Shown piece after piece: positions 1 through 37,580 of a stretch of 37,580 nt of DNA; within the stretch, counting starts at the first letter, position 1; the number at the start of each line of letters is the position of its first letter. The notes beneath the pieces are model-generated. The model did not search any database and was not told where the DNA came from. It saw nothing but the letters and a program-made list of their open reading frames with translations. Where the stretch lies: NCBI GenBank assembly GCA_016868015.1, contig VGIF01000013.1, positions 1 to 37,580 of the forward strand, read 5' to 3'. A program made the position numbers and the translations under genes. This stretch comes from Betaproteobacteria bacterium (GTDB lineage: Bacteria > Pseudomonadota > Gammaproteobacteria > Burkholderiales > SG8-41).

Positions 1-2
1 AA

Positions 3-86
3 ATGCCATTGGATCAACTGCTTAACAAAATCGTCGCCGACGAAATTCCGGACATGTCCGCTAACCAATTGAATTTATTCGATTAA
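3..86 (+). CDS. 3' end of an unidentified gene (partial)
   Basis: A plus-strand reading frame enters from the left edge and stops with TAA at 84-86. The visible tail ends in the residues NQLNLFD. An internal ATG lies at 3-5, but 27 residues are too few to be a gene, so this is probably the C-terminus of a protein that begins outside the window. The stretch is clearly less GC-rich than the genes to its right, which could mean foreign DNA. I do not recognise the family. It ends convergently onto, and slightly overlaps, the broken sbtA-like frame on the other strand. Confidence 0.3.
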   Translation: MPLDQLLNKIVADEIPDMSANQLNLFD

Positions 87-257
87 CGTCCGGACACTAC
101 TGATGGCCAGCAATAAATAAATCGTCAGCGTGACATACAGCGGCTCGGGAAATTTCAGATCGCTTTTCACCAACGTCGCCGCCACGCCCATGGCGAAAAA
201 CAGCAGCGCCGGGGACAACAGATTTGCGGCTAATGCGTCTAAAAATCCGGATTCCAT
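75..257 (-). pseudogene. Truncated sodium-dependent bicarbonate permease (SbtA/DUF897-like), N-terminus only
   Basis: The 60-residue frame begins MESGFLDALAANLLSPALLF and continues through LKFPEPLYVTLTIYLLLAIS. This matches the start of SbtA/DUF897 permeases: a first membrane helix, then a short S/D-rich loop with (F/I)PEP and a second helix. Those proteins have over 300 residues and continue with a glycine-rich stretch after LLAI. Here the similarity ends at about base 105 and a stop follows after SSVRTLIE. The gene is therefore broken, most likely by an insertion or deletion whose other side is the foreign-looking tail at 3-86. It lies downstream of rnfH on the same strand. A copy of the AT-rich dispersed motif abuts its ATG directly. 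Family recognition is from memory and moderately sure. Confidence 0.6.
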
Positions 258-285
258 AAAATATCAATTAAATCAGCTACTTACG
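258..285 (-). repeat. AT-rich dispersed motif, copy A
   Basis: On the minus strand this reads CGTAAGTAGCTGATTTAATT followed by GATATTTTA and then directly the ATG of the sbtA-like fragment. It matches the core GTAAGTATTTGATTTTATT with a few changes. No Shine-Dalgarno sequence remains between motif and start codon, so the motif itself forms the leader. Confidence 0.6.
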
Positions 286-308
286 ATTATACCCTGAAGA
301 GCGTCAGG

Positions 309-617
309 CTAACGGCGTTGCGCCTTGCCGACGCGCGAGCCGGCGCGCCGGCGACGGGCATCTTTAGGGTCGACGGTCAATGGACGATAGATTTCCACGC
401 GGTCACCCTGTTTAAGGCGCGTAGCCGGGCTCACGCGCTGGCCGAAGATGCCGACGCTAAGCGGTGCTGCGCCGATCCGCGTATAACGCGCCAGCAGCCC
501 CGACTGCTCGATTGCCTCAAACACTGTCGCGTTCGCCGCCAGTTGCAGGCGCACCAGCGCTTGCTCATCGGGCAATGCGTAGACCACTTCGACTTCGATG
601 CGCTCAGCCCGCGCCAT
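309..617 (-). CDS. rnfH: RnfH/RatB family ubiquitin-fold protein
   Basis: A small beta-grasp (ubiquitin-like/ThiS-like) protein of 102 residues, the normal length of the UPF0125/RnfH (RatB, YfjF) family. The frame shows the family features: IEVEVVYALPDEQ at the start, a central ATVFEAIEQSGLL helix, VGIFGQRV, and the conserved LKQGDRVEIYRPL followed by DPK and an Arg/Lys-rich tail. Its start overlaps the end of ratA by 14 bases, so the two are translated together, the usual ratA-rnfH order. The precise function is not established for the family despite the Rnf- and toxin-based names. Identification is secure. Confidence 0.9.
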   Translation of the reverse strand: MARAERIEVEVVYALPDEQALVRLQLAANATVFEAIEQSGLLARYTRIGAAPLSVGIFGQRVSPATRLKQGDRVEIYRPLTVDPKDARRRRAGSRVGKAQRR

Positions 618-1041
618 ACAATCGATCCGCGCGTTTCACGAAGGCGTCCACCATGGTGTCGGCGATGTGGCTGAACACCGGACCCACCAGCGTCGCCAGG
701 ATGCGGCTGGAGAATTCATATGCCAGTTTAAATTCGATTTTGCAGCCTTTGCCGTTCAAATTGCTAAAACGCCAATGGCCATCCAGCGCACGAAACGGGC
801 CTTCGATCAATTTCATGGTGATTTCGCTGTGCCCCGACTTGCGGTTTTCCGTGGAAAAATGTTGTTTGACACCGCGAAAACCCACATTCAACATCGCGCG
901 CGTCATGCTCTCATCGCGCGCCAGCAGTGTGCTGCCGGTGCACCACGGCAAAAACGACGGGTAAGCTTCGACGTCATCGACCAAATCGAACATCTGTGCG
1001 GGCGTATACGGCACGATCACCGTTTTGGACACTTCGGGCAT
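604..1041 (-). CDS. ratA: RatA / COQ10-like START-domain protein
   Basis: A 145-residue protein of the polyketide-cyclase/START lipid-transfer fold. In bacteria it is annotated either as the RatA toxin that blocks 70S ribosome assembly or as a CoQ10-like ubiquinone-binding protein. Family signatures are MPEVSKTVIVPYTPAQMFDLVDDVEAYPSFLPWC at the N-terminus (given here only as landmark words: V-Y-P-FLPWC), then LIEGPFRALDGHWRF and a final helix with VDAFVKRADRLYG. I chose the ATG at 1041 because the family starts there. A longer frame extends upstream into the smpB region without similarity. smpB is divergent 39 bases away, the classic arrangement. Whether it is toxin or quinone chaperone cannot be told from sequence. 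Confidence 0.9.
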   Translation of the reverse strand: MPEVSKTVIVPYTPAQMFDLVDDVEAYPSFLPWCTGSTLLARDESMTRAMLNVGFRGVKQHFSTENRKSGHSEITMKLIEGPFRALDGHWRFSNLNGKGCKIEFKLAYEFSSRILATLVGPVFSHIADTMVDAFVKRADRLYGAG

Positions 1042-1080
1042 GGGGCAATGGCGCGCGATGCGCGCTGGTAAAATGTGCGC

Positions 1081-1527
1081 ATGAGTATCGTCGAAAACAA
1101 AAAAGCCTTCCACGATTATTTTATCGAGCAGCGCTTCGAGGCCGGCATCATGCTCGAAGGCTGGGAGGTAAGGGCCATCCGCGAAGGCCGCGCGCAGTTG
1201 AAAGAAGCCTATGTCATCGTGCAGGGCGAAGCGCTGTATTTAATCGGCGCGCATATCAGCCCGCTGCCCACCGCATCGACCCACATCAACCCCGACCCCA
1301 CGCGCACCCGCAAACTGCTGCTGCACGCCGAGGAGATTCGCAAACTGATCGGCAGCGTCGAGCGCGCGGGCTTTACGCTGGTGCCGCTTAACCTGCATTA
1401 CACGCGGGGGCGCATCAAGTTGGAGATGGGGCTCGCCAAAGGCAAGAAGCAGCATGACAAGCGCGCAACGGCGCGCGAAAAAGACTGGCAGCGTGAGCAA
1501 CAACGGCTGTTGCGGCAAAAACGCTAA
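1081..1527 (+). CDS. smpB: SsrA-binding protein SmpB
   Basis: SmpB binds tmRNA (SsrA) and delivers it to stalled ribosomes for trans-translation. The 148-residue protein has the family landmarks: N-terminal [39 protein letters not shown], then the IGAHISPL loop, [32 protein letters not shown] and the basic C-terminal tail [22 protein letters not shown] (quoted in pieces; it is the part that inserts into the ribosomal mRNA channel). I start at the ATG at 1081. An ATG six bases upstream is in frame but the family begins MSI. Divergent from ratA. The tmRNA gene is not seen in this window. Confidence 0.97.
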
Positions 1528-1561
1528 GGCGTGGTCGGGCCGCATGCCGCACGCTGTGTAC

Positions 1562-1675
1562 GCAATACTCGCTTAAGTATTGCATCGTGCCCGCGACAAA
1601 CAAACTCGCGGTTATGCCCGCCAAAGCGGGCGTTAGTCCGACGAAACCAAGTGTCCGCATAAGACTTCGGACTAA
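1562..1675. other. Cluster of inverted repeats downstream of smpB
   Basis: Three stem-forming repeats lie close together. GCAATACT (1562-1569) pairs with AGTATTGC (1576-1583); GCCCGC (1616-1621) pairs with GCGGGC (1626-1631); TTAGTCCGA (1633-1641) pairs with TCGGACTAA (1667-1675). None is followed by a T-run, so they are not convincing intrinsic terminators. The region 1528-1817 holds no credible gene. The hairpins could mark the 3' end of the smpB transcript or be remnants of a palindromic repeat. Confidence 0.4.
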
Positions 1676-1817
1676 GCCTTTACGCCTATTGTTCGCAACG
1701 CCCACGACTCCTACAGTCGCGATCGTGTGCAGCACGCATGCGCGTAACGGGTGTTCTGCCGCAACCGAAGCTTAAGGTTTACGAGTCATCGGTCATTTCA
1801 ACGTGGAGGGATCGACA

Positions 1818-2636
1818 ATGAAACCCGGCAAGAAGAAACGCAACACGCCGCGAGTGGCCGCGAACAGTTTCAAAGCACTCGCGCTTGCGCCAATCATGTT
1901 CTTTAGTGGCATGGCAGGCGCCACCGTGCTCACCTTCGATCAGATTCGCCTGGCGGGCAACGTCGTGCCCACCATCAGCGGCAACACCGTGCCGCAGGAC
2001 TACGGCGATCGCGTCAGTGCCGCGATCATGGATGTCAGCGGCGGTCAGTTCACCTACGGCAACCTGGGCGAAGGGTTCACGCCCAATGTGCTAACAGCGT
2101 TTTTCACCGGCATGGCGACACCGCTCAACCCGGGCACGTCGCTGTGGGTGGATAGCTACGGCGATCTCACGAACGTGTTGATCGGCGGCAATTTTTCCAA
2201 CTCACTGAACGTGCGCTTGAGCGCCGATGCCGGTTTCGAAGTGCTGCTATATGGCTTTGATCTGGGCGGCTGGCCCAATACCGACTACACCATCAACGCG
2301 GTGCGCATTCTCGACGGCACGACGCCGCTGTTTGCGCAAAACAATGTATTGGTGCAAGGCGACTTTAGCGGCCCGCGCCGCACGGTATTCGATTTTCTTG
2401 CGCCGTTAAGCGGCGCCGATCTGCTGATAGAAATCGACTATAGCAACCTGGCGGGCGGCCTGCACGACAACATCGGCATCGACAACATCCGTTTCGGCCA
2501 AACGCCGCCGCCCGACACGACGCCGCCGCCACCGCCGCCTGGCCCCAGTCCCACCCCGATCCCGCTTCCGGGAACAATCCCGCTGTTCGGACTCGGCGCC
2601 TTGTTGCTGTTGCGCGCGCGGCGCACGCGCACCTGA
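1818..2636 (+). CDS. Exported protein with PEP-CTERM-like sorting tail
   Basis: A 272-residue secreted protein. The N-terminus is strongly basic (KPGKKKR, then R) followed by a hydrophobic stretch ending in MAGA, a signal peptide. The body is rich in Gly, Asn, Asp and Thr and suggests a beta-sandwich extracellular domain (VLLYGFDLGGW, DNIGIDNIRFG, as in many PEP-CTERM proteins). A proline-rich linker (about 235-247) precedes a C-terminal PIPLPGTIPLFGLGALLLL + RARRTR segment, i.e. the proline signature, one membrane helix and arginine cluster of exosortase/archaeosortase substrates. I chose the ATG at 1818, preceded by GGAGGG. A GTG at 1803 is in frame but lies upstream of that site. No exosortase is encoded here, so sorting would depend on an enzyme elsewhere. 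The exact role is unknown. Confidence 0.75.
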   Translation: MKPGKKKRNTPRVAANSFKALALAPIMFFSGMAGATVLTFDQIRLAGNVVPTISGNTVPQDYGDRVSAAIMDVSGGQFTYGNLGEGFTPNVLTAFFTGMATPLNPGTSLWVDSYGDLTNVLIGGNFSNSLNVRLSADAGFEVLLYGFDLGGWPNTDYTINAVRILDGTTPLFAQNNVLVQGDFSGPRRTVFDFLAPLSGADLLIEIDYSNLAGGLHDNIGIDNIRFGQTPPPDTTPPPPPPGPSPTPIPLPGTIPLFGLGALLLLRARRTRT

Positions 2637-2985
2637 AGGCACGGCACGCGGCGCGACACCGGGAGCCAATCACTTTGCGCTTTATCACACGGGCGAGCCT
2701 TTTGCCGCCGATTATGCGCTGGCCTACGATGCCATCGGCATCGGGGCGAGCAGTTTTTCTCCCGTGCCGCAGAACCAGGTCGTGGGCTGGCCGGACTTCG
2801 GCTTAGCATCGCGCCTGATTGTGGATAACCTCACAAGCCCGGCCAATCCCGTTAACTATCCGCGCTGCGACCCCCATGGTTCGACCGTGCCGGATGCCTG
2901 CCTCGATTTTGGATTGGGTGCCGCGACTTACGATTTGATGAAGGCGCACATCCATCTGTTCTGCCTTGCGGGCAGCCGCCGCTGA
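2431..2985 (+). pseudogene. Coding-looking remnant without a start codon
   Basis: After the PEP-CTERM gene, a frame with strong GC bias at third positions runs from about 2638 to the TGA at 2983-2985. It reads, among other things, PGANHFALYHTGEPFAADYA, then ALAYDAIGIGASSFSPVPQ and VVGWPDFGLASRLIVDNLTS. The open frame extends back only to about 2431, inside the preceding gene, and has no ATG before 2938 (a GTG lies at 2764). It therefore looks like the 3' part of a gene whose front is lost. I cannot name the family. It could alternatively be an out-of-frame extension of the surface protein created by a frameshift. Confidence 0.35.
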
Positions 2986-3053
2986 GCCGCGCGATCGAGC
3001 ATGCACCTCCCACCAGTGCTGCGCCCAACCGCCAGGGCGCGCTGGGGTTATCT

Positions 3054-3083
3054 CATAAGTTTTTGATTTGATTTGTTTTTTTA
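3054..3083 (+). repeat. AT-rich dispersed motif, copy F (diverged)
   Basis: Reads CATAAGTTTTTGATTTGATT followed by TGTTTTTTTA. It keeps TAAGT, TTGATTT and the T-run of the core but differs at several positions. It lies in GC-rich intergenic DNA after the coding remnant. Confidence 0.5.
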
Positions 3084-3570
3084 CCTTCTCCGGCGCTTCA
3101 AAATGCCGTGATCGGGTCGTAAACAAACTGATTGCCGCGCGCGATCGCGTTGAGCTGGCGCGCATCGGAACTATCGCACGCGCGGTGCGCCGCTGCATTA
3201 AAGCGGCCTGAAACGCACGCCGAAGGTTCGCACCGAAGCGACCGCGCCAGGCGCGCAAATCATCGAGCCGAGCATCCCGCCGCAGCGCGGGCAGCGGCAA
3301 CTACAGAATCGAGCGGCGCATGATTTCCACTCCCATGCCAACACCGCGGGCAAAGCCGAGCGGCTCAGCACACCACTGCACGACACGCTTAGTCATTCAT
3401 CACCACCATTGGAAATGGTTGCAACGCAATCGCGCTGTGTGGTGCAGCGCGCGCGGCATACCGCGCCGCGAACGTCATCGCTTATGCCTCGGGGGCGTGT
3501 TTGCGCCGCACGATACCGAGAACAAATGCACAATCAGGCATTCGCCGCCCCACAATTCGGTTGAACCGCA

Positions 3571-3599
3571 TTGACACATTGATTAAAATTTACTGTGTC
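3571..3599 (+). promoter_or_regulatory. Candidate promoter/operator upstream of the 105-aa protein
   Basis: A perfect -35-like TTGACA lies at 3571-3576. An inverted repeat GACACA (3573-3578) ... TGTGTC (3594-3599) with a 15-base AT-rich centre overlaps it, as an operator would. No good -10 box sits at standard spacing (TACTGT at 3591 is 14 bases away). The next start codon is at 3632. Prediction only. Confidence 0.3.
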
Positions 3600-3631
3600 G
3601 TAACGAACGCTGCATAAACTGCGGAGGCCCC

Positions 3632-3949
3632 ATGCCCCCTACAAAAAAAGCCGTCATCGACGATCAGGCGCTGGCTTTTTATCGCACGCTGAAGAAAACG
3701 CGTTTTCCCAAAGCGCTGATCGATGAATTTCCGCGCATCGCCAACCGCGTTTACGAATTGCGCGACGACAAGCACGTGTTGGGCAAGTATTTCCAGTCGC
3801 TGCTCACCGATGAGCGCCGCGGCCGCCGCGGCTTTCCGTTCGCGGTGCTGCTGGATATACAGAATCTGTACGACGATATCGTCGGCATACCCGGCTCGTT
3901 CGATATCCGCGATATTCGTTTCTTCGGCGTCAAGCGCAGCGCGGACTGA
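3632..3949 (+). CDS. Conserved-looking small protein of unknown function
   Basis: A 105-residue soluble protein, preceded by a good GCGGAGG ribosome site five bases from the ATG. It is charged and mostly helical (ALAFYRTLKKTRFPKALIDE, then FPRIANRVYELRDDKHVLGK), with the later segment RRGFPFAVLLDIQNLYDDIV and a short C-terminal strand ending FFGVKRSAD. There is no signal peptide, membrane helix or Cys/His metal motif. The composition and ribosome site make it a real gene. I cannot assign a family. It faces the Bug operon ending at 3964 convergently with only 14 bases between them. Confidence 0.7.
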   Translation: MPPTKKAVIDDQALAFYRTLKKTRFPKALIDEFPRIANRVYELRDDKHVLGKYFQSLLTDERRGRRGFPFAVLLDIQNLYDDIVGIPGSFDIRDIRFFGVKRSAD

Positions 3950-3963
3950 TCGGCGCGGCTGAT

Positions 3964-4920
3964 TTACTCGGGCTTGATGTTGGCGAGTTTAAATAACGCC
4001 GCCAGCGTTTTGAGATCCTTCCGCAAGAACTCGCGAAACGCTTGCGGCGAACTGCCCGCCGCCATAAAACCGCCGCGCTCCAGAAAATCGCGCATCTTCG
4101 GCTGCTGGATCGCCGTGGCGATCTCCTGCTGCATGCGGCTCGCCACCCGCGCTGGCGTGCCGGCCGGCATGAACACGCCGTGCCACGCCGCTTCGTAAAC
4201 AAAGCCGGGAATCACCTCGCTCATCGCCGGCAACTCCGGCATGCCCGACCAGCGCTTGGCGGCCGAATAGGCCAGCGCGCGCACACGCCCCGACTTGATA
4301 TGCGGCATCACCACCGTGGGCGCGGTAAAAGCCACCTGGATTTCGTTTGCGAGTAAGCCGGTAACCATCGGCGCGAGCCCCTTGTACGGCACATGGACAA
4401 ACTTCGAGCCGGACCTCGAATTGAGGTATTCGCCGAGCAAATGCTGGCTATTGCCGATGCCGCCGGAGCCGAACCGGATATTGGCGTTGGGCTGTTTGGA
4501 CAACTCGATCAGTTCCCCCAATGTTTTTGCCGGCACCTGCGGATTGACCAACACCAAATAGCCGGGCAGCGTCGCCGCCAGCGTCACCGGCGTGAAATCG
4601 TCGATGACATGAAACGGCAGTTTTTTCTGTGCCAGCTGGTTGATGATGAATGAGTTCGAGGTGTAGAGCATGGTGTGGCCGTCGGGCGCCGCGCGCGCCA
4701 CCAACTCGCCGGCGATGATGCCGTTGGCGCCGCCGCGATTGTCGATCACCAGGTTCTGGCCGAACACCGGCTCCAAGTGCACCGCCAGCGCGCGGGCATT
4801 CGCATCCATGCTGCCGCCGGCCGGTTGCGGCACGACCACGCGTATCGGACGTGTCGGGTATTGCTGCGCCGCCGCCGCGCCCGCCGTCAGCGCCGCGGCC
4901 CAAATCAAGCTTTTGCTCAT
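3964..4920 (-). CDS. Bug-family (TctC-like) periplasmic solute-binding protein 1
   Basis: A 318-residue periplasmic receptor of the tripartite tricarboxylate transporter family. An N-terminal signal peptide (MSKSLIWAAALTAGAAAAQQ) is followed by the family landmarks YPTRPIRVVVPQPAGGSMD, VDNRGGANG, AAPDGHT and FVHVPYKG, which form the ligand pocket between two alpha/beta lobes. Bug proteins usually bind small carboxylates, aromatic acids or amides; this ligand cannot be told. I start at ATG 4920 (a TTG six bases upstream is possible). The start lies nine bases after the stop of the AroQ-like gene, so the two form an operon and the receptor may feed that enzyme's pathway. Confidence 0.9.
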   Translation of the reverse strand: MSKSLIWAAALTAGAAAAQQYPTRPIRVVVPQPAGGSMDANARALAVHLEPVFGQNLVIDNRGGANGIIAGELVARAAPDGHTMLYTSNSFIINQLAQKKLPFHVIDDFTPVTLAATLPGYLVLVNPQVPAKTLGELIELSKQPNANIRFGSGGIGNSQHLLGEYLNSRSGSKFVHVPYKGLAPMVTGLLANEIQVAFTAPTVVMPHIKSGRVRALAYSAAKRWSGMPELPAMSEVIPGFVYEAAWHGVFMPAGTPARVASRMQQEIATAIQQPKMRDFLERGGFMAAGSSPQAFREFLRKDLKTLAALFKLANIKPE

Positions 4921-4929
4921 GATCAACCG

Positions 4930-5364
4930 CTATGGCTTGGCCAGAATATTCTGCAGCCCGCGCATCGCCAGCCAATAACCGAAGATGCCGTAGCCGGTAA
5001 TCACCCCGCGCGCCACCTTCGCCACCTCCGACTGTCCGCCGCGGCGCGCGGGGTTGGAGATGTGCAACTCGATCGAGGGGAATTTCACCTGCGACATCGC
5101 TGCATACAACGCGCGATAGCCGCTGCTGTAACCCGCGGGGTTGATAATGCACGCATCGAAGCCATTTTCCTCGGCCTCGTAAAACTTGTTGATCACCTCG
5201 CCCTCGATGTTGGAATGGAAAATCTCCACCTCGAAGCCGAGTTCTTTCGCGTATTGGCGTATGTGCTCGTCGTACTCGGGCAACTTCATCGGCCCGAACA
5301 CATCGAGCTGCACCTTGCCGCGCATGTTCATGCCGGCGCCGTGGATCACCAGTAACTTGGGCAT
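4930..5364 (-). CDS. Type II 3-dehydroquinate-dehydratase-like protein with altered active site
   Basis: A 144-residue flavodoxin-like protein with the length and layout of AroQ. Landmarks: LLVIHGAGMNMRG (AroQ: GPNLNxLG), HSNIEGEVINKFYEA (SNHEGE), ACIINPAGYSSGYRAL (NPGAYTHTS), SIELHISNPARRG (VEVHLSN) and VARGVITGYGIFGYWLAM. Key residues differ. The catalytic Tyr of the flexible loop corresponds to Phe23, the His of AYTH is Ser81, and the Arg-bearing loop is altered; His101 and Asn75 are kept. Classical dehydroquinate dehydration is therefore unlikely; it may act on another hydroxy-acid or only bind a ligand. Co-transcription with a Bug receptor fits a catabolic role. The start has AGGTCAAGC just upstream. 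Confidence 0.75.
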   Translation of the reverse strand: MPKLLVIHGAGMNMRGKVQLDVFGPMKLPEYDEHIRQYAKELGFEVEIFHSNIEGEVINKFYEAEENGFDACIINPAGYSSGYRALYAAMSQVKFPSIELHISNPARRGGQSEVAKVARGVITGYGIFGYWLAMRGLQNILAKP

Positions 5365-5526
5365 TGCTTGACCTCGTGAAAACGTTGGGGGGAGAGGGGG
5401 GCGATTTCGCCATCACCAAGGCCGCTATCATAAGGGGAAATCACCGCCGGGAGAACCGCACGCGACGCGTATTCGCATTTACCCGCGAACCCCGCGCGCG
5501 TGGCGGCAAGCCCTTGCCTCGATGTG

Positions 5527-6528
5527 CTAGTCCACGCGCAACACCAAGCGCTTGATCACCGGTTCCCAGCGAGCGGCTTCGGCGCGCATCAGCGCGCTGA
5601 GTTCTTCCGGCGTGCCGCCGATCACCTCCATGCCCGCGGCGAACAAACGCCCGCGCACGCGCGCTTCGGCGAGCACCTCGCGTATATCGCGATTAAGTTT
5701 CGCCACCACCGCCGGCGGCGTGCCGGCCGGCGCGACGATGCCGTTAAACAACGGCGCCTGGACACCGCGCACGCCCTGCTCGGCGAAGGTTGGCACATCG
5801 GGCAGCCCGCGCGAGCGCGCGGCTTCAACCAGGCCCAAAACCTTGAGCCGCCCGGCGGCGGCGAGTTCCTTGACATTGGCATAAGCCGCGAACAAGGCCT
5901 GCGCATCACCCGCAAGCAGGGCTTGCGTGGCCGCCGGACCGCCGCTATACGGCACATGCGTTAAGCCCAAACCCGCTTGCGATTTAAACAGCTCCATCGC
6001 CAAATGCGACGCGCTGGCGTTGCCCACCGAGGCGTAGTTGTAAAGGCCGGGCTTGCCTTTAACGTCGGCAACGAATTCGGCGAGCGTGCGCGCCGGATGC
6101 ACCGCGCTCACGGCCAGCACATGCGGCTGCGACACCGTGGCCACCACCGGCGCAAAATCGCTGAGCGGCTTATACGGCAGCGCGCGAAATAAAAACGGCG
6201 CGGTGGCGAGCGGCCCGTTAAAACCGGCGAACAAGTGGTGGCCATCGGGCGCGGCGCGCGCGACTTCGGCCGCCGCTATGGTGCCGCCCGCGCCGGGCTT
6301 GTTTTCGACCAGCACCAACTGCGCCATGCGCTCGCGCAAGCCCTCGGCGATCACCCGTGCCGCGATATCGACCGAGCTACCCGCGGGCGTGGGCACCACC
6401 AAGCGCACGGGTTTTGTGGGAAAGGTTTGCGCGTGCGCACGGTGCGCGATCATCGGTAACAGCGTCGCAGCCGCGCCTGCGGCGAATATCAGAGCCGTGC
6501 GCATGAAGATTGAATTGGTACGGCACAT
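5527..6528 (-). CDS. Bug-family solute-binding protein 2
   Basis: A periplasmic TctC-like receptor of 333 residues. Landmarks: signal peptide around MRTALIFAAGAAATLLPMIA ending HRAHA, then FPTKPVRLVVPTPAGSSVDI, ENKPGAGGTIAAAEVARAAP, DGHHLF, THVPYSGGPAATQALLAGD and a C-terminal RWEPVIKRL helix. VPYSGG replaces the usual VPYKG. The start is uncertain: ATG 6528 (with GGTGG upstream) or ATG 6504, and both leave an intact signal peptide. The gene stands alone on the minus strand. It is divergent from the HpcH/HpaI aldolase, with a 143-base spacer that probably holds both promoters, so receptor and aldolase may serve one substrate. Confidence 0.88.
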   Translation of the reverse strand: MCRTNSIFMRTALIFAAGAAATLLPMIAHRAHAQTFPTKPVRLVVPTPAGSSVDIAARVIAEGLRERMAQLVLVENKPGAGGTIAAAEVARAAPDGHHLFAGFNGPLATAPFLFRALPYKPLSDFAPVVATVSQPHVLAVSAVHPARTLAEFVADVKGKPGLYNYASVGNASASHLAMELFKSQAGLGLTHVPYSGGPAATQALLAGDAQALFAAYANVKELAAAGRLKVLGLVEAARSRGLPDVPTFAEQGVRGVQAPLFNGIVAPAGTPPAVVAKLNRDIREVLAEARVRGRLFAAGMEVIGGTPEELSALMRAEAARWEPVIKRLVLRVD

Positions 6529-6631
6529 AAGTGGGACACCACCGTGCAATTGAAAGGCGCAATTGTCGCCGCACAGTCGATTACAATCCACGTGTGTAGC
6601 GGCCGGCGCCAGCATCAAGTTTTAGCTTAAA

Positions 6632-6663
6632 CGTAAGTGATTGATTTAATTTATGTTTTTAAA
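6632..6663 (+). repeat. AT-rich dispersed motif, copy B
   Basis: Reads CGTAAGTGATTGATTTAATT then TATGTTTTTAAA. Its 3' end merges with the AAAGGA ribosome-binding site of the aldolase gene at 6672, so the motif forms the leader just upstream of translation. Confidence 0.65.
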
Positions 6664-6671
6664 GGACCTTT

Positions 6672-7463
6672 ATGCAACCCAACCGCGTCAAAAAAATCCT
6701 TAAGTCCGGCGGCATTGCCATGGGCACTTATGTCGGCGGGATCGCCGATCCGCAGATCGTCGAAATCATCGGGCACGCCGGCTTTGACGCCGCGTTTATC
6801 GACATGGAGCACACCAGCTTCGATTTGAGCACCGTCCAGCTAATGGTGATGGCGGCCGAGCGCGTGGGCGTCACACCTATCGTGCGTCCGCCGGGTTTCG
6901 ACCCGGCGTTTTTGCTGCGGCTCTTGGACATGGGCGTGCAAGGCGTGCAAATCCCGCACATCACCGACGCTAACGCCGCGCGCGAGGCGGTGAAAGCGGT
7001 GCGCTACCCGCCGCTCGGTGAACGCGGCATGGCGGGCGCCTCGCGCGCCTCGAACTTCGGCGCGCTGCCGCTCACGGAACACATGCGGCAATCGAATGAA
7101 GAAATCACCTTGGCGGTGATGATCGAAGACCTGCCTTCGCTCGACCAAATCGAAGAAATCGCGCAAGTCGAGGGCATCGACATCGTCGCCATCGGGCCTT
7201 CGGATATGTCGCGCGCGCTCGGTGTCGCGGGTAGTTCCGATCATCCGAAAATGGCCGCGGCGGTAGATCGAGTGCGCGCGGCACTCGCCAAGGGCAAGGG
7301 CGCGCGCCTCGCACTGCCCACCCACCACGCGGCGTTCCCGCGCAATGCCAAACAACTGCTGGAACTCGGTGTCGGCTATACCAATTTCGCGCCCTCGCCC
7401 GAAGCGCGCTTGCTGAAAGTGTTGCGCGATCAGATTAGCGCGGAGCGCAAGGCGATGGGTTGA
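6672..7463 (+). CDS. HpcH/HpaI aldolase / citrate lyase family protein
   Basis: A 263-residue TIM-barrel class II aldolase of the 4-hydroxy-2-oxoacid type, which cleaves or forms C-C bonds in 2-keto-4-hydroxy acids to give pyruvate or a related oxoacid. Family landmarks are LKSGGIAMGTYVGGIADPQI, GFDAAFIDMEHTSFDL (the catalytic EH pair), PIVRPPGFDPAFLLRLLDMG (phosphate/substrate Arg), MGVQGVQIPHI, the acidic IEDLPSLDQIEEI metal site, and IGPSDMSRALG. The length is usual. The start has AAAGGA five bases upstream. It is divergent from a Bug receptor, which fits a carboxylate catabolic unit. The substrate is unknown. Confidence 0.88.
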   Translation: MQPNRVKKILKSGGIAMGTYVGGIADPQIVEIIGHAGFDAAFIDMEHTSFDLSTVQLMVMAAERVGVTPIVRPPGFDPAFLLRLLDMGVQGVQIPHITDANAAREAVKAVRYPPLGERGMAGASRASNFGALPLTEHMRQSNEEITLAVMIEDLPSLDQIEEIAQVEGIDIVAIGPSDMSRALGVAGSSDHPKMAAAVDRVRAALAKGKGARLALPTHHAAFPRNAKQLLELGVGYTNFAPSPEARLLKVLRDQISAERKAMG

Positions 7464-7485
7464 CCTCGATCCCGAACGCGTGCCC

Positions 7486-7917
7486 ATGGCCACCCGCCCC
7501 TCAAAGCCCATCAAACTCAAAGCGCGCCCGCCGGCGAAACCGGTGTTCAAGGGCGCGCCCAACGTCATCGTCGATTTTGTGTTCGAGGACGGCGCGTTGT
7601 TTATCGCGGTTACAAACCTTGGCGACGCGCCGGCGCTGAAAGTCAAAACCAGCTTCAGCGAGCGGCTGAGCGGGGTGATTGGAGGCGTGGCGATCAATGA
7701 TCTGGCGCTGTTTCAGAACATCGAATTTCTGGCGCCGCATAAAACCATCCACGCGTTTTTGGACAGCAGCGCCGCCTACTTTGCGCGCAACGAGCCGCGC
7801 CGCATTACCGTGCGCGTGGCGTTCAGCGACAGCAACGCGCGCCGTTACCAACACACGATTCAACACGATCTGGGCATTTACGCCGATATCGGATATGTCG
7901 AACGCAACCCCACCTAA
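7486..7917 (+). CDS. Unknown beta-rich protein paired with a tail-tube-like gene
   Basis: A 143-residue protein with a basic, proline-rich N-terminus (MATRPSKPIKLKARPPAKPV) followed by alternating strands such as NVIVDFVFEDGALFIAVTNL, GDAPALKVKTSF and RRITVRVAFSDSNARRYQHT. This pattern suggests an immunoglobulin/CARDB-like beta-sandwich. There is no signal peptide or membrane segment. I use the ATG at 7486 rather than the GTG at 7480. It ends 15 bases before the tail-tube-like gene, which has its own AAGGAG site, so the two form an operon. I do not recognise the family; partner or cargo of the tube protein is an inference from position only. Confidence 0.7.
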   Translation: MATRPSKPIKLKARPPAKPVFKGAPNVIVDFVFEDGALFIAVTNLGDAPALKVKTSFSERLSGVIGGVAINDLALFQNIEFLAPHKTIHAFLDSSAAYFARNEPRRITVRVAFSDSNARRYQHTIQHDLGIYADIGYVERNPT

Positions 7918-7932
7918 CAAGGAGCCGCGGCA

Positions 7933-8385
7933 ATGGCAGTGCTACGCGATCAACCCTATGGCAATTACAACTTCCTGGTCGACTTGGGCGACGGCAATAG
8001 CGAAGGCCCGCGCGCTGGGTTTAGCGAAGTCATCCTCCCCGAAGTTGAAATCGAGGTCATCGAATACCGCAGCGGCAACGCGCGTGAATCGGGCGCGGCC
8101 AAACTGCCGGGCCGCGTGAAGTACGGCAACTTGACGCTCAAACGCGGTGTGATCGGCGCGCTCGATTTGTTTCAGTGGGTCAATCAAGTGCGCAACGGCG
8201 AGCCCGGCGCGCGGCGTAACGTCGCCGTGCACCTGCAAAACGAAGACCGCACCGAAGTGGTGATGACATGGAAGTTTTTGCGCGCGTGGCCCGCGAAATA
8301 CAGCGGGCCCACGCTGGCGGGGCTCGGCAACGCGGTGGCGATCGACACGCTGCAAATCGCGTTCGAGCGCCTGGAGATCGAATAA
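7933..8385 (+). CDS. Phage tail / contractile injection tube-like protein (T4 gp19 family)
   Basis: A 150-residue protein resembling the T4_gp19/Pvc1-Afp1 inner-tube proteins of phage tails and extracellular contractile injection systems. Landmarks: a start resembling DQPYGNYNFLVDLGDG, then GFSEVILPEVEIEVIEYRSG, KLPGRVKYGNLTLKRGV, LFQWVNQVRNGE, RRNVAVHLQNED and a final strand pair with LQIAFERLEIE. These proteins form stacked hexameric rings. The gene is preceded by AAGGAG six to seven bases before the ATG. No sheath, baseplate, spike, ATPase or other tail gene is nearby, so it is an orphan and may have another use or serve a system elsewhere. Confidence 0.78.
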   Translation: MAVLRDQPYGNYNFLVDLGDGNSEGPRAGFSEVILPEVEIEVIEYRSGNARESGAAKLPGRVKYGNLTLKRGVIGALDLFQWVNQVRNGEPGARRNVAVHLQNEDRTEVVMTWKFLRAWPAKYSGPTLAGLGNAVAIDTLQIAFERLEIE

Positions 8386-8494
8386 GCAACGCGCGATGAT
8401 TGCGGTAAGGCGCGCGCTGTAAAAATTGCTTGACGATGCCTGCCAAGGCGCCCAAACGGCGCTCAAAACGCGTGTTTTCTACCCTCACAGCTAA

Positions 8495-8525
8495 CAAAAA
8501 ATATCATTTAAAATCAAATACTTAC
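8495..8525 (-). repeat. AT-rich dispersed motif, copy C
   Basis: The minus strand reads GTAAGTATTTGATTTTAAAT then GATATTTTTTG. This is an exact match to the first 16 bases of the core. It lies between the tail-tube-like gene and the exported protein at 8612, in the orientation opposite to both. Confidence 0.7.
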
Positions 8526-8611
8526 ATTTTGTAACAAACTTGCTGCGACAGACGTCATCTAACGCCTTATGATCATACATTAATGGAAGCTGACGGTTAA
8601 TGGAGAAAGGC

Positions 8612-9022
8612 ATGAACGGTTTCGCCGCAAGCACGCTTGCCGCGTTAGTCGCCGCGGGGGGCATGATGATCGTCTCGCCCGCAGCCGATGCGCACGGCGG
8701 GCGCCACGCGCGCGTGCGCGTGGGCGTGCACATCGGTGCGCCGGTGGTGGTGTCGCCGTGGTGGTATCACCCGCGGCCGTACTACTATGGCTATGGCCCG
8801 CATCCGTATTGGAGTTATGGTCAGCCGCGCGTGGTGGTGCGCGAAGAGCCGACGGTTTTTATTGAACAAAATCCGCCGCTCGCGCAAGCACCCGCGCCCC
8901 AAGCCGCGCCGCAGCCGCAACAGCATTGGTTTTTCTGCCAGGACACCCAAACCTATTACCCGCATGTGCAAACCTGCGCCACGCCGTGGCAACGCGTGAT
9001 CCCGCATGCACCGCCGCAATAA
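8612..9022 (+). CDS. Exported Tyr/Pro/His-rich envelope protein
   Basis: A 136-residue secreted protein. The signal peptide MNGFAASTLAALVAAGGMMI...PAADA is followed by HGGRHARVRVGVHIG, a WWYHPRPYYYGYGPHPYW low-complexity stretch, a Pro/Ala/Gln linker, and a C-terminal module HWFFCQDTQTYYPHVQTCAT + PWQRVIP. That Cys-containing end resembles the YYPYVQxC..GWxxV module seen at the ends of many proteobacterial periplasmic proteins. I start at ATG 8612, six bases after GGAG; the ATG at 8600 lies before that site. It is followed closely by the glycine-zipper protein, so the pair is likely co-transcribed and ends at the terminator at 9641. The function is probably envelope-related but unproven. Confidence 0.75.
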   Translation: MNGFAASTLAALVAAGGMMIVSPAADAHGGRHARVRVGVHIGAPVVVSPWWYHPRPYYYGYGPHPYWSYGQPRVVVREEPTVFIEQNPPLAQAPAPQAAPQPQQHWFFCQDTQTYYPHVQTCATPWQRVIPHAPPQ

Positions 9023-9031
9023 ACCGTGCCC

Positions 9032-9622
9032 ATGAACAACACGCGTAAAACACTGCCGCTGCTCGCCGTGATCGTATTGCTAGGCGCGGGCTGCACCACC
9101 ATCCCCACCGGCCCCAGCCGCATGGCGCTGCCGGGCACGGGCAAAAATTTCGATCAATTCAAGATCGACGACGGCGCTTGCCGCGAGTACGCGCTGCAAG
9201 TCTTAGGCGCGACACCCACCGCAACGCAAGAAAACGCCGCCGTCAGAAGCACCGTCGCCGGCACCGCGATAGGCGCCGCCGCCGGTGCCGCGATCGGCAG
9301 CACCAGCAGCGCGGCCGGCGTGGGCGCGGGCGTGGGCTTGTTGATGGGCGCGATGATCGGCGCCGCGGCAGGCGATGCCTCGGGTCAAAACGCGCAGCGG
9401 CGCTACGACAACGGCTACACGCAATGCATGTATGCCAAGGGCCACCGCGTGGCGGTGCCCGCGCAAACCGTGCAACAGTATCAGCGCCCGGCGCCGCAAC
9501 TACATCACATACCGCCGCCTGCCCCCGCGCCGCAGCCGCAGGTGCAAGCACCCGCCGCGCCCTACTACCCGCCGCCACCGCCGGGCTCGCCACCGCCGCC
9601 GCCTTCGGCGATCCTGCGTTAA
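9032..9622 (+). CDS. Glycine-zipper outer-membrane lipoprotein-like protein
   Basis: A 196-residue envelope protein. The N-terminus has a hydrophobic signal (TLPLLAVIVLLGAGC) with a Cys that could be lipidated, although the box reads GAGC with Leu at -4, slightly off the usual LxGC. The middle has a glycine-zipper stretch, AGTAIGAAAGAAIGSTSSAA then GVGAGVGLLMGAMIGAAAGD, as in YMGG/SlyB-type proteins, followed by RRYDNGYTQCMYAKGHRV, the motif often found after such zippers. The tail is proline-rich. I use the ATG at 9032 (a GTG at 9026 is possible). It probably anchors in or stabilises the outer membrane. It is the last gene before a strong terminator. Confidence 0.8.
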   Translation: MNNTRKTLPLLAVIVLLGAGCTTIPTGPSRMALPGTGKNFDQFKIDDGACREYALQVLGATPTATQENAAVRSTVAGTAIGAAAGAAIGSTSSAAGVGAGVGLLMGAMIGAAAGDASGQNAQRRYDNGYTQCMYAKGHRVAVPAQTVQQYQRPAPQLHHIPPPAPAPQPQVQAPAAPYYPPPPPGSPPPPPSAILR

Positions 9623-9640
9623 TTGCCTCTGAATCGAGCA

Positions 9641-9672
9641 ACGGCCCGTGTCATCACGGGCCGTTTTGTTTT
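9641..9672 (+). terminator. Rho-independent terminator
   Basis: A perfect 10-bp stem, ACGGCCCGTG (9641-9650) and CACGGGCCGT (9655-9664), with loop TCAT, is followed by TTTGTTTT. It closes the two-gene envelope-protein unit. Confidence 0.9.
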
Positions 9673-9729
9673 AGCGGCATCGGCCGCATAATTATCCTCA
9701 ACCGACTCTCAGCCAAGCAAGGCACCTTT

Positions 9730-10164
9730 ATGCCCGAGATACAACGTGCCGATCCGCGACAACGCCGCGTTGCGATGGTGATCGCCTTGCTCGCGATCGC
9801 GTTGGTAACCGGCATCTACTTCGTGCTGGCAGGGTACATCGATCAACTGCGCGCCTTGCCGCCGGCGCAAGCCAAACCCGCGCTGGTCTCGATTTTGGGC
9901 TGGAGCACGGCGGTGGTGTGCGTCATGGTGTGCGCCTTGGGCTGGCACGGCTGGCGCCAGGGACGGCAAATTCGCAGCGCCGGACGTTTTCCGTTGCCGC
10001 ACACTAAAGTCATCCGAGACACCATCGTGCTCAGCGGGCGTGACGCTCATACGCGCGGACGCATCGTTCAAGGGATCGGCGCCGCGCTCATTTTGTCTTC
10101 GGGCGCGTTAGCGATCGCAGTATGGCGTTTGCTCTCGTTCGTCACAAGCACACCCACCACTTAG
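9730..10164 (+). CDS. Small membrane protein with about three helices, unknown function
   Basis: A 144-residue inner-membrane protein. After a charged N-terminus (MPEIQRADPRQRR) come a first helix VAMVIALLAIALVTGIYFVL, a second near LGWSTAVVCVMVCALGWHGW, a cytoplasmic Arg-rich loop (RQGRQIRSAGRFPLPHTKV) and a third near GIGAALILSSGALAIAVW. I chose the ATG at 9730, which lies after the terminator; the frame remains open further upstream but only as an overlap of the lipoprotein gene. The function is not recognised. It is followed 19 bases later by the cupin gene on the same strand. Confidence 0.72.
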   Translation: MPEIQRADPRQRRVAMVIALLAIALVTGIYFVLAGYIDQLRALPPAQAKPALVSILGWSTAVVCVMVCALGWHGWRQGRQIRSAGRFPLPHTKVIRDTIVLSGRDAHTRGRIVQGIGAALILSSGALAIAVWRLLSFVTSTPTT

Positions 10165-10183
10165 TTTTTTTTGGAACACCACC

Positions 10184-10513
10184 ATGCGCATGAGCAAAAT
10201 CCCCTTCGGCACCACCGACTGGTCGAGCATCGAGCGCGTCGAATACGCCGGCGTTACCGGTAAGGCCTATTGGCGCACGCGCGAGTTCGGCGAAATCCGT
10301 GTGCGCATGGTCGAATACACGCCCGGTTATCTCGCCGACCATTGGTGCGACAAGGGCCACATCATTCTGTGCACCGCTGGCGAACTCACCACCGAGCTTA
10401 AAGACGGCCGCAAATTCACGTTGAAGCCCGGCATGAGCTACCAAGTCGGCGACGGCAGCGATGCGCACCGCTCGTTCACCGCGGTGGGGGCGACGCTTTT
10501 TATCGTCGACTGA
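10184..10513 (+). CDS. DHCW-motif cupin-fold protein
   Basis: A 109-residue single-domain cupin. The sequence matches the small DHCW-type cupin family: IPFGTTDWSSIERVEYAGVT, GKAYWRTREFGEIRVRMVEY, then GYLADHWCDKGHIILCTAGE with the conserved DHWC..GH metal-site-like cluster, and LKPGMSYQVGDGSDAHRSFT ending FIVD. Such proteins have no firmly assigned reaction; the His/Cys cluster suggests a metal centre. A second in-frame ATG at 10190 is equally possible. The gene ends two bases before the stop of the convergent SDR. Confidence 0.85.
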   Translation: MRMSKIPFGTTDWSSIERVEYAGVTGKAYWRTREFGEIRVRMVEYTPGYLADHWCDKGHIILCTAGELTTELKDGRKFTLKPGMSYQVGDGSDAHRSFTAVGATLFIVD

Positions 10514-10514
10514 T

Positions 10515-11360
10515 CTACCAGCTGCGCAGCCCGCCGCCATCCACGCACAACACTTGCCCGGTGATATACGCGCCCAAGGGCGCGGCCAAGCAATAAATCG
10601 CGTGTGCCACTTCGTCCGAAGTGCCGATGCGATGCATGGGAATATTCGCGTTACGCGGCGCTAAAAATTCGTCCATGGTTTTGTTAGGCGCCCAGCGCGC
10701 GCGGCTTTTTTCGGTTTGCGAGGTGAGTATGCTTTCCAGCGCCACTACGTTAACGCGTATGTTTTGATCCGCAAGCTCCAGCGACAAGCCCTTGGACAGA
10801 TTCATCGCCGCCGCGGCCGCTACCGACGAACTCACCACGCGCGGCAGCGGTTGTTTGCCTTTCATCGACACCACGTTGATGATCGAGCCGCCGCCCGCCT
10901 TGCGCATCCACGGCAGCGCCGCGCGCATGGCGTAAATCAGCGCCAGCACTTTTTGGTTAAACGCGTTGATAAATTCCGCGTCGGCCATTTCCTCGAAGCG
11001 CCCCGGCGGCAAGTCGCCCGAAATCGCATCCACCGCGTAGACCTGTTTCATCGAACCGCTCGCCACGCGCTGCTCCGAACCGCCGGCATTGTTGACCAGC
11101 ACGTCGATTTTGCCCGCCGCGTTGCCCACGCGTGCGATCCACGCTTCGACCGAGGCGCGGTCGAGGATGTCGGCCACTTGCGCGATCACGTTCACGCCGT
11201 GCTTGGCGGTGATCTCCTGAGCGGTTTGATTAAGCGCCGCTTGCGAGCGCGAACAAATCGCGATGGTTGCGCCCTCGGCGGCGAACATTTCCGCCGTGGC
11301 GCGGCCGATACCGCGCGTGCCGCCGGTGATCAGCGCCACCATGCCGTTCATTTTGCCCAT
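10515..11360 (-). CDS. SDR-fold protein lacking the catalytic Tyr and Lys
   Basis: A 281-residue Rossmann-fold protein of the short-chain dehydrogenase/reductase family. The cofactor motif TGGTRGIG is at 12-19 and NNAG at 90-93, and the C-terminal GQVLCVDGGG is intact. Around the active site, SIINVVSMKGKQPLPRVVSS then SVAAAAAMNLSKGLSLEL aligns without gaps to classical SDRs. Ser165 is present, but the catalytic Tyr position is Ser178 and the Lys position is Ala182. It probably binds NAD(P) but cannot use the usual proton relay. A stretch at about 100-125 is longer than usual. It lies ten bases after a Bug gene, in the same operon. A ligand-binding or divergent-catalysis role is inferred. Confidence 0.85.
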   Translation of the reverse strand: MGKMNGMVALITGGTRGIGRATAEMFAAEGATIAICSRSQAALNQTAQEITAKHGVNVIAQVADILDRASVEAWIARVGNAAGKIDVLVNNAGGSEQRVASGSMKQVYAVDAISGDLPPGRFEEMADAEFINAFNQKVLALIYAMRAALPWMRKAGGGSIINVVSMKGKQPLPRVVSSSVAAAAAMNLSKGLSLELADQNIRVNVVALESILTSQTEKSRARWAPNKTMDEFLAPRNANIPMHRIGTSDEVAHAIYCLAAPLGAYITGQVLCVDGGGLRSW

Positions 11361-11370
11361 GTGCAGATTC

Positions 11371-12324
11371 CTATTTCACCATGCCCAGTTCGCCCATCAG
11401 CGCCTTCAACTCGCTCGCTTGCGCGGCGAGAAATTTGCGCATGTCGGCGCTGCCGAGATAATTCGCCACCCACTGGTTTTTGTGCATTTCCTTGGCGAAG
11501 TCGTCGTTCGCCGCGACTTGCCGATAGACATTTTCCCAGTACGCCACCTGCGCCGCCGACAAACCGCGCGGCCCCACCATGCCGCGCCAAGTCGGCACGT
11601 CCGCCAGATCGCCGGCGACGCGCTTGGGCGCGGCGATCGCCAGTATGCGCACCTTGCCCGCGCGGCGCTGCGCCACCGGCGCCGCGGTAGTGGACATCAT
11701 CACATCGATATGGCCGCCCAGCAGCGCGCTCATCGAATCACCGCCGGATTTGAACACCACCGTTTTTAAACGCCGCGGATCGGCGCCCGCCGCCTTGGCC
11801 GCCATCACGATCGCGAAGTTGCCCCCGCCGGTGAGCGAGGGCACGCCCACGCTCACCGATTGCGGATCCTTGCGCAGCCGCGCGAGCAAATCCTGCCCTG
11901 ATTTGATCGGCGAATCCGGCGTCACCGCGGCGACGATGTACTCCTCGAACAAATTAGCGAGCGGCGTCAAATCGACGTGGCTGATCGCGCTCACGCCGAG
12001 CAGATGATTGGTGATCAGCGGCACGGCGAGCAGCATGGTGTAGTGTGCATCGCCCGGCTGTTGATTCAGATAGGCATAACCGATGGCGCTGCCGGCGCCG
12101 GGTTTATTCACCACCGCCGAAGCGACATCGATCAGCTTGCGCTCCTGGATCAGCCGATGCACAAAGCGCGCCGCGCTATCCTGCCCGCCGCCGGGACTGG
12201 TGCCGACAACGATCTCGACGTTTTTATCCGGCCGCCACGCGGGGGCTTGCGCGTGCACACCGAGCGTGATCACGGCTATCGAGCACGCGCAAGCGCGCAA
12301 CCACAACGGTGTTTGGTATCTCAT
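11371..12324 (-). CDS. Bug/TctC-like solute-binding protein 3 (divergent subgroup)
   Basis: A 317-residue receptor with a signal peptide (LRACACSIAVITLGVHAQA). It departs from the other nine. It has WRPDKNVEIVVGTSPGGGQD, NKPGAGSAIGYAYLNQQPGD instead of PDGYT, and LKTVVFKSGGDSMSALLGGH where the others have HVPYKG. These features are typical of the TctC subgroup that sits nearer true tricarboxylate receptors. The start ATG has GGGGAGAAAG upstream. It lies between another Bug gene (12412) and the altered SDR (ten bases downstream), all on the minus strand. The ligand is unknown. Confidence 0.85.
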   Translation of the reverse strand: MRYQTPLWLRACACSIAVITLGVHAQAPAWRPDKNVEIVVGTSPGGGQDSAARFVHRLIQERKLIDVASAVVNKPGAGSAIGYAYLNQQPGDAHYTMLLAVPLITNHLLGVSAISHVDLTPLANLFEEYIVAAVTPDSPIKSGQDLLARLRKDPQSVSVGVPSLTGGGNFAIVMAAKAAGADPRRLKTVVFKSGGDSMSALLGGHIDVMMSTTAAPVAQRRAGKVRILAIAAPKRVAGDLADVPTWRGMVGPRGLSAAQVAYWENVYRQVAANDDFAKEMHKNQWVANYLGSADMRKFLAAQASELKALMGELGMVK

Positions 12325-12367
12325 CGCTTTCTCCCCGCTAATGTTTACGGATCATTAGAATTAATTC

Positions 12368-12397
12368 AACCTATTGATTTTATTGATGTTTTTAAGG
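12368..12397 (+). repeat. AT-rich dispersed motif, copy D (diverged)
   Basis: Reads CAACCTATTGATTTTATTGA then TGTTTTTAAG. TATTGATTTTATT and the T-run are kept, but the GTAAGT end is lost. It sits between two Bug genes, 14 bases from the stop of the one at 12412. Confidence 0.5.
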
Positions 12398-12411
12398 ACG
12401 CTGCCGGCGGC

Positions 12412-13377
12412 TTATTCTGGGGTGATGCCCGCCGCCTTCACCACCTTGGCCCACTTCGCTACCTCGTTACGCAAGTAAACGGCATAGTCGTCGGGCTTGC
12501 GCCCGCCCAGTTGCGCGCCGCCCGGCGACAAGCGTTCGCGCACCGCAGGCAGCGCCAGCACGCGCACCGTCTCGCCGTGCAATCGGCCGACGATGTCGCG
12601 CGGCACGCGAGCGCCGGTGAAAAAACCGAACCATACACCAGACTCATAACCTGGCACGCCCGACTCGGCCACCGTTGGCACATCGGGAAAATCCGCGAGG
12701 CGTTGAGCCGAGGCGATACCGATCATGCGTAAGCGGCCCGCCTGCACCAGCGGCGCCACCGCCAGCACCATGCTGAACTGAAAATGCACATGCCCCGCGG
12801 CGAGATCCATCAGCGCCGGCCCGGTGCCCTTGTACGGCACGTGCTCGGTTTTCACGCCTGCGAGCAAGCTGAACTGCACACCCGCCAAATGATTGGTGCC
12901 GCCCACGCCCGCCGACGGATAGAGCAGTTCGCCGGGTTTGGCGCGCGCGAGCTTCGCCAACTCGCCCGCGTTACGCACCGGCAGTGATGGATGAATCACC
13001 AGCGTAAACGGCGCTTGCACCACGTCGGTGATCGGCGCGATGTCGCGAAACGTGTCGTAGGGCAGCGTGCGATGCGTGCTGGGAAAAATCACAAACGAGC
13101 TGGACATCAGCATGGTGGTGTGGCCATCGGGCGGCGCCTTGGCCGTAAGATCGATGCCGAGTATGCCGCCGGCGCCGCCGCGATTATCGACGATAATTTG
13201 CTGGCCGAGGAACTCCGATAAACGCGGCGCCAGCGTGCGCGCGGTGGCGTCGGCCGGGCCGCCGGCGGCGAACGGGACGATCATGCGGATGGGTTTGGCG
13301 GGGTAGGTCTGCGCACAGGTATTGCCGACCAACACCATGGCGCTGGAAAGCATCAACGATTTCCAAATCGGAAGCAC
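12412..13377 (-). CDS. Bug-family solute-binding protein 4
   Basis: A 321-residue periplasmic receptor. The signal peptide MLPIWKSLMLSSAMVLVGNT (then CAQ) is followed by YPAKPIRMIVPFAAGGPADA, VDNRGGAGGILGIDLTAKAP, PDGHTT, TEHVPYKGTGPALMDLAAGH and a C-terminal EVAKWAKVVKAAGITPE. I accept the GTG start at 13377 because GGGAGG lies just upstream and the next ATG (13353) would remove the positive charge of the signal peptide. It is the first gene of a minus-strand group with Bug 3 and the altered SDR. The alpha/beta hydrolase gene upstream on the same strand is separated by a repeat pair. Confidence 0.9.
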   Translation of the reverse strand: MLPIWKSLMLSSAMVLVGNTCAQTYPAKPIRMIVPFAAGGPADATARTLAPRLSEFLGQQIIVDNRGGAGGILGIDLTAKAPPDGHTTMLMSSSFVIFPSTHRTLPYDTFRDIAPITDVVQAPFTLVIHPSLPVRNAGELAKLARAKPGELLYPSAGVGGTNHLAGVQFSLLAGVKTEHVPYKGTGPALMDLAAGHVHFQFSMVLAVAPLVQAGRLRMIGIASAQRLADFPDVPTVAESGVPGYESGVWFGFFTGARVPRDIVGRLHGETVRVLALPAVRERLSPGGAQLGGRKPDDYAVYLRNEVAKWAKVVKAAGITPE

Positions 13378-13390
13378 TTGCCCCTCCCGT

Positions 13391-13500
13391 CGTCATTCCA
13401 GCGAAAGCTGGTATCCAAGTTGTAACCCGCGCCGCAGGCATTAAATATCGTTGCCGCGCGCCAACGAACGAACCGGGTTCCAGCCTGCGCCGGAACGGCA
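13391..13500. repeat. dRS3-like inverted repeat pair (diverged)
   Basis: A left arm at 13391-13414 (GTCATTCCAGCGAAAGCTGG with internal stem CCAGC-GAAA-GCTGG) and a right arm at 13474-13500 (GGTTCCAGCCTGCGCCGGAA) face each other between the hydrolase and Bug 4. They resemble the palindromes at 14474, 24665, 26517 and 31790 but with CCAGC/GCTGG arms. Confidence 0.5.
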
Positions 13501-13505
13501 TCTCC

Positions 13506-14402
13506 CTACAAATATTGCCGAAACCACGAAATCGTCTCGCGATACGTGGTCTGGCTCATCTCCGGATTGCGTAACTCGTAGCTGTCGTAGTGCCCCGACT
13601 TCGGCAGCTTGACCAGTTTTTTCGGCTCACCGCATTTGGCATAACAATCGAGCTGCTGTTGCGGCGGCACCAGGTTATCGTGCTCGGCGTAAATGAAGAG
13701 CGCCGGCCGCGGACTGATTTTATCCACCACCCAATCGGGGCGGTAGCGCATCGTGGCTTCCGCGCTTTCCAGATCGCGCTCTTCGCTTTGAAACGCGTGG
13801 CCGGCCTCTTTGTGCATGTCACGCTGGCGCGCGGAATCGGGGTCGCGCAGCATGATATCGCCGTGAAACACCATCTTCGGCGTGCCCTCGCGCACGCGGC
13901 GGCGCGCGTCAGTGACGACCTCGTCTTTAAACTTCAACCACTCCCACGGCCGGCGGATTTGTCGCATCCACGTCTCGCCGTTCATCACGCCGACGCTGGT
14001 GACCAGCACCTTCACGCGCTCGTCGAATGCGGTGACCCACACGCCATTGGCGCCGCCGAAACTGGTGCCGAATAGGCCAATGCGCTGCGCGTCGATACCT
14101 GGCACGCCTTGCATGAAAGAAATCGCGTCATAACAATTCTGCGCCTGCTCCAGCGCGCGATGGCGGCTGCGCTTGCCCTCGCTGTTGCCAAAGCCCTGGT
14201 AATCGAAGCCGAATACAAACCAACCCTCGGCGCACAAGCGCTTCATCATGTGCGTGCAATCGGCTTGGGTGTTGCCGCTGTAGCCCGCGAGCACCAGGAT
14301 GCCGGGGCGCGGCGCATTGCCCGGCTTCCAGTCGGCGGGCGTAAATAAATAACCTGCGATCTTTAATCCGTCGCTGTAGAAAGTGAGTTCCGTTGGGTGC
14401 AT
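13506..14402 (-). CDS. Alpha/beta hydrolase
   Basis: A 298-residue cytoplasmic alpha/beta-hydrolase (esterase/acyl-peptidase-like DAAP or UPF0227-like type). The nucleophile elbow is GTSFGG with Ser114, the acid is probably Asp242 in AEHDNLVPP and the base His271 in KSGHYDSY. The oxyanion region precedes VLAGYSGNTQAD. FGFDYQGFGNSEGKRS and the EQAQNCYDAISFMQG helix are typical of enzymes that start with a cap-inserted strand. No signal peptide. The substrate could be an ester or amide imported through a neighbouring Bug-linked system, but that is inferred from position. The start ATG at 14402 gives the N-terminus MHPTELTFYSDGLKIAGYLF typical of this family. Confidence 0.85.
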   Translation of the reverse strand: MHPTELTFYSDGLKIAGYLFTPADWKPGNAPRPGILVLAGYSGNTQADCTHMMKRLCAEGWFVFGFDYQGFGNSEGKRSRHRALEQAQNCYDAISFMQGVPGIDAQRIGLFGTSFGGANGVWVTAFDERVKVLVTSVGVMNGETWMRQIRRPWEWLKFKDEVVTDARRRVREGTPKMVFHGDIMLRDPDSARQRDMHKEAGHAFQSEERDLESAEATMRYRPDWVVDKISPRPALFIYAEHDNLVPPQQQLDCYAKCGEPKKLVKLPKSGHYDSYELRNPEMSQTTYRETISWFRQYL

Positions 14403-14430
14403 CGTCGTATCCGTTCAAAACCAAAAACCG

Positions 14431-14620
14431 TTCGCCACAGATTTCACAGATTAACGCAGATTTAAAGCTAACACTGTCGTTCCCGCGTAGGCGGGAACCC
14501 ATAACACAGTGCCACTGGCAAAACGGCCCCCAACCTACCTTCCCCGAGGGGAAGGGGATACCCCGCCTACGCGGGAATGACAACGGTGATGTTGAATCTG
14601 CGTTAATCCGCGCGAATTCC
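14431..14620. repeat. Composite nested repeat, copy 1
   Basis: Outer arms: TTCGCCACAGATTTCACAGA then TTAACGCAGATTT on the left (14431-14464) and AATCTGCGTTAATCCGCG on the right (about 14594-14611). Inside is a GC-rich unit (14474-14583) that begins GTCGTTCCCGCG and ends CGCGGGAATGAC, with the middle stem CCTTCCCC/GGGGAAGG. A closely similar arrangement recurs at 24580-24815. The right outer arm runs into the last codons and stop of the Bug gene ending at 14603. Confidence 0.65.
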
Positions 14621-15565
14621 CGCCTGCTTAATCACCCGCGCCCACATCGCCACTTCCTCGGTGATCACTTTTTTAAACTGCTCCGGCGTGCTCGCCACCA
14701 CCTCGGCGCCGTCCTTGGCGAAACGCTCGACCACATCGGGTGCTTTCGCCGCGCGCACCATGTGTTCGTTCAAGATTTTGATGATCGGCGCGGGCGTGGC
14801 CACTGGCGCCACCACGCCCACCCAACTGTTGAATTCATACTGCGGCGCGCCGGACTCCGCCACCGTCGGAATGTTCGGAAACCGCGGCATGCGCTTGGCG
14901 CTGGTAACCGCCAACACGCGCAGACGATTGGAATGCACAAAACCCGCCGCTGCCACCACCGCGAGCGCCGCCATATCGACCTCACCCGACATCAGCGCGA
15001 CCAGCGCCGGCCCGCCGCCCTTATACGGCACATGCACGTAGCGGGTGCCGGTTTGCGAGGCCAACAACTCGACCGCGAGATGGGCGATGCCGCCCGCGCC
15101 GGCAGTGCCGAATTTGATCGTGTCGGGCTGCCTTTTCGCCAGCACGATCAACTCTTTGACCGTTTTCACCGGCACCGAAGGATGCACCGCGATGAAACTC
15201 GGCGAGGACGCCACCACACTCACCGCCGCAAAATCACGCTCCGGGTGATACCCCAGTTTGGGAAACAGCGAAATATTCGCCACCAAGGCCAACGTGTTCG
15301 CGAGCAAGGTATAACCATCGCCCGGCGCGCGCGCCACCAGTTCCATGCCAAGGTTGGTGGAAGCGCCAGGCCGCGACTCCAGCACCACGCTCTGCCCTAG
15401 CGTCTCGCTCATGCGCGGCGCGATCACCCGCATCACGGTGTCGATGCTGCCACCCGGCGGCACCGGTAGCACCACGCGGATGGGTTTGGCGGGGAACACG
15501 CCGGTTTGCGCGGCGGCGGCAGTGCTGAGTACCGGGATCAAAACACCCAACACCATGCGTTTCAT
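14603..15565 (-). CDS. Bug-family solute-binding protein 5
   Basis: A 320-residue receptor. The signal peptide MKRMVLGVLIPVLSTAAAAQ is followed by FPAKPIRVVLPVPPGGSIDT, ESRPGASTNLGMELVARAPG (a variant of the usual DNRPGA), DGYTLL, RYVHVPYKGGGPALVALMSG and EVAMWARVIKQAGIRAD. ATG 15565 is preferred over GTG 15571 because it gives a normal basic signal peptide. Its last codons and stop are contributed by the right arm of a repeat (see 14431-14620), so the original C-terminus may have been altered. It is followed by the alpha/beta hydrolase on the same strand, about 200 bases away. Confidence 0.9.
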   Translation of the reverse strand: MKRMVLGVLIPVLSTAAAAQTGVFPAKPIRVVLPVPPGGSIDTVMRVIAPRMSETLGQSVVLESRPGASTNLGMELVARAPGDGYTLLANTLALVANISLFPKLGYHPERDFAAVSVVASSPSFIAVHPSVPVKTVKELIVLAKRQPDTIKFGTAGAGGIAHLAVELLASQTGTRYVHVPYKGGGPALVALMSGEVDMAALAVVAAAGFVHSNRLRVLAVTSAKRMPRFPNIPTVAESGAPQYEFNSWVGVVAPVATPAPIIKILNEHMVRAAKAPDVVERFAKDGAEVVASTPEQFKKVITEEVAMWARVIKQAGIRAD

Positions 15566-15669
15566 GCCCACCCCCTCGCGCAGCGCGCGTTACGCCATCC
15601 GGGTTTCCGTGCCGTCAATCACCTTACACAAATATCAGTTTTTGTTGCGATCAAAGGCTCACCGTTACC

Positions 15670-16563
15670 TCACATCGTATGCGGCGCCGCCCACTGCCCC
15701 GCGTCATACCCAGGACGATAGTTGCGATTGGTCTGCACCGGATTGCGGTTCACCAGTGGCCGCGCATAGAGCGGATGGGTGATGCTGCGCACTTCGTGCT
15801 CGATGGTGTAGAGGTGCTTGCCGTTGTCCGGGTCGATGATGTCCTTGAAGCGATATTGATATTGATCGCTTTCCTCGCAAACTAGACCGCGTTCCTTCAA
15901 CCATTTGTGCGGGCCTGAGAAATCGGCGATGTAGATTTCCAGGTGGTGGCCATCGTATTCGGGCACCGGGCCGCTGGTTTCGCGGAAGATCAAATGCTGG
16001 TGGTGGCCCACCAAGACTTTGGCGGCTTTACCCGCGGGTTCGTTGACCACCTTGGCGGGCGCTTTGATCGCCTGGTTGTAAAAGCGCGCGATGCCCTCGG
16101 CCACGCCGGTCGGGCAGATGAATTCGACATAGACGATGCCCAGTTGCGTGGTGCCGTATTTGGCGGCATCAGGCTCAAAGATGCGGTATTTGTTGCCCCA
16201 CGGGCAAGTGGCCTCGACGTATTCGCCGCAATCCTTGTACGCAAACTTAGTCCCGGCGAGCCTGGGTGCGTAATGCTCAAGGCGCTTTAACAACGCGGCG
16301 CGGTCGGGCTGCACGATGCCGGTGTGGCCGCGCAACACCTGCGCCGCTTTCGCGGGGGTGTGAATTTGCGTGCGGCCGATGTTGATCCACATGTTTTCCA
16401 AACCCGGCATCAAGTACGGGTCGCGCGTGAAACCCAATGCGCTCAAATAAAACAGCGTGCTCAGGGTTTGATCGGGCACGGTCACATTGGTGTGCTCCAT
16501 CCACACCGCGTTGCCGATGTCTTCTACCGTGCGGTCAAAAACCGGTTGAGTGTTGTTGTCCAT
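15670..16563 (-). CDS. VOC-superfamily (glyoxalase/dioxygenase-fold) protein
   Basis: A 297-residue protein with two VOC-type halves. The N-half begins WMEHTNVTVPDQTLSTLFYL and ends near KYRIFEPD; the C-half begins LGIVYVEFICPTGVAEGIAR and contains VLVGHHQHLIFRETSGPVPE and HHLEIYIADFSGPHKWLKER. The His/Glu residues at domain edges (H in MEHTN, E in EFICP, H in GHHLEIY) are candidates for a divalent-metal site as in glyoxalase I and extradiol dioxygenases. An AGGAGG sequence lies six bases before the ATG. The reaction is unknown. It stands between two Bug genes on the same strand and may act on their ligand. Confidence 0.8.
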   Translation of the reverse strand: MDNNTQPVFDRTVEDIGNAVWMEHTNVTVPDQTLSTLFYLSALGFTRDPYLMPGLENMWINIGRTQIHTPAKAAQVLRGHTGIVQPDRAALLKRLEHYAPRLAGTKFAYKDCGEYVEATCPWGNKYRIFEPDAAKYGTTQLGIVYVEFICPTGVAEGIARFYNQAIKAPAKVVNEPAGKAAKVLVGHHQHLIFRETSGPVPEYDGHHLEIYIADFSGPHKWLKERGLVCEESDQYQYRFKDIIDPDNGKHLYTIEHEVRSITHPLYARPLVNRNPVQTNRNYRPGYDAGQWAAPHTM

Positions 16564-16714
16564 GTTGGCCTCCTATCGATGCCAGTGGTTGCGAGGGGTT
16601 GCGCGTCGTTGCGTTAATACTTTGCACTTCGCGATCAAAAATCCGACGAGCCATTCTAGCGCGAAGTCTGGCGCCGGCACGTGCAACGTCCGTATTTTGC
16701 CACCGAAGTAAATA

Positions 16715-16748
16715 CGTAAGTATTTGATTTTATTAATTATTTTTTAAA
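16715..16748 (+). repeat. AT-rich dispersed motif, copy E
   Basis: Reads CGTAAGTATTTGATTTTATT then AATTATTTTTTAAA; this is a full match to the core. It lies two bases beyond the stop of the minus-strand Bug gene at 16751, pointing toward it. Confidence 0.75.
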
Positions 16749-16750
16749 CG

Positions 16751-17761
16751 CTATTCCGGCTGTATGCCAGCCTCGCGTATCGCAGCGCCCCAGATGCGGT
16801 GTTGATCTTTGACCCAGTTATCGAGCCATTCGGGCGTGGAACTTTCGCCGGCGAACGCTTGTTGCTCGAGTTGCGCGCGGATGTCGGCGCGTTTGAGCGT
16901 TGCAACGATTTCGCGATTCAAGCGCTCGATCACGGCCTTGGGCGTCTTGGCCGGCGCGAACACGCCGCACCACGGCGTGATGCTGAATTTCGGCAAGCCC
17001 GCCTCCAGCACCGTGGGCACGTTGGGCAACAAGGGGCTGCGTTTTGCCAATGCCAGGGCCAGCGGCCGCAAACGGTTGTCGCGCAAATGCCCCGCCACCG
17101 TGGCATACGAGCTCATCATCACTTGCACTTGCCCGGAAATCAAATCCAGCACCGCCGGCGGTTCGCTGCGATACGGCACGTGCGTGAGTTTCACCCCCGC
17201 TTGCGAGAACATCATCGCCGACAACACAATGCTGCTGGTGTTGCCGCTGGCGTAGTTCAACTTCGCCGGATGGGCGCGCGCATGATCGAACAACTCGCGC
17301 AGCGTTTTTACCGGCACGCTGGGGTGCACCGCCAGCAAAAACGTGTAATAGCCCGCCATCGAAATCGGCGCGAAATCGCGCAACGGGTCATACGGCAGAC
17401 TCTTGCGCAAATGCGGCACGGCCGACAGCGGGCTGTTGGTCGCCGCCAGCAGCGTGTAGCCATCCGCCGGCGCCTTGGCCACCATGTCGCCGGCCAATGC
17501 GCCGTCGGCGCCGGGGCGGTTGTCGACCACAAAAGGCTGCCCCAGCGCTTGCTGCATGGACTGCGCCATGATGCGCACGATGATATCGGTGGACGAGCCG
17601 GCGCCAAACGGCACCACAAAACGCATCGGTCGCGTGGGGTATTGCGCATACGCGAACTGCGCGGCCACTGCGCAGCCCGCGGCAACGATCAACGGTAGCT
17701 TGGAAAACCGCATGGATAACTTCATGGATAACCTCATCGACAACCTCATTGACAATCTCAT
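16751..17761 (-). CDS. Bug-family solute-binding protein 6 with a repeated N-terminus
   Basis: A 336-residue receptor. Landmarks: YPTRPMRFVVPFGAGSSTDI, VDNRPGADGALAGDMVAKAP, ADGYTLL, THVPYRSEPPAVLDLISGQV and IWGAAIREAGIQPE. VPYRSEP replaces VPYKGxGP. The N-terminus is unusual. Five in-frame 12-base units (17702-17761) encode (M-R/K-L/F-S) repeats, so five ATGs precede the hydrophobic signal-peptide core LPLIVAAGCAVAAQFAYA. I start at ATG 17761, which has TAGGTG just upstream and lies nine bases after the stop of Bug 7; any of the repeats could be used. The gene is probably co-transcribed with Bug 7. Confidence 0.88.
   Translation of the reverse strand: MRLSMRLSMRLSMKLSMRFSKLPLIVAAGCAVAAQFAYAQYPTRPMRFVVPFGAGSSTDIIVRIMAQSMQQALGQPFVVDNRPGADGALAGDMVAKAPADGYTLLAATNSPLSAVPHLRKSLPYDPLRDFAPISMAGYYTFLLAVHPSVPVKTLRELFDHARAHPAKLNYASGNTSSIVLSAMMFSQAGVKLTHVPYRSEPPAVLDLISGQVQVMMSSYATVAGHLRDNRLRPLALALAKRSPLLPNVPTVLEAGLPKFSITPWCGVFAPAKTPKAVIERLNREIVATLKRADIRAQLEQQAFAGESSTPEWLDNWVKDQHRIWGAAIREAGIQPE
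17702..17761 (-). repeat. Tandem 12-base repeat carrying start codons
   Basis: Five units on the minus strand: ATGAGATTGTCA, ATGAGGTTGTCG, ATGAGGTTATCC, ATGAAGTTATCC and ATGCGGTTTTCC. They form the first codons of Bug 6. The unit length is a multiple of three, so gain or loss keeps the frame but changes the number of positive charges ahead of the signal peptide. Confidence 0.85.
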
Positions 17762-17770
17762 CACCTATGC

Positions 17771-18733
17771 TTAGTTCGCGGTGGCGCCGGTCAACCGCAC
17801 CAGCTTTTCGTAGCGGTCGTAATCCGCCTTCAAACGCAGCGCAAACTGCTCGGGCGCCATGTACATCGGGTCCAGGGTTTGGCCACCCAAAATCTTGACC
17901 ACGTCGGGATGCTCCAACGCCTTTTTGAATTCGGCGTTCAGGCGATCGACGATCGGCCGCGGCGTGCCGGCGGAAACAAACGCGCCGACCCAAGCCACAA
18001 ACTCGTAATCCTTGATGGTTTCAGCGATAGCGGGCACATCGGGGAACGGTTTTAAGCGCGTGGCCGAAGTCACCCCCAGCGCGCGCACGCGCTTACTCGC
18101 AAGATGCGGCATCACCGAGCCGATGGTGGCGGTCATCGCCTGCGTTTCCCCCGAGGCGAGCGCCACCACCGCCGGGCCGCCGCCCTTGTACGGCACATGC
18201 ACCATTTGAGTTTGTGTCATCGAATTAATCAACGCCATCGCCAGATGCACAAAGCTGCCGCTGCCCGAGGAAGCGTAGACCACTTTGCCCGGCTGCGCGC
18301 GCGCCAGCGCGACGAACTCCTTCACGTTCTTCACCGGCAGCGACGGATGCGTAACCAGCATGCCCACTTGCACCGCGAGCGTCGTCACGCCGGTGAAATC
18401 CTTCAACGTGTCGTACGGCAGCTTTCTGTAAAGGTGCGGGTTGGTGATGTGCGCCGCGGAATGCACCATGAGGGTGTAGCCATCGGCGAGCGCTTTCACC
18501 ACCGCGTCGGCGCCGATGGTGCCGTTAGCGCCGCCGCGATTGTCGACGATGAACTGCTGCCCGGTCTGTTCACTCAGGCGCTGCGCCATGACGCGCCCGA
18601 CGATATCGTTCGCGCCGCCCGGCGGCCAGGGCACCACCACGCGCACCGGCTTCACCGGATAGTTTTGAGCTGCCACCGAAAACGCCGCCACGCAAACCGT
18701 CACGCCAAACACAAAATTCAATTTATTTCGCAT
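17771..18733 (-). CDS. Bug-family solute-binding protein 7
   Basis: A 320-residue periplasmic receptor. The signal peptide MRNKLNFVFGVTVCVAAFSV (AA, Q) precedes YPVKPVRVVVPWPPGGANDI, VDNRGGANGTIGADAVVKAL, ADGYTLMVHSAAHITNPHLY, MVHVPYKGGGPAVVALASGE and DYDRYEKLVRLTGATAN. GGAG about seven bases upstream of ATG 18733 supports this start over a TTG/ATG further out. It shares many segments with Bug 8 (VPWPPGG-ND-VGR, VKxVKEFVALARAxPG, YKKLPYD/YRKLPYD, KYGKLIR/RYEKLVR), so the two are probably recent tandem duplicates. It is followed by Bug 6 nine bases downstream. Confidence 0.92.
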   Translation of the reverse strand: MRNKLNFVFGVTVCVAAFSVAAQNYPVKPVRVVVPWPPGGANDIVGRVMAQRLSEQTGQQFIVDNRGGANGTIGADAVVKALADGYTLMVHSAAHITNPHLYRKLPYDTLKDFTGVTTLAVQVGMLVTHPSLPVKNVKEFVALARAQPGKVVYASSGSGSFVHLAMALINSMTQTQMVHVPYKGGGPAVVALASGETQAMTATIGSVMPHLASKRVRALGVTSATRLKPFPDVPAIAETIKDYEFVAWVGAFVSAGTPRPIVDRLNAEFKKALEHPDVVKILGGQTLDPMYMAPEQFALRLKADYDRYEKLVRLTGATAN

Positions 18734-18757
18734 AGACACTCCATTCCTTAACTCCAC

Positions 18758-18778
18758 GCCTTACGCCTTACGCCTTAC
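18758..18778. repeat. Tandem 7-base repeat
   Basis: Three copies of GCCTTAC lie in the 51-base gap between Bug 7 and Bug 8. This is a short slippage-type repeat with no known role. Confidence 0.8.
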
Positions 18779-18784
18779 GCCAAA

Positions 18785-19750
18785 TCAGTCCACCTTGACC
18801 CCCGCCGCCCGAATCAGCTTGCCATATTTCTCAAAATCGGCGCGGATGCGCTGCGCGAATTCCTCCACCGTACCGGGCATCGGGTCGAGCATCTGCGCGG
18901 TCAAACTGTGCGCCACATCGGGATGCTTTAACGCCTTGTTCGCCTCGGCGTTCAAACGCTCGATGATGGCGCGCGGCGTATGGGCCGGCGCGTAGACGCC
19001 AATCCACGGGCTCATTTCGTAGCCCGGCACGCCGGCTTCGGCGATGGTCGGCACATCGGCCAGCAGCTGGGCGCGCCGCGCCGAAGACACCCCCAGCGCG
19101 CGCAAACGCCCCGTTCTCAAATGCGCGATCACCGTCGAGATGGTTGCAAGCGATGCCTGCGCTTCGCCGCCCACCAGCGCCGTTACCTGCGGCGCGCCGC
19201 CCTTGTAGGGCACGTGCACCAGGTCGATGCCGGTCATCGACACCAACAACGCCATCGACAAATGCGGCGAGCTGCCGTTGCCCGAGGACGAATAGTTGAT
19301 TTGCCCGGGCCGCGCCCTGGCGAGCGCGACAAATTCCTTCACGCTTTTCACCAGCAACGACGGATGCACCACCAGCGCGCCCGGCTGGGCGGCCAGCGTG
19401 CCCACGGGCGCGAAATCGCGAATCACATCGTACGGCAGCTTTTTGTAGACATGTTGATTGCCCAAGTGCGTGGTCGAATGCACCATGATGGTGTAACCAT
19501 CCGGAGGCGCTTTGGCCACCGGCTCGGCGCCGATCGCGCCCGAGGCACCGGGGCGATTGTCGACGACGAACTGCTGCCCCAGCGATTCGCCGACTTTCTG
19601 CATGACGATACGCCCCACGGCATCGTTCGACCCGCCCGGCGGCCACGGAATGACCACACGCACCGGCTTGACCGGCCAGGTTTGCGCCGCCGCGCCCCCT
19701 GCAAACACAAAAAAAGCGCTCAGCGCGAGCGCGATCCCTCGACTCTGCAT
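18785..19750 (-). CDS. Bug-family solute-binding protein 8
   Basis: A 321-residue receptor. The signal peptide MQSRGIALALSAFFVFAGGA (AAQ) precedes WPVKPVRVVIPWPPGGSNDA, VDNRPGASGAIGAEPVAKAP, PDGYTIMVHSTTHLGNQHVY, LVHVPYKGGAPQVTALVGGE and FEKYGKLIRAAGVKVD. The start is firmly set by GGAGGAGG eight bases upstream. It is the first of three consecutive minus-strand Bug genes (8, 7, 6) with short spacers, which suggests one transcript. It closely resembles Bug 7. Having three receptors and no permease in one run is unusual for a TTT operon. Confidence 0.92.
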   Translation of the reverse strand: MQSRGIALALSAFFVFAGGAAAQTWPVKPVRVVIPWPPGGSNDAVGRIVMQKVGESLGQQFVVDNRPGASGAIGAEPVAKAPPDGYTIMVHSTTHLGNQHVYKKLPYDVIRDFAPVGTLAAQPGALVVHPSLLVKSVKEFVALARARPGQINYSSSGNGSSPHLSMALLVSMTGIDLVHVPYKGGAPQVTALVGGEAQASLATISTVIAHLRTGRLRALGVSSARRAQLLADVPTIAEAGVPGYEMSPWIGVYAPAHTPRAIIERLNAEANKALKHPDVAHSLTAQMLDPMPGTVEEFAQRIRADFEKYGKLIRAAGVKVD

Positions 19751-19862
19751 CCTGTTTCCTCCTCCAATGTCCGCGGTGCGGTTTAATCGACGCGGATTAT
19801 CACTTTAAAGTGGCGGGGCTGCCAAGCGATTAAGGAAAGGAAACAACCCGACCAAGCGAGCG

Positions 19863-20729
19863 TCAGTTCATCAACGCCGCCGCCACCTCCGGCGGCATAT
19901 CGCGCTCGGCAATATCCAACTGCTCGTAGAACGATTCGAGATAGGCCTTGAACGTCGTGTCGTGACGCCGGGTCTCCACCGCGCCGAAATCCTCACGCGG
20001 CGGCGGCTGCAAATCGAAATGGCCGAATTCATCGCGGCCGCTGATCAAACACGCCGGCATTTTTTTAGAGCCGATATGGCGCGTGCGCGTGGGGATGTAA
20101 CTTAACGCAAGGCCGATACGACGCTCGCTGGAACGATTGGGCGCCGACTGGTGCACCACGCAGGTGTGGTGCAGCGAAAACTGTCCCGGCCTTAAGATCG
20201 CGCGTTCGATCGACGACTGGTCGAACCACTCGACGATGATCTGCCCCGCGGTGTTGACGCTGTTTTTGACCACGCCGCTTTTTTGCATGAGCTGTCCGCG
20301 GATATGGCTGCCCAGCGCGAACTCCACCGGCCCCGCCTGCGCCGTGACGTCGCTGAGCGCCACCCAGGCGGTGACGTGATCAAACGGTCTTAGCCCAAAA
20401 TAGGTCGAATCCTGATGCCACGCCGCAATGCCTTCGCTTTGCGGCTCCTTGATAAAAAAGCGGCTGGTGTAGAGCAAGATGTCCGGGCCGAGCAAATCTT
20501 GCACCGCACCGACGATGCGCGAATGGCGCGCGAGCCCGTCCACCCACTTGCACAGAAAGTGCAGATTGCCGCGATACTTTTTGTCGATCGCCATCAGCGA
20601 GCCGCCCAAGCGTTTTTCAGTCATCGCCAGGGCGTCGCGGCAGGTTTTGACTTCGCCGGCGCTTAACCCTTGCAGCGGATGCAGGCAGCCATTGGCGCGG
20701 TAGCGCACGATTTGTTCAGGGCTTAACAT
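19863..20729 (-). CDS. Phytanoyl-CoA-dioxygenase-family (PhyH-like) oxygenase
   Basis: A 288-residue Fe(II)/2-oxoglutarate-type dioxygenase. The metal site is His105-Gln-Asp107 in GIAAWHQDSTYFGLRPFDHV and the distal His193 in TCVVHQSAPNRSSERRIGLA, with a following Arg (203 or 204) expected to hold the 2-oxoglutarate carboxylate. The motif AGPVEFALGSH between them is typical of the family. Such enzymes hydroxylate small molecules with O2. ATG 20729 is chosen because the family starts MLSPEQIVRYRANG; upstream codons are GC-rich without similarity. No clear ribosome site is visible. It lies 50 bases after the MFS gene on the same strand, so a transporter-plus-oxygenase unit is plausible. Confidence 0.87.
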   Translation of the reverse strand: MLSPEQIVRYRANGCLHPLQGLSAGEVKTCRDALAMTEKRLGGSLMAIDKKYRGNLHFLCKWVDGLARHSRIVGAVQDLLGPDILLYTSRFFIKEPQSEGIAAWHQDSTYFGLRPFDHVTAWVALSDVTAQAGPVEFALGSHIRGQLMQKSGVVKNSVNTAGQIIVEWFDQSSIERAILRPGQFSLHHTCVVHQSAPNRSSERRIGLALSYIPTRTRHIGSKKMPACLISGRDEFGHFDLQPPPREDFGAVETRRHDTTFKAYLESFYEQLDIAERDMPPEVAAALMN

Positions 20730-20779
20730 GTTGAGCAGTTTGAGCTTTCGGCAACCATAAGCCCGGCGCGCCCGGCGCG

Positions 20780-22018
20780 TCAAGCCTGCTTGTGCAGCTG
20801 CGAGCGCTCCGCATGGGCAAGCCACGCCACCGCCAGCGCCTGCAGCAGCCAGCACAGCACAAACGCCGCGCGATAAGCTTCGAGCGCGTAACGCTCATCG
20901 ACGAGCGGCCACAAGTTGATGATCACGCCCACGCCGAACTGCACCGCGAAGGCGAGCGTAAAGGTGACCAGATTCAACGCCGTCACCACACGCCCGGTGT
21001 ATTCCTGCGCGAAACGCGCCGCGAGCAGCGGATAGGCGAGCGAGCCGAACGAGGAAAAAGCGAGGTACAGGGCCCAAAACACCAGCGCGCCGCGCGTGTA
21101 GCCCAGCGCCAGCGGCAGCATCGCCAGCGTGCACGCCACGCACCCGGCGAAATACGTCAGCACCGGCGAAACGCCGCGCTGGGCCAGCCGGTCGGACAGC
21201 GTGCCGCAAATCACCCCGCCCACGCCAAACGCCGCCGCCGCGATCAGCAAATAGTTCGCCATGTCGGCGCGCGCGAGCCCCGCCACGTCGCGCATCCACG
21301 GCCCCGCCCACAAGCCGAGCCATCCGATCGCCACGCCTTGCACCCACGCCGCGGCGAATGCAATCGACCAAAAGCGGCGTTGGCGAAAAATCTCGCCGAT
21401 CACCGCGAACTGCTCGCGCACCGTGCTGCGCGGGCAGGCCACGGGTTTCTCCGGCACCATAGTGAAAATCAGCACGCTCGCCACCACCGCCAGCGCGCAA
21501 AAGCCGAGAAACAGGGTGCGCCAGTCGCTCACGCGCAACAGCAACTCGATTGGCTTGGTCGCCGATAACGCGCCGCACGAGCCGACCAGCAGCATCCAGC
21601 CGAACAGCGTCGCCACGCGCTCGCGCGGGAACCAGATCACAAACACCATCATCGAGGACATCAAACATACCGCCACGCCCAGGCCGATCAGCGCGCGCCC
21701 CAGCATCAGCGCAGGCAAGCCCTGCGCGAACGCAAACACCAGCGTGCCCAGCGCCGCCAGCAACAGCATGCCCGCGTTCACGCGCCGCGGTCCGTAGCGA
21801 TCCATCAGCACGCCCGCGGGCAATTGCGCCAGCGAAAAGGTAATGAAGTAGGCGCTGGTGAGCAGCCCCAGCGTGCCGGGCGATAAGTGAAATTGCCGCA
21901 CCAACTCGGGGAACACCACCGAGTTGACGTTGCGAAACAGGAACGAGCAAAAGTAGCCCGCGGCAAACGGCAAAAACACCAGGGCGAGCAAGCGCGCGCC
22001 GCTGGGCGCGGTATTCAT
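20780..22018 (-). CDS. Major facilitator superfamily transporter
   Basis: A 412-residue inner-membrane transporter with about twelve predicted helices, starting LLALVFLPFAAGYFCSFLFR. The MFS signature between helices 2 and 3 reads LPAGVLMDRYGPRRVNAGML, and a related half-motif CGTLSDRLAQRGV occurs after helix 8. A loop of about 20 residues (VPEKPVACPRSTVREQF) separates the two six-helix bundles. It resembles MFS proteins for organic anions/metabolites; the substrate is not evident. ATG 22018 is preceded by GGGGAAC. The PhyH-like oxygenase follows 50 bases downstream, so the transporter may bring in or expel its substrate or product. Confidence 0.9.
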   Translation of the reverse strand: MNTAPSGARLLALVFLPFAAGYFCSFLFRNVNSVVFPELVRQFHLSPGTLGLLTSAYFITFSLAQLPAGVLMDRYGPRRVNAGMLLLAALGTLVFAFAQGLPALMLGRALIGLGVAVCLMSSMMVFVIWFPRERVATLFGWMLLVGSCGALSATKPIELLLRVSDWRTLFLGFCALAVVASVLIFTMVPEKPVACPRSTVREQFAVIGEIFRQRRFWSIAFAAAWVQGVAIGWLGLWAGPWMRDVAGLARADMANYLLIAAAAFGVGGVICGTLSDRLAQRGVSPVLTYFAGCVACTLAMLPLALGYTRGALVFWALYLAFSSFGSLAYPLLAARFAQEYTGRVVTALNLVTFTLAFAVQFGVGVIINLWPLVDERYALEAYRAAFVLCWLLQALAVAWLAHAERSQLHKQA

Positions 22019-22080
22019 GCACAGTTCCCCATAACGCCGCCATGATACGCGCTCCTGCCCGCAGGCAGACATGGCCGTGC

Positions 22081-22116
22081 CCTGCGTGCGCTGCGTGCCC
22101 TGCGTGCGCTGCGTGC
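22081..22116. repeat. Tandem 18-base repeat
   Basis: Two exact copies of CCTGCGTGCGCTGCGTGC, itself made of near-identical 9-base halves, lie in the 257-base gap upstream of the MFS gene. The rest of that gap (22019-22275) shows no gene. Confidence 0.85.
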
Positions 22117-22275
22117 CCTACGCCGCCACCGCCCCGGCATTGAGCTGTTTTACGCCATCGACGATTTTTCGCGCTGATGGATCAAGCTGCCATTCAAAAA
22201 TTTCATTTGATCGCCGCCAGAATCGGCGGCTTTAGCGCGCGGCGATTGGCGTCGCGCTGCGCCGCGCGCGCTGCC

Positions 22276-23247
22276 TTATTGCGCCGTCAAGCCCGCGGCT
22301 TTGATCACCTTGGCCCATTTGTCGTGTTCGGACTTCATATAGGCGCCCAGTTCCTGCGGCGAGCTGGTGCGGATATCGAGGCCTTGGTTGGCCAGCGCCT
22401 TTCTCGAATCTTCAGCTTCCAGAGCCTTGATGATCTCGGCATTGAGGCGCTTGACGATCGCGGCGGGTGTCTTGGCGACGGTGACAATGCCATACCAGTT
22501 GTCCGCTTCATAGCCCGGCAAACCGCTTTCGGCCACGGTCGGCAAATCCGGTAGCGCGCGCGAACGCTGCGCGGTGGTCACGGCCAGCGCGCGCAGCTTA
22601 CCGGCCTTCACCTGCGGCACGGCGGTCGCCGCCGATGCGAATATCACTTGCAGGCGTCCCGCCAGCAAATCGAGCATTGCGGGGGCGCCGCCCTTGTACG
22701 GCACATGCACCATCTTGCCGCCGATCATGTTCAGGTAAAGCTCGGTGGCCAAATGCCCCGCGTTGCCGGCGCCGGATGAGCCATAGGAGAGCTTGTCCGG
22801 ATTGCCTTTGATAAACGCGGTGAGTTCCGCCAGCGTCTTGTACGGCGTGGCGGCATTTACCGTCACCAGATTGCCTTGCGAGGTGGTGAGCGCGATGGGC
22901 GCGAAATCGCGCATCGGATGAAAGCTCAAGCCCTTGTAGAGCAGCGTGTTCACCGCCAGCGCGCCCATCGAACCGGTCAACAAGGTGTAGCCATCGGGTG
23001 CCGCCTTGGCGACAATTTCCGCCGCCACGCTGCCCGCCGCGCCGCCACGGTTATCCACCACCACTTGCTGGCCAAACGCTGCCGAGAGCTTGGGCGCCAC
23101 TACCCGTGACACCGCGTCCAGCCCGCCACCCGCCGCCGCCGCCGACACCAGCCGGATCGGCCGGTTCGGATAATCCGCCGCATGCGCCGGGATTTGCGCA
23201 CCCACCAACACCAATGCACCACACCACACCAAATGACGATTTGACAC
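22276..23247 (-). CDS. Bug-family solute-binding protein 9
   Basis: A 323-residue receptor. A GTG start at 23247 is supported by AAAGGAAG eight bases upstream and by the resulting signal peptide VSNRHLVWCGALVLVGAQIP (AHA). Landmarks: YPNRPIRLVSAAAAGGGLDA, VDNRGGAAGSVAAEIVAKAA, PDGYTLLTGSMGALAVNTLL, MVHVPYKGGAPAMLDLLAGR and HDKWAKVIKAAGLTAQ. SAAAAGGGLD replaces VPxxAGGxxD at the first ligand-binding loop, so its ligand may differ. It is divergent from the amidohydrolase at 23486 across a 238-base gap that holds a copy of the AT-rich motif. Confidence 0.9.
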   Translation of the reverse strand: MSNRHLVWCGALVLVGAQIPAHAADYPNRPIRLVSAAAAGGGLDAVSRVVAPKLSAAFGQQVVVDNRGGAAGSVAAEIVAKAAPDGYTLLTGSMGALAVNTLLYKGLSFHPMRDFAPIALTTSQGNLVTVNAATPYKTLAELTAFIKGNPDKLSYGSSGAGNAGHLATELYLNMIGGKMVHVPYKGGAPAMLDLLAGRLQVIFASAATAVPQVKAGKLRALAVTTAQRSRALPDLPTVAESGLPGYEADNWYGIVTVAKTPAAIVKRLNAEIIKALEAEDSRKALANQGLDIRTSSPQELGAYMKSEHDKWAKVIKAAGLTAQ

Positions 23248-23357
23248 GAGACTTCCTTTCAACCGATTAAACAGATTACAACGGCTGCGCAGCCTACACG
23301 CACGGCGCGCAGGACGCAATTATCGCGCCAGGCGTGGCATTTTTCGATGTTTACCCA

Positions 23358-23390
23358 TCAAAAAAATATGTTTAAAATCATATACTTATG
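23358..23390 (-). repeat. AT-rich dispersed motif, copy G
   Basis: The minus strand reads CATAAGTATATGATTTTAAA then CATATTTTTTTGA. It lies in the divergent gap between Bug 9 and the amidohydrolase. Confidence 0.65.
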
Positions 23391-23485
23391 TAACTTCCCT
23401 TAGGCGGCCTGCCCACCCCCCTGCCGGTGCGCCCCGCAACCCCGCGGTGGTATGCTCCACCGCCACAAAACAGCAAGGACATTCC

Positions 23486-24565
23486 ATGCTCTATTCCTGC
23501 AAGCCGCAGTGGGCCGCCGCCGCCAAGTCAGCCAGCCGCAAAACCGTCAAAGTCAAAGACAAATCCAAAGCGCTATCAGTGGACCTGCACTGCCATGTGC
23601 ATACCGACGCCGCCGACGCCATCGCCAAGCAGTCGCAAACCAACGCTTCGCCCATCGCGCGTTACGGCAACCCGCGCACCGAAGCACAACAAAAAAAGCT
23701 TCACGAGGAACTGCACAAAAAGCTCACCGATGTCGGCCAGCGCATCGCCGACATGGACAAGATGGACATCGACGTGCAGGCAATCTCCACTTCGCCGCTG
23801 CAGTACTACTACGGCGTGGAACCCGAACTCGGCCGCAAAATCGCGCGCACCATCAACGAAAACCTGGCGCAAGTCACTGCCATGCACCCCGATCGTTTCG
23901 CGCCGCTGGGCACGCTGCCGATGCAATCGCCCAAGGACGCCGTGACCGAACTTGACTACTGCATGAAGAAGCTTAACTTCAAAGGCATCGAAATCGGAAC
24001 GAATGTCGCGGGTAGTGAGATTGCCGACCCTCGGTATGAAAAAATGTGGCGCAAATGCGAGGAGTACGGCGCGGTGGTGTTCCTGCACCCTATCGGCTTC
24101 ACCTCGCCGCAGCGGCTCACCAAACATTTTTTGACCAATGTCATCGGCAACCCGCTCGACACCACGGTAGCGCTGGCGCATATCGTGTTCGGCGGCGTGC
24201 TGGAGCGCTACCCCAAACTCAAAATCGTCACCGCGCACGGCGGCGGGTTTTTGGGCCACTACCCCGCGCGCATGGACCACGCCTACCGCGTGCGCCCGGA
24301 ATGCCACGACCACATCACACGCCCGCCGTCGTATTATATGAAGAAGATTTATTACGACACCATGGTGTTCGGCGAGCCGCAGTTGGATCACCTGGTCAAC
24401 ATGTACGGCGCGGAGCATGTGGTGATCGGCACCGATTACCCGTACGACATGGGGTATTACAAACCGGTGGATTTTGTGGAGCGCGCGAAAAAACTCACGC
24501 GTAAGCAGAAGGATTTGATTGTTAGCGGCAATGCGGCGAGGTTGTTGGGGTTGAAAAAACGATAA
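23486..24565 (+). CDS. Amidohydrolase of the ACMSD-like family (metal-dependent decarboxylase/hydrolase)
   Basis: A 359-residue TIM-barrel metal enzyme (amidohydrolase 2 family, which includes 2-amino-3-carboxymuconate-6-semialdehyde decarboxylase and resorcylate decarboxylases). Metal-site motifs in order are VDLHCHVHTD (His35, His37), VFLHPIGFTS, VTAHGGGFLGHYPARMDHAY and the final VVIGTDYPYDMGYY Asp. The central DVQAISTSPLQYYYGVEPEL segment is also typical. Members remove CO2 or hydrolyse aromatic/carboxylic substrates. I start at ATG 23486, since the 13 codons before it are GC-rich and without similarity. The gene is divergent from Bug 9, consistent with uptake and breakdown of one aromatic acid. 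Confidence 0.9.
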   Translation: MLYSCKPQWAAAAKSASRKTVKVKDKSKALSVDLHCHVHTDAADAIAKQSQTNASPIARYGNPRTEAQQKKLHEELHKKLTDVGQRIADMDKMDIDVQAISTSPLQYYYGVEPELGRKIARTINENLAQVTAMHPDRFAPLGTLPMQSPKDAVTELDYCMKKLNFKGIEIGTNVAGSEIADPRYEKMWRKCEEYGAVVFLHPIGFTSPQRLTKHFLTNVIGNPLDTTVALAHIVFGGVLERYPKLKIVTAHGGGFLGHYPARMDHAYRVRPECHDHITRPPSYYMKKIYYDTMVFGEPQLDHLVNMYGAEHVVIGTDYPYDMGYYKPVDFVERAKKLTRKQKDLIVSGNAARLLGLKKR

Positions 24566-24579
24566 ACGTCAGAATCTTC

Positions 24580-24815
24580 GCCACGGATTTCACGAATTTA
24601 CACAGATTAAATTCAAAAACCTAGACGCAGATTTACGCAGATGAACGCAGATTTCCCGACCACCCTGTCGTTCCCGCGCAGGCGGGAACCCATAACGCCG
24701 GTTCCACTGGCAAAACGGCCCCCAACCTACCTTCCCCCAGGGGAAGGGGATACCCGCCTGCGCGGGAATGACACCGACAGTTAATCCGCGTAAATCTGCG
24801 TTAATCTGCGTCGAA
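24580..24815. repeat. Composite nested repeat, copy 2
   Basis: The inner unit (24665-24775) is nearly identical to that at 14474-14583, including GGCAAAACGGCCCCCAACCT and the central CTTCCCC/GGGGAAG stem. The outer arms are ACGCAGATTTACGCAGATGA then ACGCAGATTT on the left (24624-24653), preceded by CACGGATTTCACGAATTTAC (24582-24601), and AATCTGCGTTAATCTGCGTC on the right. The GMC gene begins 14 bases after the right end. Confidence 0.7.
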
Positions 24816-24828
24816 AAAAGGTTTTGAA

Positions 24829-26430
24829 GTGCCCAACACCTACGACTACATCATCATCGGTGCCGGCAGCGCCGGCTGCGTGCTCGCCAATCGACTGACC
24901 GCCGATCCGAACGTCAGCGTGCTGCTACTCGAAGCCGGCGGCAAAGACAACTGGCACTGGATACACATCCCCGTCGGTTATCTCTATTGCATCGGCAACC
25001 CACGCACCGACTGGTGCTTTAAAACCGAACCCGAACCAGGCCTCAACGGCCGCGCGATCAATTATCCGCGCGGCAAGGTGCTGGGCGGCAGTTCATCGAT
25101 CAACGCCATGCTTTACCTGCGCGGCCAGGCACGCGATTACGACGAGTGGGCGATGTTGACGGGCGACTCCGGCTGGTCGTGGCAAAACGTGCTGCCCACT
25201 TTCATGGAGATGGAGGATCACCACAAAGGCGGCGACGAAAAACACGGCGCCGGGGGCGAGTTGCACGTCGACACACCGCGCGTCAGTTGGGACATCATCG
25301 ATGCGTTTCGCGATGCCGCGGTGGAGAACGGCATTCCCAGGGTGGACGATTTCAACCGCGGCGACAACGAAGGCATCGCGCGCTTTGACGTGACGCAAAA
25401 AGACGGCATGCGCTGGAGTGGCGCCAAGGCGTTTTTGCGCCCGGCGATGGATCGGCCCAATCTCACCGTGATCACCCACGCGCTCACGCATAAGTTGAAG
25501 CTCGAAGGCCGCACGGTGAAAGGTGTCGACTACGCGCGTGGCCGCGGCATGCACACTGCCTACGCACGGCACGAAGTGATTCTCGCCGCCGGCGCCATCG
25601 GTAGCCCGCAGATTTTGCAACTCTCCGGCATCGGCCCCGCGGCGCTCTTGCAACAGCACGGCATCCCGCTGGTGCACAACCTGCCGGTAGGCGAAAACCT
25701 GCAAGACCATTTGCAACTGCGCTTGGCTTACAAAGTGCAAAACGCGATGACGTTGAACACTTTGTTGGGCTCGTGGTGGTACAAAGCCAGGATCGCACTC
25801 GAATACGCGGTGAAACGCACCGGCCCGATGACCATGCCGCCCTCGCAAACCGGCGCGTTCGTGAAATCCGATCCGTCACAGCGCACGCCGAATCTCGAAT
25901 ACCACATTCAGCCGATTTCGCTCGACCGCTTCGGCGAGCCGCCGCACAGCTTCCCCGCGTTTACCGCCAGCGTGTGCAACTTACGGCCGACTTCGCGCGG
26001 GCATGTCAGCATCAAATCGCGCGACCCCAGCGTGCAGCCGGCGATTGCGCCCAATTATTTATCGACCGAGATCGACCGCAAAGTGGCCATCGATGCCATA
26101 CGCTTAACGCGGCGCATCGTGTTAGAGAGTAAAGCGCTTCAACCGCATAAGCCCGAGGAATTCATGCCGGGCTTGGAATTTCAAACCGACGATGAATTGA
26201 TCAAAGCCGCCGGCAACATCGGCACCACGATTTTTCATCCGGTGGGCACATGCAAAATGGGTAGCGCAAGCGATCCGTCTGCGGTGGTCGATACCGATTT
26301 CAAAGTGCGCGGGATCGAGCGCTTGCGCGTGATCGATGCCTCGATCATGCCGACGATTACCTCGGGCAATACCAATGCGCCGACTTATATGATTGCCGAG
26401 CGGGGGGCGGCGGCGGTTAAGCGTGTTTAA
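24829..26430 (+). CDS. GMC-family FAD oxidoreductase (choline-dehydrogenase-like)
   Basis: A 533-residue flavoprotein. The FAD motif is DYIIIGAGSAGCVLANRL (GxGxxG at 11-16), followed by the GMC signature RGKVLGGSSSINAMLYLRGQ, a second signature GAIGSPQILQLSGIGP, and the C-terminal catalytic pair His in FHPVGTCKMG and Asn in TSGNTNAPTYMIAERG. It oxidises a primary alcohol or sugar-type alcohol to an aldehyde/acid, passing electrons to a quinone or O2; the substrate is unknown. A GTG start is used: AAGG lies about ten bases upstream. The composite repeat provides its leader and an AT-rich motif begins right after the stop. Confidence 0.93.
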   Translation: MPNTYDYIIIGAGSAGCVLANRLTADPNVSVLLLEAGGKDNWHWIHIPVGYLYCIGNPRTDWCFKTEPEPGLNGRAINYPRGKVLGGSSSINAMLYLRGQARDYDEWAMLTGDSGWSWQNVLPTFMEMEDHHKGGDEKHGAGGELHVDTPRVSWDIIDAFRDAAVENGIPRVDDFNRGDNEGIARFDVTQKDGMRWSGAKAFLRPAMDRPNLTVITHALTHKLKLEGRTVKGVDYARGRGMHTAYARHEVILAAGAIGSPQILQLSGIGPAALLQQHGIPLVHNLPVGENLQDHLQLRLAYKVQNAMTLNTLLGSWWYKARIALEYAVKRTGPMTMPPSQTGAFVKSDPSQRTPNLEYHIQPISLDRFGEPPHSFPAFTASVCNLRPTSRGHVSIKSRDPSVQPAIAPNYLSTEIDRKVAIDAIRLTRRIVLESKALQPHKPEEFMPGLEFQTDDELIKAAGNIGTTIFHPVGTCKMGSASDPSAVVDTDFKVRGIERLRVIDASIMPTITSGNTNAPTYMIAERGAAAVKRV

Positions 26431-26460
26431 CGTAAGTATTTGATTTTATTATATTTATTA
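26431..26460 (+). repeat. AT-rich dispersed motif, copy H
   Basis: CGTAAGTATTTGATTTTATT then ATATTTATTA, starting on the base after the GMC stop codon. It is one of the best copies of the core. Confidence 0.75.
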
Positions 26461-26516
26461 GCCATGCAATAAGACACAACAGCTTGCATTGCTTGACGGT
26501 ATCACTTCACCAACAC

Positions 26517-26600
26517 CGTCGTTCCAGCGCAGGCTGGAACCCATAACACACGCGCCACTTGAGACCACACATGGGTTCCCGCCTGCACGGGAACGACAGG
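26517..26600. repeat. dRS3-like inverted repeat pair
   Basis: GTCGTTCCAGCGCAGGCTGG (from 26519) and its facing partner GGGTTCCCGCCTGCACGGGA ending in ACGACAGG (26574-26600). The arms are imperfect (CCAGC versus CCCGC), unlike the perfect pair at 31790. It lies between the GMC gene and the SDR. Confidence 0.65.
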
Positions 26601-26632
26601 AAAACTGCGTTTGATTTTGGATACCCAACGAA

Positions 26633-27400
26633 ATGTCGAATAACGAACAAACCCAACGCCGCACCGCCCTGGTCACCGGCGCCTCCTACGGCATAGGCGC
26701 CGCCATCGCCGAAGTACTCGCCCGCGACGGCTACGACGTCGCCGTCAACGAACTCAACCCCGAAGCGCTCGTCAACACGCTCAGCAAAATTAAAGCCCAC
26801 GGTGCGCGCGCGTTAGCCGTGCCGCTGGACGTGCGCTCGCAACCAAGCATCGAAGCCTGTATGCAACACGTGCTCGCAAATTTCGGCAAACTTGACCTGC
26901 TGGTCAACAACGCCGGCGTGCTGCTGCGCAAACCCGCGCTCGACATCACACGCGAGGAATGGCAAAACGTGATCGACATCAACCTGACCGGCACGTTTTT
27001 CATGAGCCAGCAAATGGGCCGGCATCTCATCGCCACAAAACGTAAGGGTAGCATCATCAGCATTTCCTCCACGCACGCCATCGTCGGCGTGGCGGCGGTG
27101 TCGGCCTACGGCATCAGCAAGGCTGGCATTTCGCAAATGACGCGCATGCTCGCCATCGAGTGGGCATCGCACGGCATACGGGTTAACGCCATCGCGCCCG
27201 GCACCACCGAAACGCCGTCACGCAAAGCGTCCTTCGGCAACGACCCCGTGCGCCGCCAACACCTGATGGAACGCATCCCCTTCAAACGCTTTTGCACCGA
27301 GGTCGACGTGGCTGGGATGGCAAGTTACCTCGCCAGCCCTGCGGCGGATTATGTGACGGGGCAGACGTTGTTGGTGGATGGAGGGTTGACGGCGTATTAA
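26633..27400 (+). CDS. Classical short-chain dehydrogenase/reductase
   Basis: A 255-residue NAD(P)-dependent SDR. The cofactor motif TGASYGIG (15-22) is followed by LLVNNAG and an intact active site: Ser146 in ISISSTHAI, Tyr159 and Lys163 in SAYGISKAG, then a C-terminal GQTLLVDGGL. An NEL sequence follows beta-2 (VAVNELNPEALV). Members oxidise or reduce alcohol/ketone groups. It is downstream of the GMC oxidoreductase on the same strand (a 202-base gap carrying two repeats), which could let the two act on successive alcohol and aldehyde/ketone steps; that is inference. No strong ribosome site is visible before ATG 26633. Confidence 0.92.
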   Translation: MSNNEQTQRRTALVTGASYGIGAAIAEVLARDGYDVAVNELNPEALVNTLSKIKAHGARALAVPLDVRSQPSIEACMQHVLANFGKLDLLVNNAGVLLRKPALDITREEWQNVIDINLTGTFFMSQQMGRHLIATKRKGSIISISSTHAIVGVAAVSAYGISKAGISQMTRMLAIEWASHGIRVNAIAPGTTETPSRKASFGNDPVRRQHLMERIPFKRFCTEVDVAGMASYLASPAADYVTGQTLLVDGGLTAY

Positions 27401-27429
27401 GTTGGCGGATCGACACGGCTGAAGATTGA

Positions 27430-28404
27430 TTATCCGGCAATATCGGGGAGCGGCACCCCCAAGCCCGACGCCACTGCCCTCTCATACACCCGCACCGCCA
27501 ACGCCACATCTTCAATCGCCACCCCCAGCGATTTGAATATCGTAATGTCCTCGCGCGCAGTGCGCCCCTTGAGGCGCCCCGCCACCACCTGCGCCAGCGG
27601 GTGCACATTCTCCCACCGCAGCAAGCCGGCTTTCACCGGCTCGGCCAGATCGCTCGATTCATAGCGCACTTGTTCGATGTCGTCGGCGCAAATGAATTTC
27701 GCTGCGCACACGGCATCGCGGTCGAGTTCGCGGCGGTGTTCGTAGTTGGCGCCGATGGCGTTGATGTGCGCGCCGGGTTTTAGCCAGTCGCCCAGCACCA
27801 CCGGCGTCTCGGACGTGGCGGCGCTTACGATCACGTCCGCGCCACGCACCGCCGCCTCTGCGGTGTCAACAGGTACGTATTTGATTTTATTAAATTTTTT
27901 AAAATCGGCGCAAAATGCCTCGCGATGCGCTTGGTTCGGGCTAAACACTCGCACCTCGCGGATCGGCCGCACTTTGCACACGGCTTCGACTTGCGTGCGC
28001 GCTTGGCGGCCGCTGCCCAACACGCCCAACACTGCGGCATCTTCGTTCGCCAAATATTTGGTTGCAACACCACTCGCGGCACCGGTGCGCAACGCGCCCA
28101 TCGCGAACACTTGCACGATAGCCACCAGCGCGCCGCAGTCTTCGCGATACAAACAAAACATGCGCCCGGCATCGCGGCCAAACACCGCCGTGCTGGAAAT
28201 TTTCACGCCGTAGTAGCCGCGATACGTGAGCACCGCCGCGGTGATGCGCACGATGCCGCCCTTTACCGGCACGCGCACACGCGGGACGTTGGTGACATTG
28301 GCGTCGCTCGTGCCTTGCGCGTGGAAGACTTCTTCGACGGCGGCTAGAGCGTCGTCCAAGGTGATTAGGTTTTTGATGCAGGCTTCGTCGATTAACAGTG
28401 GCAT
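27430..28404 (-). CDS. Ornithine cyclodeaminase / mu-crystallin family protein
   Basis: A 324-residue Rossmann-fold protein related to ornithine cyclodeaminase, alanine dehydrogenase and ketimine reductases. The N-terminal MPLLIDEACIKNLITLDDAL, VPVKGGIVRITAAV, YYGVKISS and the dinucleotide motif AAVLGVLGSGRQARTQVEAV are family features, followed by ADVIVSAATSETPVVLGDWL and the GAHINAIGANYEHRRELD loop. Codons for the DFKKFNKIKYVPVD stretch contain a copy of the AT-rich dispersed motif (27873-27904), on the strand opposite to the coding one. I use ATG 28404; upstream codons belong to a palindromic repeat region. Divergent from MmgE/PrpD. The substrate is unknown. Confidence 0.9.
   Translation of the reverse strand: MPLLIDEACIKNLITLDDALAAVEEVFHAQGTSDANVTNVPRVRVPVKGGIVRITAAVLTYRGYYGVKISSTAVFGRDAGRMFCLYREDCGALVAIVQVFAMGALRTGAASGVATKYLANEDAAVLGVLGSGRQARTQVEAVCKVRPIREVRVFSPNQAHREAFCADFKKFNKIKYVPVDTAEAAVRGADVIVSAATSETPVVLGDWLKPGAHINAIGANYEHRRELDRDAVCAAKFICADDIEQVRYESSDLAEPVKAGLLRWENVHPLAQVVAGRLKGRTAREDITIFKSLGVAIEDVALAVRVYERAVASGLGVPLPDIAG
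27873..27904 (+). repeat. AT-rich dispersed motif, copy I (inside a gene)
   Basis: GTACGTATTTGATTTTATTA then AATTTTTTAAAA, in plus orientation within the minus-strand ornithine-cyclodeaminase-like gene. It keeps that gene in frame and encodes FKKFNKIKY. Only GTACGT replaces GTAAGT. Confidence 0.7.
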
Positions 28405-28473
28405 GGGGCAGTGCTCGTTGCATTTGGACTCCTTCGCGAATCTATCACGGGGTTGGGGTAGTATTTCGTCGGA

Positions 28474-28541
28474 AGCGTATTGCCCTCTCCGCTGCCCCTC
28501 TCCCGCAAGCGGGAGAGGGGCAGCGGAGAGGGCAATACGCT
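28474..28541. repeat. Perfect 33-bp inverted repeat with 2-base centre
   Basis: The left arm 28474-28506 begins AGCGTATTGCCCTCTCCGCT and ends CCTCTCCCGC; the right arm 28509-28541 is its exact reverse complement; the centre is AA. It lies in the 165-base divergent gap between the ornithine-cyclodeaminase-like gene and MmgE/PrpD. It would form a very stable hairpin or cruciform and resembles the GC-rich CCCTCTCCC/GGGAGAGGG intergenic repeats of proteobacteria, but it is unusually perfect. Confidence 0.9.
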
Positions 28542-28569
28542 CGCAAATCCTGATAGAGGACACCTCATC

Positions 28570-29943
28570 ATGCCCGTCGCCGCCGATCTCGCCCGCCTCG
28601 TCAACCAAACGCGTTACGAAGACCTGCCCGCGTTAGCCATCGACCACGCCGCGATGCTGATCGCCAGCACGATTGCCAGCGCGGGCATGGGACAAAACAT
28701 CCGCTCCGCGCGCATCGTGCGCGAGCTGGTAAAAGAGCAAGGCGGCAAGCCGGAAGCGACGGTGTGGTTCGATGGCGCAAAACTCCCCGCCGTCAACGCC
28801 GCGCGCGCCAACGCGCTGACGAGCGATGCCGCCGCATCGGACGATAGCGACTTGCGCACCATCGCGCACTTGGGCACGCAACTCACCTCCACCACGCTCG
28901 CACTCGCGGAAAAAACCGGTGCGAGCGGCAAGGAAATTCTCGCTGCCTTCGTACCCGCGTATGAAGTCGCCGGGCGCATCGCGGCAGCGATTATTCCGCA
29001 CTATCGCAACCAGGGCTTTCACGGCTCGCTGGCGGTGATTTTCGCGGCCGCCGTCGCCAGCGGCCGTTTGCTGAAATTGAACGACGCGCAAATGTCGCAA
29101 GTTATCGCCATGGCCGCGGTGTCGATGGGCGGGCTGGGCACTGCCGCCGACACCAGCGAAGCGCGCGAATGGTTCGCCGGCAACGCGGCGTTAGGCGGCA
29201 TGAACGCCGCTTACGCCGCGCAAAAAGGCTACGAGGTCGAAGATACGATCTTCGAGACCAAAAAAGGTTTTCTCGATGTCTTCGGTGGCCCCGGGTGTGA
29301 TGCGGGCAGCTTGACGCGCGACTGGGGCCAACAGGATCACAATTGGGACATCGTCACCGACATGGCGATCAAGCTGGTGCCGGGCGGGCACCCCAGCCAC
29401 GCGCTGGGCGAAGCGGCGGCCAATGCCGCGCGCGAAGCGAATGTCGCCGCCGATCAAATCGACAGCATCGTGATGACGCAGCCGTTAAACCCGAAGCTGC
29501 GTACCGGTGTGATGAAGCCGCCCTCGCATCCGAAAAATCTGGTCGATATCGCGCACACACCGGCGTATTTTGTCGCGGCGGGCGTGGCGGACAAAGCGTT
29601 CTCGTGGGTGCATGCGAGCGAAGCGAAAATTCACGACCCGACGATTCACGCGTTGATCGACAAAATCAAAGTCGGCGAACCGATCACGCAAGACGTCCAC
29701 CAATACATGCACGGCGCGCGCGTCACCATTAACACCAAAGCCGGCAAAAGTTTCAGCAACACCGTTTACGCGCCGCGCGGCTCCGGCGTGCGCGGCATCG
29801 AGTGGAAGGATGTCGATGAAAAATACCGCACGCTGGTGGCGTTCACCGGCGCGAGCACGCAGAAAATGAACGACACGCTCGATGTGATACACAACTTTCG
29901 CGAGGCGGCGAACGTGGCGAAGTTAATCGCGTTGATCAGCTAG
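28570..29943 (+). CDS. MmgE/PrpD family protein (2-methylcitrate-dehydratase-like)
   Basis: A 457-residue protein of the MmgE/PrpD family, whose known members dehydrate 2-methylcitrate or isomerise/decarboxylate itaconate and related acids. Landmarks: HAAMLIASTIASAGMGQNIR, ANALTSDAAASDDSDLRTIA, HGSLAVIFAAAVASGRLLKL, GGLGTAADTSEAREWFAGNA, LVPGGHPSHALGEAAANAAR and the C-terminal KMNDTLDVIHNFREAANVAK. I start at ATG 28570, with GAGGA about ten bases upstream; codons further up belong to the palindrome. It precedes Bug 10 by 48 bases on the same strand, so receptor and enzyme are likely one carboxylate-using unit. Confidence 0.92.
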   Translation: MPVAADLARLVNQTRYEDLPALAIDHAAMLIASTIASAGMGQNIRSARIVRELVKEQGGKPEATVWFDGAKLPAVNAARANALTSDAAASDDSDLRTIAHLGTQLTSTTLALAEKTGASGKEILAAFVPAYEVAGRIAAAIIPHYRNQGFHGSLAVIFAAAVASGRLLKLNDAQMSQVIAMAAVSMGGLGTAADTSEAREWFAGNAALGGMNAAYAAQKGYEVEDTIFETKKGFLDVFGGPGCDAGSLTRDWGQQDHNWDIVTDMAIKLVPGGHPSHALGEAAANAAREANVAADQIDSIVMTQPLNPKLRTGVMKPPSHPKNLVDIAHTPAYFVAAGVADKAFSWVHASEAKIHDPTIHALIDKIKVGEPITQDVHQYMHGARVTINTKAGKSFSNTVYAPRGSGVRGIEWKDVDEKYRTLVAFTGASTQKMNDTLDVIHNFREAANVAKLIALIS

Positions 29944-29948
29944 AGCAA

Positions 29949-29980
29949 AAATAAAATATTCAATAAAATCAAACACTTAC
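29949..29980 (-). repeat. AT-rich dispersed motif, copy J
   Basis: The minus strand reads GTAAGTGTTTGATTTTATTG then AATATTTTATTT. It fills most of the 48-base gap between MmgE/PrpD and Bug 10, opposite to their direction. Confidence 0.75.
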
Positions 29981-29991
29981 ATAATTTCATA

Positions 29992-30966
29992 ATGTTCACT
30001 CAGCATGCCCTTCACGCGCTCGCGGCATGTGCGCTCACCACCTGCGCAACGCTTGCGCAAGCGCAAGCCACCTACCCCACGCGCCCGATACGCATGGTGA
30101 TTCCGTACTCGGCCGGCGGCGCCACCGACGTGCCGGGCCGCTTGATCGCACAAAAACTCTCCGACGCCTTCGGCCAGCAAGTCGTGGTCGACAACCGCCC
30201 CGGCGCGGGCAGCGCCATCGGCTCGGAAATCGTTGCGCGCGCGCAGCCCGATGGTTACACGCTGCTGATGACCGGCACGCCGTTCGCGGTGTTGCCCGCC
30301 ATCTACAGCAAACTACCGTTCGATCCCGCGCGCGATTTCGCGCCGGTGATGCCCGTGGCGAGCGCGCCCAATGTGCTGGTGGTGCATCCGTCGCTCGGTG
30401 TGCGCACCACCAAGGAGCTGATCGCCGCCGCGCAAGCCGCACCCGGCAAAATCAACTACGCTTCCGGCGGCACCGGCGGCGCCACGCATTTGTTCGCGTC
30501 GCTGTTTTTGAGCATGGCGAAAATCAACCTGGTGCACGTGCCGTACAAAGGCAGCGGCCCCGCCACCGCGGATTTAATCGGCGGCCACGTCAAAGTGGGC
30601 CTACCCGGCATCGCCATCGTGATCCCGCACGCCAAGGCCGGCCGCATGATCCCACTCGCGGTGACCAGCGCCAAACGCGTGCCGCAACTGCCCGATGTGC
30701 CGAGCATCGTCGAATCGGGCGTGCCGGGGTATGACACGGCGGTGTGGTTTGGCTTGCTCGCGCCGCGTGGCACGCCTGGCGCCGTGATTCAGCGCTTACA
30801 CAACGAAATCGTCAAAGTGTTGCGCTTGCCCGACGTGGAAAACGGCTATCTGATTGCCGGCTATGTCGCCTCAACCTCGCGCCCCGACGAATTTGCTGCG
30901 TTTCTCCAAACCGAAATCGTGAAGTGGGGGCGCGTGGTGCGCGAGGCGAAGATACAAGGGGAATAA
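29992..30966 (+). CDS. Bug-family solute-binding protein 10
   Basis: A 324-residue receptor, the only one of the ten on the plus strand. The signal peptide MFTQHALHALAACALTTCAT (LAQAQA) precedes YPTRPIRMVIPYSAGGATDV, VDNRPGAGSAIGSEIVARAQ, PDGYTLLMTGTPFAVLPAIY, LVHVPYKGSGPATADLIGGH and VKWGRVVREAKIQGE. The usual PYDPxRDFAP reads PFDPARDFAP. It follows MmgE/PrpD at 48 bases. No clear ribosome site is visible because the AT-rich motif takes up the gap; translation may be weak or coupled. The ligand is unknown but probably a carboxylate handled by the MmgE/PrpD enzyme. Confidence 0.92.
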   Translation: MFTQHALHALAACALTTCATLAQAQATYPTRPIRMVIPYSAGGATDVPGRLIAQKLSDAFGQQVVVDNRPGAGSAIGSEIVARAQPDGYTLLMTGTPFAVLPAIYSKLPFDPARDFAPVMPVASAPNVLVVHPSLGVRTTKELIAAAQAAPGKINYASGGTGGATHLFASLFLSMAKINLVHVPYKGSGPATADLIGGHVKVGLPGIAIVIPHAKAGRMIPLAVTSAKRVPQLPDVPSIVESGVPGYDTAVWFGLLAPRGTPGAVIQRLHNEIVKVLRLPDVENGYLIAGYVASTSRPDEFAAFLQTEIVKWGRVVREAKIQGE

Positions 30967-30975
30967 CTCGATTCG

Positions 30976-31140
30976 TAGGGTGGGTGCAGCGCAGCGAAAC
31001 CCACCAAGCAATGCTCTTAGGGATGAAGGCGAAATGATGAAGGATGAAAACAACCTCGCCCCCGAGCGCCGTTGATGGTTTTCATCCTTCGGCCTTATTC
31101 TTTTACGAATGCGATGGGTTACGCTGCGCTCCACCTATCC
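30976..31140. repeat. Palindromic intergenic repeat pair (GTAGGGTGGGT type)
   Basis: GTAGGGTGGGTGCAGCGCAG then CGAAACCCACC (30976-31006) and GATGGGTTACGCTGCGCTCC then ACCTATCCTAC (31110-31140) face each other. Each is a half of the widespread proteobacterial YGGGT-type palindrome. Between them lies a 12-base stem AAGGATGAAAAC (31040-31051) / GTTTTCATCCTT (31078-31089). No gene lies in 30967-31146. Confidence 0.6.
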
Positions 31141-31146
31141 TACGGA

Positions 31147-31749
31147 TCAAGCCGGCACCGTCGCCGCCACCGAAGCCCGCTGCTTGACCGACTCATACCA
31201 CGCGGCCAACGCCGCACGGCTGCGCCAATTTTCATCGGCAAAACGAAAATCGAGATAACCGCACACGCACGCAGCACCAATCTGGCCGATGCCGAAGGTG
31301 TTACCCCAAGTCGGCGCCTCGTTCGCCAGCGCATCGAGCCCGTTGCGGATTTTGGTGAGTTGGCCGTTTACCCAATCGTTCCAGCGCAAGGCTTCCGGCC
31401 GCACCGCCGTTTCATAGCGGCACAACACCGCGGCATCGAGGATGCCATCGCACAACGACTCCAGCCGCAATGCATCCCAGCGCGCGGCGCCGCCGGGAAT
31501 CAGCTTTGCGCCACTGTGCAAGGTGTCGAGGTAATCGCAAATCACCGAGGAGTCGTAGAGCACGCGGCTGTCGTCGGTTTCCAGTGCGGGGGTTTTCACC
31601 AGCGGGTTTTTCGCCGCAAGCTCGGCATGCGGATTCACCGGTGAAACTGGCGTGTTGATTTCCTCCACGCGCGAAGCCAGGTTGGTCTCGCGCAGCAGGA
31701 TGCGCACTTTGCGCACGAAGGGGGATGCGGGGTTATGCCAGAGACGCAT
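31147..31749 (-). CDS. Glutathione S-transferase family protein
   Basis: A 200-residue GST. The thioredoxin-fold N-domain begins MRLWHNPASPFVRKVRILLR with Ser9 at the usual glutathione-activating position, followed by the cis-Pro stretch NPLVKTPALETDD and SSVICDYLDTL, which holds the glutathione gamma-glutamyl-binding Ser. The helical C-domain contains AALAAWYESVKQRASVAATV. The GST signature in the C-domain reads IGQIGAACVCGYLDFRFAD. It conjugates glutathione to electrophiles or serves a catabolic step (isomerisation or dehalogenation). AAAAGGAAC lies upstream of ATG 31749. Convergent with Bug 10. Confidence 0.93.
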   Translation of the reverse strand: MRLWHNPASPFVRKVRILLRETNLASRVEEINTPVSPVNPHAELAAKNPLVKTPALETDDSRVLYDSSVICDYLDTLHSGAKLIPGGAARWDALRLESLCDGILDAAVLCRYETAVRPEALRWNDWVNGQLTKIRNGLDALANEAPTWGNTFGIGQIGAACVCGYLDFRFADENWRSRAALAAWYESVKQRASVAATVPA

Positions 31750-31789
31750 GAGCGTTCCTTTTGCAACGAAAATTTACTAAATCACCACT

Positions 31790-31869
31790 GTCGTTCCCGC
31801 GCAGGCGGGAACCCATAAGCCCGTCTCATATGGCACTGGGTTATGGGTTCCCGCCTGCGCGGGAACGAC
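31790..31869. repeat. Perfect 29-bp inverted repeat, dRS3-like
   Basis: Arm GTCGTTCCCGCGCAGGCGGG then AACCCATAA (31790-31818) is exactly reverse-complementary to 31841-31869, with a 22-base spacer. Each arm contains its own TTCCCGC/GCGGGAA stem. It lies between the GST and the racemase-like gene. Confidence 0.9.
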
Positions 31870-31896
31870 ACCAGTACCTTTGGTCGGCAAATCGAA

Positions 31897-32637
31897 TCAT
31901 TTCCCCGCCAACAACCGCCCCCACCCCTGCACCGGCGGCGCCACGCCCGCCGCGATCAAACGCCACGGCTGCGTAATCGGATTGGTGACGACCGGTATGC
32001 CATATTCTTCCTCGAAGTACGGCACCACCGGCATGCTGCGCCATGCACCGCCGGCGACCAGCAACGCATCGGCCTTGGGCGCTTTGCGCATGGCCTCGCG
32101 GCCTAGCTGGAACGCAAGTTTCACGCCCTCTTCGATGCTCATCGAGAACGCCTGGCTTGCCCACTGGCTGGCGCTGGTGATGGTGAGAATTTCCAGCCCC
32201 GCTTGTTGAAGGTAATCGATCAACTTCACATTCAACGCATCGGTCCAGCGGCTGGCGACGGCGATGCGCTTGGCGCCGAAGTGTTTGAGCGCGGCGATGG
32301 TGGCTTCGGCATGCGCATCGGCGGTGACGCCGGTTTTTTTGTGGGTTTCTTCGAGAAGTTGCAGCACGCGCGGGCGCGTGAGTTGCGAGGCGATGGGCAA
32401 GCCCGCGAGCGTGATGCTTTGCGCGCCATTGCTCGCGAGTTCATCAACACAGTGCCAATAACGTTTGGCGATCGCGTCTTGCACGCCTTCGGGCGTGTAG
32501 TCGGTGACGTCAATCGAGGCCGAGATTTGCGCGATGTCCGCGGGCAGCAGCGGCTCCTGCTTGGGTAGCGGGTGGCGGTCGGCGTTGACGGGGTTGACGG
32601 AGCCTGCGATGTAGCGAGGTTTGGTTGAGCCGGCCAT
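31897..32637 (-). CDS. Asp/Glu-racemase-superfamily protein without the catalytic cysteines
   Basis: A 246-residue protein resembling the arylmalonate decarboxylase / maleate cis-trans isomerase branch. Landmarks: IAQISASIDVTDYTPEGVQ, ASNGAQSITLAGLPIASQLT, VTADAHAEATIAALKHFGAK, RIAVASRWTDALNVKLIDYL, DALLVAGGAWRSMPVVPYFE and a C-terminal GIPVVTNPITQPWRLIAAGV. Enzymes of this superfamily use one or two cysteines at the ends of two strands. Here those positions read ITLAGLPIAS and LLVAGGAWR, and the only Cys is Cys63 in a helix. So known racemase or isomerase chemistry is unlikely. GGGAGAAC precedes ATG 32637. The ligand could still be a carboxylate. Function unknown. Confidence 0.75.
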   Translation of the reverse strand: MAGSTKPRYIAGSVNPVNADRHPLPKQEPLLPADIAQISASIDVTDYTPEGVQDAIAKRYWHCVDELASNGAQSITLAGLPIASQLTRPRVLQLLEETHKKTGVTADAHAEATIAALKHFGAKRIAVASRWTDALNVKLIDYLQQAGLEILTITSASQWASQAFSMSIEEGVKLAFQLGREAMRKAPKADALLVAGGAWRSMPVVPYFEEEYGIPVVTNPITQPWRLIAAGVAPPVQGWGRLLAGK

Positions 32638-32742
32638 CGGGTTCTCCCAGTTTTTGCTGTGTGACGGCGTTAAACGAGTCGGGGCGCGCGGCCCCTCACC
32701 CTAACCCTCTCCCCGCTTCAGCGCAGAGAGGGAATGAGAAGA

Positions 32743-35262
32743 CTACTTGCGCAACTTCAAATAAATTTCCGGCAGCTTATTCGGCAAGCTGTTGATGTTA
32801 TCCAGCACCAGATAATGCCCCGCGCCGAATATCTGCGGCAAATATTGATTCGCCATGGTATCGACGGTGATGCAAAACGGGTGCACGCCCTTGGCCACCG
32901 CTTCTTTCACCGCCATGCGCGTGTCTTCGTGCAGGTAACGCCGGTCGCCACCGTCGTCGTAATCTTCCGGTCTGCCATCTGACAATAGCAACAACAAACG
33001 CCGCCGGCTTTCCACGCGCTCGAAATGTTTAGTGGCGTGGCGGATCGCGGCGCCCATGCGCGTGGCCAAGCGGCCGGACAAACCACCGACTTGGCTGCGC
33101 ACATCGTCCGAGTACGGCTCGTCGAAATCCTTCAAGTTGTAGTAGCTGACGTTGTCGCGGTACTTGGAGCAAAAACCGGCAATCGCGTAATTGTCGCCGA
33201 CCTCTTCGAGACTCTCCGCAAACAGCAACACACCGGCGCGGATGCGGTCGACCAACCTGCCGCCGCCTTCGGGCAGATGCTGCATGATCGAGGTCGACAT
33301 ATCGGCGAGCAAAATCACCGAGATTTCGCGCTGACGCATTTCGCGGCGCTTGTAAATCGTCGGGTGCGGCGAGCGGCCGGCGATTTTTTCGGAGACGAAT
33401 TCGATCACGGCGTTCAAATCCATTTCATCGCCGTCGAGCTGCTTCACCTTTGGCGCCATGCGCGTGGGCTTTTGCGACTGAATCGCCTTTTTCAAACGCT
33501 TCATCGCGTTCGAGTATTGCCGCATCAAGCGCTGCGTCTCGCTGGTGTTCGATTCACCCAGGCGCTTTTCCTGCACCCATGCCCAATTCTTTTTGTAGCG
33601 CGATTCGCGATAATCCCACTCCGGATACGGCGTGCCCTTGTCGGCGGGGCCGCGGCCCTGTTGCTGGCCATCGGGCTTTTGCTCGCCGCGGCGCGCCTGG
33701 CCGCTGGTGTCGCCGTAGCCCGCGGTTTCCTGTTTTTCGCCGCCTTCTTGCTGCTCGCCCTGCTCGGATTGTTGGGGCGTTTCGTTTTCGTCCTCGCCTT
33801 GCTCGTCGGGCTGGTTCTCTTCTTTCTGGCCGGGCTGGCTTTGCGAGTTTTCGTCGGGATTATCTTGCGGATGCGCCACGCGCGTGGAGTTCGGCCCGCG
33901 GCCCGGTAAAAACGCTTGCGCGAACGCTTCGCCGTCGCGCACCGGCGGCAGCGAACTATCGTTTAACGCCGTGGCGAATATCTCTAGCGCGATGCGATGC
34001 GAGTCAGCCAGCGTCGCGCTCGGCTCATACAACCGCGCAAAGCGCGCATCGTTCACCGGCTGCCCGCGTGAAGCGCGCAACGCGTCTTCCGCCGTGGCAA
34101 CCGCCAGTGCGTAATACTCCATCGTTTCCGGATGGCGCGCGAGATTGGAGCGCGCCGCCGCGATCAAGCGCTGAAAATAATTCGGCACCGCTTTTTGCAG
34201 CCGCGATTCGATGCGCAGGTCTTCGCACATATCGAAGATCAACTGAAAGCGCATGCCGTCTTCGCCATGGCGCGCGAACAACGGCGCCCACGACACCGCG
34301 CCGCCGTCCGGAAACGCGAGTTGGGCATCGGCGAACATGTGTTGCATCGCCGTGCGGTCGAAGGTGCCGTAGCGCATGTGCGCGGCCGCGTGAAGCACCG
34401 CGAGGATCGCCTCTTCGCGCGTGCCCATCACCGCCGGAAAGTAGAGGCTTTGCCCGTCCATCTCCATGAACGGGCGGCCCTTTTCCGGCGACCAGGTGCT
34501 TTCTTTAAGCTCCATGCCGTCGCCGAACCACACCTCGATCAGCATGCCGAGCAGGCGGTTGCGGTCGGAGAGCTTGTAGCCCTGCATGTTTTCGAGCAAG
34601 AGCGCGAGGCTTTCTTCCGACTCCAGCCGGAAATACGCTTCGCCCCGCGTGCGGCCCGATTGCATGATGTCCGCGCCGCGCATCGCCCACGGCAGCACCG
34701 CCTGCACGCCGAGCAGGTTGCGCACACGAACGGCGCCGGACAAATAAGTCGACAGTTGCAGCTTGCGTGACTCGTAGAGCTCCTCGGCTGGCGTGTTCAA
34801 TGCCTCGATCGCCGCGATGCCGCCGCCGCGCCCCGAAAGCTCCAGCACCGGCGTCGCGAAATACGCGCAGCCGCTATCGATGGAACGAGCGCACCACGCA
34901 AGCCCGATGGCCGCCCAGCGCTCCTCGCCGGCGTGGCCGAGCGAGCCGAACGCGCGCGGCAAATTCTTCATGAACCCTTCGATTGCGGGCCACGAATGGC
35001 GGTAGCGCATGATCGCCAGGGCCTGGCGCGTCCATGGCACCACCGACTCGGAGATTTTTTCGGCTTCGCGGCTGCCGCGCACAAAGGCGCGGCCGGCTTC
35101 ACGGTCAAAGTCGTAAAGCGTGCGGCCGGCGTTGATCCAATCGAGTGTGGCCGGCTCGCCGTGCGGGCGGATCACCGGCATCACGCCTTCGATTTCGCGG
35201 ACGAACTCGCCGTGCGCTTCGCGCATGGCGTCAAGCAGCGTGCGTATGGCGGGGGAACTCAC
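32743..35262 (-). CDS. NorD/CbbO-type von Willebrand A domain protein
   Basis: An 839-residue cytosolic protein of the NorD/CbbO family, which with a CbbQ/NorQ MoxR ATPase activates metalloenzymes such as nitric oxide reductase or Rubisco. The long helical N-part (1 to about 440) is followed by a low-complexity linker of Glu, Gln, Asp and Gly (roughly 450-540) and a C-terminal VWA domain with a full MIDAS: DMSTS at 654-658, Thr in LATRM (734) and Asp in LLSDGRPED (762). The GTG start at 35262 lacks a clear ribosome site; ATG 35226 is an alternative. The ATPase gene follows upstream on the same strand after a repeat-filled gap. No Nor or Rubisco gene is in the window, so the client enzyme is unknown. 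Confidence 0.92.
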   Translation of the reverse strand: MSSPAIRTLLDAMREAHGEFVREIEGVMPVIRPHGEPATLDWINAGRTLYDFDREAGRAFVRGSREAEKISESVVPWTRQALAIMRYRHSWPAIEGFMKNLPRAFGSLGHAGEERWAAIGLAWCARSIDSGCAYFATPVLELSGRGGGIAAIEALNTPAEELYESRKLQLSTYLSGAVRVRNLLGVQAVLPWAMRGADIMQSGRTRGEAYFRLESEESLALLLENMQGYKLSDRNRLLGMLIEVWFGDGMELKESTWSPEKGRPFMEMDGQSLYFPAVMGTREEAILAVLHAAAHMRYGTFDRTAMQHMFADAQLAFPDGGAVSWAPLFARHGEDGMRFQLIFDMCEDLRIESRLQKAVPNYFQRLIAAARSNLARHPETMEYYALAVATAEDALRASRGQPVNDARFARLYEPSATLADSHRIALEIFATALNDSSLPPVRDGEAFAQAFLPGRGPNSTRVAHPQDNPDENSQSQPGQKEENQPDEQGEDENETPQQSEQGEQQEGGEKQETAGYGDTSGQARRGEQKPDGQQQGRGPADKGTPYPEWDYRESRYKKNWAWVQEKRLGESNTSETQRLMRQYSNAMKRLKKAIQSQKPTRMAPKVKQLDGDEMDLNAVIEFVSEKIAGRSPHPTIYKRREMRQREISVILLADMSTSIMQHLPEGGGRLVDRIRAGVLLFAESLEEVGDNYAIAGFCSKYRDNVSYYNLKDFDEPYSDDVRSQVGGLSGRLATRMGAAIRHATKHFERVESRRRLLLLLSDGRPEDYDDGGDRRYLHEDTRMAVKEAVAKGVHPFCITVDTMANQYLPQIFGAGHYLVLDNINSLPNKLPEIYLKLRK

Positions 35263-35279
35263 GTTAAACGAAAGAAAAT

Positions 35280-35400
35280 CAATGGAGCAAAAAATAATCC
35301 CTCATCCCAGCCCTCTCTCCCGGCGGGAGAACGGCTTTTCATCCCTCTCCCTCCGGGACAAGGGAACACTTGAAGCGGAGCAGAGGGAACGAGGGTGAGA
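35280..35400. repeat. GC-rich palindromic repeats between the VWA and ATPase genes
   Basis: The 156-base gap contains CCCTCATCCCAGCCCTCTCT then CCCGGCGGGAGAACGG and a related CCCTCTCCCTCCGGGACAAG then GGAACACTTGAAGCGG. These belong to the CCCTCTCCC / GGGAGAGGG intergenic repeat type; a related partial piece sits at 32690-32735. They interrupt the otherwise adjacent gene pair. Confidence 0.5.
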
Positions 35401-35418
35401 GAAAGGCTTGTGTCAGAA

Positions 35419-36267
35419 CTACACTGCAAAATGGGCGTTAACGATCTCCATCAGCGCTTCGGCCAACTCCGGATCATCGGTGATCGGGTTGATCATCGCT
35501 ACTTGGCACGCCGCCACGGGATCGAGCCCCGCGCCGATCATCGCACCCGCATAGACCAGCGCGCGCGTGGAGGTTGCTTCTTCAAGCCCGTGGTCTTTCA
35601 ACAGACGCGCTTTGCGGCCCGCCGCCACCAACTGCTCGGCAAGTTCGTTCGTCAGGCCCGGCACTTCGTTGACCAGAATCTTGCGCTCGATCTCCTCGGT
35701 GGGGAAATCGAAATTGATGCCGATGAAGCGCTGCTTGGTCGAGGGCTTTAAATCCTTCAGCACGGTTTGATAGCCGGGGTTATACGAAATCACCAGCATG
35801 AAATCCTCATGCGCGTCGATTTCCTGCCCCTTTTTCTCGATGGAGAGTTTGCGGCGATGGTCGGTCAGCGAGTGAATCACCACGGTGGAGTCGGTGCGTG
35901 CTTCGACGATTTCGTCCAGATAACAAATCGCGCCGGCCTTGACCGCGCGCGTGAGCGGCCCGTCTTGCCACACGGTGTCCGCGCCTTCGAGCAGGAAGCG
36001 GCCCACCAAATCCGAACTCGTCAAATCCTCATGGCACGACACCGTCACCAGCGGGCGCTTTAACACAAACGCCATATGCTCCAAAAAGCGCGTTTTGCCG
36101 CAGCCCGTCGGGCCCTTTAACATCACCGGCAACCGGCGCTTATAGGCCGCTTCGAAAATGGCGATTTCGTTGCCCTGCGGTTCGTAATAGGGTTCGACGT
36201 CGCTCGCCAGCGGTACTTGAACGATATCGTGCTCCACGCCGCGCTGGCGTGCCGTTGCTGTCTTCAT
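35419..36267 (-). CDS. CbbQ/NirQ/NorQ-type MoxR AAA+ ATPase
   Basis: A 282-residue AAA+ ATPase. The Walker A is GPTGCGKT (52-59) and Walker B AICYLDEI (113-120); the sensor-1 region reads [20 protein letters not shown] and the CbbQ-type C-terminal part reads SWTKQRF-like [20 protein letters not shown]. CbbQ/NorQ hexamers pull on or remodel metalloenzymes together with a VWA partner (CbbO/NorD), encoded next door here. The length agrees with the family (about 270 residues). GGGGAATCA lies upstream of the start. First gene of the minus-strand pair, divergent from the VOC protein at 36520. The client is unknown. Confidence 0.93.
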
Positions 36268-36440
36268 TGATTCCCCAAGGTGCGGTTTAAAGATGCAGAA
36301 TTTGCGATCTTAACATCCGCACGGCTAGCCTAGACATCCGCCCTTTAGGGCGAGGTAATTTGCGCCGCTATCCAGCATTCGGGCGCAGGGATACAATTGT
36401 TTGCCAACGGAGTGCTTGTGGCACCCTTACAGGATAATTA

Positions 36441-36473
36441 TATAAGTATTTGATTTTAAACGATTTTTTAAAA
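36441..36473 (+). repeat. AT-rich dispersed motif, copy K
   Basis: TATAAGTATTTGATTTTAAA then CGATTTTTTAAAA, 46 bases before the VOC gene start. The 3' part forms a stem CGATTTT/AAAATCG (36461-36476). Confidence 0.65.
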
Positions 36474-36519
36474 TCGCTTGCATCTGCCATTCAATGTTTT
36501 AAACCCGCTCAGACACACC

Positions 36520-37011
36520 ATGACCATACGCGGACTGCATCACAACGCCTACCGCTGCCGCGATTCGGAGCAAACGCGCCGGTTTTACGAGGATTTCCTC
36601 GGCCTGCCGTTGAGCGACGCCTTCGAGATCACGCGCACTCGAACCGGCCGCAACACCAACGTACTACACAGCTTTTACCGCATGGCGGATGGTTCATTCC
36701 TGGCGTTTTTTGAAGATCGCGAACGCCCGTTTGACTTTAAGCAGCAGCACGATTTTGATCTGCACATCGCGCTCGAAGTCGATGAAACAACATTGAATAC
36801 AATGTTCGCCAAAGGCAAAGCGCAAGGCGTCGACACGCGCGGCATCGCCGAGCATGGGTTTATACGCTCGATTTATTTCCGCGATCCGAACGGCTATGTG
36901 ATCGAGCTTACCGCCAAGGCGGCGGATCATGAGCAATACGTGGCACGGGCGACGACGCGGGCGCATGACCAGTTGGCGCAGTGGCAAGCAGCTAAACGGC
37001 AAAAGCGCTAA
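36520..37011 (+). CDS. VOC-superfamily protein (glyoxalase/bleomycin-resistance fold)
   Basis: A 163-residue VOC-fold protein. The frame begins MTIRGLHHNAYRCRDSEQTR, then FYEDFLGLPLSDAFEI, and the later half carries HIALEVDETTLNTMF and YFRDPNGYVIELTAKAADHE. The paired His near the start (LHHNAYRC), the His of HIALEV and the Glu of YVIELT are the likely metal ligands of a glyoxalase-I-like or extradiol-dioxygenase-like site. The reaction is unknown. I chose ATG 36520 because upstream codons continue into the AT-rich motif region. The ATPase gene diverges from it across a 252-base gap. Confidence 0.85.
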   Translation: MTIRGLHHNAYRCRDSEQTRRFYEDFLGLPLSDAFEITRTRTGRNTNVLHSFYRMADGSFLAFFEDRERPFDFKQQHDFDLHIALEVDETTLNTMFAKGKAQGVDTRGIAEHGFIRSIYFRDPNGYVIELTAKAADHEQYVARATTRAHDQLAQWQAAKRQKR

Positions 37012-37042
37012 CTGCAAAAATCTTCACCCTGCACGCCAAACC

Positions 37043-37429
37043 TCAAACCCGCTCCACCCGATAAGCCGTCCCATACCGACCGAAATCCACCGTCGTCACG
37101 CCATTGCGCGCGCTGCCCTGATACGCATTCAAGGGCTGCACCACGGTGACTTTGATGATCGCCGACTCGCCATCTTTGACTGCACCCGCATGCACGCACG
37201 CCGGCGCGAGCATGGAATCACCCGTGTAAACATCAGTGCCCCACACCGGACCATCGGCAGTGCCCAACACGCGAAAGTAATACGTCGCGCCGACCGGGTC
37301 GCATAGATCGACCATGTTTGCGGGCGCGTCGGAGGCTAGGAAACCCTGGTCGAGGAGTTTCTTTAACTGCTTAGGCGTGAGTTTGCCTTTGCGGTCGAAG
37401 TAGCTTACGAGTTCTTGCATGACTTTCAT
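37043..37429 (-). CDS. LCCL-domain protein
   Basis: A 128-residue protein with a short charged N-part (MKVMQELVSYFDRKGKLTPK, then QLKKLL) and a C-terminal LCCL module: GPVWGTDVYTGDSMLAPACV, HAG, a beta stretch IIKVTVVQPL and NAYQGSARNGVTTVDFGRYG ending AYRVERV. This is the VWGT..YT.DS...A.VHAG ... Y.GS.RNGV pattern of LCCL domains, known mostly from extracellular animal proteins but found in some bacteria. Cys43 and Cys78 could pair, although eukaryotic LCCL has more cysteines. There is no signal peptide, so the cellular place is unclear. ATG 37420 is a possible alternative start. Convergent with the VOC gene. Confidence 0.75.
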   Translation of the reverse strand: MKVMQELVSYFDRKGKLTPKQLKKLLDQGFLASDAPANMVDLCDPVGATYYFRVLGTADGPVWGTDVYTGDSMLAPACVHAGAVKDGESAIIKVTVVQPLNAYQGSARNGVTTVDFGRYGTAYRVERV

Positions 37430-37475
37430 CGCGTCACCGTCATCAGTAATTTACTTTGTTTATTTTTTACTTTAA

Positions 37476-37580
37476 GGAAGCGCTGAATAAGTCCCCGATT
37501 GCTCTGTAAACGCGAATTCCAGTGGTACGTTCTGATTGGGAGGACGTATTCGCGAGCCACGAGGCAAGACATGAAACAAA
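37476..37580 (+). mobile_element. Left end of an IS5-like insertion sequence (partial)
   Basis: GGAAGCGCTGAATAAGTCC (37476-37494) resembles the terminal inverted repeats of IS5-group elements. The four bases before it are TTAA, a match to the YTAR target typical of that group. About 75 bases further an ATG at 37571 opens a frame MKQ.., as in many IS5 transposases, but only ten bases are visible. The element continues beyond the window, so the assignment rests on the end sequence and the spacing. Confidence 0.6.

Follow-up and report, generated by a model that had tools for sequence, protein, structure and literature searches.

Introduction

Short repeated motifs read by an architectural protein are known from the matS/MatP system, in which matS occurs in few copies and in one region, and IHF sites are also carried by REP/BIME-type repeats (RIP/RIB), which are palindromic and have a longer sequence in common. 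The array described here consists, like matS, of a short repeated motif, but was present on nearly every stretch examined (one of 41 had no site); like RIP/RIB it is interspersed, mostly intergenic and apparently linked to IHF, whereas its copies are non-palindromic and share the site alone. With the IHF sites of E. coli, as passages of PMC8421141 and PMC9519438 describe their consensus and A-tract, it shares the consensus WATCARNNNNTTR, an A-tract on the same side and a site length of ~35 bp; for E. coli a passage of PMC8421141 gives a figure of about 300 consensus sites, against about 890 close copies here. Unlike the E. coli sites, the array has base preferences in the spacer, phased flanks, even spacing and gaps filled by sites within genes. 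With the DUS/USS of the Neisseriaceae and Pasteurellaceae, going by excerpts of PMC1939737 and PMC3630211, it has in common a copy number in the hundreds to thousands, occurrence in both orientations, evenness of spacing and species dialects; in contrast to these, its motif fits the site of an intracellular protein, 77% of its sites are intergenic and its flanks are phased. The type of site is already known, and what appears to be new is the array: in the open-licence literature searched, we came across no description of IHF sites arrayed evenly along a chromosome and shifting in dialect.

Results

An AT-rich motif is repeated in both orientations

The window is one entire contig of 37,580 bp from a 4.55-Mb assembly, 97% complete, of an uncultured bacterium. 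The initial annotation had noticed an AT-rich motif inside an ornithine-cyclodeaminase-like (OCD-like) gene with the reading frame intact, and this was confirmed: the copy at 27874-27900, TACGTATTTGATTTTATT followed by an A/T tail, codes for DFKKFNKIKYV in an open frame. Using the pattern TAAGTATTTGATTTTATT with at most three mismatches, 10 matches were found in the window versus 0.02 expected from shuffles, and a weight matrix added an eleventh, weaker site. Assembly-wide, the pattern matched 890 times (444 forward, 446 reverse) versus once for the reversed pattern. A chance AT-run was ruled out as an explanation of the motif by these two comparisons and by the homologues described below. The sites of the window, found by pattern and matrix alike except where stated, and the gene under study are as follows.

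257-283, minus strand: array site, intergenic
3056-3082, plus strand: array site, intergenic
6634-6660, plus strand: array site in a divergent gap
8498-8524, minus strand: array site, intergenic
12367-12393, plus strand: weaker array site, intergenic, weight matrix only
16717-16743, plus strand: array site, intergenic
23362-23388, minus strand: array site in a divergent gap
26433-26459, plus strand: array site, intergenic, nearest neighbour (1441 bp) of the copy at 27874-27900
27430-28404, minus strand: OCD-like gene holding the site under study, the family name being that of the initial annotation, by likeness only
27874-27900, plus strand: array site under study, motif positions 1-27, antisense within the OCD-like gene
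27874-27886: putative IHF core of this site, read on the complementary strand
27895-27900: A-tract of this site, on the complementary strand
29953-29979, minus strand: array site, intergenic
36443-36469, plus strand: array site in a divergent gap

The motif fits the IHF consensus

A weight matrix was built from 181 sites, collected over 837,580 bp solely by their likeness to the repeat and with no IHF seed; it showed conservation over about -7 to +31, with weak A/T waves alone outside. Read on the complementary strand, the motif consists of an A-tract, AATAAAATCAA, NNNN and TTA, and this unseeded consensus fits the published IHF consensus, the R positions included. With position 8 scored as T or C, the array sites were 95-99% conserved at the bases read by E. 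coli IHF. Variation at the R positions was almost solely A versus G, and the four N positions ranked among the core's least conserved, although the spacer also had fixed base preferences. In a second set of 251 sites from 1.13 Mb (a quarter of the genome), which was seeded with the IHF core, 212 matched the 13-bp IHF consensus exactly; outside this set, 23 intergenic and 40 coding exact matches were found, versus 8 and 37 for a control pattern. The A-tract upstream of the consensus had A or T at all six positions in 81% of the sites, and we take it to match lambda H' in register. The A/T content of the flanks oscillated with periods of 10.75 and 10.25 bp on the two sides, reached in 0 of 1000 shuffles on each side, with peaks clear to about -14 and +49 and fainter beyond; farther out, phasing was weak at -100 to -61 (P 0.023, with the period at the limit of the range allowed) and not significant at 85 to 130 (P 0.59). 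Both ihfA and ihfB are encoded in the genome. From the consensus, the A-tract and the phased flanks we infer that the array motif is a putative IHF binding site.

The sites are evenly spaced

Over the quarter of the genome analysed, the coefficient of variation (CV) of the spacings was 0.551, versus 0.836 when the sites were reassigned at random to gaps within their own contig, none of 1000 reassignments being as low, and 11 spacings were shorter than 1 kb versus 32.5 expected. The evenness held at four score cut-offs (0 of 300 each) and in an earlier, smaller sample. It recurred in a second genus, with 45 sites in 400 kb of G019 (CV 0.545 versus 0.910, 0 of 1000); the matrix control was high in that genome (12 versus 52 at score 25), so that some of the 45 sites may be false, which would merely blur the spacing. 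Pooled relatives gave a CV of 0.676 versus 0.885 (0 of 500). Evenness was weaker in relatives taken singly, and the separate tests gave 63 of 500 for G001 alone (121 of 1000 in an initial, small sample), 12 of 500 for G001, G007 and G008 together, 46 of 500 for G003 and G002, 8 of 500 for five sparser species and 36 of 500 for G018, with three spacings. The density was one site per 4.5 kb here, per 8.9 kb in G019 and per 2.2-2.7 kb in G001, and a mean spacing that differs two- to fourfold between species indicates that no fixed physical length is kept.

The sites within genes were consistent with this regularity. Among the 26 sites lying at least 60 bp inside a gene, 15 had neighbours on both sides; the site-free intervals around these averaged 8766 bp, versus 6045 bp for random coding positions (P 0.001), and the sites lay near the middle of the interval (mean offset 0.124 versus 0.242, P 0.001). 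Lying midway in long intervals, they suggest that coding sequence is used where the spacing calls for a site. The copy in the OCD-like gene was the least isolated of the 15, its distance of 1441 bp to the nearest neighbour being the shortest.

A putative chromosome-wide array of IHF sites

On the sequence evidence, we consider it fairly probable that about a thousand strong, putative IHF sites form a chromosome-wide array that is held evenly spaced by selection and organizes the nucleoid. The sites would lie mostly between genes, and within genes chiefly where no intergenic site is near; IHF would bind each of them and bend the DNA into a U-turn (a bend of about 160 degrees, according to a passage of PMC8421141), and the regular kinks or loop anchors would compact and partition the nucleoid of a lineage that bears IHF and seemingly lacks HU. 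Simulations described in PMC9519438 have IHF bridges dividing DNA into topological domains. The even spacing would result from selection that disfavours both long site-free stretches and sites too close together, with coding sites filling the gaps, and the whole set of sites would shift when IHF changes. On this view the OCD-like gene holds a member of the array that arose by base substitution, in a variable loop of the protein that tolerates the imposed residues. If the proposal holds, it would bear on whether bacterial chromosomes receive a regular architecture, coded in their sequence, from nucleoid-associated proteins: such an architectural code would be legible in plain sequence, with a density varying from one site per 2 to 9 kb and a dialect varying among relatives, and spacing, domain size and the co-evolution of protein and site would be accessible to comparison, ChIP and Hi-C.

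Distribution of the array, HU/IHF genes and ComEC

Genomes with at least 25 strict matches, both dialects counted, were scored as site-rich. By this measure 38 of the 74 genomes of the family were site-rich, namely 13 of 14 in genus g1 and all of g6 (1), g7 (21) and g8 (3), and the other 36 had 0-22 strict matches. Elsewhere in the order, across 291 genomes from other families, no count stood out from its control as it did here, and in 368 other genomes of the class the top count was 76 (control 15), versus 704 here. Among the genomes examined, the arrays were thus found only in part of one family.

HU/IHF-family genes (PF00216) numbered at most two in 36 of the 38 site-rich genomes (three in G331 and G345) and at least three in 21 of the 36 site-poor genomes of the family. 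In the 13 site-rich genomes in which both PF00216 genes were read, they were IhfA and IhfB; two HU proteins from other families, scanned likewise, had HU as their best family but fell below the NCBIfam cut-off. The lineage has IHF and seems to lack HU, and no account of such an HU-less group was found in the open-licence literature. At least three PF00216 genes were present in 276 of the 291 genomes of other families, the remaining 15 having no array, and four of the five genomes of genus g4 lacked both a third HU/IHF-family gene and an array. Such array-free genomes with at most two PF00216 genes indicate that the absence of HU is not sufficient for an array; across the few independent lineages and many incomplete assemblies compared, it may permit the array rather than cause it.

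The main alternative is a new DNA uptake sequence, spread evenly over the chromosome by uptake into competent cells and recombination, with species dialects. The roughly 1000 copies, the even spacing, the equal orientations and the one-base dialect shift described below would all suit it, and ComEC, the one competence gene examined, was present in 37 of the 38 site-rich genomes. However, ComEC was as usual in the site-poor genomes (31 of 36; 68 of 74 in the family as a whole) and, being nearly universal in the family, does not decide for or against this reading; one genome with an array (G330, 91% complete) had no ComEC match. Nor would an uptake sequence be predicted to have the IHF consensus, the A-tract or an A/T phasing that reaches to about 50 bp. 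To our knowledge, the array motif is unlike known DUS/USS motifs. Even spacing has been described for known uptake sequences (PMC1939737); according to that paper, Karlin took it to point to replication, repair or compaction, whereas the authors themselves judged uptake sequences less even than compaction would require. On balance we regard an uptake sequence as unlikely; it would stand outside the two families that the cited papers name, Pasteurellaceae and Neisseriaceae, and the open-licence literature searched held no account of an uptake sequence in Burkholderiales.

One genome, G009, was placed in g1 and yet had no array, three PF00216 genes and no ComEC match; it fits the IHF and the uptake readings alike, and may be misplaced in g1.

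Placement between and within genes

Genes were called with a home-made gene caller (88% coding). The 251 sites comprised 193 intergenic ones (77%), 52 in called genes, half of which (26) were the deep ones considered above, and 6 at contig edges. A strand-polar replication signal was rejected, as 122 sites followed the strand that carries most of the local coding sequence and 129 opposed it (the contigs being unoriented), as was an alternating orientation of neighbouring sites (98 same, 113 opposite). Deep inside genes, 19 sites were antisense and 7 sense, an excess that needs no special cause because the motif, read in the sense direction, contains TAA and TGA in two of three frames.

The placement bears on the possibility that the copies are ordinary IHF regulatory sites, each helping to control an adjacent promoter within a large regulon. 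Such a regulon would share the fit to IHF, and many sites do lie, in conserved places, in gaps that bear promoters. Yet convergent gaps, which need no promoter, were as dense in sites (1.61 per kb) as tandem (1.60) and divergent ones (1.30), site orientation was independent of gene direction, and in tandem gaps the closer gene end was the stop for 62 sites and the start for 33; regulatory sites would also not be expected to space evenly. We therefore judge a regulon distinctly unlikely. A promoter or terminator element was ruled out likewise, since gap type and orientation made no difference.

Inheritance in place and a one-base dialect

Synteny was compared in two blocks, the comEC region (11 genomes) and the ihfA region (10 genomes). 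In 67 instances, versus 13.3 expected, a given gap held a site in both genomes of a pair, and in 63 of these 67 the orientation was the same. Compared with 134 sites of relatives, the motif differed mainly at position 11, which was A in 95% of the sites here and T in 69% there (divergence 0.411; next-highest position 0.088). Strict matches with A and T numbered 686 and 18 here, 151 and 665 in G001, 70 and 457 in G003, and 41 and 345 in G018; in five gaps shared with relatives, all five sites here had A and 17 of the 18 sites of the relatives had T. A shift in nearly all sites implies that hundreds of sites changed together. An A bias was also found in one genome of g7 (G342, 78 versus 7 among 85 strict matches).

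The switch hits a classical consensus position, as might be expected if the motif were the site of another nucleoid or segregation protein that resembles the IHF consensus by chance. Against this, the consensus, the degenerate positions and the A-tract all fit IHF, and the E. coli ChIP-type variants given in passages of PMC8407004, where the consensus is written TAAnnnnTTGATW as the array motif reads here, include WAWCAAC and so have W at position 11. Another protein thus appears quite improbable.

On the IHF reading, the protein may have changed together with its sites. IhfB residue 69 was Pro here and Arg or Lys in 20 other genomes read, and residue 58 was Ser here and otherwise in G002 alone, the genome which, with A in 153 of 371 strict matches, was second to this one among the site-rich members of g1. 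Aligned to E. coli IhfB, both residues presumably fall in the DNA-binding arm. These IhfB changes accompany the position-11 switch as a correlation in one or two genomes. Given a switch from T to A in nearly all sites alongside the changes at 58 and 69, we tentatively raise the possibility, itself rather doubtful, that the ~1000 putative IHF sites serve as a ruler of the chromosome, held evenly by selection even at a protein's cost in a clade apparently without HU, and rewritten together as a set when the DNA-binding arm of IHF changes.

Within the ihfA block, the sequence TAACTCCTTGATTTAATT lies between gene families F6 and F7 (L186, L189 and L190); it was identical in G007, G004 and G012 and nearly so in G001, and has retained A at position 11 although the other sites of those genomes have T. 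It is perhaps an older, putatively regulatory IHF site.

The site inside the OCD-like gene

The OCD-like protein was compared with its nine closest relatives (64-80% identity). An IHF-like AT-rich site was present at the same codons in four of them, G018 (g6), G030 and G019 (both g7) and G031 (g8), and absent from five (G028, G006, G013, G033 and G009), in which the codons and residues differ at this place. On the motif strand the versions read TACGTATTTGATTTTATT in the window, TAAGTAATTGTTTTTATT in G018, TATCGCATTGATTTTATT in G030, TAATACATTGATTTTATT in G031 and TAAGCATTTGATTTTATT in G019; those of G031 and G019 matched the IHF consensus exactly, and the other three, the window copy among them, were one base away. 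None of the site-less homologues was shorter, all being of equal length except that of G013, which was three residues longer, so that the site appears to have been gained or lost through substitution and not insertion. The initial annotation had offered two readings of this copy, and the second, a functional site whose position matters, gained support from its retention in four homologues from three other genera and from the strongly even spacing of sites in the genome. Nor did the refutation test set by the initial annotation refute it: all four homologues encoding the NK(I/N) stretch also carried the AT-rich site, and none of the five site-less homologues encoded that stretch.

The first reading, a mobile miniature repeat inserted into the gene, was not borne out and is very improbable: numerous near-identical interspersed copies would be typical of one, but neither an insertion nor a target duplication was seen, no homology was shared beyond about -7 to +31, sites were inherited in place in both syntenic blocks and evenly spaced, and the motif-free genes were not shorter, so that the hallmarks of a mobile repeat (shared ends, target duplication, empty sites) were lacking. 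That the copy merely reflects a Lys/Asn-rich loop in need of AT-rich codons is hardly credible either: AAA is the usual Lys codon of the gene (12 to 2) and the NK(I/N) residues do accompany the site, but the five site-less homologues have other residues here, the G018 version carries the dialect of its genome (T at position 11, as in most G018 sites, with Asn replacing Ile), and that of G031 matches the family-wide pattern exactly. This codon evidence, synonymous codons included, is modest to weak, G018 being a single case.

Other features

The OCD-like gene and the next gene, at 28570-29943, share a perfect 33-bp inverted repeat (2-bp loop) just upstream of both, and a second repeat family consists of GC-rich, REP-like palindromic elements around TGTCGTTCCCGCGCAGGCGGGAACCCATAAC, partly in close inverted pairs. 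Ten paralogues resembling Bug-type tripartite tricarboxylate receptors were recognized by eye from translations and repeat families.

28474-28541: inverted repeat
14464-14514, 24666-24696, 26518-26550, 26571-26600 and 31789-31870: TGTCGTTCCCGCGCAGGCGGGAACCCATAAC elements
3964-4920, 5527-6504, 11371-12273, 12412-13353 and 14603-15565: Bug-like paralogues 1 to 5
16751-17725, 17771-18733, 18785-19750, 22276-23211 and 29992-30966: Bug-like paralogues 6 to 10

Three metagenome-assembled genomes titled Chitinophaga pinensis or Bordetella parapertussis (L110, L112 and L119) grouped by their OCD-like gene with the Burkholderiales family, and their titles are probably mislabelled.
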